Source of the DNA: Herbiconiux sp. SALV-R1
Lineage (GTDB): Bacteria > Actinomycetota > Actinomycetes > Actinomycetales > Microbacteriaceae
DNA length: 64,000 bases
Assembly (NCBI RefSeq): GCF_013113715.1
Contig: NZ_CP053344.1
Location: forward strand, 1,612,001-1,676,000
Reading direction: 5' to 3'
Below the pieces are notes generated by a model. That model saw only the letters and a list, made by a program, of their open reading frames with translations, did not search any database and was not told where the DNA came from. This document shows, piece by piece, positions 1 through 64,000 of the stretch. Numbering within the stretch: position 1 is the first letter of the stretch; every line of letters starts with the position of its first letter. A program made the position numbers and the translations under genes.

Positions 1-65
1 CCCTTCACCTTGTCTCTCGGGCTGAACCGCCGCTCGACTACCCGGCCGTCAACCGCTACGTCCAT
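1..65 (-). CDS. ctaB: Protoheme IX farnesyltransferase, N-terminal fragment (runs off the window)
   Basis: Only the first 21 codons are visible, read leftwards from an ATG at 65: MDVAVDGRVVERRFSPRDKV and onward. A GAGGAG ribosome-binding site lies just upstream of the start (complement of about 67-73). The charged N-terminus ending in RDKVK resembles the cytoplasmic leader that precedes the first membrane helix of actinobacterial CtaB, the membrane enzyme that farnesylates heme b to heme O for cytochrome oxidase. The call rests mainly on position: ctaB is usually divergent from tkt in actinobacteria. No catalytic motif is inside the window, so the identity is an inference from context. Confidence 0.6.
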   Translation of the reverse strand, partial: MDVAVDGRVVERRFSPRDKVK

Positions 66-274
66 CGCTCCTCATTTACCTACCCGGTGAAAGTCCCCGC
101 GAGCAGTCTATTCGATGGGGGCGCCCGACCCGTCCGCCTCGATATGATGGAGGTGCGACGCTGACGTGGTGACGATGGCCCCTGCGCAGGGTGCGTGAGG
201 CCCGTCCGAGACGTCGGCAACTCACTACCGGTACCCGCTGACGGGTCCGCACTCCAGAAGGGTCGAAATTCCTC
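66..274. promoter_or_regulatory. Divergent ctaB/tkt intergenic region
   Basis: This 209-base gap must hold promoters for both directions. On the minus strand a TAGACT hexamer (complement of 105-110) is a plausible -10 for ctaB, about 40 bases before its start; no good -35 is paired with it. For tkt no convincing -10 or -35 was recognised; AGAAGGGTC at 256-264 is the likely ribosome-binding site. No hairpin or riboswitch-like element was seen. Confidence 0.4.
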
Positions 275-2368
275 GTGGCCACACTCCAATGGGAACCCAT
301 TGACGACAAAGCCGTCACCACCGCCAAGATCCTCGCGGCCGACGCCGTCGAGAAGGTCGGCAACGGCCACCCGGGCACGGCGATCAGCCTGGCCCCTGCG
401 GCATACCTCCTGTTCCAGAAGGTCATGCGCCGCGACCCCTCCGACCAGCACTGGATCGGGCGCGACCGCTTCATCCTCTCGGTGGGCCACTCCTCCCTCA
501 CCCAGTACATCCAGCTCTACCTCGGCGGCTACGGCCTCGAGCTCGACGACCTCAAGGCGCTCCGCACCTGGGGCTCGCTGACGCCCGGCCACCCCGAGTA
601 CGGCCACACCGACGGCGTCGAGATCACCACCGGCCCGCTCGGCCAGGGCCTCGCCTCCTCCGTCGGCTTCGCCTACGCCCAGCGCTTCGAGCGCGGCCTG
701 TTCGACCCCGAGGCGGCGCCCGGCACCAGCCCGTTCGACCACCACACCTACGTCATCGCGGGCGACGGCGACATGGAGGAGGGCGTCACCAGCGAGGCCT
801 CCTCGCTCGCCGGCCACCAGCAGCTCGGCAACCTCATCGCGATCTACGACTCGAACCAGATCTCGATCGAGGACGACACGAACATCGCCTTCACCGAAGA
901 CGTGCGGGCCCGCTACGAGGCCTACCACTGGCACGTGCAGGTCGTCGACTGGAAGAAGACCGGCGAGTACGTGGAAGACGTGCACGCGCTGTTCGATGCG
1001 ATCGAGGCGGCGAAGGCCGAGACCTCGAAGCCGTCGCTCATCATCCTGAAGACCATCATCGGCTGGCCGTCGCCGAAGAAGCAGAACACCGGCAAGATCC
1101 ACGGCTCGGCGCTCGGCGCCGACGAGCTGAAAGGCCTGAAGGAGGTGCTCGGGGCCGACCCCGAGCAGCACTTCGCCGTCGCCGACGAGGTCATCGAGCA
1201 CACCCGCGGCGCGATCGCCCGCGGCGCCGAGGAGCGCGCCGAGTGGCAGAAGGGCTTCGACGCCTGGGCTGCAGCCAACCCCGAGAAGAAGGCGCTCCTC
1301 GACCGGCTCGAGGCCGGCGAGCTCCCCGAGGACATCGAGTCGGTGCTCCCCGTCTTCGAGGCGGGCAAAGAGGTCTCGACCCGCGCCGCCTCCGGCAAGG
1401 TCATCAACGCCCTCGCCGGCTCCCTCCCCGAGTTCTGGGGCGGTTCGGCCGACCTCGCCGAGTCGAACAACACCACCATCGAGTCGGCGGCGTCGTTCGT
1501 GCCGGCCGAGCACTCCACCCACGAGTGGTCGGGCAACCCCTACGGCCGCGTGCTGCACTTCGGCATCCGCGAGCACGCCATGGGCTCGATCCTCAACGGC
1601 ATCGTGCTGCACGGCAAGACCCGCCCGTTCGGCGGCACCTTCCTCATCTTCAGCGACTACATGCGCCCCGCTGTGCGTCTTGCCGCCCTCATGAAGGTCC
1701 CCGCCATCTACGTCTGGACCCACGACTCCGTGGCGCTCGGCGAAGACGGCCCCACCCACCAGCCGATCGAGCAGCTCGCCACGCTCCGCGCCATCCCCGG
1801 TCTCGACGTGGTGCGCCCCGCCGACGCCAACGAGGTGGCCTACGCCTGGCTCACCATCCTCGGCCGTCACCACAACCCGGCCGGCATCGCCCTCACCCGC
1901 CAGAACATCCCGGTGTTCGAGCGTGGCGAAGGTGAAGCATCCGGCGACGTCTTCGCTTCGGCGGCCAACACCTCGAAGGGCGCCTACGTGCTCGCCGAGG
2001 CCCCGAACGGCACGCCCGACGTCATCTTCATCGCCACCGGCTCCGAGGTGCAGCTGGCCGTCAACGCCCGCGAGCTGCTCGCCGGTGAGGGCATCAACGC
2101 CCGCGTGGTGTCGGCTCCGTCGCTCGAGTGGTTCGAGGAGCAGAGCGAGGAGTACAAGGAGTCGGTGCTGCCGTCGGCCGTCAAGGCCCGCGTCTCGATC
2201 GAGGCCGGCCTCTCGCTCGGCTGGTCGAAGTACATCGGCGACGCCGGCCGCTCGGTGTCGATCGAGCACTTCGGCGCCTCGGCCGACTACAAGACCCTGT
2301 TCCGCGAGTTCGGCATCACCACCGAAGCCGCCGTCGAAGCAGCGAAGACCTCGCTGGCCGCGCTCTGA
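275..2368 (+). CDS. tkt: Transketolase
   Basis: Thiamine-diphosphate enzyme moving two-carbon ketol units between pentose-phosphate and glycolytic sugars in the cytoplasm. The 697-residue protein has the usual transketolase length. Visible landmarks are GHPG near residues 31-34, the ThDP/Mg signature GDGDMEEG near 163-170, and in the pyrimidine-binding half the [15 protein letters not shown] stretch. The start is a GTG at 275 with AGAAGGG about 12 bases upstream; the protein then begins MATLQWEP. It is the first gene of the plus-strand tkt-tal-pgi-zwf-opcA-pgl operon, with 26 bases before tal. Identification is secure. Confidence 0.97.
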
Positions 2369-2394
2369 GCCGGTCGCACGAAGGAGATAGAGAA

Positions 2395-3504
2395 ATGACC
2401 GAATCCCGCACCCAGCAGCTCTCCGACGTCGGAGTCTCGATCTGGCTCGACGACCTGTCGCGCTCGCGCATCACCTCGGGTGGGCTGCAGAAGCTCATCG
2501 CCGAGAAGAACGTGGTCGGCGTCACGACCAACCCGTCGATCTTCGCGGCAGCCCTCGCGAACGGCGAGTCGTACGCCGCGCAGGTCGCCGAACTGTCGAA
2601 GGCCGGCACGGATGTGACCTCCGCCGTCTTCGAGATCACCACCGACGACGTCGCCGACGCCAGCGACATCTTCAAGCCGATCTACGACGCCACCAAGGGC
2701 TTCGACGGCCGTGTCTCGATCGAGGTCGAGCCCGGTCTCGCCCACGACGCCCAGGGCACCATCGAGCAGGCCAAGGCGCTGTTCGACAAGGTGAACCGCG
2801 AGAACGTGCTCATCAAGATCCCCGCCACCGTCGAGGGACTCGAGGCGATCACCGCCACGATCGCCGCCGGCATCTCGGTGAACGTCACGCTCATCTTCTC
2901 GCTCGAGCGCTACCGCGACGTCATCAACGCCTACCTCTCCGGCCTCGAGCAGGCCAAGGAGGCGGGCCACGACCTGTCGAAGATCCACTCGGTCGCCTCG
3001 TTCTTCGTGTCGCGCGTCGACACCGAGATCGACAAGCGTCTCGAGGCCGTCGGCACCGAGGAGGCGCTCGCGCTCAAGAGCAAGGCCGGCGTCGCGAACG
3101 CCCGCCTCGCCTACGAGGTGTGGACCCAGGCCTTCGCCACCGAGCGCGCCCTGGTGCTGCTCGAGGCGGGCGCCAACACCCAGCGCCCGCTGTGGGCCTC
3201 GACCGGTGTCAAAGACCCCGCGGTGCCCGACACCACCTACGTCGTCGACCTCGCCGCCCCCTCGGTCGTCAACACCATGCCCGAGAAGACGCTCGACGCC
3301 GTCGCCGACCACGGTGTGATCGCCGGCGACACCATCGCGCACAGCTACGCCGAGGCGAACAAGGTGCTCGACGCCATCGCCGCGCAGGGTATCTCCTACG
3401 CCGAGGTCACCGAGCTCCTCGAGAAGGAGGGCGTGGAGAAGTTCATCGTCTCCTGGAACGAGCTCCTCGACACCGTCACCGCGGCACTCGAAGCAGCGAA
3501 ATGA
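2395..3504 (+). CDS. tal: Transaldolase
   Basis: Transfers dihydroxyacetone units between sedoheptulose-7-phosphate and glyceraldehyde-3-phosphate in the non-oxidative pentose-phosphate pathway. The protein is 369 residues. The motif [10 protein letters not shown] lies near 41-50, and the Schiff-base lysine is K141 in [10 protein letters not shown] chose ATG at 2395 because a strong AAGGAGATAG ribosome-binding site sits just before it; the frame stays open further upstream inside tkt but those starts lack support. The stop overlaps the pgi start in an ATGA, so translation of the two is probably coupled. Confidence 0.96.
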
Positions 3505-5105
3505 CGATCGCGATCCACCTGTCCGGCGACGCGAAGGCCGCGGTCGCGAACCAGGTGCCGCTGCTCGCGGCCGACCTGGTGGCCTCAGGCATCACCGGGC
3601 AAGACCCGGCGCTCTGGGGCCCCGCGGCCGAGGCCGAGGCGTCGAAGCGACTGGGCTGGACGGAGGCGGTCTCCGTCTCCCGCCCGCTCGTCGCCGAGGT
3701 CGCGGCACTCCGTGAGGAGTTCCTCGCCCAGGGCATCGACCACTTCGTGCTCGCCGGCATGGGTGGATCGTCGCTCGCCCCCGAGGTCATCACCACGACC
3801 CTCGGGGTCGAGCTCACCATCCTCGACTCCACCTCGCCCGATCAGATCAGGGCCGCCCTCGACGACCGGCTCGCGACCACGGTGCTGATCGCCTCGTCGA
3901 AGTCGGGGGGAACCCTCGAGACCGACAGCCAGCGCCGCGTCTACGAGGCGGCGTTCCGCGCAGCCGGCATCGACCCGGCGTCGCGCATCGTCATCGTCAC
4001 CGACCCCGGGTCGCCGCTCGAGGCGCTCGCCCGCGAGTCGGGGTACCGGGTGTTCCTCGCCGACCCGAACGTGGGCGGCCGCTACTCGGCGCTCACCGCG
4101 TTCGGGTTGGTGCCCTCCGGGCTCGCCGGAGCCGACATCGGCGAGCTGCTCGACGAGGCCGAGGCCATCTCGCTCAACCTCGCCGAAGACGGGGCCGACA
4201 ACTTCGGCCTCATCCTCGGTGCGGCGATCGCCGGCACCACGCCGCTCCGCGACAAGACCGGCATCGTCGCCGACGGAACCCACATCGTGGGCTTCGCCGA
4301 CTGGGCCGAGCAGCTCATCGCCGAGTCGACCGGTAAGGAGGGCAAGGGGCTGCTCCCGGTCGTGCTCGACCTCGATTCCCCGGAGCTCACCACCAAGCCC
4401 GCCGATCTGCAGCTCGTGCGGCTCGTCGACAACGCGCACCAGTTCCATCTGCGCGAGCAGCACCCGGGCGAGGTGCTCATCAGCGGCTCGCTCGGTGCGA
4501 TGTTCCTCACCTGGGAGTACGCGGTGGCGGTGGCCGGGCGCCTGCTCGGCATCGACCCGTTCGATCAGCCCGACGTGGAGTCGGCCAAGGAGGCCGCTCG
4601 TGGCCTCCTCGACTCCCGGCCCGAGCCTGAGGCCCCCGCGTTCGTCGAGTCGGGCATCGAGGTGCGGGCGACGCCCGGCTCACTCGTGGCTTCGGGCACG
4701 CTGGCCGGCTCCGTCGACGCGCTGCTCGCCGAGCTGCCCGCCGACGGCTACCTGGCCGTCATGGCCTACGTCGACCGGCTCTCCGAGGCCAGGCTCGCCG
4801 AGCTGCGCGACCTGCTCGCGGAGCGCGCGGGTCGCCCCGTGACCTTCGGTTGGGGGCCCCGCTTCCTCCACTCGACCGGTCAGTACCACAAGGGTGGGCC
4901 CGCCACCGGCGTCTTCCTGCAGATCACCGCCGACGCGCGCGACGACCTCGAGATCCCCGGTCGCCCGTTCACCTTCGGCCAGCTCATCCAGGCCCAGGCC
5001 GCCGGAGACGCCGCCGTGCTGGCGGAGCACGGTCGTCCCGTGCTGCGGCTCGAGCTCACCGACGCGTCGGCCGGCGTGGAGAGCCTGTTCGACGCGTTGC
5101 GCTGA
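3501..5105 (+). CDS. pgi: Glucose-6-phosphate isomerase (tal-linked actinobacterial form)
   Basis: Interconverts glucose-6-phosphate and fructose-6-phosphate. The 534-residue protein shows SIS-domain signatures: [10 protein letters not shown] in the first half and [10 protein letters not shown] shortly after, which bind the phosphosugar. It begins at an ATG overlapping the tal stop by 4 bases. In some bacteria this form of Pgi is fused to transaldolase as one bifunctional protein; here the two are separate but translationally coupled. A gap of 45 bases separates it from zwf. Confidence 0.92.
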
Positions 5106-5150
5106 CGCGCATCCGTTGTTGTCGTCACCACCACTCAGCAAGGAGTTCCA

Positions 5151-6692
5151 TTGCCTCCCGTCGACATCACGCCGGAGTACAACCCCCTCAGACTTCCGAC
5201 CGACCGTCGCCTGAACCGCATCGCGGGCCCCTCCGGGCTCGTGATCTTCGGTGTCACCGGCGACCTGTCGCGCAAGAAGCTCATGCCGGCCGTCTACGAC
5301 CTCGCCAGCCGCGGCCTCTTGCCGCCCGGCTTCTCCCTCATCGGCTTCGCGCGTCGTGACTGGGAAGACCAGGACTTCGAGCGGGTCGTCCACGACTCCG
5401 TGAAGGAGCACTCGCGCACCCCCTTCGACGAAGACGTGTGGCGCCAGCTCTCCGAGGGCATCCGCTTCGTCTCGGGTGAATTCGACGACGACAGCGCCTT
5501 CGAGCAGCTCAAGTCGACGATCGACGAGCTCGACCGCGACCGCGGCACCATGGGCAACTACGCCTTCTACCTCTCCATCCCGCCGAAGGCGTTCCCGCTC
5601 GTCACCGAGCAGCTGCGCCGCTCCGGTCTCGCCGATCAGCGCGACGACCGCTGGCGCCGGGTCGTGATCGAGAAGCCGTTCGGCAGCGACCTGAAGACCG
5701 CGATCGAGCTGAACGACGTGGTGGAGTCGGTCTTCCCGCCCGACTCGGTGTTCCGCATCGACCACTACCTCGGCAAGGAGACCGTCCAGAACATCCTGGC
5801 GCTCCGCTTCGCCAACCAGCTCTACGAACCCATCTGGAACGCCAACTACGTCGATCACGTGCAGATCACGATGGCCGAGGACATCGGCGTCGGCGGTCGT
5901 GCGGGCTACTACGACGGCATCGGCGCGGCGCGCGACGTCATCCAGAACCACCTGCTGCAGCTCATGGCGCTCACCGCCATGGAGGAGCCGATCTCGTTCG
6001 ACGCGGCCGACCTCCGCACCGAGAAGGAGAAGGTGCTCGCGGCGGTCAAGCTTCCGGATGATCTCAGCACCGTGAGCGCGCGCGGACAGTACTCCGGTGG
6101 CTGGCAGGGCGGCGAGAAGGTGCTCGGCTTCCTCGAGGAAGACGGCATGAACCCGCAGTCGACCACCGAGACCTACGCCGCGGTGAAGCTCGACATCGGC
6201 ACCCGCCGCTGGGCGGGCGTGCCGTTCTACCTGCGCGCGGGCAAGCGCCTCGGCCGGCGCGTCACCGAGATCGCCGTCGTGTTCAAGCGGGCCCCGCAGT
6301 ACCTGTTCGCCGAGAGCCAGACCTCGGAGCTCGGCCAGAACGCGCTCGTCATCCGGGTGCAGCCCGACGAAGGGGTGACCATCCGGTTCGGCTCGAAGGT
6401 GCCGGGTGCCGGCGTGCAGGTGCGCGACGTGACCATGGACTTCGGCTACGGCCACGCCTTCACCGAAGCGAGCCCGGAGGCCTACGAACGACTCATCCTC
6501 GACGTGCTGCTCGGCGACCCGCCCCTGTTCCCGCGGCAGACCGAGGTCGAGCTGTCGTGGAAGATCCTCGACCCGATCGAAGAATACTGGGCGACCCAGG
6601 GTCAGCCCGAGCAGTACCGCCCCGGAACCTGGGGGCCCAGCTCGGCCGACGAACTGCTCGCCCGCGACGGAAGAACCTGGAGACGCCCGTGA
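5151..6692 (+). CDS. zwf: Glucose-6-phosphate 1-dehydrogenase
   Basis: Oxidises glucose-6-phosphate to 6-phosphogluconolactone with reduction of NADP (or NAD), the entry step of the oxidative pentose-phosphate branch. The 513-residue protein has the nucleotide-binding GVTGDLS near 34-40 and the active-site RIDHYLGKE near 202-210. The start is a TTG at 5151, supported by AGGAG at 5141-5145 with 5-base spacing; no better in-frame start lies nearby. The stop overlaps the opcA start (GTGA), so the enzyme and its assembly partner are made together. Confidence 0.97.
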   Translation: MPPVDITPEYNPLRLPTDRRLNRIAGPSGLVIFGVTGDLSRKKLMPAVYDLASRGLLPPGFSLIGFARRDWEDQDFERVVHDSVKEHSRTPFDEDVWRQLSEGIRFVSGEFDDDSAFEQLKSTIDELDRDRGTMGNYAFYLSIPPKAFPLVTEQLRRSGLADQRDDRWRRVVIEKPFGSDLKTAIELNDVVESVFPPDSVFRIDHYLGKETVQNILALRFANQLYEPIWNANYVDHVQITMAEDIGVGGRAGYYDGIGAARDVIQNHLLQLMALTAMEEPISFDAADLRTEKEKVLAAVKLPDDLSTVSARGQYSGGWQGGEKVLGFLEEDGMNPQSTTETYAAVKLDIGTRRWAGVPFYLRAGKRLGRRVTEIAVVFKRAPQYLFAESQTSELGQNALVIRVQPDEGVTIRFGSKVPGAGVQVRDVTMDFGYGHAFTEASPEAYERLILDVLLGDPPLFPRQTEVELSWKILDPIEEYWATQGQPEQYRPGTWGPSSADELLARDGRTWRRP

Positions 6693-7666
6693 TCGTCGAT
6701 CTGCCCGACACCACCACCAGCAAGATCTCGAAGTCACTGGTGAAGATCCGCGAGGAGGGCGGCGCCGTCGCCCTGGGCCGCGTGCTCACCCTCGTCATCG
6801 TCACCTCGCTCGGTCAGGAGGAGGACGCCATCGAGGCGGCCAACGACGCCTCCCGTGAGCACCCGATGCGCGTCATCGTGGTCTCCACCGACCAGGAGAA
6901 CGACGGCCTCACCACCGGGCGCGGCGCCCGCCTCGACGCCCAGATCCGGGTCGGCGGCGACGCCGGCGCGAGCGAGGTCATCGTGCTGCGCGCCTACGGC
7001 GCGGCGGCGAGCGACCAGGAGGGGCTCGTCACGGGCCTCCTCCTCTCCGACGCACCCGTCGTGGTGTGGTGGCCCGGTGCGGCCCCCGAGAACGTGTCGG
7101 CCTCCGACCTCGGCCGCATCGCCACCCGTCGCATCACCGACTCCTCGAACCAGGCCAATCCCTACGAGGCGCTCCTGGCACGGGCCAAGTCGTACGCGCC
7201 GGGCGACACCGACTTCGCCTGGACGCGGCTCACCCTGTGGCGGGCCCAGCTCGCCGCGGTGCTCGACCAGCCGCCCTACCAGCCGGTGACGGCCATCGAG
7301 GTCTCCGGAGCATCCGATTCGCCCTCGACGCTGCTGCTCGCCGCCTGGCTGCGACACCAGCTGCAGGTGCCGGTCGACTACGGGCTGCTCTCGCGCGCGG
7401 CCAACGGCTCGAGCGGCATCCACGGCGTGGTGCTGTCGCGCGAGAGCGGGCCGATCGAGCTGGTGCGCGACATCCCGAATGTGGCGCGGCTCAGCCAGCC
7501 CAACCAGCCCACGCACGACCTGTCGCTCCCCCGCCGCAACCTCCGCGACTGCCTGGCCGAGGAGCTTCGGCGACTCGACCCCGACGACCTGTATGGTGAA
7601 GTCATCACCCACGGGCTCGCCGAGCTGCTGGAGCAGAAGGACGGCAGCGTCCGCGACGCGGTCTGA
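6689..7666 (+). CDS. opcA: Glucose-6-phosphate dehydrogenase assembly protein OpcA
   Basis: OpcA is known in cyanobacteria and actinobacteria as a partner needed for assembly or full activity of glucose-6-phosphate dehydrogenase. The 325-residue product begins MIVDLPDTTTSKISKSL, typical of the family. I used the GTG at 6689, which overlaps the zwf stop by 4 bases, although the frame is open upstream from 6557. It lies directly between zwf and pgl as in related genomes. No enzymatic motif is expected or seen. Confidence 0.93.
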   Translation: MIVDLPDTTTSKISKSLVKIREEGGAVALGRVLTLVIVTSLGQEEDAIEAANDASREHPMRVIVVSTDQENDGLTTGRGARLDAQIRVGGDAGASEVIVLRAYGAAASDQEGLVTGLLLSDAPVVVWWPGAAPENVSASDLGRIATRRITDSSNQANPYEALLARAKSYAPGDTDFAWTRLTLWRAQLAAVLDQPPYQPVTAIEVSGASDSPSTLLLAAWLRHQLQVPVDYGLLSRAANGSSGIHGVVLSRESGPIELVRDIPNVARLSQPNQPTHDLSLPRRNLRDCLAEELRRLDPDDLYGEVITHGLAELLEQKDGSVRDAV

Positions 7667-7717
7667 GCCGCGGCGGTTCGCCAGGGCCAGGGTCGTTCGA
7701 CAAGGAAGGTATGGTCT

Positions 7718-8491
7718 GTGACCACGACTGATCGCCGAGTACTCGTTCACCCCGACAAAGAGGCACTCGCCGGGTCGGTGGCGGCGCGGTTCATCACCAA
7801 GGTCATCGACATCCTCGACGAGGTCGACGAGGCGCACATCGTGCTCACCGGCGGCACCATGGGTGCCGCCGTGCTCGAGTCGGTGCGCGCCTCGGCCGCC
7901 TCCGACACCATCGACTGGGGGCGGCTGCACTTCTGGTGGGGCGACGAGCGCTTCGTGCCGAAGAACGACCCCGACCGCAACGAGCTGCAAGCACGTGAGG
8001 CGCTGCTCGACCACGTGCCGGTCGACGAGTCGAAGGTGCACCCCTTCCCCTCCTCCGACGAGATCGACGACCTCGACGAAGCGGCGCGCGTCTACGCCGC
8101 CGAACTCGCCGCGGCGGCGCCCGAGGGGCGCGACTACCCGCGCTTCGCCATCATGTTCCTCGGGGTCGGGCCCGACGGGCACATCGCCTCGCTGTTCCCC
8201 GGGCACGACGAGATCCGCATCACCGACAAGACGGTGGTGCCCGTGCGCAACTCCCCCAAGCCGCCGCCGCTGCGCCTCAGCCTGACGCTGCCGGTCATCC
8301 AGTCGGCCGACCGCATCTGGATGGTGCTGGCGGGCGCCGACAAGGCATCGGCGATCGGACTCGCCCTCGCCGGGGCGAGCACCGACGAGGTGCCGGTGGC
8401 GGGTGCCCAGGGTCGCAAGCGCACCGTGTTCTTCGTCGACCGCGAGGCGGCCGCCGAGGTTCCCGAGTCGCTCATCGCGCCGAGCTACTGA
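7718..8491 (+). CDS. pgl: 6-phosphogluconolactonase
   Basis: Hydrolyses 6-phosphogluconolactone, the product of Zwf. The 257-residue protein shows the family motifs LTGG near the N-terminus, FWWGDERFVP, and FLGVGPDGHIASLFPGH carrying the catalytic histidine. It starts at GTG 7718 preceded by AAGGAAGGT at 7702-7710. The ATG at 7711 is out of frame. It is the last gene of the plus-strand operon; a strong hairpin follows 41 bases after its stop. Confidence 0.96.
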   Translation: MTTTDRRVLVHPDKEALAGSVAARFITKVIDILDEVDEAHIVLTGGTMGAAVLESVRASAASDTIDWGRLHFWWGDERFVPKNDPDRNELQAREALLDHVPVDESKVHPFPSSDEIDDLDEAARVYAAELAAAAPEGRDYPRFAIMFLGVGPDGHIASLFPGHDEIRITDKTVVPVRNSPKPPPLRLSLTLPVIQSADRIWMVLAGADKASAIGLALAGASTDEVPVAGAQGRKRTVFFVDREAAAEVPESLIAPSY

Positions 8492-8532
8492 GCTGACGAG
8501 TTCGCGCGTCACCGCCGACTCCCTCAGACAGC

Positions 8533-8570
8533 GAAAGGGCGGTCTCACCTCGTTGTGAGACCGCCCTTTC
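8533..8570. terminator. Bidirectional hairpin terminator between pgl and rbpA
   Basis: A perfect 16-bp inverted repeat (8533-8548 with 8555-8570) encloses a 6-base loop. It begins GAAAGGGCGG and ends CCGCCCTTTC, so each strand finishes in a short T-run. It lies between two convergent genes, 41 bases after the pgl stop and 29 bases from the end of rbpA, and can end transcripts from both sides. Confidence 0.9.
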
Positions 8571-8599
8571 GGCTTGTGGCGCCTGGTTCGACGCGGCGC

Positions 8600-8968
8600 C
8601 TAGTTCGACGCGCTGGCCGTACCGCGACGCTCGCGCAGCTGCTGCAGGGCGTCTTCGAGCAGCTGCTCGGCCTCCTGCTCGGTGCGGCGCTCCTTCACGT
8701 AAGCGAGGTGCGTCTTGTAGGGCTCGAGCTTCGCGACCGACGGCGGGTTGGCCTTGTCGCGCCCCGCGGGCAGGCCTGAGGTGGGGCAGTCGATCGTCTC
8801 AGGGATCTCCTCGTCGGGCAGGTTCGCCGCGAAGTAGCGCACGGTCTCGTTGCCGAGAGCGTCCCAGTAGGAGACCTGGATGCGCTCCGCGTGGAACCCG
8901 CGGTCTTGCTCGCCCATGGGGCCTGCGCCTACGCGCGATCCGCGGATCGCACTTCCACCTGATGCCAT
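8600..8968 (-). CDS. rbpA: RNA polymerase-binding protein RbpA
   Basis: RbpA is an actinobacterial general transcription factor that binds the primary sigma factor and stabilises open promoter complexes. The 122-residue protein starts MASGGSAIRGSRVGAGPMG, a hallmark N-terminal tail, and has the central core with YWDALGNETVRYFAANL and a conserved cysteine in TIDCPTSG. The ATG at 8968 is preceded by a GGGGGAAA purine run. It follows secG by 46 bases on the same strand, its usual place beside the glycolytic cluster. Confidence 0.94.
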   Translation of the reverse strand: MASGGSAIRGSRVGAGPMGEQDRGFHAERIQVSYWDALGNETVRYFAANLPDEEIPETIDCPTSGLPAGRDKANPPSVAKLEPYKTHLAYVKERRTEQEAEQLLEDALQQLRERRGTASASN

Positions 8969-9014
8969 GTTCTGGTTTCCCCCTTGTGTCTGCGGGTGTT
9001 CGGGTGCCGGAGGC

Positions 9015-9266
9015 CTAGAGGCCCGTGTCGAACTTCGTGATGAGCCCGAGGATGATGATGCTGGCCACCCAGACCAGCCCCAGGATCACGGTGATGCGGT
9101 TGAGGTTGCGCTCCGCGACGCCCGAGGCGCCGAGGTTCGAGGTGACGCCCCCGCCGAACATGTCGGAGAGACCGCCACCCCGGCCCTTGTGGAGCAGGAT
9201 GAGAAGGGTCAGCAGCAAACTCGTGAGACCGAGAATGACCTGAAGGACGACCTGGAGGATTTGCAC
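9015..9266 (-). CDS. secG: Preprotein translocase subunit SecG
   Basis: Small membrane subunit of the SecYEG protein-export channel. The 83-residue protein has two membrane helices, roughly residues 2-22 and 55-75, separated by the conserved cytoplasmic loop LHKGRGGGLSDMFGGG. I chose the GTG at 9266 (mature frame MQILQVVLQ), with GAAAGG upstream; the frame is open further upstream to 9425 but that part overlaps tpiA and is not SecG-like. It sits between tpiA and rbpA, the usual actinobacterial location. Confidence 0.95.
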   Translation of the reverse strand: MQILQVVLQVILGLTSLLLTLLILLHKGRGGGLSDMFGGGVTSNLGASGVAERNLNRITVILGLVWVASIIILGLITKFDTGL

Positions 9267-9312
9267 TGCTTGCCTTTCACGTGCGGAAGAGAGCGGGTCG
9301 CTCCCCCGAAGA

Positions 9313-9335
9313 CCACGGGTAAGTATAACCCGTGG
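9313..9335 (-). promoter_or_regulatory. Palindrome overlapping a TATACT -10-like hexamer upstream of secG
   Basis: An 8-bp perfect inverted repeat, CCACGGGT and ACCCGTGG, flanks a 7-base centre. On the minus strand the centre and arm read TATACT (complement of 9322-9327), a near-consensus -10. It begins 10 bases after the tpiA stop. With no T-run it would be a weak terminator; it could instead be a secG promoter inside an operator-like dyad. No clear -35 was found. Confidence 0.4.
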
Positions 9336-9345
9336 GTGGTGGAGC

Positions 9346-10134
9346 TCAGACTCCGACGTGCTTCTGGTAGCGCACGATCGCGGAGAACTCCGCGATGTCG
9401 AGGCTCGCCCCGCCCACCAGCGCACCGTCGACGTTGGGCTCGCGCATGAAGCCGGCGATGTTGCCCGACTTCACCGAACCGCCGTACAGGATGCGCGTGG
9501 CGGCTGCGGCGTCGGCGCTCAGGCTCTCGGCGACGACGGCCCGCAGCGCGGCTCCGACGGTCTCGGCCTGCTCGGGAGTCGCTGCCTGACCGGAGCCGAT
9601 CGCCCACACGGGCTCGTAGGCCACGACGATGTCGGCGTCGGGGGCGAGGCCCTCGAGGGCAGTCTTCAGCTGCGCCACCGGAACAGCGCTCTGGCCGAAC
9701 TTCTCGAGGTCGTCGGCGGTCTCGCCCACGCAGATGATCGGGACGATGCCGTGCTTGATGGCGGCCTTGACCTTCGCGGCGACGTCCTCATCCGTCTCGC
9801 CGTGCAGGGTGCGACGCTCGGAGTGGCCGATGATGACGTACTTCGTGTCGAGCTGGGCGAGGAAGGCGCCCGAGATCTCGCCGGTGTAGGCGCCCGACTC
9901 GTGCTGCGAGATGTCCTGGCCGCCGTAGGCGAGCGAGAGCTTGTCGGCGGCCACGAGGGTCTGCACCGAGCGCAGGTCGGTGAACGGCGGGAAGACGGCG
10001 ACCTCGACGTCGTCGAAGCTGTGCTTCGCGTCGTCGAGCGACCAGGCGAGCTTCTGCACGAAGGCGATGGCCTGCAGGTGGTCGAGGTTCATCTTCCAGT
10101 TGCCGGCGATGAGCGGGGTGCGGGTCAGGACCAT
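9346..10134 (-). CDS. tpiA: Triose-phosphate isomerase
   Basis: Interconverts dihydroxyacetone phosphate and glyceraldehyde-3-phosphate. The 262-residue protein keeps all catalytic positions: K14 in AGNWKMN, H104 in IIGHSERR and E174 in AYEPVWAIG, with the phosphate-gripping GGS near the C-terminus. Its ATG at 10134 overlaps the end of pgk by 10 bases, so pgk and tpiA are translationally linked in the gap-pgk-tpiA order. Confidence 0.97.
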
Positions 10135-11339
10135 CCGAGGACCTCCAGGCCAGGGAGACGCTTGCCCTCGAGGAACTCGAGCGACGCACCGCCTCCGGTT
10201 GAAATGTGACCGAACTGGTCGTCTGAGAAGCCGAGCGCGCGCACGGCGGCTGCCGAGTCGCCGCCGCCGACCACGCCGAGGCCGTCGACCTCGGTGAGCG
10301 CCTGCGCGACGGCCTTGGTGCCGGCCGCGAAGGGCTCGAGCTCGAACACGCCCATCGGGCCGTTCCAGAACACCGTCTTCGACGAGGCGATGATGTCGGC
10401 GAACTCCTTGGCGGTCTCGGGGCCGATGTCGAGCCCGAGACCGGATGCGCCGAAGGCCGTGTTCTCGATGCCGTCGGCGGGGGTGACCTCCACGTCGGCG
10501 TCGGCGCCGAACTTCGACGCCACGACGACGTCGGTCGGCAGCACGATCGTCACGCCGAGCTCCTCTGCCTTCGCGAGGTAGCCCTTCACGGTCTCGAGCT
10601 GGTCTTCTTCGAGAAGGCTCGAGCCGACGGCGTGGCCCTGCGCCTTGAGGAAGGTGAACAGCATGCCGCCACCGATGAGCAGCGTGTTCACGCGGGGCAG
10701 TAGGTGCCCGATGACTCCGAGCTTGTCGGAGACCTTCGAGCCGCCGAGCACCACCGTGTAGGGGCGGTCGGGGTTCTCGGTGAGCTTGTCGAGCACACCG
10801 AGCTCGGTCTCGATGAGGAGACCGGCTGCGCTCGGCAGCAGTTCGGCGAGGTCGTAGACGCTCGCCTGCTTGCGGTGCACGACACCGAAGCCGTCGGAGA
10901 CGAAGGCGTCGCCGAAGCGAGCCAGCTCCTCTGCGAAACCGCGACGCTCCGCCTCGTCCTTGCTCGTCTCGCCCTTGTTGAAGCGCAGGTTCTCGAGCAG
11001 GGCGATGTCGCCGTCGGCGAGGCCGGCCACCGCATCCGCCGCCTCCTGGCCCACCGTGTCGTGAGCGAACACGACCGGCTTGCCGAGGAGCTCGGAGAGG
11101 CGCCCGGCGACGGGCTCGAGGGTGTACTTCTCGTCGGGTGCGCCCTCGGGGCGGCCGAGGTGGCTGACCACCACGACCTTCGCCCCGGCGTTCAGCAGGG
11201 CGTTGAGGGTGGGCAGGCTCGCGCGCACGCGCCCATCGTCGGTGATGACCCCGTCCTTCACAGGAACGTTGAGGTCACACCGGACGATGACGCGCCTGCC
11301 GGCGAGCGATCCGAGGGAGTCGAGAGTGCGGAGCGTCAC
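10125..11339 (-). CDS. pgk: Phosphoglycerate kinase
   Basis: Makes ATP from 1,3-bisphosphoglycerate in lower glycolysis. The 404-residue product has the N-domain substrate motif [12 protein letters not shown], the SHLGRPEG loop and the C-domain nucleotide-binding [10 protein letters not shown] place the start at GTG 11339 ([14 protein letters not shown]) because the upstream extension to 11435 overlaps gap and does not look like Pgk. It lies 23 bases after gap on the same strand and overlaps tpiA by 10 bases. Confidence 0.96.
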
Positions 11340-11362
11340 GGATTCGCTTTCTGGGGAGAGGT

Positions 11363-12472
<1,110 letters not shown>

Positions 12473-13096
12473 TTATGACAGTACCAGCAGGCCCGAGGTG
12501 TTCTGGCGGGCGGCGTCGAGGCGGGCTGCGACGTTCTCCCAGTTGGCGATGTTCCAGACGGCTTTGATGTAGTCGGCGCGCACGTTGAGGTAGTCGAGGT
12601 AGTAGGCGTGCTCCCAGACGTCGAGCATGAAGAGGGGGACGACGCCGGCGGGGATGTTGCCCTGCTGGTCGAAGAGCTGGAACAGGGAGAGGTTGCCGCC
12701 GATGACGTCGTAGCCGAGCACGGCCCAGCCGGAGCCCTGCACGCCGAGGGCGACGGCGGTGAACGCGGCCTGGAACTTCTCGAACGAGCCGAAGCGGTCG
12801 TCGATGGCGGCAGCGAGTTCGCCTTCGGGGGTCTGGGTGGTGGGGGTGAGGTTGGTCCAGAAGATGGAGTGGTTCACGTGCCCGCCGAGGTTGAAGGCGA
12901 GGTCTTTCTCGAGCTTGTTGACGTTCGCGAGGTTGCCGGTCTCGGAGGCCTCGGTGAGGGCGGCGAGGGCGGTGTTGGCGCCGGCGACGTAGGTGGCGTG
13001 GTGCTTGTCGTGGTGCAGCTGCATGATCTTGCCCGAGATGTGGGGCTCGAGCGCGGCGTAGTCGTAGGGAAGCTCCGGCAGAGTGTACTCAGCCAT
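12473..13096 (-). CDS. sodA: Superoxide dismutase (Fe/Mn family)
   Basis: Converts superoxide to peroxide and oxygen. The 207-residue protein begins MAEYTLPELPYDYAALEPHI. Metal ligands are visible: the first histidine in MQLHHDKHH, the second in NHSIFW, and the aspartate and histidine in DVWEHAYYLDY. Fe versus Mn cannot be fixed by eye, though the sequence resembles actinobacterial Mn enzymes. I chose ATG 13096 with GAGGAGATC upstream; the longer open frame to 13507 is not Sod-like. There is no signal peptide, so it is cytoplasmic. Confidence 0.96.
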   Translation of the reverse strand: MAEYTLPELPYDYAALEPHISGKIMQLHHDKHHATYVAGANTALAALTEASETGNLANVNKLEKDLAFNLGGHVNHSIFWTNLTPTTQTPEGELAAAIDDRFGSFEKFQAAFTAVALGVQGSGWAVLGYDVIGGNLSLFQLFDQQGNIPAGVVPLFMLDVWEHAYYLDYLNVRADYIKAVWNIANWENVAARLDAARQNTSGLLVLS

Positions 13097-13119
13097 GTGA
13101 TGATCTCCTCGTGATAGAG

Positions 13120-13164
13120 GCCGCCGACCGGTGAGCGGCGGCTGTGAGTGACCCCTCAAGTCTA
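13120..13164 (-). promoter_or_regulatory. sodA leader: TAGACT -10-like box and leader hairpin
   Basis: On the minus strand TAGACT (complement of 13159-13164) lies 62 bases before the sodA start and is a plausible -10. A 7-bp stem (13120-13126 with 13136-13142) with a 9-base loop sits in the would-be leader, upstream of the ribosome-binding site. No matching -35 was recognised. Confidence 0.4.
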
Positions 13165-13201
13165 TTGCGATCCCGGGGGAAGCCGCCCGTTTGTGACGGG
13201 T

Positions 13202-13249
13202 TGCCCGGCCCGTGCGCGGGCCGCCCCGCCGGTGCTGCCCGGCCCGTGC
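13202..13249. repeat. 14-base direct repeat and small hairpin after whiA
   Basis: TGCCCGGCCCGTGC occurs at 13202-13215 and again at 13236-13249. The first copy forms a 6-bp stem, GGCCCG with CGGGCC (13207-13222). It lies just past the whiA stop and may help end whiA transcription, but there is no T-run. Confidence 0.4.
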
Positions 13250-13254
13250 CGCCG

Positions 13255-14232
13255 CTAGTCGTCGAGGTCGGCGGGGAGGTTCGCCTCGGTGCCCGGGATG
13301 CCGAGGTCGGAGGCCTGCTTGTCGGCCATGGCGAGCAGGCGACGGATGCGGCCGGCGATGGCGTCTTTGGTCATCGGCGGGTCGGCGTGGTGGCCCAGCT
13401 CGTCGAGGCTCGAGTCGCGGTGAGCCAGGCGCAGCTCGCCGGCGTACTTGAGGTGGTCGGGGATGTCGTCGCCGAGGATCTCCATCGCCCGCTCCACCCG
13501 CGCGCACGCGGCGACCGCGGCCTGAGCGGAGCGCCGCAGGTTGGCGTCGTCGAAGTTCACCAGCCGGTTGGCCGTGGCGCGCACCTCGCGGCGCTGACGC
13601 ATCTCCTCCCAGGTGGACACGGTGGCGGCGGCACCCATCACCGAGAGCATCGCGGCGATCGCCTCGCCGTCGCGGATGACCACCCGGTGCACCGCGCGCA
13701 CCTCACGGGCCTTCGTGGCGATCCCGAGGCGCGAGGCGGCGCCCACCAGGGCCATGGCCGCCTCGTTGCCGGGGCACACGACCTCGAGGGCGGCGGAGCG
13801 GCCGGGGTCGGTGAGACTGCCCGCCGCGAGGAAGGCGCCACGCCAGACGGCGGCGAGGTCGTCGCGGGTGCCGGTGGTGAGCCGGTTCGGGAGGCCGCGG
13901 ATGGGGCGGCGCCGCGCATCCAGCAGCCCGGTCTGGCGGGCGAGGGTCTCTCCCCCGTCGAGCACCCGCACGAGGTAGCTGCCCTCGCGGCGCGCGCCGG
14001 AGGCGGCGATCATCGACACGTCGCCCTTCACGCCGTAGAGCTCGGCCAGGTCGCGGAGCACCCGCTTCACGATGTCGGGGGTGTCGAGCTCGGCCTCGAT
14101 GGCGATGCGCGACGAGATGATGTGCAGCCCGCCGGCGAACCGCAGGATCGTCGCGAGCTCGGCCGCCCTCACTGTCGTCTTGCTGACGACGACCTTGGCC
14201 AGCTCGGCTTTGACGTCGGCGGTGAGAGCCAC
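13255..14232 (-). CDS. whiA: DNA-binding protein WhiA (probable sporulation/cell-division regulator)
   Basis: WhiA combines a LAGLIDADG-like N-terminal fold that has lost nuclease activity with a C-terminal helix-turn-helix. In Streptomyces it activates division and differentiation genes with WhiB; in non-sporulating actinobacteria it is kept as a cell-division regulator. The 325-residue protein starts [14 protein letters not shown] at GTG 14232, with GAAGG upstream, and ends with the helix-rich stretch [21 protein letters not shown]. It lies 90 bases downstream of rapZ on the same strand. The yvcK gene often found between them in other actinobacteria is absent here. Confidence 0.95.
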
Positions 14233-14322
14233 GGGGAACCTTCTTCTACTTCTCAGACCGGGTGATGCGGTTGTGCGGGAGCGACGGGAGCCGCGGCGCG
14301 AGGCGACGACTCCGCCGCGGGA

Positions 14323-15201
14323 TCATTCGCGACCGAGGTCGCGGTGCTTCACGCTCACGACCACGCCCGGGAAGCGGGCGATGCGGTCGGCGAGCTCACG
14401 CGCGATGGCGACGGAGCGGTGCTTGCCGCCCGTGCAGCCGATCGCGATGGTGGCGTGACGCTTGTTCTCGCGCTGGTAGCCGGCCAGAACGGGCTCGAGC
14501 GCCTTCGCGTACGACTCCACGAACTCCCCCGCCCCCTGCTGCCCGAGCACGTACTCGCGCACCTCGGTGTCGAGACCGGTGTGGGCGCGCAGCTCGGGAA
14601 CCCAGAACGGGTTCGGGAGGAAGCGGGCGTCGGCGATGCCGTCGGCGTCGGTGGGGGCGCCGTACTTGAAGCCGAAGCTCATCACCGTGACCTGCACGCC
14701 CGCCGTGTCGGCCGCCGAGAAGCGCTCCTGCACGGTGGTGGCGAGCTGGTGGATGTTGAGGTCGGAGGTGTCGATGATGATGTCGCTCGACTCGCGGATG
14801 GGGCTGAGCCGCGCCCGCTCGGCGCCGATGCCGTCGAGGAGCGTGCCGTTGCCCTGCAGCGGATGCGGCCGGCGCACCTGCTCGAAGCGGCGCACCAGGG
14901 CCTGGTCGGTGGCCTCGAGGAACACCACGCGCAACTGCGTGCCGCTGCGGAGGGCCTGGATGATCTCCTGCAGGTCGGAGAAGAAGTCGCGCCCGCGCAC
15001 GTCGACCACCGCGGCGATGCGCGGCAGGGTCGAGCCGGCGTGCTCGGCGAGGTCGACGAGCGGCCGCAGCATCTGCGGCGGGAGGTTGTCGACCACGTAC
15101 CAGCCGAGGTCTTCGAGCGCGTTGGCCACCGTCGACCGCCCGGCGCCCGACATCCCCGTGACGATCAGCACTTCCTGCTGCTGGGGTGTGTCGGGAGTCA
15201 T
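14323..15201 (-). CDS. rapZ: RNase adapter RapZ family nucleotide-binding protein
   Basis: The family is a P-loop ATP/GTP-binding protein; in E. coli RapZ guides RNase E to the GlmZ small RNA, but in actinobacteria the role is unsettled. The 292-residue protein shows a Walker A GMSGAGRST near 16-24, the DNLPP motif, and the C-terminal IGCTGGKHRSV domain typical of the family. The start is ATG 15201. It lies between uvrC and whiA, its standard genomic neighbourhood. Confidence 0.93.
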   Translation of the reverse strand: MTPDTPQQQEVLIVTGMSGAGRSTVANALEDLGWYVVDNLPPQMLRPLVDLAEHAGSTLPRIAAVVDVRGRDFFSDLQEIIQALRSGTQLRVVFLEATDQALVRRFEQVRRPHPLQGNGTLLDGIGAERARLSPIRESSDIIIDTSDLNIHQLATTVQERFSAADTAGVQVTVMSFGFKYGAPTDADGIADARFLPNPFWVPELRAHTGLDTEVREYVLGQQGAGEFVESYAKALEPVLAGYQRENKRHATIAIGCTGGKHRSVAIARELADRIARFPGVVVSVKHRDLGRE

Positions 15202-15295
15202 CGTTCGCTTTCGCTTCGGGGTGCGCGCCGCCCGAAGAGGGGCGAGCTGCGCTGTCGGACTGTTCGGGCTTCTAGCCTACCCGCCGCCACCGACG

Positions 15296-17206
15296 CTACC
15301 CGGCGAGGGTGCTGCGGATCGTGCCGGCCAGCTGAGGGCCGATGCCCTTGACCGCCGCGATCGCCTCGACATCGGCCTTCTTGAGCTCGGAGACCGAGCC
15401 GAAGTGGCGTAGCAGCTCGCGCACGCGCGCGGGGCCGAGGCCGGGCACCTCGGTGAGCACGCTCGTGATGTCGCGCTTGCGGCGGGAGCGCTGGTGGGTG
15501 ATGGCGAAGCGGTGGGCCTCGTCACGGATGCGCTGGATCATGAACAGCGCCTCGCTGCCGCGCGGGAGGATGACCGGGTAGTCGCTCTGGGGCAGCCAGA
15601 CCTCCTCGAGGCGCTTGGCGATGCCGGCCAGGAAGATGCCCTGCACCCCCGACTCCTCGAGCGCTCGAGCAGCGGCGTTGACCTGTGGCTGGCCGCCGTC
15701 GACGATGAGCAGATTCGGCGGATAGGAGAACTTCTTGCGCTTGGTGGGCTCGACCGGGCCCTCGCCGTCGCTGAAGATCTGCTCGGCGGCCGCCGCAGCA
15801 TCCGCCGCCTCGCGTTCGGGGTCGGTCTTGAGGTAGGCGAGGCGCCGGGTGATGACCTGGTAGATCGACTCGGTGTCGTCGGTGGAGTCGGCGATGCTGA
15901 ACCGGCGGTACTGGTCTTTGCGGGCGAGCCCGTCTTCGAACACCACCATCGACGCCACGATGTTCGTGCCCGAGAGGTGCGAGACGTCGAAGCACTCCAT
16001 GCGCAGGGGTGCGTCGGTCATGCCGAGCGCCTCCTGGATGTCGGTGAGCGCCTGCGAGCGGGCGACGAAATCGGCCGAGCGACGCGTCTTGTAGAGCATG
16101 AGGTTGTTCTTCGCGTTCATCGACGCGGTCTCCATGAGCGCCGCCTTCTCGCCGCGCTGCGCGGTGCGGAGGATGACGCGGCCCTGCTTCGGGCGCCGGC
16201 CGCCGAGCCAGGCGGCGAGCTCGTCGGAGTCGTCGGGCAGCGCCGGCACGATGATCTCCCGCGGCGGCACCTCGTCGTCGTAGGCCTGCAGCAGGATCGA
16301 GTCGACGAGCTCTCCGGTGTCGACGTCGATCTCCTTGTCGACCGTCCACGAGCGCTCACCGCGGATGCGCCCACCGCGCACGATGAACTGCTGCACGCTG
16401 GCGGCCAGCTCGTCGTGCTCGATGGCGAATAGATCGGTGTCGGCCGAGTCTCGCAGCACCACCGCGCTCTTCGCGAGCACGGCCTCGAGCGCCTGGAGCC
16501 GGTCGCGGAACATCGCCGCGCTCTCGTAGTCCTGTCGCTCTGCCGCCTCGCGCATCCCCTTGGTGGCGGCCGTCACGAAGCGCTTGTCGCCGCCCTCGAG
16601 GAAGGCGACGAAGTCGTCGACCCTGGCGCGGTGCTCCTCGATGGTGACCTTCTGCGAGCAGGGGCCGCCGCAGCGGCCGATCTGGCCGGGGAAGCAGGGG
16701 CGGCCGGTCTGCATGGCCTGCTTGTAGCTCGAGTCGGAGCAGGTGCGGATGGGGAACGCCTTGATCATGAGGTCGATGGTGTCGCGCACCGCCCAGATCT
16801 TCGGATAGGGGCCGAAGTACTTCGCACCCTTGATGCGGTGGTTGCGCGTGACCATCACCCGGGGGGCCTCGTCGCCCAGGGTCACCGCGAGGAACGGGTA
16901 GGTCTTGTCGTCGCGGAACTTGACGTTGAACGGCGGGTTGAACTCCTTGATCCAGGTGTACTCCAGCTGCAGCGACTCGATGTCGGTGCCCACCACCGTC
17001 CACTCCACACCGGCGGCGGTGGTGACCATGCGGCGGGTGCGCTCGTGCAGGCTCCGCAGCGGCGCGAAGTAGTTGCTCAGGCGCGCGCGCAGGTTCTTCG
17101 CCTTGCCGACGTAGAGCACGCGACCACTCGCGTCTTTGAAGCGGTACACCCCGGGCTGGGTGGGGATCTCACCGGCCTTGGGGCGGTAACTGACGGTGTC
17201 TGCCAT
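15296..17206 (-). CDS. uvrC: UvrABC system protein C
   Basis: Makes both incisions around a UvrB-marked DNA lesion. The 636-residue protein has the N-terminal GIY-YIG nuclease ([21 protein letters not shown] near 18-38), the cysteine cluster and UVR motif in the middle, the RNase H-like second nuclease, and C-terminal helix-hairpin-helix repeats ending in [13 protein letters not shown] and [15 protein letters not shown] 17206 is used. Its promoter region contains the same damage-type GTGTCGGTG element as uvrA and uvrB. A 94-base gap separates it from rapZ downstream. Confidence 0.97.
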
Positions 17207-17215
17207 GGTTCAACG

Positions 17216-17237
17216 ATTCTCCCATCCCGCACCGACA
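17216..17237 (-). promoter_or_regulatory. RecA-NDp/PafBC-type promoter of uvrC
   Basis: On the minus strand TGTCGGTG (complement of 17230-17237, preceded by G) is followed by exactly 8 bases and then GAGAAT (complement of 17216-17221). This fits the mycobacterial RecA-NDp form TTGTCRGTG-N8-TAnnnT except for the first base of each block. GAGAAT ends 9 bases before the uvrC ATG, so the leader is absent or very short. Confidence 0.65.
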
Positions 17238-17301
17238 CCGAGGTCGGCTACGGTCGATAGCGCTCGCGATGCGCGGGCCGTGACACGAGAGAGGGCACCG
17301 G

Positions 17302-18747
17302 ATGCCGAAGAAGCGCAGGAGTGGGGCGGCGGGCGGCGGGGCTCGGTCGGGCGGGGGTCGGTCGGGCGGGGGCGCAGGGCGAGCCGGTGCCGGTGGCGCT
17401 GCCGTCACGGCGACGCTGCTGCAGTTCGGGCGGTGGTACCAGCGCCATCTCGACGAGACGGGGTCGGCGCACGACGGCGGCCACGCATCCGGCGACGACA
17501 TCCGGGCGATGCTCGCGACGCTCTTCGAGGTGAGCGGTGGCAGGCTGCGGAGCCCCCGTGCCGAGGTGCTCGAGACCCTGCTCGACCGGGTCGAAGACGA
17601 CGACGGCCTCTGGCCGCGCATGCCCGAGGTGCTCGACGCGCTCGAGCACTACCTCGACTTCGCGGTGGAGAGCGGCAGCTGGGACGCGAGCGACGACGAG
17701 ATCGACGCCAGCGACGAGGTGCTCGCCCTGGCGTCGGAGTCGGGCGGCGGGATGCTCGTGACGCTGATCGAGGCGATGGACGACGTCGACGACGTCGAGC
17801 CCGCCAACGAGCGGCCCGCGCTGCAGGGCTTCGCGGCGGGCGGCGGCACCGCGGAGGGGGTCGCCGACTACATCGACGCCGCGCTGGCCGAGGTGACCGA
17901 TCTCGCGGCCGAGCGGGTGCTCGGGCTGCTCTGCGTGGCGGCCCTGCCGGAGCTCCTCCCGGGGCGCTCGACGGAGCGCATCGTCGCCATGCTCGACGTG
18001 GCGGTCGGGGCGGGCGAGGCCGAGCGACATGATGCCGACGCCGCGACGCACGCCGTGCTCGAGCGGTTCGAGAACGACGGGCTGCTGCGCGCGAGCGCGC
18101 TGCCGGGAAGCGACGAGCAGCGGCTCGAAGCGGCGCCGGGGCTGCGGGGCGTGCTGGCCGACGCGGTGGTCGAGATCGCGGATGCGCGCGGTCTGCTCCC
18201 TGACGCGAATCCGCACGCGCCCGGAACGGGGCTGGCCGTGACGGCGACCGTGGTCGCGCCGGAGGCCACCGCGGAGGGGGCCGTGTGGCGCCGGCTCGTG
18301 TTCGCCGCCGACACCGATCTGGGCGGGGTGCACCTCGCGCTGCAGCTGGCGTTCGAGTGGGACGACGAGCATCCGCACCGGTTCAGGGTGGAGGAGACGG
18401 ATGAGCTGTTCCTCTCGGTCGGGGTGCTGGGCGGGGAGTCGCGGTCGTGGGGCGGGGCGTCGGGGGTCGACCCGAGCGCGGTCGACGACCTGCCCGAGGG
18501 CGCGGAGGACGAGCTGGAGGTGCAGCTCGGGGAGCTGCTCGTCGAGCCGGGCGATGAGCTCGACTACGAATACGACGGTGACGCTGATTCTGGCTCGGGC
18601 GGGTCTGCGGGCGTGCGGGTGCGCATCCGTCTCGAGGAGGTGCTCGAACCGGATGCGGCGCTGGTGCTGCCGCGGTGCGTCGCGTCGTCGGGCGATCAGC
18701 CCGTCGAGGAGATCGACGGGCTGCTCACGCCGCTGCGCCTGCGGTAG
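17302..18747 (+). CDS. Uncharacterised protein with C-terminal pRiA4b ORF-3-like domain
   Basis: A 481-residue acidic protein of unknown function. The first 35 residues are rich in Gly, Arg, Ser and Lys and look disordered. A helical middle follows, beginning LLQFGRWYQRHLDE, with no motif I recognise. The last third (from about DLGGVHLALQLAFEWDDEHPH through LGELLVEPGDELDYEYDG to RIRLEEVLE) matches the pattern of the plasmid pRiA4b ORF-3-like fold, a small domain found in many otherwise uncharacterised bacterial proteins. ATG 17302 has GAGAGAGGG upstream. It is divergent from uvrC by 95 bases and convergent with uvrA with only 23 bases between stops, so it interrupts the uvr genes on the opposite strand. 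Function unknown. Confidence 0.75.
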   Translation: MPKKRRSGAAGGGARSGGGRSGGGAGRAGAGGAAVTATLLQFGRWYQRHLDETGSAHDGGHASGDDIRAMLATLFEVSGGRLRSPRAEVLETLLDRVEDDDGLWPRMPEVLDALEHYLDFAVESGSWDASDDEIDASDEVLALASESGGGMLVTLIEAMDDVDDVEPANERPALQGFAAGGGTAEGVADYIDAALAEVTDLAAERVLGLLCVAALPELLPGRSTERIVAMLDVAVGAGEAERHDADAATHAVLERFENDGLLRASALPGSDEQRLEAAPGLRGVLADAVVEIADARGLLPDANPHAPGTGLAVTATVVAPEATAEGAVWRRLVFAADTDLGGVHLALQLAFEWDDEHPHRFRVEETDELFLSVGVLGGESRSWGGASGVDPSAVDDLPEGAEDELEVQLGELLVEPGDELDYEYDGDADSGSGGSAGVRVRIRLEEVLEPDAALVLPRCVASSGDQPVEEIDGLLTPLRLR

Positions 18748-18770
18748 CGGCGGCCCGGCTCGGGTCGGGT

Positions 18771-21683
<2,913 letters not shown>

Positions 21684-21689
21684 CCCAAA

Positions 21690-21711
21690 AGTCTAAGTCG
21701 ACCCACCGACA
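21690..21711 (-). promoter_or_regulatory. RecA-NDp/PafBC-type promoter of uvrA, leaderless
   Basis: On the minus strand TGTCGGTG (complement of 21704-21711, preceded by G) is followed by exactly 8 bases and then TAGACT (complement of 21690-21695). Six more bases lead to the uvrA GTG. This agrees with the RecA-NDp consensus at every defined position except the first T. Confidence 0.8.
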
Positions 21712-21789
21712 CCGCCCCCCGATTACGCTCACGGCACCATCCCCGGCGCACGCCTTCCCTGCCGCCGGTCGCGTCCCTCTCAGCGAATC

Positions 21790-21856
21790 GACGGAGTTTC
21801 ACCGCCCCGACCCCCTGACACTCCGTCATTCGTCCGATATGGCCCGAAACTCCGTC
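21790..21856. repeat. GACGGAGTTTC...GAAACTCCGTC inverted repeat
   Basis: An 11-bp left arm (21790-21800) is complementary to a right arm at 21846-21856, with a 45-base loop. A second partial right arm, ACTCCGTC, lies at 21820-21827. The same stem, with the paired change TTTC/GAAA to TCTC/GAGA, recurs three times after dnaE2, so this is one member of an intergenic repeat family. Confidence 0.65.
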
Positions 21857-21926
21857 GTTCCGACAGCTACGCGACGGTGCGCGAGCCCGATCGAGACCGG
21901 CCGGGTGGCCGGCGGCACCGCCGGGA

Positions 21927-21989
21927 AACGGTATGAGAATCTCAGGGCCGAGCTCGACAAGGGCTCGGCCCTGAGATTCTCATACCGTT
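21927..21989. terminator. Perfect 27-bp inverted repeat downstream of uvrB
   Basis: Positions 21927-21953 are the exact reverse complement of 21963-21989, with a 9-base loop. It starts 44 bases after the uvrB stop, so it can end uvrB transcripts and insulate uvrA. There is only a short T-run on the uvrB side. The stem is far longer than a usual terminator and is AT-richer than its surroundings. Confidence 0.65.
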
Positions 21990-22032
21990 GCCGACGCGAA
22001 AGGCCGCGAGGCCGGCCGGCCGAGCCGCAGCC

Positions 22033-24102
22033 TCAGGCGATGTGGCCGGCCTTCTCCATCTGGCGGAGTTCGCGTTTGAGTTCGGAGACCTCGTCGCGGA
22101 GGCGGGCGGCGAGTTCGAACTTGAGCTCGGCGGCGGCCTCGAGCATCTGACCGTTGAGGTCGGCGATGATCGACTCGAGGTCGTTGGCACCCTTCGCGGC
22201 GATGCCCTCGCGGCGGAGATTGGGGGTGGGGCTCTTCTTGCCCCGGCCCGAGCGCTCGTTGAGGAGGGCCGCCGTGTCGGCGCCCTCGCGGGCGAGGGCC
22301 TCGGTGATGTCGGCGATGCGCTTGCGCAGCGGCTGCGGGTCGATGCCGTTGGCCCTGTTGTAGGCGATCTGCTTCTCGCGGCGACGGTCGGTCTCGTCGA
22401 TGGCGAGCTGCATCGAGTCGGTCATCTTGTCGGCGTAGAGGTGCACCTCGCCCGAGACGTTTCGGGCGGCACGCCCGATGGTCTGGATGAGCGAGGTCGA
22501 CGAGCGAAGGAACCCCTCCTTGTCGGCGTCGAGGATGGCCACCAGCGACACCTCGGGAAGGTCGAGACCTTCGCGAAGCAGGTTGATGCCCACCAGCACG
22601 TCGTACACCCCGGCGCGCAGCTCGGTGAGGAGCTCGACCCGGCGCAGCGTGTCGACGTCGGAGTGCAGGTAGCGCACCCGCACCCCGGCCTCGGTGAGGA
22701 AGTCGGTGAGCTCCTCCGCCATCTTCTTGGTGAGTGCCGTGACGAGCACTCGCTCGTCGCGCGCGGCCCGCAGCCTGATCTCCTCGAGCAGGTCGTCGAT
22801 CTGCCCCTTCGACGGCTTGATGATGAGCGACGGGTCGACGAGGCCGGTGGGGCGGATGATCTGCTCCACCACCCCGTCGGCGATGCCCATCTCGTAGCGA
22901 CCGGGCGTGGCCGACAGGTACACCGTCTGCCCCACCCGCTCCTTGAACTCGTTCCACTTCAGCGGCCGGTTGTCGAGCGCGCTCGGCAGACGGAAGCCGT
23001 GGTCGACCAGGGTGCGCTTGCGCGACGAGTCGCCCTCGTACATCGCGCCGATCTGCGGCACCGTCACGTGTGACTCGTCGATGACGACGAGGAAGTCGTC
23101 GGGGAAGTAGTCGAGCAGGCAGTGCGGAGCCTCCCCCGGCATGCGCCCGTCGATGTGCCTCGAGTAGTTCTCGATGCCCGAGCAGAAGCCGATCTGCTGC
23201 ATCATCTCGAGGTCGAAGGTGGTGCGCATGCGGAGCCGCTGCGCCTCGAGCAGCTTGCCCTCGCGCTCCAGCTCGGTGAGCCGGTCGTGCAGTTCGGTCT
23301 GGATGGTCTCGATGGCCCGGTGCATGACGTTCGTGTCGGCGACGTAGTGCGAACCCGGGAACACCGACACGCTGTCGAGCTTCTTCACGATGTCGCCCGT
23401 GAGCGGGTGCAGCGCGTAGAGGCCCTCGATCTCGTCGCCGAACATCTCGATGCGGATGGCGAGCTCTTCGTACATCGGGATGATCTCGATGGTGTCGCCC
23501 CGCACCCGGAAGTTGCCGCGCGAGAAGTCGACGTCGTTGCGCTGGTACTGCATCGACACGAAGCGCCGGATGAGCCAGTCGCGGTCGACCCGCTGCCCCA
23601 CCTGCAGCGCCATCATCGCGTTGAGGTACTGCTCGGGTGTTCCCAAGCCGTAGATGCATGACACCGTCGACACCACGACGACGTCGCGCCGCGAGAGCAG
23701 CGAGTTCGTGGTGGAGTGGCGCAGGCGCTCGACCTCGGCGTTGATCGAGGAGTCTTTCTCGATGAAGGTGTCGGTCTGCGGCACGTAGGCCTCGGGCTGG
23801 TAGTAGTCGTAGTACGACACGAAGTACTCGACCGCGTTGTTCGGCATGAGCTCGCGGAACTCGTTCGCGAGCTGCGCCGCCAGGGTCTTGTTGTGCGCGA
23901 GCACGAGCGTGGGCCGCTGCACCTGCTCGATGAGCCAGGCCGTGGTCGCCGACTTTCCCGTACCGGTGGCGCCGAGCAGCACCACGTCGGTCTCACCCGC
24001 GTTGATGCGGCCCGCCAGCTCGGCGATGGCGGCCGGCTGGTCGCCGCTCGGCTGGTATTCACTGACGACCTCGAAGGGGTGCACGGAGCGGGTGGGTTCC
24101 AT
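22033..24102 (-). CDS. uvrB: UvrABC system protein B
   Basis: Damage-verifying helicase of nucleotide excision repair. The 689-residue protein has Walker A GATGTGKS near 44-51, the beta-hairpin sequence [13 protein letters not shown], Walker B VIDESHVT, the helicase motifs [11 protein letters not shown] and QTIGRAARN, and the C-terminal UVR motif that binds UvrC. ATG 24102 follows a TAAACT hexamer by 6 bases with no ribosome-binding site, pointing to a leaderless mRNA. It is divergent from pfkA. Confidence 0.97.
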
Positions 24103-24108
24103 GCATTA

Positions 24109-24130
24109 AGTTTAGGGAGGACCACCGACA
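24109..24130 (-). promoter_or_regulatory. RecA-NDp/PafBC-type promoter of uvrB, leaderless
   Basis: On the minus strand TGTCGGTG (complement of 24123-24130, preceded by G) is followed by exactly 8 bases, then TAAACT (complement of 24109-24114), then 6 bases to the uvrB ATG. This is the same architecture as uvrA, with a different spacer sequence, so the match is not simple duplication. Confidence 0.8.
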
Positions 24131-24225
24131 CCAGCGTCGGTGCTCGCTCACAGCGTGAGCGCCCGCCCGCACCCGGCAGCGCGCGGGCTCCCAACCTCAT
24201 CCACCACATCGAGGCAGGCATCACC

Positions 24226-25251
24226 ATGCGAATCGGCATCCTCACCTCCGGCGGCGACTGCCCCGGGCTGAACGCGGTCATCCGCGGAGCCGTGCTCAAG
24301 GGCACCGAGATCAACGGCCAGGAGTTCGTCGGCTTCAAAGACGGCTGGCGCGGCGTCGTGAACGGCGACATCTCCCCGCTCGAGCGCAGCGACGTGCGCG
24401 GCATCGCGAAGCAGGGCGGCACCATCCTCGGCACCTCCCGCACCAACCCGTTCGAGGGCAACGGCGGCCCCGAGCGCATCCAGGAGACCCTCGACGCCCT
24501 CGGCATCGACGCCATCATCGCCATCGGCGGTGAGGGCACGCTCGCCGCCGCGAAGCGGTTGACGGATGCTGGGCTCAAGATCGTGGGTGTTCCGAAGACC
24601 GTCGACAACGACCTCGACGCCACCGACTACACCTTCGGCTTCGACACCGCGGTCGAGATCGCCACCGAGGCGATGGACCGCCTGCGCACCACCGGCGACT
24701 CGCACAGCCGCTGCATGGTCGCCGAGGTGATGGGCCGGCACGTCGGCTGGATCGCCCTGCACTCCGGCATGGCGGCCGGCGCCCACGCCATCCTCATCCC
24801 CGAGCAGAAGACCAGCATGGAGCAGGTCGCCGCCTGGGTGAAGAGCGCCGCCGACCGCGGCCGCGCCCCGCTCGTCGTGGTGGCCGAGGGCTTCAAGCCC
24901 GATCACGAAGACGACGCGCACTCCGAGCGCGGCCTCGACGCCTTCGGCCGCCCGCGCCTGGGCGGCATCGGCGAGCGTCTCGCCCCCATCATCGAAGACA
25001 TGACGGGCATCGAGACCCGCGCCACCACGCTCGGCCACATCCAGCGCGGCGGCGTTCCCACCGCCTACGACCGGGTGCTCGCGACGCGACTCGGCATGGC
25101 CGCGAGCGACATCGTCGAGGCGAAGGAGTGGGGCCAGATGGTCGCGCTGCGCGGCACCGACATCGTCACCGTCGGCTTCGAGGAGGCGCTCGGCCGCCTC
25201 AAGACCGTGCCTCAGCGCCGGTACAAAGAGGCGGCGATGCTCTTCGGCTGA
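24226..25251 (+). CDS. pfkA: 6-phosphofructokinase (actinobacterial type, G104/K124)
   Basis: Phosphorylates fructose-6-phosphate. The 341-residue protein begins MRIGILTSGGDCPGLNAVIRG. Specificity positions in E. coli numbering align without gaps: G104 in GGEGTL, as in ATP enzymes, and K124 in VPKTVDND, as in pyrophosphate enzymes. This mixed signature is known from ATP-dependent phosphofructokinases of Streptomyces and relatives, so ATP dependence is likely. Catalytic D127 and D129 are present. I chose ATG 24226 after GAGGCAGG; the frame is open far upstream across uvrB but that is a shadow. Its end overlaps pxpC tail to tail by 40 bases. Confidence 0.95.
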   Translation: MRIGILTSGGDCPGLNAVIRGAVLKGTEINGQEFVGFKDGWRGVVNGDISPLERSDVRGIAKQGGTILGTSRTNPFEGNGGPERIQETLDALGIDAIIAIGGEGTLAAAKRLTDAGLKIVGVPKTVDNDLDATDYTFGFDTAVEIATEAMDRLRTTGDSHSRCMVAEVMGRHVGWIALHSGMAAGAHAILIPEQKTSMEQVAAWVKSAADRGRAPLVVVAEGFKPDHEDDAHSERGLDAFGRPRLGGIGERLAPIIEDMTGIETRATTLGHIQRGGVPTAYDRVLATRLGMAASDIVEAKEWGQMVALRGTDIVTVGFEEALGRLKTVPQRRYKEAAMLFG

Positions 25252-26171
25252 TCGCCGAACCGCACCTGATCGCCCGGTCTGAGCTGGGCGATCAGGTCGA
25301 GCGACGGCTCGTCGATCACGCCGATGACGGGGTACCCTCCGGTCACCGGATGATCGCGACCGAACACGACGAGCTCACCTCCCGGCGGCACCTGCACCGC
25401 ACCCGCGACCATCCCCTCGCTCGCCAGCTCGACGTCGCGCCACCGGGGCAGCCGTTCGATCGGACGCCCACCGGCGAGCCGCACCCCGACGCGATTCGAC
25501 TCCGCCCCGACGGTCCACGGCTGCTCGAGCAGACATCGCCACCCCTCGTCACCGAACCAGTCGTCACGCGGCCCACGGGCGATCCGCAGGGGCGTGCTCG
25601 ACGGGCCGTCCCGCACGAGGACGGGCGGAATGAACTCGGCAGCCGGCCAGGCGCCGTACTCGTCGCCGAGCGGCAGCCTGTCCCCCGCTGCGAGTGGTGC
25701 CGGGCCGAGGCCGCTCAGCACATCCGCCGATCGGCTTCCGAGCACGCGTTCGACGGCGACCCCGCCGCGCACCGCGAGATAGCTGCGGAGGCCCCGCTCC
25801 GGCGGCAGCACCGTGACCACGTCGCCCGCGAACGCCGTGAACGACCACCCGACCGGATGCTGCACCGGCACGCGTGGGCGACCTCCAGCCGTCGCTGCCG
25901 TCGGGACCGGCTCGACGAGCACCAGCCCCGCAGCGCCGGCCGTGGCGAGGAGGGCGGTTCTCGTCACCCTGATGCTGAGATCGCCGAACGTCGTCTCGAT
26001 CACGGCGGCGTCGGACCGATTTCCGACGAGCCGGTTCGCCGCCGCGGCCGCCGCTCGATCCGCCGCGCCCGACCCCGTGACGCCGAGGTGGGCGTGGCCG
26101 GGCCGACCGCGATCCTGCACGAGCGCGAGCGGGCCGGTGGCCAGCACCTCGAGCGCCGCCTCACTCCGCAC
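25212..26171 (-). CDS. pxpC: 5-oxoprolinase subunit C (PxpC/KipA family)
   Basis: Part of the ATP-dependent PxpABC 5-oxoprolinase that opens pyroglutamate, a spontaneous glutamine breakdown product, to glutamate. The 319-residue protein shows the family signature LALVQDRGRPGHAHLGV near the N-terminus, with GAADRAA and AVRGGV further on. The GTG at 26171 overlaps the pxpB stop by 11 bases. Its last 40 bases overlap the end of convergent pfkA. The same family was once annotated as urea-carboxylase-like or biotin-dependent carboxyltransferase; the pxpAB neighbours favour oxoprolinase. Confidence 0.9.
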   Translation of the reverse strand: MRSEAALEVLATGPLALVQDRGRPGHAHLGVTGSGAADRAAAAAANRLVGNRSDAAVIETTFGDLSIRVTRTALLATAGAAGLVLVEPVPTAATAGGRPRVPVQHPVGWSFTAFAGDVVTVLPPERGLRSYLAVRGGVAVERVLGSRSADVLSGLGPAPLAAGDRLPLGDEYGAWPAAEFIPPVLVRDGPSSTPLRIARGPRDDWFGDEGWRCLLEQPWTVGAESNRVGVRLAGGRPIERLPRWRDVELASEGMVAGAVQVPPGGELVVFGRDHPVTGGYPVIGVIDEPSLDLIAQLRPGDQVRFGDQPKSIAASLYRR

Positions 26172-26847
26172 GGAAGAATCTCACGGTCGTGCCCGGCGCG
26201 AGAAGCGCGGGCTGAGCGGCATCCGGATTCCACAGGGCCGCATCCGTGTGGCCGATGATCTGCCAGCCGCCTGGCGATCGCCCCGGGTAGACGCCGCAGT
26301 AGCCCGCGGCGAGGGCGACCGACCCGGCGGGCACGGCGGCGCGCGGTGTGCTGCGGCGCGGCACGTCGAGACGGGAGTCGGATGCGGTGAGGTACGCGAA
26401 TCCCGGGGCGAAGCCGATGAACGCCGACGTCCACGCGCCCCCGGTGTGGAGGTCGATGACTTCGTCGACGGAGACGTCGAGGAGCTCGGCGACCGCTCCG
26501 AGGTCGGGGCCGTCGTAGTGCACGGCGAGCTCCACCGCATCGTCGTGCGGTCGGCGGGCGTCGGCGTCGGCCGCTATCGTCGCGGTGGAAATGGACGGTG
26601 GTGCGGTGATCGTCGACCTCACCCAGGCCTCCGTGGCGTTGAGGCCGACCTGCCTTGAGTCGATCACCACGAGAACGGTCCGCGCCGCGGGAACCAGCTC
26701 GACCACGCCGAGACGCGCGAGTTCCTCTCCCGACGAGGCCCGCAGCATCCGATACCCCTGCAGCGTCTGCACGGAGTCGGCGAACTCGACGAGCAGTGCC
26801 GACTCCCCCACCCGCCGCACGTCAGGGCCCGCGAGTGCGCCCATCAC
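26161..26847 (-). CDS. pxpB: 5-oxoprolinase subunit B (PxpB/KipI family)
   Basis: Partner subunit of 5-oxoprolinase, related to the Bacillus KipI protein. The 228-residue product shows the conserved [14 protein letters not shown] and the [19 protein letters not shown] segments of the family. The start is ambiguous by one codon: GTG at 26847 overlaps the pxpA stop as GTGA, and ATG at 26844 overlaps as TGATG. Either way it is coupled to pxpA. It overlaps pxpC by 11 bases downstream. Confidence 0.9.
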
Positions 26848-27605
26848 GCCACGAAGGAGCCGATCGTGAGCCCCGATTCCTCGAGGCCGGCGCGCACGGT
26901 GCGGGCGATGGCGACGGCACCGGGGGTGTCGCCGTGCACGCAGATGGTCTCGGCACTGAGGGCGATGTCGTGGCCGTCGATGGAGGTGACGACGCCTTCG
27001 AGGGCGAGCCTGCGCATCCGCTCGGCGATCTCGGCGGGGTCGTGCAGCACGGCACCCGGCTCGCGGCGTGAGACGAGCGTGCCGTCGGAGCGGTAGGCGC
27101 GGTCGGCGAAGGCTTCCGGCACGAAACGGAGGCCCTCGGCCTCGGCCTGGCGTGACACCTCGGAGTCGGGCAGGCCGACGAGCGCGAGCGAGGGGTCGAG
27201 GCTCACGAGGGCGTCGACGACGGCTCCCGCCTGGAGCTCGTCGTGGACGATGCGGTTGTAGAGCGCGCCGTGCGGTTTGACGTAGGAGACGCGGGTTCCT
27301 GCGGAGGCGGCGAGCCCCTGCAGGGCGCCGATCTGGTAGACGACGTCGGCGAAGAGGTCGTCGGCGGGGAGGTCGAGGTCGCGCCGGCCGAAGCCGCGCA
27401 GGTCGGGGTACGACACCTGCGCCCCCACGACGACCCGTCGGGCCGCGGCGAGGCGGAGGGTGGCGAGCAGCCCCGTCGGGTCTCCAGCGTGGAAGCCGCA
27501 GGCGACGTTCGCGCTCGAGACGACGTCGAGCATGGCCTCGTCGTCGCCGAGCGTCCAGGCGCCGTACGACTCGCCGAGGTCGGCGTTGAGGTCGATGGTC
27601 GGCAC
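26844..27605 (-). CDS. pxpA: 5-oxoprolinase subunit A (PxpA, LamB/YcsF family)
   Basis: Catalytic-side subunit of the PxpABC 5-oxoprolinase. The 253-residue protein opens with the family signature [11 protein letters not shown] and contains [13 protein letters not shown] and VKPHGALYN, which carry likely catalytic acidic and histidine residues. GTG 27605 starts three bases after the coaE stop, with AAGGG inside the coaE end as ribosome-binding site. The pxpABC genes thus appear to be read through from coaE. Confidence 0.94.
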
Positions 27606-27608
27606 GGG

Positions 27609-28226
27609 TCAGCCCTTCGTCGCGTGCGCGAGCAGGGTCGGCCAGGCCTCGTCGACCTGTTGCAGCGTCTCGGCGAGCGTCCCGCCGGAGTCGATCACGA
27701 TGTCGGCGAGCGCGCGCCGATCGGCATCGGAGGCCTGCGACCCCACCCGGCGCGCGGCTTCCTCGGGTGACATGCCTCGCAGCTCGACGAGGCGGGCGAT
27801 GCGTTGTTCGGCGGGGGCCTCGACGACCACGATGAGGCCGAACTGGCCGTCGCGGCGGCCGCCCGTCTCGGCGAGGAGGGGGACGTCGTAGACGACCACC
27901 GCATCCGGGTCGCGCTCCGCGATCTCGGCGAGGCGCTCCTTCAGCAGCTGCGCGACGGCGGGGTGGGTGATGCCGTTGAGGTCGAGTCGTGCGGCGTCGT
28001 CGGAGAAGACGATGGCGCCGAGCGCCGCGCGGTCGAGGGTGCCGTCGGCGGCGATGACGGATGCGCCGAACCGGTCGGCGATCGCCGCGAGACCCGGGGT
28101 GCCGGGCTCCACCGCCTCGCGGGCGAGCTTGTCGGCGTCGATGACGATGGCGCCGTGGTCGGCGAACCGCTTCGCCACTGTCGATTTGCCGGCGGCGATG
28201 CCCCCGGTGAGGCCGATGACGTTCAC
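27609..28226 (-). CDS. coaE: Dephospho-CoA kinase
   Basis: Last step of coenzyme A synthesis: ATP-dependent phosphorylation of dephospho-CoA. The 205-residue protein starts MNVIGLTGGIAAGKST, with the P-loop near 8-16, then the substrate-binding DADKLAREA and the lid region PAEQRIARL. GTG 28226 is preceded by TAGCAT with 6-base spacing and no strong ribosome-binding site, suggesting a leaderless start. It follows rpsA on the same strand, a common actinobacterial pairing, with a hairpin between. Confidence 0.95.
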   Translation of the reverse strand: MNVIGLTGGIAAGKSTVAKRFADHGAIVIDADKLAREAVEPGTPGLAAIADRFGASVIAADGTLDRAALGAIVFSDDAARLDLNGITHPAVAQLLKERLAEIAERDPDAVVVYDVPLLAETGGRRDGQFGLIVVVEAPAEQRIARLVELRGMSPEEAARRVGSQASDADRRALADIVIDSGGTLAETLQQVDEAWPTLLAHATKG

Positions 28227-28232
28227 GGTCTC

Positions 28233-28238
28233 ATGCTA
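28233..28238 (-). promoter_or_regulatory. Candidate -10 of coaE-pxpABC
   Basis: TAGCAT on the minus strand, exactly 6 bases before the coaE GTG, just past the rpsA terminator hairpin. No -35 was recognised. Confidence 0.45.
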
Positions 28239-28273
28239 CTGGGGTGCTGTCGAGGCTCCGTCGCCGGAAACGG

Positions 28274-28305
28274 CGGATGGCCGCCCCCGAGGGGACGGCC
28301 ATCCG
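28274..28305. terminator. Hairpin after rpsA
   Basis: A 10-bp perfect stem, CGGATGGCCG with CGGCCATCCG, is extended inwards by CCCC/GGGG pairing. It lies 32 bases past the rpsA stop and just upstream of the coaE promoter. There is no strong T-run, so termination may be partial. Confidence 0.6.
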
Positions 28306-28337
28306 TGGTGCTGATGCGGGAGCTGACGCTCCGCGAC

Positions 28338-29789
28338 TCAGTTGTTCGAGCTGAGCTTCTCGCGCAGAGCGGCGAGGGTCTCGTCGTCGGCGAGGGTGCC
28401 GGCGCCGGTCGACTCGCTCGAGAACGAGGAGGAACCCGAGGGGATGTCGCTCGCCAGGGCCTCGGCGTTGGACGCCGCGACCTGCTTCTTGTGGGCCTCC
28501 CAGCGAGCCTGGGCCTCGGCGTACTCCTGCTCCCACTTCTCGCGCTGAGCGTCGAAGCCCTCTTTCCACTCGTTCGTCTCGGGGTCGAAGCCCTCCGGGA
28601 ACTTGTAGTTGCCCTGCTCGTCGTACTCGGTGAGCATGCCGTAGAGGGCGGGGTCGAACTCGGTGCCCTCGGGGTCGACGCCCTCGTTGGCCTGCTTGAG
28701 GCTCAGCGAGATGCGGCGACGCTCGAGGTCGATGTCGATGACCTTGACGAACACCTCGTCGCCCACCGAGACGACCTGCTCGGCCAGCTCGACGTGCTTG
28801 CCCGAGAGCTCGGAGATGTGCACCAGACCCTCGATGCCCTCGGCGACGCGCACGAACGCACCGAACGGCACCAGCTTGGTGACCTTTCCGGGTGCGACCT
28901 GGCCGATGGCGTGGGTACGGGCGAACACCTGCCACGGGTCTTCCTGGGTGGCCTTGAGCGAGAGCGACACGCGCTCGCGGTCGAGGTCGACCTCGAGGAT
29001 CTCGACGGTGACCTCCTGGCCCACCTCGACGACCTCGGAGGCGTGCTCGATGTGCTTCCAGGAGAGCTCGGAGACGTGGACGAGACCGTCGACGCCGCCC
29101 AGGTCGACGAACGCACCGAAGTTGACGATCGACGAGACGACGCCCTTGCGGACCTGCCCCTTCTGGAGGTTGTTGAGGAAGGTGGTGCGGCTCTCCGACT
29201 GGGTCTGCTCGAGCAGAGCGCGGCGCGACAGGACCACGTTGTTGCGGTTCTTGTCGAGCTCGAGGATCTTCGCCTCGATCTCCTGGCCCAGGTACGGGGT
29301 GAGGTCGCGAACGCGGCGGAGCTCGATGAGCGAGGCCGGGAGGAAGCCGCGGAGGCCGATGTCGACGATGAGGCCACCCTTGACGACCTCGATGACCGAA
29401 CCGGTCACCACGCCGTCGGCGTCCTTGATCTTCTCGACGTCGCCCCAGGCGCGCTCGTACTGGGCGCGCTTCTTCGACAGGATGAGACGGCCTTCCTTGT
29501 CCTCCTTCTGGAGAACGAGGGCCTCGACACTGTCGCCGACCTGAACAACTTCGCTCGGGTCGACGTCGTGCTTGATGGAAAGCTCACGCGAAGGGATGAC
29601 GCCCTCCGTCTTGTAACCGACGTCGAGGAGGACCTCGTCGCGGTCGATCTTCACCACGGTGCCTTCGATGAGGTCTCCGTCGTTGAAGAATTTCAGAGTC
29701 TTTTCGACCGCGGCGAGGAAGTCTTCAGCAGATCCGATGTCATTGATGGCGACCTGCTTGGTTGCCTTGTCGGTCGTTGCGATTGTCAT
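28338..29789 (-). CDS. rpsA: 30S ribosomal protein S1
   Basis: Binds mRNA on the 30S subunit and helps initiation. The 483-residue protein has four S1 repeats, each visible by its GxVxxxxxxGxFVDxG pattern (for example GTVVKIDRDEVLLDVGYKTEG and GVVSSIVNFGAFVDLGGVDG), then an acidic, Gln/Glu-rich tail ending near LREKLSSNN. This is the usual shorter actinobacterial form compared with six repeats in E. coli. ATG 29789 is used. It has its own promoter in the end of the upstream regulator gene. Confidence 0.97.
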   Translation of the reverse strand: MTIATTDKATKQVAINDIGSAEDFLAAVEKTLKFFNDGDLIEGTVVKIDRDEVLLDVGYKTEGVIPSRELSIKHDVDPSEVVQVGDSVEALVLQKEDKEGRLILSKKRAQYERAWGDVEKIKDADGVVTGSVIEVVKGGLIVDIGLRGFLPASLIELRRVRDLTPYLGQEIEAKILELDKNRNNVVLSRRALLEQTQSESRTTFLNNLQKGQVRKGVVSSIVNFGAFVDLGGVDGLVHVSELSWKHIEHASEVVEVGQEVTVEILEVDLDRERVSLSLKATQEDPWQVFARTHAIGQVAPGKVTKLVPFGAFVRVAEGIEGLVHISELSGKHVELAEQVVSVGDEVFVKVIDIDLERRRISLSLKQANEGVDPEGTEFDPALYGMLTEYDEQGNYKFPEGFDPETNEWKEGFDAQREKWEQEYAEAQARWEAHKKQVAASNAEALASDIPSGSSSFSSESTGAGTLADDETLAALREKLSSNN

Positions 29790-29872
29790 GTAGTGGGTGC
29801 TCCGTTATGGACATGGTTCGGGCCTGGCGCGATGATCTTTCTGGTTTTTCCGCGACAGGCGGGCGGATGGAA

Positions 29873-29921
29873 GTCACAGAAGTGACGCTCAAGTCTAGCT
29901 TTTGTGCTCGGTGTGGTGCAA
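29873..29921 (-). promoter_or_regulatory. rpsA promoter overlapping the end of the LuxR gene
   Basis: On the minus strand TTGCAC (complement of 29916-29921) and TAGACT (complement of 29892-29897) are spaced by 18 bases, a good housekeeping promoter. The -10 overlaps the stop codon of the upstream gene. GTCAC-N4-GTGAC (29873-29886) lies at the expected transcription start and could be an operator or a 5' leader stem. The leader would be about 95 bases. Confidence 0.6.
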
Positions 29922-32492
29922 CGTCGTCGTGCACCTCCCTATTCCGGCCTCGGCGAGCGGAGCCGGCGCTCCCGTCGCCGCGGTCAACGACGACGACAGC
30001 TCGCTGCGACTCCGGATGCCGAGTTTGCGGAAGATCCGCAGCATGTGTGTCTCGACAGTACGGATGGACAGCACGAGCACATCTGCCACTTCCCTGTTGG
30101 ACATCCCGGTCGAGGCGAGCCGTGCGACTTCGAGTTCCCTCGACGACAAGGGGCTGGTGACGACTTCGGAGAGGAAGAGCTGGGCCGGCGTGTCGCACAG
30201 ACGGATGGCCTCATCTGCACGGCGGGCGGCCGACGACGCATCCCGGGAGCGAGCAGCGGCTGCATGCAGCCGGGATGCGCGAGAGTACGCTTCGGCGGCG
30301 TAGGCATGAAGCCCGATCGTGGCCGATGCTTCGCCAGCGGACTCGAGAGCGAGAGCCCGTGCGACTCCATCGGGGTCGGACGTGTCGACACCGGGTTCGA
30401 GCAGAGCTGCCATGGCGCGCGCGAACTGAAGTGCCACGTCGATGCAACGGCCCTCCACGAGGGGTGCGAGGGTGTCGACACCTTCGAGTGCTTCCGCACC
30501 CGCCCCGGCCCGCACTGCCTCCACCGACGCGACGATGCTCGACAGGAACAGCCCGTCTTCACGATGGGCCTCTGCCGCCGCGCGAAACATCGTTGCGGCC
30601 GCCTCGCGTCTTCCCGACGACGCTTCGATCCACGCCTGAGCTTGTTTCGTCCAGCCCTCGAGGAAGGGTTGGCCCTGAGACACGAGCTCCAGTGGCGCGA
30701 GCGTAGCAGCAGCCTCGTCGGGCCGGCCTGCGGCGGCGAGTGCCATGCACAGACCGGCTCTAGCCAGGAGACCCGTCTCCACATGCCCGTGTCTGGCCAG
30801 CTCGGTCAGGGCGCGACGCAGCAGCACGACCGCGGCCGCCGAGCGTCCGGACGAGAAGGTGACGATTCCCGCCATCCACTCGGCCAGCGATTGTTGGCCC
30901 CCGTGTCCACGTGCCCCCGCTTCAGCGGCGAGAGCAGTGGCGCGCGAGATCGTCGTGTCCAGCGGCAGATCGTAGGCGCTCGCGAAGATGCGCTCGAAAC
31001 GTGCTCGGAACGGATCCGCGTTGGCGGAGAGCAACACCTGTTCCGCCTCGTCGGCAAGGGACAGCGCCGTCGTCAGCTGGCCTCGCAGTGTCGCCATGGC
31101 GGCGGAGATCGCGAGCCTTTCCCCCTCCAGCACTGCAGCTGCTTCCGCCACGCCTGCAGGCCGGGCAGGCGCGGACGATGCTTCGTCCGACAAGGCCATG
31201 GTGTTCAGCTGCACGGGCGACACCGGGTTCTGCTCGGACGCTTGGCTATCGGTCTTCTCGACGAGGCCCCAATGCGGGTTCGCGCCGTCGAGGCGATCGG
31301 AGATCAAACGGAACAGCTCCTCCCGGGCGCGCAGTTGAGACACCTCCAACTCGTCGATCTCGAGTGCCTGCACCCGCGCCAACGCATCGGTCCAGCGACC
31401 GAGTTGCGACTCGGCAGACGTCAGAATCAACTCGGCGGCGCTCCCGGCGCCGTGGGCAAGGGCCAGGGAGGCGAGTCCGTGGGCCAATTCCGTTCGGGAC
31501 GTTCGGAGGGCCAGTTCCGCTGCTGCCGTGAGCGCAACCGGATCCACGGGCCGTCCCATCACCAACGACAGCCTCGCGAGCGTGACGAGTTCGACCGATC
31601 CGAGCGCCTCGGAGGGCTGTACCGCCAAGGTGTCGACGAGGGCCTCGCACAGACGTCGGTGACGCAGCCGGCCAAGAGTCTGAGGAAGGAGCAGCTCGAC
31701 CACCGGATCGCGCATTCTCAGTCGGAGCTCACCGTCATCGTCTCGTACCTCGATCACGCCCTCGGACTCGAGCTGTTCGAGAAAGTGAGCAGAGACAGGC
31801 TCCCCGTCGGACACGGCGGCGGAACTGCTCCGCAGCCGGTCGACGCCGAGCCCGGGAGCGAGGCAGATGAGATCGAGCGTCTGCTCCACATCTGTGCCCA
31901 TGGCGATGATGGCACTCCGCTGCATGATGACTGCACGGAGTTCCTCATACCGAGGCATGCCCTGGGCCAGCCGCCAGCCGTCGCCGTCGGAGACGAGCGC
32001 TCCCGAGGAGCGTGCCTCACGCAGCGCCTCCCTGAGTATGACGAGGTCTCCGCCGCCGCGTTGCGGAACGAATGCTGGTACCGCGGAATCGTCGATGACC
32101 CCACCGACGAACCTTTCCGCCACCTGAAGTGTTGCAGCCCCGTCGAGAGCCGGGAGTTCGACCCTGGTCACGGCGCCCGCGCGCCGGAGTTCGTCGACCA
32201 CCGGATAGACGGTGCGAGTCCGCGCCGCCAGGAGTGGCAGAACCGATCCGGCTTTGACTGCCTCGACGAGCTTCTCTGCCTGAGCGGGCATCAACCGGTC
32301 GACATCGTCTCCGACCCAGAGCCGCCGCCGCGTCTTGTCGTCGAGTCGCTGGATGACCCGTCGCATCAGGTGTGTGCGCCCCGAACCGCGTTCACCCACG
32401 AGAATGACCCCCCGGTCGGCCGCAAGTTCTGCGACGACCCGTTCCTCGCAGACGAACCGATCTGGGTCGTGGGTTGTCTGTGCCGTCGTCAT
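29895..32492 (-). CDS. LuxR-family transcriptional regulator, large ATP-binding (LAL/MalT-like)
   Basis: An 865-residue regulator. A P-loop GERGSGRT lies near 33-40, with a Walker B-like WVGDDVDRL after it; a long helical, Ala/Leu-rich, TPR-like middle follows. A C-terminal LuxR helix-turn-helix is clear: LSSRELEVARLASTGMSNRE and SIRTVETHMLRIFRKLGIRS. Such STAND-type proteins usually respond to a small ligand and ATP. Neither ligand nor target can be read from the sequence. I chose ATG 32492, with GAGGGGAAGG upstream, over the earlier start at 32543. It stands alone: the neighbours epimerase and rpsA are unrelated. Its codon use is less G/C-extreme than that of its neighbours, which may hint at transfer. 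Confidence 0.88.
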   Translation of the reverse strand: MTTAQTTHDPDRFVCEERVVAELAADRGVILVGERGSGRTHLMRRVIQRLDDKTRRRLWVGDDVDRLMPAQAEKLVEAVKAGSVLPLLAARTRTVYPVVDELRRAGAVTRVELPALDGAATLQVAERFVGGVIDDSAVPAFVPQRGGGDLVILREALREARSSGALVSDGDGWRLAQGMPRYEELRAVIMQRSAIIAMGTDVEQTLDLICLAPGLGVDRLRSSSAAVSDGEPVSAHFLEQLESEGVIEVRDDDGELRLRMRDPVVELLLPQTLGRLRHRRLCEALVDTLAVQPSEALGSVELVTLARLSLVMGRPVDPVALTAAAELALRTSRTELAHGLASLALAHGAGSAAELILTSAESQLGRWTDALARVQALEIDELEVSQLRAREELFRLISDRLDGANPHWGLVEKTDSQASEQNPVSPVQLNTMALSDEASSAPARPAGVAEAAAVLEGERLAISAAMATLRGQLTTALSLADEAEQVLLSANADPFRARFERIFASAYDLPLDTTISRATALAAEAGARGHGGQQSLAEWMAGIVTFSSGRSAAAVVLLRRALTELARHGHVETGLLARAGLCMALAAAGRPDEAAATLAPLELVSQGQPFLEGWTKQAQAWIEASSGRREAAATMFRAAAEAHREDGLFLSSIVASVEAVRAGAGAEALEGVDTLAPLVEGRCIDVALQFARAMAALLEPGVDTSDPDGVARALALESAGEASATIGLHAYAAEAYSRASRLHAAAARSRDASSAARRADEAIRLCDTPAQLFLSEVVTSPLSSRELEVARLASTGMSNREVADVLVLSIRTVETHMLRIFRKLGIRSRSELSSSLTAATGAPAPLAEAGIGRCTTTLHHTEHKS

Positions 32493-32548
32493 CGCCTTCC
32501 CCTCCCCGGATGCATCATTCTTGCGCGCAGGCGCTGGGCGCACCAGCC

Positions 32549-33556
32549 TTACCTCGAGCCACGGGTTCCCGACCGTGACGGACTGCCGATGATCGCCGCG
32601 AGGGCCTCGTCGTGGTGGGGGTGGAGGAAGGTGTAGCCCGCGGACTGGAGGCGTTCGGGCACGACCCAGCGGCTCTTCAGCACCAGTTCGGTCTCGGTGC
32701 GGATGACCGCCGAGCCGAGCTCGAGCATCCAGCGCCAGGTGGGGAGGCCGAAGCGGGCGCCGACCGCTCGTCGCACCGAGGCCATGAAGGTGCGGTTGTC
32801 GGTGGGGTTCGGCGCGGCGGCGTTCACCGGGCCCTCGAGTTCGGGGTGATCGTCGAGGAAACGGATGATGCCGATCACGTCGTCGAGGTGGATCCAGCTG
32901 AAGCGCTGCCGACCGCCGCGCGAGCGCGGCCGGTAGCGGTGGTAGGTGCCGGCCGCGAGGCGCTCGCGCGTGGCCAGCCAGCGGCCGTCGAACTGGGGGC
33001 CGCCGAGGCCGAAGCGGGCGAGGGTGCGGATCGGCGCGAGCGCGCTGCCGTCGCCGAGCACGATCGCCATGCGCAACGCCACCCGCCGGGTGCCGGGGAG
33101 ACTGCCGCGGAAGAACTCCTCCTCCCAGCTGGTGGCCACGTTCACCGAGAAGCCCTCGCCGATCTCACCCTCCGACTCTGTCATCGGGCGGTCGTCGGCA
33201 TGGCGGTAGATGGTGGCGGTGGAGGCGTTCACCCAGAGGCGGGGCGGGTTCTCCGCCTGCGCCACCGCCTGGTGCAGGGCACGGGTGGTGTCGAGGCGCG
33301 AGCGGAAGATCTCGGCACGGTTCGCCGCGGAGTACCGGCAGTCGACGCTCTTGCCCGCCATATTGATGAGCAGGTCGGCACCGTCGACGAGGCCGGCGAA
33401 GGCCCGGGGATCGCCCCAGCGGGCGTCGGGACCGTCGCGGCCGAGGAGCGCGACCTCCGCTCCCTCGTCGCGGTAGGCGGCCGCGATGCGGGTGCCGATG
33501 AAGCCCGAGGCGCCGGCGAGCACGACGCGGCGGGGGCCAGGGCGGGGTGCGTTCAC
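32549..33556 (-). CDS. TIGR01777-type NAD-dependent epimerase/dehydratase family protein
   Basis: A 335-residue short-chain-dehydrogenase-like protein with a GASGFIG nucleotide-binding motif near 15-21, and NASTATIYRH in place of the usual catalytic segment. The C-terminal end (VLKSRWVVPERLQSAGYTFLHP) is the DUF1731 signature of the YfcH/TIGR01777 group, whose substrate is unknown. GTG 33556 overlaps the stop of the DUF4166 gene by 4 bases, so both are co-translated. Confidence 0.88.
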   Translation of the reverse strand: MNAPRPGPRRVVLAGASGFIGTRIAAAYRDEGAEVALLGRDGPDARWGDPRAFAGLVDGADLLINMAGKSVDCRYSAANRAEIFRSRLDTTRALHQAVAQAENPPRLWVNASTATIYRHADDRPMTESEGEIGEGFSVNVATSWEEEFFRGSLPGTRRVALRMAIVLGDGSALAPIRTLARFGLGGPQFDGRWLATRERLAAGTYHRYRPRSRGGRQRFSWIHLDDVIGIIRFLDDHPELEGPVNAAAPNPTDNRTFMASVRRAVGARFGLPTWRWMLELGSAVIRTETELVLKSRWVVPERLQSAGYTFLHPHHDEALAAIIGSPSRSGTRGSR

Positions 33557-34266
33557 GCGTGCGGTCCGTCGGTCAGGTTGCGAGCATCCGTTGCGTCTTC
33601 GGTGTTCTGCGCCGCTCTCGTCTCGGGTCGGAGCTCGTAGTGGAAGGTGCCGGTGTACTCGTAGAGGCGGCCGAGGACGGGGGCGTCGACCCGCACGGTC
33701 ACGCGCTGCGCCCCCTCGCCGCCGTCGGCGGTGTCGTCGTAGCGGTCGACCACGGTCACCTGGGGAGCGAGGAGGGCAGGCACCTTGAAGAAGTGCGAGC
33801 CGAGCCGCACCTCGAGCCTGGTGGACTGCAGATGCAGCTCCCCGCGCACCACCCTCGCCGAGAGGCGCACCCGCAGCAGACGGTCGGTGCCCAGGTGGTC
33901 GACCAGCCCGTCGGGGCCGGGGTTCTCGGCGGTGATGGCGTCGATCATGGTGGCGGGACCCGAGCCGAGGTGGAAGCGCCGCACGGCGAGAACGGCGGTG
34001 CGCCCGTCGCGGTCGACGAGCGGCGCGTTCACGACGGTGAAGGGCACATTCTTCTCCCAGACCGGGAAGACGATGTTCTGGGCCGCGAGCATCCTGAGGG
34101 CGGGGCGCAGCCAGCGACGCGGGCTGCCCACCACCTCGAACACGCCGTTGCCGTAGCCGCGCTGCCCCTCGGGAACGGCGGACACGTACCGTCGCAGCAC
34201 GGGGTGCAGGTCGTCGAGCGCCGATCCGACGGTGAGCTCGTACGGTGATCGAGGTGCGGGAGCCAT
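33553..34266 (-). CDS. DUF4166 domain protein
   Basis: A 237-residue protein of unknown function. The start region DLHPVLRRYVSAVPEGQRGYGNGVFEV and the later FHLGSGPATMIDAI match the DUF4166 pattern as I know it; the domain is often found fused to or beside the TIGR01777 epimerases, exactly as here. It begins at ATG 34266, six bases after a TAGCGT hexamer, and overlaps the epimerase start by 4 bases. No signal peptide or membrane helix was seen. Confidence 0.8.
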   Translation of the reverse strand: MAPAPRSPYELTVGSALDDLHPVLRRYVSAVPEGQRGYGNGVFEVVGSPRRWLRPALRMLAAQNIVFPVWEKNVPFTVVNAPLVDRDGRTAVLAVRRFHLGSGPATMIDAITAENPGPDGLVDHLGTDRLLRVRLSARVVRGELHLQSTRLEVRLGSHFFKVPALLAPQVTVVDRYDDTADGGEGAQRVTVRVDAPVLGRLYEYTGTFHYELRPETRAAQNTEDATDARNLTDGPHA

Positions 34267-34272
34267 GAGTCG

Positions 34273-34278
34273 ACGCTA
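34273..34278 (-). promoter_or_regulatory. Candidate -10 of the DUF4166-epimerase operon
   Basis: TAGCGT on the minus strand, exactly 6 bases before the ATG at 34266, with no ribosome-binding site between. This is consistent with a leaderless start. No -35 was recognised. Confidence 0.4.
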
Positions 34279-34324
34279 GCGGAGGCGGGTGGGGAGCGGG
34301 ATCGGACGCCGGGATGTGGGTGAG

Positions 34325-36001
34325 TCAGGCCAGGAGGGTGGAGCGGAGGGTGTCGAGGCCGACGCCACCGAGGTCGAGGGCGCGGCGGTGGAACTCCTTC
34401 GAGGAGAAGGCCTCCTTGTCGCGGGCGCGGGTCTCGTCGCGGATCTGCTCCCAGATGCGCTGGCCGACCTTGTAGCTGGGGGCCTGACCGGGCCAGCCGA
34501 GGTAGCGGTTCACCTCGAAACGGATGAAGGCGTCGTCCATATTCACGTTCTGGCGCATGAAGGCGAGAGCGTACTCCGCATCCCACACCCCGGAGCCGTC
34601 GAGGCGCGGCTTGCCGAGGTGCACGCCGATGTCGAGCACCACGCGGGCAGCGCGCATGCGCTGGCCGTCGAGCATGCCGAGACGGTCGGCGGGGTCGTCG
34701 AGGTACCCGAGCTCCTCCATGAGGCGTTCGGCGTAGAGCGCCCAGCCCTCGGCGTGGCCGCTGGTGCCGGCGAGCTGGCGCCGCCAGGTGTTGAGCGTCG
34801 CCCGGTTGTAGACGGCCTGGCCGATCTGCAGGTGATGGCCGGGAACGCCCTCGTGGTAGACGGTGGTGAGCTCGCGCCAGGTGTCGAACTCGGTGACGCC
34901 CTCGGGAACCGACCACCACATGCGGCCGGGGCGCGAGAAGTCGTCGGTGGGGCCGGTGTAGTAGATGCCGCCCTCGGTGGTGGGGGCGATCATGCACTCG
35001 AGGGTGCGGATCTCGGCGGGGATGTCGAAGTGGGTGGCCCCGAGCTCGGCCACGGCGCGGTCGCTGGTCTCCTGCATCCAGGCCTTGAGGGCCGCGGTGC
35101 CGTGGAGCTTGCGGCTCTGGTCGCCGTCGAGGTGGGCGATGGCCTCGGCCACGGAGGCGCCGGGGAGGATCTCCTCGGCGATCGCCTCCTGCTCGCGCAC
35201 CATGCGGCCGAGCTCCTCGATGCCCCACTCGTAGGTCTCGTCGAGGTCGATGGTGGCGCCGAGGAAGCGCCGCGACTGCAGGGCGTAGAGCTCGCGGCCG
35301 ACGGCGTCGTCGAGGGTGGCGGCGGGCGCGAGCTCGTTCTCGAGGAACTGGGCGAGCTTGGAGTACGACTCCGAGGCGGTGCCCGCCGCGCGCTCGAGAT
35401 CGGCTCTGAGCGACGCGGGCAGCTCGCCCTCGGTGGGGGCGGCCCCGGCGACGAGGGTGCTGAAGAAGTTGTCGGGGCCGGAGTTCTTGCGCACCTGGGC
35501 GAGCACCTCGGCGACCTGGCGCCTGGCCGGGGTGACGCCCTTGCGCATGCCCTCCCGCAGCGTGACGATGTAGCCGTCGACCGCCTCCTCCACCGCGCCC
35601 AGCCGCCTGGCCACGACGGCCCAGTCGTCGACCGTGCCGGTGGGCATGAGGTCGAAGACCTCGCGGATGTGCTGGCTGGGCGAGTCGATGACGTTGAGGT
35701 CGCGCAGGTGAAGCCGGGCGTCGGAGCTCGCCATGGTGAGTCGCAGCTCAGCGGAGAGGTCGGTCTTGGTGACCTCGTCGACGGCGTCGACGGCCTCGGC
35801 CCGTGCCAGCTCGGCGAGGGTGGAGGAGACGGCGGCGACCTCCCGCTCGTGCCCCTCGGGCGAGAGGTCGCCGTAGCGGTCGTTCGCCTCGGTGCGCCCG
35901 ATGTAGGTGCCGATCACCGGCTGGAGGTCGACGAGGGTGTCGACCCAGCGCTCGGCGATGCGGTCGATCTCGGTCTGGGGGCGTTCGGCGGGGCTGCTCA
36001 T
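34325..36001 (-). CDS. DUF885 family protein (putative metallopeptidase)
   Basis: A 558-residue protein with the DUF885 hallmark HEGVPGHH at 383-390, a zinc-binding variant of the HExxH motif, preceded by ELTTVYHEG and followed by the conserved GHAEGWALYAERLMEELG. Family members are thought to be zinc carboxypeptidase-like enzymes; the substrate is unknown. There is no signal peptide, so it is probably cytoplasmic. I chose ATG 36001 (MSSPAERPQ), because the frame upstream to 36241 runs antisense over imuA and its LexA site. A TAGGGT 7 bases upstream may be a -10 or the ribosome-binding site. It is divergent from imuA by 121 bases. Confidence 0.85.
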   Translation of the reverse strand: MSSPAERPQTEIDRIAERWVDTLVDLQPVIGTYIGRTEANDRYGDLSPEGHEREVAAVSSTLAELARAEAVDAVDEVTKTDLSAELRLTMASSDARLHLRDLNVIDSPSQHIREVFDLMPTGTVDDWAVVARRLGAVEEAVDGYIVTLREGMRKGVTPARRQVAEVLAQVRKNSGPDNFFSTLVAGAAPTEGELPASLRADLERAAGTASESYSKLAQFLENELAPAATLDDAVGRELYALQSRRFLGATIDLDETYEWGIEELGRMVREQEAIAEEILPGASVAEAIAHLDGDQSRKLHGTAALKAWMQETSDRAVAELGATHFDIPAEIRTLECMIAPTTEGGIYYTGPTDDFSRPGRMWWSVPEGVTEFDTWRELTTVYHEGVPGHHLQIGQAVYNRATLNTWRRQLAGTSGHAEGWALYAERLMEELGYLDDPADRLGMLDGQRMRAARVVLDIGVHLGKPRLDGSGVWDAEYALAFMRQNVNMDDAFIRFEVNRYLGWPGQAPSYKVGQRIWEQIRDETRARDKEAFSSKEFHRRALDLGGVGLDTLRSTLLA

Positions 36002-36033
36002 GTGACCGACCCTACGACACCGCACCGACATCG

Positions 36034-36055
36034 TGTCAGTGGTCGATGGCAGCCT
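36034..36055 (+). promoter_or_regulatory. RecA-NDp/PafBC-like distal promoter of imuA
   Basis: TGTCAGTG (36034-36041, preceded by G) is followed by exactly 8 bases and CAGCCT (36050-36055). The -35-like block fits the R=A form of the RecA-NDp consensus; the -10 keeps only A2 and T6. It would give a leader of about 60 bases that includes the LexA site. Confidence 0.5.
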
Positions 36056-36087
36056 GTGGAGAGCTTTCCACAGGGCTTCGACCGCAA

Positions 36088-36116
36088 TTGACTTCCTCGA
36101 ACATATGTTCGAATAT
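36088..36116 (+). promoter_or_regulatory. imuA promoter with perfect LexA (SOS) box
   Basis: TCGAACATATGTTCGA at 36097-36112 is a perfect 16-bp palindrome matching the Gram-positive and actinobacterial LexA box. It sits between TTGACT (36088-36093) and GAATAT (36111-36116), which are spaced by exactly 17 bases, and overlaps the -10, so LexA would block polymerase directly. GAATAT ends 6 bases before the imuA ATG, predicting a leaderless mRNA. Confidence 0.93.
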
Positions 36117-36122
36117 GAGGGC

Positions 36123-36884
36123 ATGGCCGACGCAGCACTCGCTCTCTCCTCCCCCGCCACGGCGGGCGAGGAGATCGCTCGGCTGCAGTCGCGCATCCGG
36201 GATATGCAGAGCACCCGGCTCGACACCAGGGCCGTGCGCACGCACCCCGCCCTCGCCGGGCTCCTCCCGGGAGGGTCGCTCCGCGTCGGCGCCGCCTATT
36301 CCGTCGAGCAGTCGACGGCCCTCGTCATGGCGCTCATGGCGGGCCCCTCGGCCGACGGTCTGTGGTGCGGTGTGGTCGGTATGCCCGACTTCGGCATCGA
36401 GGCGGCCTCGCGCTTCGGCATCGACCTCGAGCGGCTCGCGCTCGTGCCCGATCCGGGAGAGGAGTGGCTGGCCGCCACGGCCGCGATGGCCGACGTGGTG
36501 GGGGTGGTGGTCACCCGGGTGCCGGGGCGGGTCTCCGACGCGACGGTGTCACGGCTCCAGGCGCGCATCAGGCAGCGCGAGTGCGTGCTCGTCGTGCTGG
36601 GCAGTTGGCCGCAGAGCGAGGCCGTGCTGCGGCTCAGCGAGAGCAGCTGGTCGGGCATCGGCGCGGGGCACGGCTATCTCGCCGCGCGCCAGGCGATGGT
36701 CACCGTCACCGCGCGCACGGGTCGGCCCCGGCGCGGCCGGTTGTGGCTCCCCGACGGCGAGGAGCTGTTCCGGTCGGTGCACGGCGTGCCCGGCGAGGTC
36801 GCGCCCGAACCGCGCGAGACCCGCCGTGCGGGAGACGAGCGCGCGCGGCGGTGGCCCCGCGCCGTGGAGGAGCTCGCGGGATGA
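36123..36884 (+). CDS. imuA: ImuA-like mutasome protein (RecA-like fold)
   Basis: First gene of the imuA-imuB-dnaE2 damage-tolerance cassette; in mycobacteria the equivalent ImuA' is needed for induced mutagenesis and interacts with ImuB. The 253-residue protein begins MADAALALSS. It has a weak RecA-like core, with ADGLWCGVVGMPDFGIEAASRFGIDLERL resembling the ImuA region, but no intact Walker A, as expected for the actinobacterial form. ATG 36123 is fixed by the -10 six bases upstream. It overlaps imuB by 4 bases (ATGA). Confidence 0.88.
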   Translation: MADAALALSSPATAGEEIARLQSRIRDMQSTRLDTRAVRTHPALAGLLPGGSLRVGAAYSVEQSTALVMALMAGPSADGLWCGVVGMPDFGIEAASRFGIDLERLALVPDPGEEWLAATAAMADVVGVVVTRVPGRVSDATVSRLQARIRQRECVLVVLGSWPQSEAVLRLSESSWSGIGAGHGYLAARQAMVTVTARTGRPRRGRLWLPDGEELFRSVHGVPGEVAPEPRETRRAGDERARRWPRAVEELAG

Positions 36885-38503
36885 ACGGGTTCAGAACGAT
36901 GGTGGTGTGGTGCCCCGACTGGCCCGTCGTGGCCACGGCCGCCGCACACGGTCTCCCGATCGACGAGCGCATCGCCGTCATCGACAAAGGGCTCGTCTAC
37001 GCCTGCTCAGAGTCGGCGAGGAGCGAGGGGGTGCGCCGGGGGCTGCGGCTGCGGGAGGCCCAGTCCCGGTGCACGGGGCTGCGCGACCTCCCGCTCGACC
37101 CGGTGCAGATCAACCGGGCGTTCGAGCCGTTCATCGCCGCGCTCGAAGACATGAGCCCTCAGGTGCAGGTGATGAGGGCGGGCAGCTGCGCCCTGAGGGC
37201 GCGCGGGCCGCGACGCTTCTACGGTGGCGAGCATCCTGCAGCACTGGCGTTCCTCGAACGCTTCGCCGAGCTGGGTGTCACCGACGCCCGGGTGGGCGTC
37301 GCCGACGGGCTGTTCGCCGCCGAGCAGGCGGCCCGCCTGCCCGGGGTCGACCTCATCCGCATCGTGCCCGAGGGCGCCTCGCCCCGCTTCCTCGCCGGGC
37401 TGCCGCTGCACGCCCTGCACGAAGAAGAGCTGCAGCTGCTGCTCTGGCGGCTCGGCATCCGCACCCTGGGCGACTTCGCCGCCCTCCCCGCCGACGACGT
37501 GCGGGCGCGCTTCGGCGAGCCGGGGGCGCGGGCCCACGCCAAGGCGGGGGGCGCCGATCCGCGTCTCGTGGTTCCGCGGGTGCCACCCGAGGTGAGGGAG
37601 AGCGTGAGCCTGTTCGAGCCGCCGCTCGAACGCATCGACCAGATCACCTTCAGCATCAGGGCGGAGGCCGATCGTTTCGTCGACGAGCTCGCCGCGGCAC
37701 GTCTGGTCTGCACCGAGCTGGTGGTGCAGCTCGAGACCGAACGTGGAGAGACCCGCGAGCGCAGTTGGCTGCACCCGCGCTGGTTCAGCGCCGCCGATGT
37801 CGTCGACCGCGTGCGGTGGCAGCTGCAGGGCGGCAGCACGATCGAGAGCGTGCTCTCGGCACCGGTGAACCGGGTGCGGCTGGTGGCCGAGACTGTCGAC
37901 GACAGCTCGGCCCATGAGACCGGTCTGTGGGGCTCCGGTTCGGAGGAGCGCATCCATCACGGGCTCTCCCGCGTGCAGAGCATCGTGGGGCACGAGGGGG
38001 TTCTCACGGCGACCATCGGCGATGGCCGTTCACCCCGGGAGCGGCAGAAACTGGTGCCCTGGGGAGACAGCCTCGCGCCGCGACGCTCGACGAGCGTCGC
38101 GAGCGGGAGCGCGCGTCGCTCCAGGAGTCGTGCGGGGAGCGGGTCGTCGACGGCGGAGCAGGGCGAGAAGCCCCCATGGCCGGGCAGTCTGCCTCCACCC
38201 CTTCCGACGACGGTGTTCGAGGTGCGGAGGCAGATCCTTCTGGTCACCCACGACGGCGCGGTGGTCGACATCGACGACAGCGGGGAGCTGCTCGGCGAGC
38301 CCGCGCGGTTCGCCGCATCGGTCTCCCACCGAGACCTGCGCCCCGTCGCGGCCTGGGCCGGGCCCTGGCCGATGGCCGAACGGTGGTGGGACGCCGCCTC
38401 CGCCCGCCGGGTCGACCGCATGCAGGTGGTCGACGCGGAGGGCACCGCGTGGCTGCTCGCGCTCGAGCACCACCTCTGGTGGGCGGAGGCGCGCTATGAC
38501 TGA
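36881..38503 (+). CDS. imuB: ImuB, catalytically inactive Y-family polymerase homologue
   Basis: Adaptor linking DnaE2 to the sliding clamp. The 540-residue protein has the Y-family fold but starts VVWCPDWPVVA where active enzymes have a DxD-type metal site, so catalysis is lost as in known ImuB. A proline/serine/arginine-rich linker near residues 400-440 precedes the C-terminal domain ending WWAEARYD; clamp-binding motifs are usually in this region, but I could not assign one confidently. It begins at an ATG overlapping the imuA stop and is followed after 56 bases by dnaE2. Confidence 0.92.
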   Translation: MNGFRTMVVWCPDWPVVATAAAHGLPIDERIAVIDKGLVYACSESARSEGVRRGLRLREAQSRCTGLRDLPLDPVQINRAFEPFIAALEDMSPQVQVMRAGSCALRARGPRRFYGGEHPAALAFLERFAELGVTDARVGVADGLFAAEQAARLPGVDLIRIVPEGASPRFLAGLPLHALHEEELQLLLWRLGIRTLGDFAALPADDVRARFGEPGARAHAKAGGADPRLVVPRVPPEVRESVSLFEPPLERIDQITFSIRAEADRFVDELAAARLVCTELVVQLETERGETRERSWLHPRWFSAADVVDRVRWQLQGGSTIESVLSAPVNRVRLVAETVDDSSAHETGLWGSGSEERIHHGLSRVQSIVGHEGVLTATIGDGRSPRERQKLVPWGDSLAPRRSTSVASGSARRSRSRAGSGSSTAEQGEKPPWPGSLPPPLPTTVFEVRRQILLVTHDGAVVDIDDSGELLGEPARFAASVSHRDLRPVAAWAGPWPMAERWWDAASARRVDRMQVVDAEGTAWLLALEHHLWWAEARYD

Positions 38504-38559
38504 CAGCATCCGTCTGACAGTCGGTCGCGCATCCTGCACCCCGCAGAGGAGGCGATGAG

Positions 38560-41500
38560 ATGGGCTTCGACAACCCCGCCATCTCATGGTCGGAGCTGGA
38601 GCGCACCCTCTCGGGCCGCACCAGGCCCGGGCCGCCCCCGGGCGACGGCGTCACCCAGTCGGCCAAGCGCGCCCCCTACGACCCCGCGCTGATCGACGCG
38701 ACGGGCCATGACGAGCCGGATGAGCCCGACACCCCCGTCGTGCCCTACGCAGAGCTGCACGCCCACTCGAACTTCAGCTTCCTCGACGGAGCGTCGTCGC
38801 CCGAGTCGCTCGTCGAGGAGGCGGCTCGGCTGCGGCTGAACGCCCTCGCCCTCACCGATCACGACGGCTTCTACGGCGTGGTGCGTTTCGCCGAGGCCGC
38901 GGAGAAGCACGGCGTGGCCACCATCTTCGGGGCCGAGCTCTCGCTCGACCTCAGCAAGCCGCAGAACGGCATCGCCGACCCGGAGGGCTCGCACCTCCTG
39001 CTCCTGGCCCGCGGCAAGGAGGGGTACCACCGCCTGGCCGGTGCCATCACCTCGGCGCAACTGGCCCCGGGCGCCGAGAAAGGCAAGCCGCTCTACGATC
39101 TCGACGAGCTGGCCGGCCATGCCCAGGGCGGCTGGACGGTGCTCACCGGCTGCCGCAAAGGGCTGGTGCGCCAAGCTCTCGAGCGGGAGGGCGAAGCGGC
39201 GGCGGGGCGCGAGGTCGACCGCCTGGTCGACCTGTTCGGGCGCGAGAACGTGCTGGTCGAGCTGATCGATCGGGGCGATCCGCTCGACAGCACGCGCAAC
39301 GACACGCTTGCCGCACTGGCCGCGGCACGCGGGCTGCCCGTGGTCGCCACCGGCAACGTGCACTACGCCAGCTCGGAGCAGCACCGGCTCTCGCAGGCAC
39401 TCGCCGCCGTGCGCGCCCGCCGCAGCCTCGACGAGCTCGACGGCTGGCTCCCCGCGGCTCCGACCGCCCGGTTGCGCTCGGGCGCCGAGATGGCTCGCCG
39501 CTTCGCCCGCTACCCGGGCGCCGTGGAGCACACCGTCGAGGTGGCTGCCGATCTCTCCTTCGAGCTGCGCATGGCGAAGCCCCGACTGCCCCGCCAGGAG
39601 GTGCCCGAGGGGCACACCCCGATGTCGTACCTGCGCATGCTCGTGCTCGACGCCGTGCCGCGCAAGTACCCGAACGCATCCCCCGACGACTGGAGCCGCA
39701 TCGAGAAGGAGCTCGCGGTCATCGAGGAGAAAGACTTCCCGGGGTACTTCCTCATCGTCTGGGACATCGTGCGCGAGGCCCGACGGCTCAAGATCCTCTG
39801 CCAGGGGCGCGGCTCGGCAGCCAACTCGGCGGTCTGCTACCTCCTCGACATCACCGCGGTCGACGCCATCGCGCGTGACCTCCCGTTCGAGCGCTTCCTG
39901 TCGAGCATGCGCGACGAAGAGCCCGACATCGACGTCGACTTCGACTCCGAACGGCGCGAGGAGGTCATCCAATACGTCTACACGAAGTACGGCCGCCGCA
40001 ACGCCGCGCAGGTGGCGAACGTCATCCAGTACCGCCCGAAGTTCGCCGTGCGCGACATGGCCAAGGCCCTCGGCCACAGTCCCGGGCAGCAAGACGCCTG
40101 GTCGAAGCAGATCGAGCGCTGGGGGCCGATGGTCGAGAGCGACGACCACGACATCCCCGCCCCGGTGATCGAGCTCGCCACCGAGCTGCTGAAGTTCCCG
40201 CGTCACCTCGGCATCCACTCCGGGGGCATGGTGCTCACCGACCGCCCGGTGGGCGAGGTCTGCCCCATCGAGAACGCGCGCATGGCCGACCGCACGGTGC
40301 TGCAGTGGGACAAAGACGACTGCGCCTGGATGGGCCTCGTGAAGTTCGACCTGCTGGGGCTCGGCATGCTCTCCGCCCTGCAGTACACGATCGACCTGGT
40401 GCAGGAGTCGACGGACCGCGAGTGGAACCTCGACTCCATCCCCAAGGAGGAGGAGGCCGTCTACGACATGCTGTGCCGTGCCGACTCGATCGGCGTGTTC
40501 CAGGTTGAGAGTCGGGCGCAGATGGGAACACTCCCCCGCCTCCAGCCCCGCACGTTCTACGACCTCGTGGTGGAGATCGCCCTCATCAGGCCGGGGCCCA
40601 TCCAGGGCGGGGCCGTGCATCCGTACATCAGACGCAAGCTCGGCTTCGAGAAGATCACCTACCTGCATCCGAAGCTCGAACCGGTGCTGGAGCGCACTCT
40701 CGGGGTGCCGCTGTTCCAGGAGCAGCTGATGCAGATGGCCATGGCCGTCGGCGACTGCTCGGCCGAAGACGCCGATCTGCTGCGCCGGGCGATGGGTTCC
40801 AAGCGGGGGCTCGAGAAGATCTCGAGCCTGCGCGAGAAGCTCTACGCGGGCATGGCCGGCAACGGCATCACCGGCGACGACGCCGACATCATCTACAAGA
40901 AGATCGAGGCCTTCGCGAACTTCGGCTTCGCCGAGAGCCACTCCACGAGCTTCGCCCTGCTGGTGTACGCGAGCTCCTGGTTCAAGCTGCACTACCCGGC
41001 TGCCTTCCTCGCTGCCCTGCTCCGCGCCCAGCCGATGGGCTTCTACTCTCCGCAGACACTGACGGCGGATGCGCGTCGGCACGGTGTGGAGGTGCGGCGC
41101 CCCGACATCCAGCGCTCGGGGGTGCTGGCCGGGCTCGAGCCGCTGCTGCTGGCCTCACCGCCCGGGAGCCTGGTGGAGGAGACCGGGCTCGACGGTTGCG
41201 TGCATCCGTCTCCCCCGGTGCCGCCCGACTTCGACCGGTCGGCGCCCGACCTCTCGGAGCTGCATCGCCGCGACGGCAAGCTCGCGGTGCGACTCGGGCT
41301 CGCCGAGGTGCACTCCATCGGCAAGGGGGTCGCCGAGCGCATCGTCGCCGAGCGCGCCGAGAACGGGCCCTATCTCAGCATGAGCGATCTGGTGCGCCGC
41401 GTGGGGCTCGACACCGGTCAGCTCGAGGCGCTCGCCACGGCCGGGGCCTTCGAGTCGCTCGGGCTCACGAAGCGCGAGGCGCTCTGGGAGGCCGGCAACG

Positions 41501-41985
41501 CCGCCCAGGAGAAGGCGGAGTACCTCGAGGGGACCTTCGTGTCGGTGCAGCCGCCCCTGCTACCGATGCTCTCGGCCGAGGAACAGGTGGTGTACGACCT
41601 CTGGGCGACCGGGATCTCGCCCGATGATCATCCGCTCGCGCACGTGCGGGAGGAGCTGCGCGGTCGGGGTGCCCTCTCGGTCGCCGATCTCGCCGCCACC
41701 GAGTCGGGGCGACGCATCGAGGTGGGCGGGGTGGTGACACACCGGCAGCGCCCGGCGACGGCGAGCGGCATCACCTTCCTCAACATCGAAGACGAGTCGG
41801 GGCTGCTCAACGTCATTTGCGGTGTCGGGGTCTGGAAGCGATACCGCCGGATCGCGCGGGACGCACCCGCCCTCATCGTGCGCGGCATCCTCGAACGCTC
41901 CGCCGAGGGCGTCATCAACCTCGTCGCCGACCGCTTCGAACCCCTCTCCCTCACCGCCCCCACCACCTCCCGCGACTTCCGCTGA
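38560..41985 (+). CDS. dnaE2: Error-prone DNA polymerase DnaE2
   Basis: C-family polymerase that copies past lesions with ImuA and ImuB and causes damage-induced mutation. The 1141-residue protein has an N-terminal PHP domain (ELHAHSNFSFLDGASSPE, then ALTDHDGFYGVVRF) and palm aspartates in PDIDVDFD (D456 and D458) plus the third in VKFDLLGLGML. Helix-hairpin-helix and OB-fold regions lie towards the end (VGGVVTHRQRPATASGITFLNIEDE). ATG 38560 has a strong AGAGGAGG. It is the last gene of the cassette; a repeat array follows. Confidence 0.96.
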   Translation: MGFDNPAISWSELERTLSGRTRPGPPPGDGVTQSAKRAPYDPALIDATGHDEPDEPDTPVVPYAELHAHSNFSFLDGASSPESLVEEAARLRLNALALTDHDGFYGVVRFAEAAEKHGVATIFGAELSLDLSKPQNGIADPEGSHLLLLARGKEGYHRLAGAITSAQLAPGAEKGKPLYDLDELAGHAQGGWTVLTGCRKGLVRQALEREGEAAAGREVDRLVDLFGRENVLVELIDRGDPLDSTRNDTLAALAAARGLPVVATGNVHYASSEQHRLSQALAAVRARRSLDELDGWLPAAPTARLRSGAEMARRFARYPGAVEHTVEVAADLSFELRMAKPRLPRQEVPEGHTPMSYLRMLVLDAVPRKYPNASPDDWSRIEKELAVIEEKDFPGYFLIVWDIVREARRLKILCQGRGSAANSAVCYLLDITAVDAIARDLPFERFLSSMRDEEPDIDVDFDSERREEVIQYVYTKYGRRNAAQVANVIQYRPKFAVRDMAKALGHSPGQQDAWSKQIERWGPMVESDDHDIPAPVIELATELLKFPRHLGIHSGGMVLTDRPVGEVCPIENARMADRTVLQWDKDDCAWMGLVKFDLLGLGMLSALQYTIDLVQESTDREWNLDSIPKEEEAVYDMLCRADSIGVFQVESRAQMGTLPRLQPRTFYDLVVEIALIRPGPIQGGAVHPYIRRKLGFEKITYLHPKLEPVLERTLGVPLFQEQLMQMAMAVGDCSAEDADLLRRAMGSKRGLEKISSLREKLYAGMAGNGITGDDADIIYKKIEAFANFGFAESHSTSFALLVYASSWFKLHYPAAFLAALLRAQPMGFYSPQTLTADARRHGVEVRRPDIQRSGVLAGLEPLLLASPPGSLVEETGLDGCVHPSPPVPPDFDRSAPDLSELHRRDGKLAVRLGLAEVHSIGKGVAERIVAERAENGPYLSMSDLVRRVGLDTGQLEALATAGAFESLGLTKREALWEAGNAAQEKAEYLEGTFVSVQPPLLPMLSAEEQVVYDLWATGISPDDHPLAHVREELRGRGALSVADLAATESGRRIEVGGVVTHRQRPATASGITFLNIEDESGLLNVICGVGVWKRYRRIARDAPALIVRGILERSAEGVINLVADRFEPLSLTAPTTSRDFR

Positions 41986-42039
41986 CCCGCCCCACCCGGC
42001 GCGGCGCGTCGCGCGGCTCCACCGCGCCCGCCACGCCCC

Positions 42040-42216
42040 CGAAGTGGATGGAGAAACCGGCTCCTCACGAAAACGGATGGAGGAAATGGCGGCTTAGAGC
42101 GGCCGCGTCCATCGAGTTCGGGCGCGGGTGGCGGCGAATCGACGGAGAATTCCGCCACCGGGGCCAAAAGACGGAGTCTCAGACGGCATATCCGCCGAGA
42201 CTCCGTCTATCGGCGC
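42040..42216. repeat. 177-base tandem repeat, unit 1
   Basis: Starts CGAAGTGGATGGAGAAACCG, contains GTCCATCGAGTTCGGGCGCG in its middle and ends with a hairpin: GACGGAGTCTC (42170-42180) pairs with GAGACTCCGTC (42197-42207) over a 16-base loop. Confidence 0.85.
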
Positions 42217-42393
42217 CGAAGTGGATGGAGAAACCGACCCCTCACGGAAACGGATGGAGGAAATGGCGGCTACGAGCGGCAGAGTCCATCGAGTTCGGGC
42301 GCGGGTAGCGGCGAAACGACGGAGGAGCCGGGCGCTCGGGCGGAACGACGGAGTCTCAGACGGCATATCCGCCGAGACTCCGTCGATTGGGGC
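42217..42393. repeat. 177-base tandem repeat, unit 2
   Basis: Directly abuts unit 1 and has exactly the same length. The hairpin arms are identical, at 42347-42357 and 42374-42384, a shift of exactly 177 bases. Differences are scattered single bases. Confidence 0.85.
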
Positions 42394-42590
42394 CGAAGTG
42401 GATAGGGGGATGGGGCGGCCGAAGTGGATGGAGAAACCGGCCCCTCACTGAAACGGGTGGAGGGGGTGGCGGCTGCGGGCGGGAGAGTCCATCGAGTTTG
42501 GGCGGGGGTGAGGGGCGAAACGACGGAGGAATGGGGCGCCCGCGCAGAAGGACGGAGTCTCGGGAGGGATTCGTGCCGAGACTCCGTCGT
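42394..42590. repeat. Truncated copy and diverged tandem repeat unit 3
   Basis: A 26-base false start (42394-42419) repeats the unit beginning, then unit 3 runs from 42420. It is more diverged, but the hairpin arms (42551-42561 and 42578-42588) are intact while the loop differs completely. A T4 run follows the last hairpin, so it could end dnaE2 transcripts. Confidence 0.8.
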
Positions 42591-42647
42591 TTTGCGCGGC
42601 GCGCGGCGGGCGCGGCGCACGCGGCGCGCCGCGCGGGGCGCGGCGCG

Positions 42648-45353
42648 CTAGTGGGCGGCGGCGTCCCAGTTGGGGCCGTGGCCGACTTGCACTTCGAGGG
42701 GGACGGAGAGGGAGGCGGCGCCGCCCATGCGGGTGGTGACGACCTCGGCGAGGGCGTCCCACTCGCCGGGGGCGACGTCGAAGACGAGTTCGTCGTGAAC
42801 CTGGAGGAGCATCTTCGACTGCAGGTCGCGGGAGCGGAGGTCTGCGGCGATGCCGATCATCGCGATCTTGATGATGTCGGCGGCGGTGCCCTGGATGGGG
42901 GCGTTCAGCGCCGCGCGCTCGTCGTTGTCGCGCAGCACGCGGTTGGCGCTGTTGAGGTTCGCGAAGGGGCGGCGGCGGCCGAAGATGGTCTCGGTGTACC
43001 CGTCGACCTTGGCCTGCACCACGACGTTGCGCAGGTAGTCGCGCACCCCGCCGAAGCGTTCGAAGTATTCCGACATGAGCTGCTTCGCCTCGGCCGTCTC
43101 GATGCGCAACTGCTTCGACAGGCCGAACGCCGAGAGGCCGTAGGCCAACCCGTACGACATGGCCTTCACCTTGGTGCGCATGATGGGCGTGACGTCGGCC
43201 GGGTCGACCGAGAAGATGCGCGCACCGACGAAGCGGTGCAGGTCTTCGCCGGAGTGGAAGGCGTCGATGAGCCCCTGGTCACCCGAGAGGTGCGCCATGA
43301 TGCGCATCTCGATCTGCGAGTAGTCGGCGGTGAGCAGCGTCTCGTACCCCTCGCCCACCTGGAACGCCTGACGGATGCGCCGGCTCTCCTCGGTGCGCAC
43401 CGGGATGTTCTGCAGGTTCGGGTCGGTCGACGAGATGCGCCCCGTCGACGAGCCGGTCTGCACGTAGGTGGTGTGCACCCGCTTGTCGGGTGCGATCGCC
43501 TTGTCGACGCTCTCGATGATCTGCCGCAGCTTCGTGGCGTCGCGGTGCGCCAGCAGCAGCCCGAGGAACGGATGCGGATTCGACGCCTGCAGGTCGGCCA
43601 GGGCCCCGGCGTCGGTGGAGTAGCCCGTCTTCGTGGCGCGGGTCTTGGGCATGTCGAGCTGGTCGAACAGCACCTCCTGCAGCTGCTTGGGCGAACCGAG
43701 GTTCACCTCGCGGCCGATGATGCCGAAGGCCTCGGTGGCGATGGACGCCGCGGTCTCGCCGAGCTCGCTCGACAGCGCCGAGAGCTCGGCGTGACTCACG
43801 GTGACGCCGGTGAGCTCCATCTCGGCGAGCACGAGCAGCACGGGCAGCTCGATCTCGGTGAGCACGCGCAGGGTGCGCTCGTCGAGCACGCCGGAGAGCG
43901 ACTGCGCCACCCGCCACACGTACCACGCCTCTTCGGCGGGCCCGAAGGCGGAGTCGTTCTCGGGAACGAGCTGGTTCGGGTCGGGCGTGGGCAGCGTCTC
44001 GAGCAGGTGCCGGTCGACGAGCTGCGCGAGCGAGCGGTCGGCGCTGGAGTCGGGCTTCAGCAGCCACGCCGCGATGACCGGGTCGAAGGCGAGCCCTCCC
44101 ACCTCGAGGCCCGCCGCGCGCAGCGCCTTGATCTGCTTCTTCGCGTCGAACAGGATCTTCGGGCTCGGCCCCGCGAGCCAGGCCTCGAGCGGCGCGTAGT
44201 CGGGGCTGTTCGGAATCCACGGCAGGAACACCGTCTCGCTGCGGGTGCCGAGGCCGAAGCCCACCGGGAACCCGTCGATGGTCTCGATGTGCACGGCGAC
44301 CGCGTCGGCGACCGGCGAGTCGCCGAGAGAGCCCGCGGGCGCCGAGTGACGCCCCAGCCACCCGGTGAGCTCTTCGTCGAGCAGCGTCACCGGCGTCGGC
44401 GCGTTCTCGGCGGCGGCAGCTGCCGCGGTGGCCGCGGCCGCCCCCACCTCGGAGTCGCCCGAGAAGCCCTCGAGCTTCAGCACCCGGTCGAGCAGCGTGC
44501 GGAACTCGAGCCGCGCGAACACCTCGCGCACCAGCTGCTCGTCGGCCGGGCGCCGCTCGAGGTCGTCGGGGCCGACGGGCAGCTCGACGTCGGTGAGCAG
44601 CCGGTTGAGTTTGCGGTTGCGCACCACGTCGTCGACGTGCTCGCGCAGGTTGTTGCCCACCACTCCGCCGATCTCGTCGCGGTGCTCGAGGATGGCGTCG
44701 AGCGAGCCGAACTGGTTCAGCCACTTCACCGCCGTCTTCTCGCCCACCTTCGGCACGCCGGGCAGGTTGTCGCTGGTCTCGCCGACGAGCGCCGCGATGT
44801 CGGGGTACTGCTCGGGGCGGATGCCGTACCGGTCGAGCACCTTCGCCTCGTCATAACGCGTGAGGTCGGAAACTCCCTGGCGCGACGGGTAGAGCAGCGT
44901 CACGTCGTCGTTGACGAGCTGGATGGTGTCGCGGTCGCCCGAGACGACGAGCACGCGGTAGCCCGCCTCCCGCCCCTGCGTGGCGAGGGTGGCGAGGATG
45001 TCGTCGGCCTCGAAGTCTTCTTTCTCGATGGTGACGATGCCGAGGGCGTGAAGGCACTCCTGCAGCAGCGGGACCTGCCCGATGAACTCGGGCGGGGTCT
45101 CGCCGCGGGTGCCCTTGTACTCGGCGTACTCGCGGGTGCGGAAGGAGAAGCGGGAGACGTCGAAGGCGACGGCGAGGTGCGTGGGCTTCTCGGCCTTCAG
45201 CAGGTTGATGAGCATCGCGAGGAAGCCGTGGATGGCGTTCGTGTGCTGCCCGTCGCGGGTGGAGAAACTGTCGACCGGCAGGGCGTAGAAGGCCCTGAAA
45301 GCGAGCGAATGACCGTCGATGACGAGGAGGGTAGGCTGATCTTTGTCCGGCAC
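42648..45353 (-). CDS. polA: DNA polymerase I
   Basis: Fills repair gaps and removes RNA primers. The 901-residue protein has the N-terminal 5'-3' nuclease (LLVIDGHSLAFRAFYA, then VSGDRDTIQLV), a central proofreading-like fold whose usual acidic residues look incomplete, and the polymerase domain with motif A DYSQIEMR, motif B KVKAMSYGLAYG and motif C VHDELVF. GTG 45353 lies 6 bases after TAGGCT, with no good ribosome-binding site. A damage-type promoter element precedes it. It is divergent from a thioesterase gene by 54 bases. Confidence 0.97.
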   Translation of the reverse strand: MPDKDQPTLLVIDGHSLAFRAFYALPVDSFSTRDGQHTNAIHGFLAMLINLLKAEKPTHLAVAFDVSRFSFRTREYAEYKGTRGETPPEFIGQVPLLQECLHALGIVTIEKEDFEADDILATLATQGREAGYRVLVVSGDRDTIQLVNDDVTLLYPSRQGVSDLTRYDEAKVLDRYGIRPEQYPDIAALVGETSDNLPGVPKVGEKTAVKWLNQFGSLDAILEHRDEIGGVVGNNLREHVDDVVRNRKLNRLLTDVELPVGPDDLERRPADEQLVREVFARLEFRTLLDRVLKLEGFSGDSEVGAAAATAAAAAAENAPTPVTLLDEELTGWLGRHSAPAGSLGDSPVADAVAVHIETIDGFPVGFGLGTRSETVFLPWIPNSPDYAPLEAWLAGPSPKILFDAKKQIKALRAAGLEVGGLAFDPVIAAWLLKPDSSADRSLAQLVDRHLLETLPTPDPNQLVPENDSAFGPAEEAWYVWRVAQSLSGVLDERTLRVLTEIELPVLLVLAEMELTGVTVSHAELSALSSELGETAASIATEAFGIIGREVNLGSPKQLQEVLFDQLDMPKTRATKTGYSTDAGALADLQASNPHPFLGLLLAHRDATKLRQIIESVDKAIAPDKRVHTTYVQTGSSTGRISSTDPNLQNIPVRTEESRRIRQAFQVGEGYETLLTADYSQIEMRIMAHLSGDQGLIDAFHSGEDLHRFVGARIFSVDPADVTPIMRTKVKAMSYGLAYGLSAFGLSKQLRIETAEAKQLMSEYFERFGGVRDYLRNVVVQAKVDGYTETIFGRRRPFANLNSANRVLRDNDERAALNAPIQGTAADIIKIAMIGIAADLRSRDLQSKMLLQVHDELVFDVAPGEWDALAEVVTTRMGGAASLSVPLEVQVGHGPNWDAAAH

Positions 45354-45359
45354 ACGGCA

Positions 45360-45381
45360 AGCCTACACACGGCCTCCGACA
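45360..45381 (-). promoter_or_regulatory. RecA-NDp-like promoter of polA
   Basis: On the minus strand TGTCGGAG (complement of 45374-45381) is followed by exactly 8 bases, then TAGGCT (complement of 45360-45365), then 6 bases to the polA GTG. There is one mismatch in the TGTCRGTG core. Confidence 0.55.
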
Positions 45382-45407
45382 GCCAAATCAGACAGGATCA
45401 CGCACCG

Positions 45408-45881
45408 ATGACGCAGCAGACCGAGCCCCCCGCATCCGCAGCCGAACCCCTCCCGATCGACGTGATGGAGGTGTTCGGCTACCGCGGCATCGGCGCTCTC
45501 GCCGAGCGGATGGGCATCGAGTTCCTCGAGCTCAGCCCCGAGCGCTCGGTGGCCCGCATGCCCGTCGAGGGCAACACGCAGCCGCTCGGCCTGGTGCACG
45601 GCGGCGCCTACGTGGTGCTCGCCGAGAGCCTCGGCTCGACCGCGGCGAACCTCCACGCCGGCCCCACGAAGGTGGCGATGGGCATCGAGATCAACGCCAG
45701 CCACTCCGGCTCGGCGACGAACGGATGGGTGATCGGCACCTGCACGGCCATCCACCTCGGCAAGAGCCTCGCCACGCATCAGATCGAGGTCGACGACGAG
45801 AACGGCCGCCGGCTCTCGACGGTTCGCATCACGAACATCATCAAGGACCGACGGCCGAACCAGGTCTTCGAGAAGAGCTGA
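45408..45881 (+). CDS. PaaI-like hotdog-fold thioesterase
   Basis: A 157-residue protein with the hotdog signature GLVHGGAYVVLAESLGS, in which the helix after HGG packs in the fold and the downstream acidic residue is the likely catalytic one. The later NASHSGSATNGWVIGTC strand fits the acyl-CoA thioesterase/PaaI group. The natural substrate is unknown. The ATG at 45408 has only a weak AGGA upstream. The stop is 3 bases from the convergent pdtaR stop. Confidence 0.88.
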   Translation: MTQQTEPPASAAEPLPIDVMEVFGYRGIGALAERMGIEFLELSPERSVARMPVEGNTQPLGLVHGGAYVVLAESLGSTAANLHAGPTKVAMGIEINASHSGSATNGWVIGTCTAIHLGKSLATHQIEVDDENGRRLSTVRITNIIKDRRPNQVFEKS

Positions 45882-45884
45882 ACC

Positions 45885-46490
45885 CTACTTCTTCGGCGAC
45901 AGCTGCTCGATGATGGCCTGCGCCACGTCGTGCATGGTGAGCCGGCGATCCATCGACGCCTTCTGAATCCAGCGGAAGGCCTCGGGCTCCGTGAGCCCCA
46001 TCTTCTCGTTGAGCAGGCCCTTGGCGCGGTCGACGAGCTTGCGGGTCTCGAAGCGCTCGACCAGATCGGCGACCTCGGCCTCGAGGGTGATGATCTGGGC
46101 GTAGCGCGAGAGTGCGATCTCGATCGCGGGCAGCAGGTCGTTGGGCGTGAACGGCTTCACCACGTAGGCGAGTGCGCCGGCCTCGGTGGCGCGCTCGACG
46201 AGCTCCTTCTGGCTGAAGGCGGTGAGCAGCACGACGGGGGCGATGTGATCTTTCGACAGCCGCTCGGCAGCCGAGATGCCGTCGAGCTGGGGCATCTTCA
46301 CGTCCATGATGACCAGGTCGGGACGCAGCTCCGCGGCGAGGGCCACGGCGGTCTCGCCGTCTCCTGCCTCGCCGACGACCTCGAACCCGTTGTCGCGCAG
46401 GATCTCGACGATGTCGAGGCGGATCAGCGATTCGTCTTCGGCCACCACTACGCGGCGGGGCACTGCTGTCGTTGGTTCTTGGTCAGTCAC
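45885..46490 (-). CDS. pdtaR: ANTAR-domain response regulator, PdtaR-like
   Basis: A 201-residue regulator. The receiver domain has the acidic pair E18-D19, phospho-acceptor D63 in VIMDVKMPQLDG, and VVKPF. The C-terminal ANTAR domain (about 130-195, LVDRAKGLLNEKMGLTEPEAFRWIQKASMD) binds paired RNA hairpins and acts by antitermination; PdtaR with sensor PdtaS does this in mycobacteria. No kinase gene is nearby. GTG 46490 lies 6 bases after TAGGGT, which could be either a -10 or the ribosome-binding site. It is divergent from the tRNA-Leu gene. Confidence 0.9.
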   Translation of the reverse strand: MTDQEPTTAVPRRVVVAEDESLIRLDIVEILRDNGFEVVGEAGDGETAVALAAELRPDLVIMDVKMPQLDGISAAERLSKDHIAPVVLLTAFSQKELVERATEAGALAYVVKPFTPNDLLPAIEIALSRYAQIITLEAEVADLVERFETRKLVDRAKGLLNEKMGLTEPEAFRWIQKASMDRRLTMHDVAQAIIEQLSPKK

Positions 46491-46496
46491 GATTCA

Positions 46497-46511
46497 ACCC
46501 TACGGTATTCT
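46497..46511. promoter_or_regulatory. Back-to-back -10 candidates for pdtaR and tRNA-Leu
   Basis: On the minus strand TAGGGT (complement of 46497-46502) is 6 bases before the pdtaR GTG. On the plus strand TATTCT (46506-46511) is 18 bases before the tRNA. The 39-base gap means the two promoters must overlap. No -35 is convincing. Confidence 0.4.
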
Positions 46512-46529
46512 TGACCTCGCTCGTAGCAG

Positions 46530-46612
46530 GCCGGTGTGGCGGAATGGCAGACGCGGCGCACTCAAAATGCGCTGTCCGTGAGGGCGTGTGGGTTCGAGTC
46601 CCACCACCGGTA
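46530..46612 (+). tRNA. tRNA-Leu (anticodon CAA)
   Basis: An 83-base class II tRNA. The acceptor stem GCCGGTG pairs with CACCGGT (one G-T pair at the end). The anticodon stem GCGCA/TGCGC encloses loop CTCAAAA, giving CAA at 46563-46565, which reads UUG codons. A long variable arm follows, then the T arm GTGGG-TTCGAGT-CCCAC. A full CCA end is not encoded (ACC then G). A small 6-bp hairpin (46626-46643) lies 13 bases downstream and may end transcription. Confidence 0.95.
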
Positions 46613-46675
46613 CCGATCGAGCGGATGCGCGTGGGGGCGCGCACAGAACGCTCGGCCGGCACGAGAACGGTGGCG

Positions 46676-47446
46676 TCAGCCGATCGGCGTCGGGGTCACC
46701 GACGGCGTGGGTGCCGGGGTGGGCGTCGACGGCACCTCCGAGAAGATCGCGATCGGCACGTACTGGTGCACGATCTGCGTGGTGTACGTGTTCGACCCGG
46801 GCGAGTTCTCGTACGACAGCTGCAGGGCGAAGTCGAGCATCACGCCCTGGGTGTCGTCGGCGAGCACCCCGATCTGCTGCGACTCGAGCTGGAACCCGCC
46901 CTTCGGCGAGGTGATCAGCAGGCCGAGCCCCTGCTCCGAGCGCAGCGCCTCGGGGTCGAGGGTGACCTTCAGCGGGTCGGTGTTGAGGGTGTAGGCGGTC
47001 TGCACGGCACCGGATGCGGTGGTCGTCTGCGCGGTGACGGTGATGTTCGACATGTACACCCGGCGCTTCTGGTCGAAGGTCGCCTCGGCGGGCACGCGGT
47101 TGTCGTAGGCGCCGATGACGAAGGAGAAGCGCTTGTCGGCGAGCGGGGTCCAGTCGTGGGTCTTCTGCTCCGTCCAGACGTCGATCTTCAGCTGCAGCTG
47201 GTCGGCGATGTCGACGGTGGGGTGCACCGAGCCCATGTCGGTGAAGACGGAGGCGAACTGGAGGTCGGTGGCCGTCGCCTGGGTGCCGGTGGTGCCGGTC
47301 GAGGCATTCGTTCCGGCTCCCTGCACCGCGGGGGTGGGCTGGATGCCGAACAGGGGCATGATGGTCGAGCAGCCGGAGAGCGCGAGCGCGGTGGCGACGA
47401 CGGCGGTCGCACCGACGGTGCGGAGGACGAGGCTGGTGCGCTGCAT
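46676..47446 (-). CDS. Putative lipoprotein of unknown function
   Basis: A 256-residue secreted protein. A basic N-terminus and hydrophobic stretch end in the lipobox LSGC, with the lipid-anchored cysteine at C26, so it should sit on the outer face of the membrane. A Thr/Gly/Ala-rich linker follows, then a beta-rich domain (VYMSNITVTAQTTTA, MLDFALQLSYEN) and a Pro/Thr-rich tail. I recognise no family. ATG 47446 has GGAAG upstream. It lies between tRNA-Leu and pyk; nothing in the context explains its role. Confidence 0.8.
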   Translation of the reverse strand: MQRTSLVLRTVGATAVVATALALSGCSTIMPLFGIQPTPAVQGAGTNASTGTTGTQATATDLQFASVFTDMGSVHPTVDIADQLQLKIDVWTEQKTHDWTPLADKRFSFVIGAYDNRVPAEATFDQKRRVYMSNITVTAQTTTASGAVQTAYTLNTDPLKVTLDPEALRSEQGLGLLITSPKGGFQLESQQIGVLADDTQGVMLDFALQLSYENSPGSNTYTTQIVHQYVPIAIFSEVPSTPTPAPTPSVTPTPIG

Positions 47447-47532
47447 GGTGGTGTTCTTCCGTTCGGGTCGCAGGGCCTCGCGGTCGAGGCGCATCCGAAA
47501 TCTAGCAGCGCGCATCCGCCCGAAAACGGCGA

Positions 47533-47573
47533 TCGGCCAGGACCCGATCAAGTCTTGATCGAATCCTGGCCGA
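47533..47573. terminator. 41-base imperfect palindrome after pyk
   Basis: TCGGCCAGGA, 3 mismatched bases, GATCAAG, a single central base, CTTGATC, 3 bases, TCCTGGCCGA. It lies 39 bases past the pyk stop and 87 bases before the lipoprotein start on the same strand. It could be the pyk terminator or, because it is so symmetric, an operator for the lipoprotein gene. Confidence 0.5.
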
Positions 47574-47611
47574 ATCCTGAGCATCGGGCCCTGGAGGGCC
47601 TGTCAGCCCGA

Positions 47612-49057
47612 TCAGGTGTCGAAGGTCTCCGGCTTCAGCGGGTTGTGGGCCGAGCCGATGACGTGCACGCGCATGTCGTTCGTGGTGCCGGCGACCCCGG
47701 GAGGGGACCCGGAGATGACGATGACCTTGTCGCCGAGCTGGGCGCGGCCGAGGCCGAGCAGCACGTCGTCGACCTGCACCATGAGCTCATCGGTGTGCTT
47801 CACGCGCGGCACCAGGTACGACTGCACGCCCCAGCTGAGCGACATGCGGTTGCGGATGCCGGGCAGCGGCGTGAACCCGAGGATGGGGATGGTGCTGCGC
47901 AGGCGCGTCATGCGGCGCACCGAGTCGCCCGACTCGGTGAAGACGCAGAGGAACTTGGCGCCCACGAAGTCGCCCACCTCGGCGGCGGCGAGCGTGACGG
48001 CGCCGCCCTGGGTGCGGGGCTTGGTGCCGAGCTCGGGGATGCGCTCGAGGCCGTGCTCCTCGGTCGACTCGATGATGCGCGCCATGGTCTGCACGGTGAT
48101 GACGGGGAACTCGCCCACGCTGGTCTCACCCGAGAGCATGACCGCGTCGGCGCCGTCGAGCACCGCATTGGCGCAGTCGGAGGCCTCGGCGCGGGTGGGG
48201 CGGGGCGAGGAGATCATCGACTCGAGCACCTGGGTGGCGACGATGACGGGCTTCGCCATGCGGCGGGAGAGCTCGACGGCGCGCTTCTGCACGATCGGCA
48301 CCGCCTCGAGCGGCAGCTCGACACCGAGGTCGCCGCGGGCGACCATGATGCCGTCGAAGGCGTCGATGATCTCCTCGAGGTTGTCGACGGCCTGCGGCTT
48401 CTCGATCTTGGCGATGACGGGAACGCGGCGCCCCTCTTCGTCCATGATGCGGTGCACGTCGACCACGTCGGCCGCGTCGCGCACGAACGACAGCGCGATG
48501 TAGTCGGCGCCGAGGTTGAGGCCCCAGCGCAGGTCGGCGACGTCCTTCTCGCTCATGGCGGGAACGTTCACGGCGACACCGGGCAGGTTGATGCCCTTGT
48601 TGTTCGACACGGCGCCCGGAACCTCGACGACCGTGGTGACGACGGTGCCGTCGGTCTCGAGCACCCGCAGCGCCACCTTGCCGTCGTCGATGAGCAGCGG
48701 GTCGCCCGGCTTCACGTCGTCGGGCAGGCCCTTGAAGGTGGTGGAGGAGATCTCCTTGGTGCCGATGATGTCGTCGATGGTGATCTTGAAGATGTCACCC
48801 TCGGCGAGGTCGTAGGGGCCGTTCTCGAACTTGCCGAGGCGGATCTTCGGGCCCTGCAGGTCGACCAGCACGGCGACGGCGCGGCCGGAGTCGTCGGCGG
48901 CCTGACGCACGTTCTTGTAGACGGCCTCGTGCACGTCGTAGCTGCCGTGGCTGAGGTTCATGCGAGCGACGTCGACGCCGGCATCGATGATGGCTCTGAT
49001 GGTGTCATAGGTCGACGTTGCCGGCCCGAGGGTTGCGACGATCTTCGCGCGTCTCAT
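47612..49057 (-). CDS. pyk: Pyruvate kinase
   Basis: Makes pyruvate and ATP from phosphoenolpyruvate. The 481-residue protein starts MRRAKIVATLGPATS and has the LVDLQGPKIRLG strand, catalytic lysine region IPVIAKIEKPQAVDNLEEI and MVARGDLGVELPLE, followed by a complete C-terminal regulatory domain. ATG 49057 is used, with GGAGCAGT upstream at long spacing. It lies 85 bases after gltD on the same strand; that gap shows no hairpin or promoter that I can support. Confidence 0.97.
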   Translation of the reverse strand: MRRAKIVATLGPATSTYDTIRAIIDAGVDVARMNLSHGSYDVHEAVYKNVRQAADDSGRAVAVLVDLQGPKIRLGKFENGPYDLAEGDIFKITIDDIIGTKEISSTTFKGLPDDVKPGDPLLIDDGKVALRVLETDGTVVTTVVEVPGAVSNNKGINLPGVAVNVPAMSEKDVADLRWGLNLGADYIALSFVRDAADVVDVHRIMDEEGRRVPVIAKIEKPQAVDNLEEIIDAFDGIMVARGDLGVELPLEAVPIVQKRAVELSRRMAKPVIVATQVLESMISSPRPTRAEASDCANAVLDGADAVMLSGETSVGEFPVITVQTMARIIESTEEHGLERIPELGTKPRTQGGAVTLAAAEVGDFVGAKFLCVFTESGDSVRRMTRLRSTIPILGFTPLPGIRNRMSLSWGVQSYLVPRVKHTDELMVQVDDVLLGLGRAQLGDKVIVISGSPPGVAGTTNDMRVHVIGSAHNPLKPETFDT

Positions 49058-49142
49058 CAGTGGTTACTGCTCCGAGTTCTGCGCCGGGGCGCATATGTGG
49101 TGGTGGGTGGAGGCTGTAGGTGGTTGGTCGGGGGCGAGGCTA

Positions 49143-55182
<6,040 letters not shown>

Positions 55183-55329
55183 GCAGAACCGTCCTCTACG
55201 TGAATTTCTGAGGGAACTGGGACGACGATGGCCCAAGGGGATGTCTAGGTGCCCACCGGCGTCTGTGGACCGCGTGTGGTGAACGGAGCGCCGGTCGATT
55301 CTACCTCAGCGCGCTCGGGGTGCCGTTCC

Positions 55330-55350
55330 CGCCCCCTGTTCGAGGGGGCG
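55330..55350. terminator. Hairpin after trpA
   Basis: A 7-bp stem, CGCCCCC with GGGGGCG, and a 7-base loop, 23 bases beyond the trpA stop, in the 191-base gap before gltB. No T-run follows. The rest of this gap holds no gene; lgt, which often lies here, is absent. Confidence 0.5.
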
Positions 55351-55373
55351 GTCGGCGCGGGGTTGGGCTGAGC

Positions 55374-56194
55374 CTATCGCTTGGTGCCTTCGGCGAGCGA
55401 GGCGGCGAGCTTCCCGACGGCGGGGACTCCCCCGTCGGCGAGGGCCTTGACGAGGGCCGAACCGACGATGGCGCCGTCGGCGTAGCCGAGGATCTCGGCG
55501 ATCTGATCGGCGGTCGAGATGCCGATGCCCACGGCGAGGCTGTCGCCGCCCTGGGCTCGGAGGCGGTCGACGAGCTTGCGGGCCGCGGCGTCGAGATCGG
55601 CGCGTGCCCCCGTGATGCCCATCGTCGAGACGGTGTAGACGAAGCCGCGGCTGTTCTCGATCGCGAGGCGCAGGCGCTCGTCGCTCGAGGTGGGGGCGGC
55701 GAGGAAGACGCGGTCGAGGCCGGTGCGGTCGCTCGTGGCGAGCCAGTCGGCACCGGAGTCGACGGTGAGGTCGGGCGTGATGAGCCCGGCTCCCCCGGCC
55801 GAGACCAGGTCGTCGGCGAAACGGTCGACGCCGTACTGCAGCACCGGGTTCCAGTACGTCATGAGCAGCACGGGTGCGTCGACGCGGGAACGGATGCGCT
55901 CCACGGCCGTGAAGGCGTCACGCAGTCGCACCCCCTTCTCGAGCGCCTCGACGGTGGCGGCCTGGATGACCGGGCCGTCCATCACCGGGTCGGAGTACGG
56001 CAGCCCGAGCTCGAGCACGTCGACGCCGTTCTCGACCAGGGCGACCGCGGCGTCGACGCTCTCGTCGAGCGAGGGGTAGCCCACGGGGAGGTAGCCGACA
56101 AAGGCGCCGGCGCGGTCGGTGTTCGCCCGCGCGATGGTCGAGGCCACGGGCGACTCGGGTGCCGAGACGGAGGCGGGGGCGGCGGCGGTGTCGC

Positions 56195-56198
<4 letters not shown>
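55374..56198 (-). CDS. trpA: Tryptophan synthase alpha chain
   Basis: Cleaves indole-3-glycerol phosphate and channels indole to TrpB. The 274-residue protein shows [10 protein letters not shown], the catalytic glutamate and aspartate in [16 protein letters not shown], and GIGISTADQ near the phosphate site. ATG 56198 overlaps the trpB stop (ATGA). It is the last gene of the his-trp operon. Confidence 0.96.
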
Positions 56199-57441
<1,243 letters not shown>

Positions 57442-57445
<4 letters not shown>

Positions 57446-58215
57446 GCGGAAAGGAACTCCTTCAGCGTCGCCGCCGGGTCGGCACCGGTGACCAGTGCCT
57501 CGCCGATGAGCACGACGTCGGCGCCGGAGGCGCGGTAGTGCGCCACGTCGGCCGGGGTCTTGACGGCGGATTCGGCGACCTTCACGGTGCCGTCGGGGAT
57601 GCGCTCGGCGAGCCGGCCGAACAGGTCGGGGTCGAGCTCGAAGGTGCTGAGGTCGCGGGCGTTGACACCCACGAGGTCGGCACCGAGGTCGACGGCGCGC
57701 GACACCTCGACGGCGTCGTGGGTCTCGACCAGGGGGGTCATGCCGAGCGAGCGGATGAACTCGTGGAGGCGCGAGAGCGTGGGCTGGTCGAGCGCGGCGA
57801 CGATGAGGAGCACCAGATCGGCGCCCGCGGCGCGCGCCTCGAGCACCTGGTACTCGGTGGCGATGAAGTCTTTGCGCAGCACCGGCACCGGCACCGCGGC
57901 GCGCACGGCCTCGAGGTCGGCGAGCGAGCCCTTGAACTTGCGGCCCTCGGTGAGCACGCTGATGGCGCTCGCACCGGCACCGGAATAGAGCGAGGCGAGC
58001 ACGGCGGGGTCGGGGATCTCGGCGAGGTCACCGCGCGACGGGCTCGCACGCTTGACCTCGGCGATGATCTTCACCCGCTCGGCGGGGGCGAGCGCCGCGA
58101 GGGCGTCGAGGGCTGCGGCGCGCGCGAGGGCTGCGGTCTCGACCTCGGAGAGACTCCTGGTCAGCTGACGCTCCGCCGCGTCCTCGAGCGCTCCGGCTAC
58201 GAGATCGGCGAGCAC
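57442..58215 (-). CDS. trpC: Indole-3-glycerol phosphate synthase
   Basis: Closes the indole ring in tryptophan synthesis. The 257-residue protein has the conserved [15 protein letters not shown], with catalytic lysine, then VLRKDFI and GVNARDL. The start needed judgement: GTG 58215 gives [13 protein letters not shown], like related proteins, with AAGGAG 11 bases upstream. A CTG four codons earlier overlaps the upstream stop but is a poor start codon. It lies 5 bases after the small membrane protein gene. Confidence 0.93.
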
Positions 58216-58220
58216 CTGGG

Positions 58221-58451
58221 TCAGTGCTCCTTCGCGGCCGTGCGGGAGCCGTTCACACCGTAGCCGGCCTTCGACAGCGCGAAGCCGAGGATGAAACCGA
58301 ACACGGTGAGGCCCGCCGAGGCCCAGACCAGCCACTGGATGTCGAAGAAGAAGGCGACGGTACCGATGGCGATGCCGATCAGCGAGACGACGACGGCCGT
58401 CCATGCAGCGACGGAGTGGCCTTCGCCCAGTTCATCCTCTTCGTGGCTCAT
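58221..58451 (-). CDS. Small membrane protein, HGxxPAAW/DUF6704-like
   Basis: A 76-residue protein with the motif GHSVAAWTAV, a variant of the HGxxPAAW signature, and two membrane helices (about 14-35 and 40-60). Small proteins of this kind are conserved inside actinobacterial trp operons, with unknown role. It has AGGAAGAG before ATG 58451 and lies between the Trp-associated membrane protein and trpC. Confidence 0.85.
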   Translation of the reverse strand: MSHEEDELGEGHSVAAWTAVVVSLIGIAIGTVAFFFDIQWLVWASAGLTVFGFILGFALSKAGYGVNGSRTAAKEH

Positions 58452-58487
58452 CGATCTCTTCCTGTCGTCGGGTGGTTCCGGTCAAGT

Positions 58488-59183
58488 CTATCGGGTGGGG
58501 TCGGAGCCGCGTGTCAGGCGGTCCCAGTCGTCGACCGCCGCGTCGCGTCGCGCGGCGGCGTCCGGACGCGACGCGGCGTCGGGCGCGCCGGAGCCGGATG
58601 CCTCGTCCGGCTCGCCCTCGTCGAAGAAGTCCCCTGGATCGGAGCTCTGCCGCCCGTCGGCCGACTCGAAGGTGACGGCCTGGTACTTGCGCCCGGCGGC
58701 CGGCCAGCGGCGCACGGTGACGATCACCAGGAGACCGGCGACGACCATGAGCGCCCCGAGCACCACGCTGACGGCGGGCCACGGTGTCTCGGACCCGACG
58801 GTCGCGAGCTCGCGGATCGACGTGGTGCCCGCCACGCCCGTGCTGGTCGTGACGACGGAGGCGCCCGCTCCGACCGGGTCGGAGAGCGCCCCGATGGCCG
58901 ACCAGAGCACGCTCACGCCGAGCAGCACCTCGAGCGCGCCGAGCACGATGCGCACGAGCGGTCCGGCGATCGCCAGTGCCCCGGCGAGGGCGATGCCCGC
59001 GAGCCCGAGGGCCGAGAGCGCCGGTGCGGCGACCGAGCCCGGCACGTCGAGCACGGTGTCGGTGGTGGGCGACGCCACGAGCACGAGCGTGCCCCACGAC
59101 TGCGACCAGGCGAGGAAGGTCAGCGCCGAGAGCAGCAGGATGCCGAGGATGGAGAAGACCTTGAGACGCCGGGCACCGCCCAT
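58488..59183 (-). CDS. Trp biosynthesis-associated membrane protein
   Basis: A 231-residue protein with about four membrane helices: near 8-26 (ILGILLLSALTFLAW), 50-75, 78-100 and 135-155, then an acidic cytoplasmic tail. It corresponds to the Trp-operon-associated family (TrpM/TIGR02234 type) found after trpE in actinobacteria; its function is unknown. ATG 59183 shares one base with the trpE stop (TGATG). The remaining frame upstream is a trpE shadow. Confidence 0.87.
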   Translation of the reverse strand: MGGARRLKVFSILGILLLSALTFLAWSQSWGTLVLVASPTTDTVLDVPGSVAAPALSALGLAGIALAGALAIAGPLVRIVLGALEVLLGVSVLWSAIGALSDPVGAGASVVTTSTGVAGTTSIRELATVGSETPWPAVSVVLGALMVVAGLLVIVTVRRWPAAGRKYQAVTFESADGRQSSDPGDFFDEGEPDEASGSGAPDAASRPDAAARRDAAVDDWDRLTRGSDPTR

Positions 59184-60718
59184 CAGCGCACCCTCGTCAT
59201 CGCGTTCGCGACGGCGACCGCGCGCAGCGGCGCCGCCGCCTTGTTCACCGACTCCTGGAACTCGCTCGCCGGGTCGGAGTCGGCGACGAGCCCGCCGCCC
59301 GCCTGCACCCGGGCCACACCGTCGCGGATGGTGGCGGTGCGGATGGCGATCGCCACGTCGGCGTCGCCCCCGAACGCGAAGTACCCCACGACACCGCCGT
59401 AGAGGCCGCGCTGCGCCGGTTCGAGCTCGTCGATGATCTCCAGCGCCCTCGGCTTGGGCGCGCCCGAGAGCGTGCCGGCCGGGAAGGTCGCCCGGAACAC
59501 GTCGATCGCGTCGACGCCGTCGCGCAGCTGACCCTCCACCGAGGAGACGATGTGCATGATGTGGCTGAACCGCTCCACCCGCATGAACTCGGTGACCTCG
59601 ACCGAGGAGGCCTCGCAGACCTTGAGCAGATCGTTGCGGGCGAGGTCGACCAGCATGAGGTGCTCGGCGCGCTCCTTGTCGTCGGCGAGCAGCTCGCGCT
59701 CCAGCTCGACGTCGTGCTGCGGCGTGTCGCCCCGCGGCCGGGAGCCCGCGATCGGGTGCGTGTGCGCCCGCCCCTTCTCCACCTTCACCAGCGCCTCGGG
59801 GCTCGAGCCCACGATCTGGTAGGGCGTGCCGTCGGTGTCGACGAGGGTGAGCAGGTACATGTACGGGCTCGGGTTGAGGGTGCGCAGCGCCCGGTAGACG
59901 TCGATCGGATGCGCGGGGCAGTCGAGCTCGAAACGCTGGCCGATCACCACCTGGAAGATGTCGCCCTCGCGGATGTGCTCCTTGGCCACCTCGATGGCCT
60001 GCAGGAAATCGGCGCGCTCGGTGCGCGCATCCGGAACCGCCGTCACCGAGAAGTCGGCGGTGGCGAGCCACGCCTCGGCCGGCTGGGCGAGCGACGACTG
60101 CAGGGCGTCGAGCCGCTGCTGCGACTCGGCCCACAGCTCGTCGGCGCTCTCCGCCTCGCGGTCGGCGAGCACGGTGACGACGAGCTGCACGGTGCCGAGC
60201 ACGTGGTCGACCACGACGAGCTCCGACACGAACGACAGCGCCTGGCTCGGGATGCGGTAGTCGGCGGGCGGGCGGTTCGGCAGGCGCTCCAGCTGACGCA
60301 CGGTCTCCCAGCCGATGAACCCGACGAGCCCGCCGGTGAGCGGCGGGTGCGAGGGCACCGACGGGGTCTTCCAGTGCTCGTAGAGGGCGCTCACGGCCTC
60401 GAGCGGTGCGTCGGGGAGCCCCGCGGGCAGCACGCGCTCGATCGGCAGGCCGAGGTCGAGCCAGACCGCCCTGTCGTCGTCTTCGGTGAGCAGTCCGAAG
60501 CTGGAGACGCCGATGAAGGAGAAGCGCGACCAGACGCCGCCCTGCTCCGCCGACTCGAGGAGGAAGGTGCCGGGGCGGCCGTCGGCGAGCTTGCGGTAGA
60601 TGCCGACGGGGGTCTCGCCGTCGGCGTAGAGCTCGCGGATCACCGGGATCACGCGGTGCCCGGCGTGCAGCGCGTCGAAGTCGGCGCGGGAGGTCGTGGA
60701 GGCGGGGATGGTGGTCAT
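59183..60718 (-). CDS. trpE: Anthranilate synthase component I
   Basis: Makes anthranilate from chorismate. The 511-residue protein keeps the feedback-site LLES motif (TFLLESAEQGG), so tryptophan inhibition is expected. Catalytic motifs include FQVVIGQRFE, GSRPRGDT and the helix SGAPKPRALEIIDELEP. No trpG is visible here, so the glutaminase subunit must be encoded elsewhere. ATG 60718 starts 4 bases after the hisI stop, joining the his and trp segments. Confidence 0.96.
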   Translation of the reverse strand: MTTIPASTTSRADFDALHAGHRVIPVIRELYADGETPVGIYRKLADGRPGTFLLESAEQGGVWSRFSFIGVSSFGLLTEDDDRAVWLDLGLPIERVLPAGLPDAPLEAVSALYEHWKTPSVPSHPPLTGGLVGFIGWETVRQLERLPNRPPADYRIPSQALSFVSELVVVDHVLGTVQLVVTVLADREAESADELWAESQQRLDALQSSLAQPAEAWLATADFSVTAVPDARTERADFLQAIEVAKEHIREGDIFQVVIGQRFELDCPAHPIDVYRALRTLNPSPYMYLLTLVDTDGTPYQIVGSSPEALVKVEKGRAHTHPIAGSRPRGDTPQHDVELERELLADDKERAEHLMLVDLARNDLLKVCEASSVEVTEFMRVERFSHIMHIVSSVEGQLRDGVDAIDVFRATFPAGTLSGAPKPRALEIIDELEPAQRGLYGGVVGYFAFGGDADVAIAIRTATIRDGVARVQAGGGLVADSDPASEFQESVNKAAAPLRAVAVANAMTRVR

Positions 60719-60722
60719 CGTC

Positions 60723-61079
60723 CTACGAGTCTCCCACCAGCACGACGGGCTCGAGCGGGTCGACGTCGAAGCAGCGGCGCGCGCCCGTGTGGCATGCGGC
60801 GCCGATCTGGTCGACCTCGACGAGGAGCGTGTCGGCATCGCAGTCGAGGGCCGCGCTCTTCACGTACTGCACGTGGCCCGAGGTGTCCCCCTTGCGCCAG
60901 TACTCCTGGCGCGACCGCGACCAGAAGGTCACCCGGCCCTCGGTGAGGGTGCGGCGCAGCGCCTCGGCGTTCATGTAGCCGAGCATGAGCACCTCCTTGG
61001 TGTCCCACTGCTGGATGATGGCGGGGAGGAGTCCCTTCTCGTCGAAGGTCACCCGCTCGAGCACGTCGTCGACGCTCAT
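60723..61079 (-). CDS. hisI: Phosphoribosyl-AMP cyclohydrolase
   Basis: Opens the adenine ring in histidine synthesis. The 118-residue protein has [31 protein letters not shown] and the metal cysteines in [12 protein letters not shown]. It is monofunctional; the partner hisE is a separate gene. ATG 61079 overlaps the hisF stop by 4 bases. Confidence 0.96.
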
Positions 61080-61846
61080 CGCACGACCACCCCTTCTCGT
61101 CTCAGCTCGTCCTTGACCTGGCCCACCGTCATCTCGCGCAGGTGGAAGACGGATGCGGCGAGCACCGCATCCGCGCCCGCTGCGACGGCCTGGCCGAAGT
61201 GCTCCACCGCTCCCGCTCCGCCCGAGGCGATGACGGGAACGCTGCTCACCTCGCGCATGAGGCGCACCAGCTCGAGGTCGAAGCCGTCTTTGGTGCCGTC
61301 GGCGTCGATGGAGTTGACGAGGAGCTCCCCCGCTCCGCGGCGGATCGCCTCCTCGGCCCACTCCAGGGCGTCGAGCTCGGTCTCGCGGCGGCCGCCGTGC
61401 GTCGTGACCACGAAGCCCGAGGGCGTGCGACCGGGCTCCGCGGTGCGCTTGACGTCGAGCGAGAGCACGAGCACCTGCGCGCCGAAGCGGTCGGCGATCT
61501 CGTCGATGAGCTGGGGGCGGGCGATGGCGGCGCTGTTCACGCCCACCTTGTCGGCGCCCGAGGCGAGCAGGCGCGCCACGTCGGCGTCGGAGCGCACTCC
61601 CCCGCCGACCGTGAGCGGGATGAAGACCTGCTCGGCCGTCTGGCGCACCACGTCGTACATGGTGGCCCGGTCGTCGACGGTGGCGGTGACGTCGAGGAAG
61701 GTGAGCTCGTCGGCGCCCTGCTCGGAGTAGAGCTTCGCGAGCTCGACGGGGTCGCCGGCGTCGCGCAGGTTCTCGAAGTTCACGCCCTTCACGACGCGGC
61801 CGGCCGCCACGTCGAGGCAGGGGATGACGCGTACGGCGAGCGACAT
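61076..61846 (-). CDS. hisF: Imidazole glycerol phosphate synthase subunit HisF
   Basis: Cyclase half of the enzyme that makes imidazole glycerol phosphate. The 256-residue barrel has the catalytic aspartate in [18 protein letters not shown] and the second in [16 protein letters not shown]. hisH and hisA are not in this window. It shares one base with the hisG stop (TGATG) and overlaps hisI. Confidence 0.97.
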
Positions 61847-62685
61847 CAGATCCTCGCCGCGTGGATCGGGCTGACCAGGATGGCCCGGGCGCCGACGGCG
61901 TACAGCGCGTCCATCACCTGGTTGGTGTCGGTGCGCGGCACCATGGCGCGCACGGCGACCCAGTCGCGGTCGTGCAGCGGCGAGACCGTGGGCGACTCGA
62001 TGCCGGGGGTCAGCGCGACCGCCTCGTCGAGCTGGGCGACGGGCACGTCGTAGTCCATCAGCACGTACTGGCGGGCCACGAGCACACCCTGCAGGCGGCG
62101 CAGCAGCGTCTCCGCACCGGGGTGCTCGGAGCCCGAGCTGATGAGCACGGCGGTCGATTCGAGGATGACGGGGCCGAAGATCTCGAGGCCGGCCTTCTTC
62201 AGGGTGCCGCCGGTGGAGACCACGTCGGCCACCGCATCCGCGACGCCCAGGCGCACCGCGGATTCGACGGCGCCGTCGAGGCGCACCAGGCTCGTGGTGA
62301 TGCCGTGGCTCTTCAGGAAGGCGCCGACGAGGCCGGGGTAGCTGGTGGCGACCCGGGCACCCTGCAGGTCGGCGAGCTCGATCGCCGTGCCCTGGGGGCG
62401 GGCGAAGCGGAAGGTCGACTCGCCGAAGAGCAGAGCCGCGACCTCGGTGGCGGGCGACTCGGAGTCGAGCAGCAGGTCGCGGCCGGTGATGCCCACGTCG
62501 AGGGCGCCGGAGCCGACGTAGGTGGCGATGTCGCGCGGGCGCAGGTAGAAGAACTCGACGCCGTTGCGCGGGTCGGCGGTGACGAGTTCACGGGAGTCGC
62601 GACGCCCGTGGTAGCCCGCCTCGGCGAGCATCTGGGCGGCGGTGTCGGAGAGGGAGCCCTTGTTGGGCACCGCGATCTTGAGCAT
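61846..62685 (-). CDS. hisG: ATP phosphoribosyltransferase, long form
   Basis: First step of histidine synthesis. The 279-residue length and C-terminal regulatory domain ([19 protein letters not shown]) mark the long form, which is histidine-inhibited and needs no HisZ. The N-terminal [14 protein letters not shown] and the phosphate loop region ([16 protein letters not shown]) are clear. It follows hisE by 61 bases. Confidence 0.97.
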
Positions 62686-62746
62686 TCTGGGGTCTTTCGA
62701 GGGAGTCGGGTGAGATCGCGCGCAGATCGGGCTCTGCCGGGCCTCG

Positions 62747-63010
62747 TCAGAGATGTCGGTAGACGTCGGTGGGCGTCAGGCCCTTGGCGAGCATCAGCAC
62801 CTGCAGGTGGTACAGCAGCTGCGAGATCTCCTCGGCGGTGTTCTCGTCGGACTCGTACTCGGCGGCCATCCACACCTCGGCGGCCTCCTCGACGATCTTC
62901 TTGCCGATGGTGTGCACACCGGCATCGAGCTCGCGCACGGTACCGGACCCGTCAGGCCGCTCGACGGCCTTCACGGAGAGCTCGAGGAACAGCTCGTCGA
63001 AAGTCTTCAC
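62747..63010 (-). CDS. hisE: Phosphoribosyl-ATP pyrophosphatase
   Basis: Second step of histidine synthesis. The 87-residue protein shows the MazG-like [14 protein letters not shown] acidic helix that binds magnesium and ends [17 protein letters not shown] 63010 lies 6 bases after a TACCCT hexamer. It is the first gene of the his-trp operon; vapC ends 39 bases upstream. Confidence 0.95.
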
Positions 63011-63016
63011 CCCACC

Positions 63017-63022
63017 AGGGTA
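63017..63022 (-). promoter_or_regulatory. Candidate -10 of the his-trp operon
   Basis: TACCCT on the minus strand, exactly 6 bases before the hisE GTG. No -35 and no leader-peptide attenuator was recognised. Confidence 0.4.
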
Positions 63023-63049
63023 CCGGTGCCGAAGCCCCCTCCCGCGCCG

Positions 63050-63463
63050 TCACCCATCCGCCAGCGCCAGCCGCTCGACCTCCTGACCCGTGAGCCCCGC
63101 GATGAGGTCGAAGTCTTTGTCGAGATGCAGCACCGTGAGACGCGACGCCTCCGCCGTCGCCGCGATGAGCAGATCGGCGAGCGACGCCGACCTGTGGAGG
63201 CCCCGGTCGGCGAGGAAGCCCTGCACCTGATGCGCACGTTCCTCGATCGCCGGGGTGAGATTCGCGACGATCAGAGACGAGACCGGAGGCAGCTGGAAGA
63301 TCGAGGCGAAGTCAGCTCCCGATCGGGCGGAGTACCCGAGTTCGAGCCTGGTGACCACGCAGATGTGCACCAGGCCGCGCTCGATTCGCTCGGCCCAGAG
63401 AGCGGGGTCTTCACTCACGGACAGCCGTGCGAGTGCCGACTTGTCGATGAGCCACTCGGTCAT
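63050..63463 (-). CDS. vapC: PIN-domain toxin, VapC family
   Basis: Predicted ribonuclease toxin. The 137-residue PIN protein has the acidic active-site residues in place: D7 in WLIDKSAL, the glutamate in TRLELGYS, and the aspartate in [11 protein letters not shown], with [11 protein letters not shown] near the end. Its ATG at 63463 overlaps the vapB stop by 4 bases, the standard antitoxin-toxin layout. Confidence 0.92.
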
Positions 63464-63681
63464 CGCCAGGCGTCGTTCATGAGGTCGTCGTCGAGGAGCC
63501 CGGAGAACAGCTTCTCCGAGCGCACGAGATCGTCGACGGTCACGGTCGACTTGACTCGCCTGGCCTCGCTGATGAGCTGACGGCGAACGTACTCGGCTCG
63601 GGAGAGACCGAGGACTGCTGCCTGGGCGTCGATATCGGCGACGACATCATCGGGGACGTCGCGGATGAGCAGATCGGACAT
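63460..63681 (-). CDS. vapB: Antitoxin, VapB family (FitA-like ribbon-helix-helix)
   Basis: A 73-residue protein with an N-terminal [20 protein letters not shown] ribbon-helix-helix, which binds DNA as a dimer, and a C-terminal tail ([18 protein letters not shown]) that should plug the VapC active site. I chose ATG 63681 with AAAGGAG just upstream over the longer frame at 63708. It would repress its own operon. Confidence 0.9.
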
Positions 63682-63698
63682 CACACTCCTTTCGCTCG

Positions 63699-63714
63699 GA
63701 TATCCCACGATATC
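63699..63714 (-). promoter_or_regulatory. GATATC repeat, likely vapBC operator
   Basis: GATATC-CCAC-GATATC lies 18 bases upstream of the vapB start. Two self-complementary hexamers spaced 10 bases apart, about one helix turn, are typical of ribbon-helix-helix operators, and the site overlaps where a -10 would lie. Confidence 0.55.
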
Positions 63715-63747
63715 ACGGCATGCCTCGCGCAGGAAGGCGCTATCAGA

Positions 63748-64000
63748 TCAGGGGGTCTTCTCGAAGAGGGCGATGAACATGGCGTCGGTGGTGTTGCGGT
63801 GGGGCCAGAGTTGGGCGGCGGGGTCGGGGGCGCCGAGGGTGAGGGTGTCGCCGGCGACGTCGCGGAGGACCGCCTGGGTGTCGAGCTGGGTGAGCTCGTC
63901 GGGCCAGCGGCGGAGGAGGCCCTGCACCTGGCCGCGGGTCTCGGCGACGTGGGGTGAGCAGGTGACGTAGGCGAGGAGGCCGCCGGGCTTCAGCGCCTTC
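63748..64000 (-). CDS. rsmB: 16S rRNA (cytosine-C5)-methyltransferase RsmB, C-terminal part
   Basis: The last 83 codons are visible; the rest lies beyond the window. The catalytic TCS motif is present in AYVTCSPHVAETRGQV, where the cysteine serves in m5C transfer, and the protein ends MFIALFEKTP. It probably methylates 16S rRNA at C967. It lies upstream of vapBC on the same strand, in the rsmB-(rpe)-hisE neighbourhood common to the group. Confidence 0.9.
   Translation of the reverse strand, partial: KALKPGGLLAYVTCSPHVAETRGQVQGLLRRWPDELTQLDTQAVLRDVAGDTLTLGAPDPAAQLWPHRNTTDAMFIALFEKTP

What the first reader, a model, noticed from the sequence alone, without database searches (positions are those of the whole stretch)
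17216..24130. uvrA, uvrB and uvrC share a RecA-NDp/PafBC-type promoter
Three separate promoters carry GTGTCGGTG, exactly 8 bases, then a -10 (TAGACT, TAAACT, GAGAAT). The 8-base spacers differ, so this is not recent duplication. The pattern matches the LexA-independent RecA-NDp promoter (TTGTCRGTG-N8-TAnnnT) used by the WYL-domain activator PafBC in mycobacteria. It predicts that nucleotide excision repair is PafBC-controlled here, with a lineage consensus starting G rather than T. No LexA box is seen at these genes.
Basis: partly seen in the sequence, partly recalled or inferred. Interest (0 to 1): 0.8.

Follow-up and report, generated by a model that had tools for sequence, protein, structure and literature searches.

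The report
PafBC-type leaderless promoters of excision-repair genes
Three DNA-repair genes of this actinobacterium appear to be switched on after DNA damage by the known activator PafBC, from promoters placed so close to two of the genes that their messages should begin directly at the start codon, a layout that turns out to be common for this promoter type in related bacteria.

Summary
GTGTCGGTG-N8-(-10) lies upstream of uvrC, uvrA and uvrB (3 sites; 0.04 expected). The PafBC (RecA-NDp-type) reading is well supported: the genome encodes adjacent PafB and PafC, recA carries the same promoter plus a LexA-like box, and many genome-wide sites lead to repair genes (mfd, dinB, AlkZ-like, mnmA-ligA, UvrD-type helicase; looser sites: ada-alkA, tag, rmuC, recG, rarA, xthA). 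PafBC control of UvrABC is already reported for M. smegmatis, so this is a new member of a known kind. Two corrections: the conserved element is TGTCRGTGG (the base before it is G 9, A 7, C 3, T 0 in 19 sites), so 'G instead of T' is not a consensus; and the sites differ in age (uvrB across genera, uvrA throughout the genus, uvrC, with a poor -10, patchy). In 52 genomes 601 of 1169 strict sites (51%) have this geometry, against about 6% by chance and 19-26% published for actinobacterial genes. Streptomyces oceani has many sites, although a paper reported the motif as not conserved in S. venezuelae. Induction and start sites are untested.

The parts
24109..24131 (-). PafBC-type promoter of uvrB: TGTCGGTG 24130-24123, N8, -10 TAAACT 24114-24109
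   Evidence: exact in 12 of 13 usable same-genus genomes besides the own one and in 15 of 48 named uvrB loci, all 15 with a start codon at +6/+7
22033..24102 (-). uvrB CDS, ATG 6 nt after the -10 (predicted leaderless)
   Evidence: TIGR00631 and NF003673 over cut-off
21690..21712 (-). PafBC-type promoter of uvrA: TGTCGGTG 21711-21704, N8, -10 TAGACT 21695-21690
   Evidence: exact in 13 of 16 genus members (own included), TGTCGGAG in the other 3
18771..21683 (-). uvrA CDS, GTG 6 nt after the -10 (predicted leaderless)
   Evidence: TIGR00630 and NF001503 over cut-off
17216..17238 (-). PafBC-type promoter of uvrC: TGTCGGTG 17237-17230, N8, weak -10 GAGAAT 17221-17216
   Evidence: of 15 genus members (own included) 6 exact, 5 with one mismatch, 4 without
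15296..17206 (-). uvrC CDS, ATG 9 nt after the -10 (leader of about 3 nt predicted)
   Evidence: TIGR00194 and NF001824 over cut-off
35999..36030 (-). Fourth PafBC-type site of the window, ATGTCGGTG-N8-TAGGGT-N7-ATG, before a DUF885-family gene
   Evidence: PF05960
36098..36111 (.). Perfect LexA box CGAACATATGTTCG before an imuA-position gene, an imuB-like (IMS family) gene and a DnaE-type polymerase gene (plus strand); 67 bp from the divergent PafBC-type site; marks the separate SOS arm
   Evidence: the imuA-position protein had no Pfam match

Best explanation
uvrA, uvrB and, less certainly, uvrC are each transcribed from their own PafBC-dependent (RecA-NDp-type) promoter. After DNA damage, single-stranded DNA binds the WYL domains of the PafB-PafC heterodimer. 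PafB then holds the TGTCRGTGG element at about -26, PafC bridges to domain 4 of the housekeeping sigma factor, and RNA polymerase starts 6-7 nt after the TAnnnT -10. At uvrA and uvrB that start is the start codon, so the mRNA should be leaderless. Shown here: the sites, the spacing, the regulator genes, the genome-wide distribution and its conservation. Taken from work on mycobacteria: ssDNA sensing, sigma adaptation, activation. Inferred: the transcription starts, leaderless translation, and PafBC dependence in this organism.
For: 3 sites vs 0.04 expected. Own genome: 20 strict TGTCRGTG-N8-TAnnnT sites vs 0 with the pattern reversed. With the spacer free (5-11) and an ATG 4-8 nt after the -10, all 12 matches with TAnnnT have N8. 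Start codon at +6/+7 in 12 of 19 strict sites examined. 7 of the 12 strict leaderless genes are repair genes or head a repair operon: uvrA, uvrB, mfd, dinB, AlkZ-like glycosylase, UvrD-type helicase, mnmA-ligA. recA has the same promoter 123 nt upstream. PafB and PafC match 6sj9, 7p5x and 9fnd; PafC has HTH_PafC. The PafB stretch with FERDK is shared by the own genome and all 15 motif-rich named genomes. 52 genomes: 1169 strict sites vs 24 reversed, 601 leaderless. uvrB transcript in M. smegmatis falls 37% in a pafBC mutant (PMC5656591, passage); UvrABC is named in the PafBC regulon (PMC8223512, passages).
Against: No expression data for this organism. The uvrC -10 is poor and its site is absent in 4 of 15 genus members. 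In the named loci the exact element stands before uvrA in 1 of 21 and before uvrC in 0 of 13. The named genomes of Corynebacterium, Mobiluncus and Bifidobacterium (2) have PafBC-like or weaker WYL open frames but 0-1 strict sites each, and a Rothia MAG has the FERDK stretch but no strict site, so regulator and motif are not perfectly coupled. 5 of the 12 strict leaderless genes have no known repair role (esterase-like, acyl-CoA dehydrogenase family, 80-aa protein, M4 peptidase, DUF885). Leaderless geometry is not universal: M. tuberculosis Rv1955 has a RecA-NDp start about 50 nt before its start codon (PMC2897130, passages), and recA here has a long leader.
Confidence: 0.88

Rival explanations
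1. A different activator reads this element. ClgR (ClpR-like) was earlier claimed to recognise the RecA-independent promoter motif in mycobacteria.
For: A 2011 paper with that claim appears in a reference list seen (title only; the paper itself was not read).
Against: Immunoprecipitation and structural work places PafBC on the motif (abstracts and passages). PafBC is present here and the PafB FERDK stretch is in all motif-rich named genomes examined. clgR was not searched for here.
Confidence: 0.05
2. Ordinary leaderless sigma-A promoters; the TGTCRGTG matches are incidental.
For: Actinobacteria have many leaderless genes: 26% of M. tuberculosis genes with a primary TSS (PMC3898074, passages) and 19.2% predicted on average (PMC3160421, passages).
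Against: 20 vs 0 for the reversed pattern in this genome, fixed N8, repair enrichment, conservation at uvrB across genera.
Confidence: 0.03
3. uvrA and uvrB are PafBC targets, but the uvrC match is a decayed or just-forming site with little activity, uvrC being read mainly through from upstream.
For: GAGAAT -10; of 15 genus members 6 exact, 4 with nothing; in some relatives uvrC follows closely on an upstream stop codon (by reading).
Against: GAGAAT or AAGAAT at the same spacing is kept also in the 5 members with a one-base change; of 13 genomes outside the genus one (L198) has a leaderless uvrC with the exact element and another (L197) with a one-base variant.
Confidence: 0.3

Closest known systems
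Mycobacterial PafBC regulon / RecA-NDp promoter (Gamulin 2004, cited not read; PMC8223512, PMC11804915, PMC6789036, PMC5656591, abstracts or passages)
   Different: Own-genome sites tolerate any base at position 7 and avoid T before TGTC; next base G in 17 of 19. In mycobacteria uvrA and uvrC are also under the SOS regulon (PMC8223512, passage); here no LexA box was found at either. No proteasome gene recognised in the 12 kb around pafBC
Streptomyces RecA-NDp promoters (SCO6735 and recA; PMC5087735, passages)
   Same: Same promoter type at damage-related genes in another actinobacterial family
   Different: The passages read treat recA and macrodomain genes; here 25 strict sites vs 1 reversed in S. 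oceani, 11 of them leaderless vs 0 reversed
LexA SOS regulon
   Same: Damage-responsive repair genes; in this window a perfect LexA box precedes an imuA-position/imuB-like/DnaE-type cassette
   Different: No LexA box at uvrA or uvrC and none nearer than a 2-mismatch site about 210 bp upstream at uvrB

Membership tests
PafBC-dependent (RecA-NDp-type) promoter | TGTCRGTG element, 8-nt spacer, TAnnnT -10 | tested here: met
   uvrA and uvrB exact; uvrC has the element and spacing but -10 GAGAAT, so not fully met there; N8 in 12 of 12 TAnnnT matches when the spacer is free
PafBC-dependent (RecA-NDp-type) promoter | PafB and PafC encoded in the genome | tested here: met
   Adjacent at G000:C1 about 1,569,730-1,571,770; WYL and WCX domains in both, HTH_PafC in PafC; PDB matches 6sj9, 7p5x, 9fnd
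PafBC-dependent (RecA-NDp-type) promoter | PafB helix-turn-helix with the DNA-reading residues of characterised PafB | tested here: inconclusive
   RQFERDKDDIRELG here, RMFERDKNELRDLG in the mycobacterial structures; which residues touch DNA was not checked
PafBC-dependent (RecA-NDp-type) promoter | Motif concentrated upstream of recA and other repair genes | tested here: met
   7 of 12 strict leaderless genes repair-linked, recA with a leader
PafBC-dependent (RecA-NDp-type) promoter | Damage induction that needs PafBC and not RecA/LexA | not testable with these tools
   Needs RNA data from wild type and mutants
PafBC-dependent (RecA-NDp-type) promoter | pafBC linked to Pup-proteasome genes (typical, not defining) | tested here: not met
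   12 kb around pafBC holds TatC, DSHCT helicase, TrmI-like, HAD and Lnt genes; no proteasome gene recognised; the rest of the genome was not searched for them
Leaderless genes | -10 about 6-7 nt before the start codon | tested here: met
   uvrA +6, uvrB +6; uvrC +9, so only nearly met there
Leaderless genes | Mapped 5' end at the start codon | not testable with these tools
   No RNA data held

The most novel reading that the evidence does not exclude
PafBC promoters across Actinomycetes, Streptomyces included, are preferentially built as leaderless promoters, so the main LexA-independent damage regulon would be routed largely through leaderless translation and could keep being made when Shine-Dalgarno initiation falls under stress. 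The two signals together (TGTCRGTG-N8-TAnnnT-N6/7-RTG) would predict targets and true start codons with few false matches: 601 hits against 2 with the pattern reversed in 52 genomes.
Probability: 0.5. Interest if true: 0.6.

Novelty: new member of a known kind. Interest (0 to 1): 0.42.

Why it matters
It extends the PafBC damage response, worked out in mycobacteria, to a lineage (probably Microbacteriaceae, inferred from UvrB identities of 83-85% to Microbacterium, Curtobacterium and Microcella) for which one library search found no paper, and gives a specific predictor of targets and start codons. It also bears on an open question: a 2022 study (PMC9380542, passage) found in an initial search that the M. 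smegmatis motif is not conserved in Streptomyces venezuelae and left open whether Streptomyces has such a response; the counts here suggest that it does and name a cheap test.

Tried and rejected
G-first consensus: rejected on base counts. LexA control of uvrABC: not supported. Perfect LexA-box search over the genome (17 places, all looked at by the first 45 residues of the nearest long frames): only the imuA-position site looked like an SOS promoter by eye; lexA itself was not searched for. Alternative spacings: with nAnnnT as -10, of 33 matches 22 fit N8, 4 fit N5, 2 fit N9 and 7 fit N11 (some fit two); with TAnnnT only N8. Strict motif-regulator coupling: not strict; the FERDK scan covers only the DNA around each PafC-like hit, so an absence there is weak. 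The reversed-pattern control does not keep codon bias. Dropped rows: one search covered 25 named genomes (Planomonospora was not held); 17 went into the pool of 52, the other 8 (Mobiluncus, two Bifidobacterium, two Acidimicrobiia, Halobacillus, two Pseudomonas) have 5 strict sites against 15 reversed. One search was given 50 of the 80 loci. Of the 36 matches one (C1:4266032) was not examined. Literature: PafBC+leaderless gave 2 papers, one opened, where PafBC stands only in the reference list, the other not opened; leaderless+DNA damage+RecA-independent gave 4, two opened in part; a 3-of-4-terms search gave 181, of which 15 were listed and five opened in part (PMC9380542, PMC3160421, PMC11804915, PMC3898074, PMC6789036); DNA damage+Microbacteriaceae+PafB gave 0.
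Full report
OBSERVATION. The pattern GTGTCGGTG-N8-nAnnnT occurs 3 times in the window and 0.04 times on average in shuffles, before uvrC, uvrA and uvrB (identities). Reading on to the genes shows something further: 6 nt after the -10 comes the start codon of uvrA (GTG) and of uvrB (ATG), and 9 nt after it that of uvrC. A bacterial start site lies about 6-7 nt after the -10 (general knowledge), so uvrA and uvrB should give leaderless mRNA and uvrC nearly so.

OWN GENOME. The window lies in a 4.52-Mb genome. The strict pattern TGTCRGTG-N8-TAnnnT has 20 matches, 0 when reversed. A looser leaderless pattern, TGTCNGTG-N8-nAnnnT-N5-8-RTG, has 29 matches, 0 reversed; eight of the 29 open only a frame of 61 aa or less and are likely chance as leaderless genes (L041, L044, L048, L051, L055, L057, L065, L066), though the L048 site is in fact the recA promoter, whose start codon lies further on. 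Although position 5 was left free, 28 of 29 had A or G there. When the spacer is free between 5 and 11 and an ATG is required, all 12 matches with a TAnnnT -10 have a spacer of 8; with nAnnnT, 22 of 33 fit N8. In the 19 of 20 strict sites whose DNA I held, a start triplet stands at +6 in 8 and at +7 in 4; other distances up to 59 have 0-3 each. At an assumed 6% by chance this has a binomial probability near 7e-11.

GENES. The 12 strict leaderless genes are uvrA, uvrB, mfd, dinB (DNA polymerase IV), an AlkZ-like glycosylase, a UvrD-type helicase, mnmA (with a frame resembling the ligA N-terminus right after it, by reading), and five without a known repair role: an esterase-like protein, an acyl-CoA dehydrogenase-family protein, an 80-aa protein, an M4 peptidase and a DUF885 protein. 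If 3% of genes were repair genes (an assumed figure), 7 of 12 would have a probability of 1.5e-8, and 6 of 12 (mnmA not counted) 6e-7. With a looser -10, ada-alkA-like, rmuC and tag follow. With one mismatch allowed and an ATG at +6 there are 36 matches (7 exact), 0 reversed; among the new ones are recG, rarA, xthA, an RNase_T-type exonuclease, a photoproduct-lyase-like protein and ftsK, beside others with no repair link that I named only by reading (TatB-like, ABC- and MFS-transporter-like, DsbA-like). In 12 of the 29 one-mismatch sites the change is at position 7 of the element, to A, C or G. recA lies 123 nt after a strict site and also has a LexA-like box with one mismatch upstream of it, similar to the two promoters described for mycobacterial recA (passage).

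REGULATOR. Two adjacent overlapping genes encode PafB (335 aa) and PafC (344 aa). Both match the Arthrobacter PafBC crystal structure 6sj9 and the mycobacterial complexes 7p5x and 9fnd; PafC has the HTH_PafC domain. Neighbours are TatC, a DSHCT helicase, a TrmI-like methyltransferase and others; no proteasome or pupylation gene was recognised in the 12 kb; elsewhere they were not searched for.

RELATIVES. I scanned 50 of the 80 named loci. For uvrB, 15 of 48 with usable upstream DNA carry the exact element with a TAnnnT -10, all 15 with the start codon at +6 or +7: Curtobacterium, Microcella, Arthrobacter, Peterkaempfera, Phycicoccus, Actinotalea, Nostocoides, Planomonospora, Microlunatus, Mycolicibacterium, two Nocardioides, Nocardia, a Propionibacteriales MAG and an Aeromicrobium MAG. 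Among L068-L098 that is 15 of 29; those without include Microbacterium commune, Streptomyces oceani, Saccharothrix, Hamadaea, Rothia, Corynebacterium, Mobiluncus, two Bifidobacterium and five MAGs. None of the 19 loci L099-L117 (Acidimicrobiia, Firmicutes, other phyla and some actinobacterial MAGs) has it. In the same named loci uvrA has it in 1 of 21 (Microbacterium commune) and uvrC in 0 of 13. Within the genus, uvrB keeps the exact site in 12 of 13 usable genomes besides the own one (the thirteenth has one change; a fourteenth stretch did not reach the promoter), uvrA in 13 of 16 with TGTCGGAG in the other 3, uvrC in 6 of 15 with one-base variants in 5 and nothing in 4. Outside the genus but within the order, uvrA has the exact element in 5 of 12 and uvrC in 1 of 13 genomes. 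The three sites therefore have separate histories, which excludes recent duplication.

CLASS-WIDE COUNTS. Of 296 genomes drawn from the phylum, all 35 of the window's own class (own genome included) have strict sites, 875 in all against 19 reversed; 121 of 261 outside the class have at least one. I did not sum the outside rows; by eye most are 0-3 with similar reversed counts, the largest being 11. Of 20 named genomes that I take to be Actinomycetes, 17 have 294 sites against 5 reversed, and the three left out of the pool (Mobiluncus, two Bifidobacterium) have 1 against 2. Over the pooled 52 genomes, 601 of 1169 strict sites (51%) are followed by RTG at +6/+7, against 2 for the reversed leaderless pattern. 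Published leaderless shares are 26% of M. tuberculosis genes with a primary start site (PMC3898074, passages) and 19.2% predicted on average in Actinobacteria (PMC3160421, passages); definitions differ, so the roughly twofold excess is provisional. It is not universal: M. [quoted passage not shown] Downstream genes in 29 leaderless loci, one from each of 29 of the 52 genomes (none from family f5), include RecR, AlkZ-like, LigA and RecG (Pfam), UvrB three times (by reading; they are uvrB loci), two calcineurin-type phosphoesterases resembling SbcD, a RadA-like ATPase, an RNase_T exonuclease and DUF222 proteins three times; the remaining 15 of 29 have no repair or DUF222 assignment.

STREPTOMYCES. 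PMC9380542 (passages) states that an initial search suggested the M. smegmatis motif is not conserved in S. venezuelae. S. oceani has 25 strict sites against 1 reversed, 11 of them leaderless against 0; Peterkaempfera, which I recall as a relative, has 45 against 1 and 15 leaderless against 1. An unnamed large-genome family (f5, 11 genomes) has 514, of which 243 leaderless. Another paper had already described RecA-NDp promoters at recA and macrodomain genes in Streptomyces (PMC5087735, passages). I could not list the S. oceani target genes, and its uvrB lacks the site.

WHAT DOES NOT FIT. PafBC-like open frames exist in Corynebacterium, Mobiluncus and Rothia, and weaker WYL matches in two Bifidobacterium, with 0-1 strict sites each. 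The PafB stretch FERDK is in the own genome and all 15 motif-rich named genomes and was not found in Corynebacterium, Mobiluncus and two Bifidobacterium, but it is in Rothia and two Acidimicrobiia that lack the motif. So the element may have diverged or the regulon shrunk in some lines.

MECHANISM AND STANDING. From mycobacterial work (PMC11804915, abstract and passages): ssDNA activates PafBC, PafB reads the -26 element, PafC contacts sigma-A domain 4. The spacing here places TGTCRGTG at about -28 to -21, in agreement. UvrABC as PafBC targets, and RecA-NDp promoters beyond mycobacteria, are already in print (PMC8223512, passages). The finding is thus a new member of a known kind, with one feature, leaderless geometry of the promoter class, that I did not find discussed in the searches within the open-licence library; those miss subscription journals, including the main regulon papers (cited, not read).

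Noticed in passing
window 35999-36111: A PafBC-type leaderless promoter (minus strand, DUF885 gene) and a perfect LexA box (plus strand, before an imuA-position/imuB-like/DnaE-type cassette) lie 67 bp apart back to back: the two damage responses on one intergenic stretch.
   Followed up: partly
window 21927-21989: Perfect inverted repeat with 27-nt arms and a 9-nt loop between uvrB and uvrA (read by eye); no clear T run seen, perhaps a terminator of uvrB or a mobile-element remnant.
   Followed up: no
G000:C1:1199452-1199613 (L049, L050), 2128809-2128918 (L057, L058), 1996537-1996613 (L286): Three pairs of back-to-back divergent PafBC-type sites (some with loose -10s), at ada-alkA/M4 peptidase, at rmuC, and at two uncharacterised genes.
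   Followed up: partly
L040, L047, L063, L067, L293: Small proteins (DUF7882, 80 aa, DUF3263, 70 aa, DUF3072) behind leaderless PafBC-type sites, strict at L047 and L293 and with a loose -10 at the others: candidate unknown damage-response proteins.
   Followed up: no
family f15 (G007, G022, G037, G048, G059, G070, G081, G092, G103): One unnamed family outside the window's class has 51 strict sites against 3 reversed in 9 genomes, so the promoter type may reach beyond the class.
   Followed up: no
L165, L169 (from Acidimicrobiia records): PafB-like proteins with the FERDK stretch in genomes without the motif; they may read a different element.
   Followed up: no
L310, L312, L313: DUF222 genes recur behind leaderless PafBC-type promoters in three genomes of family f6.
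   Followed up: no
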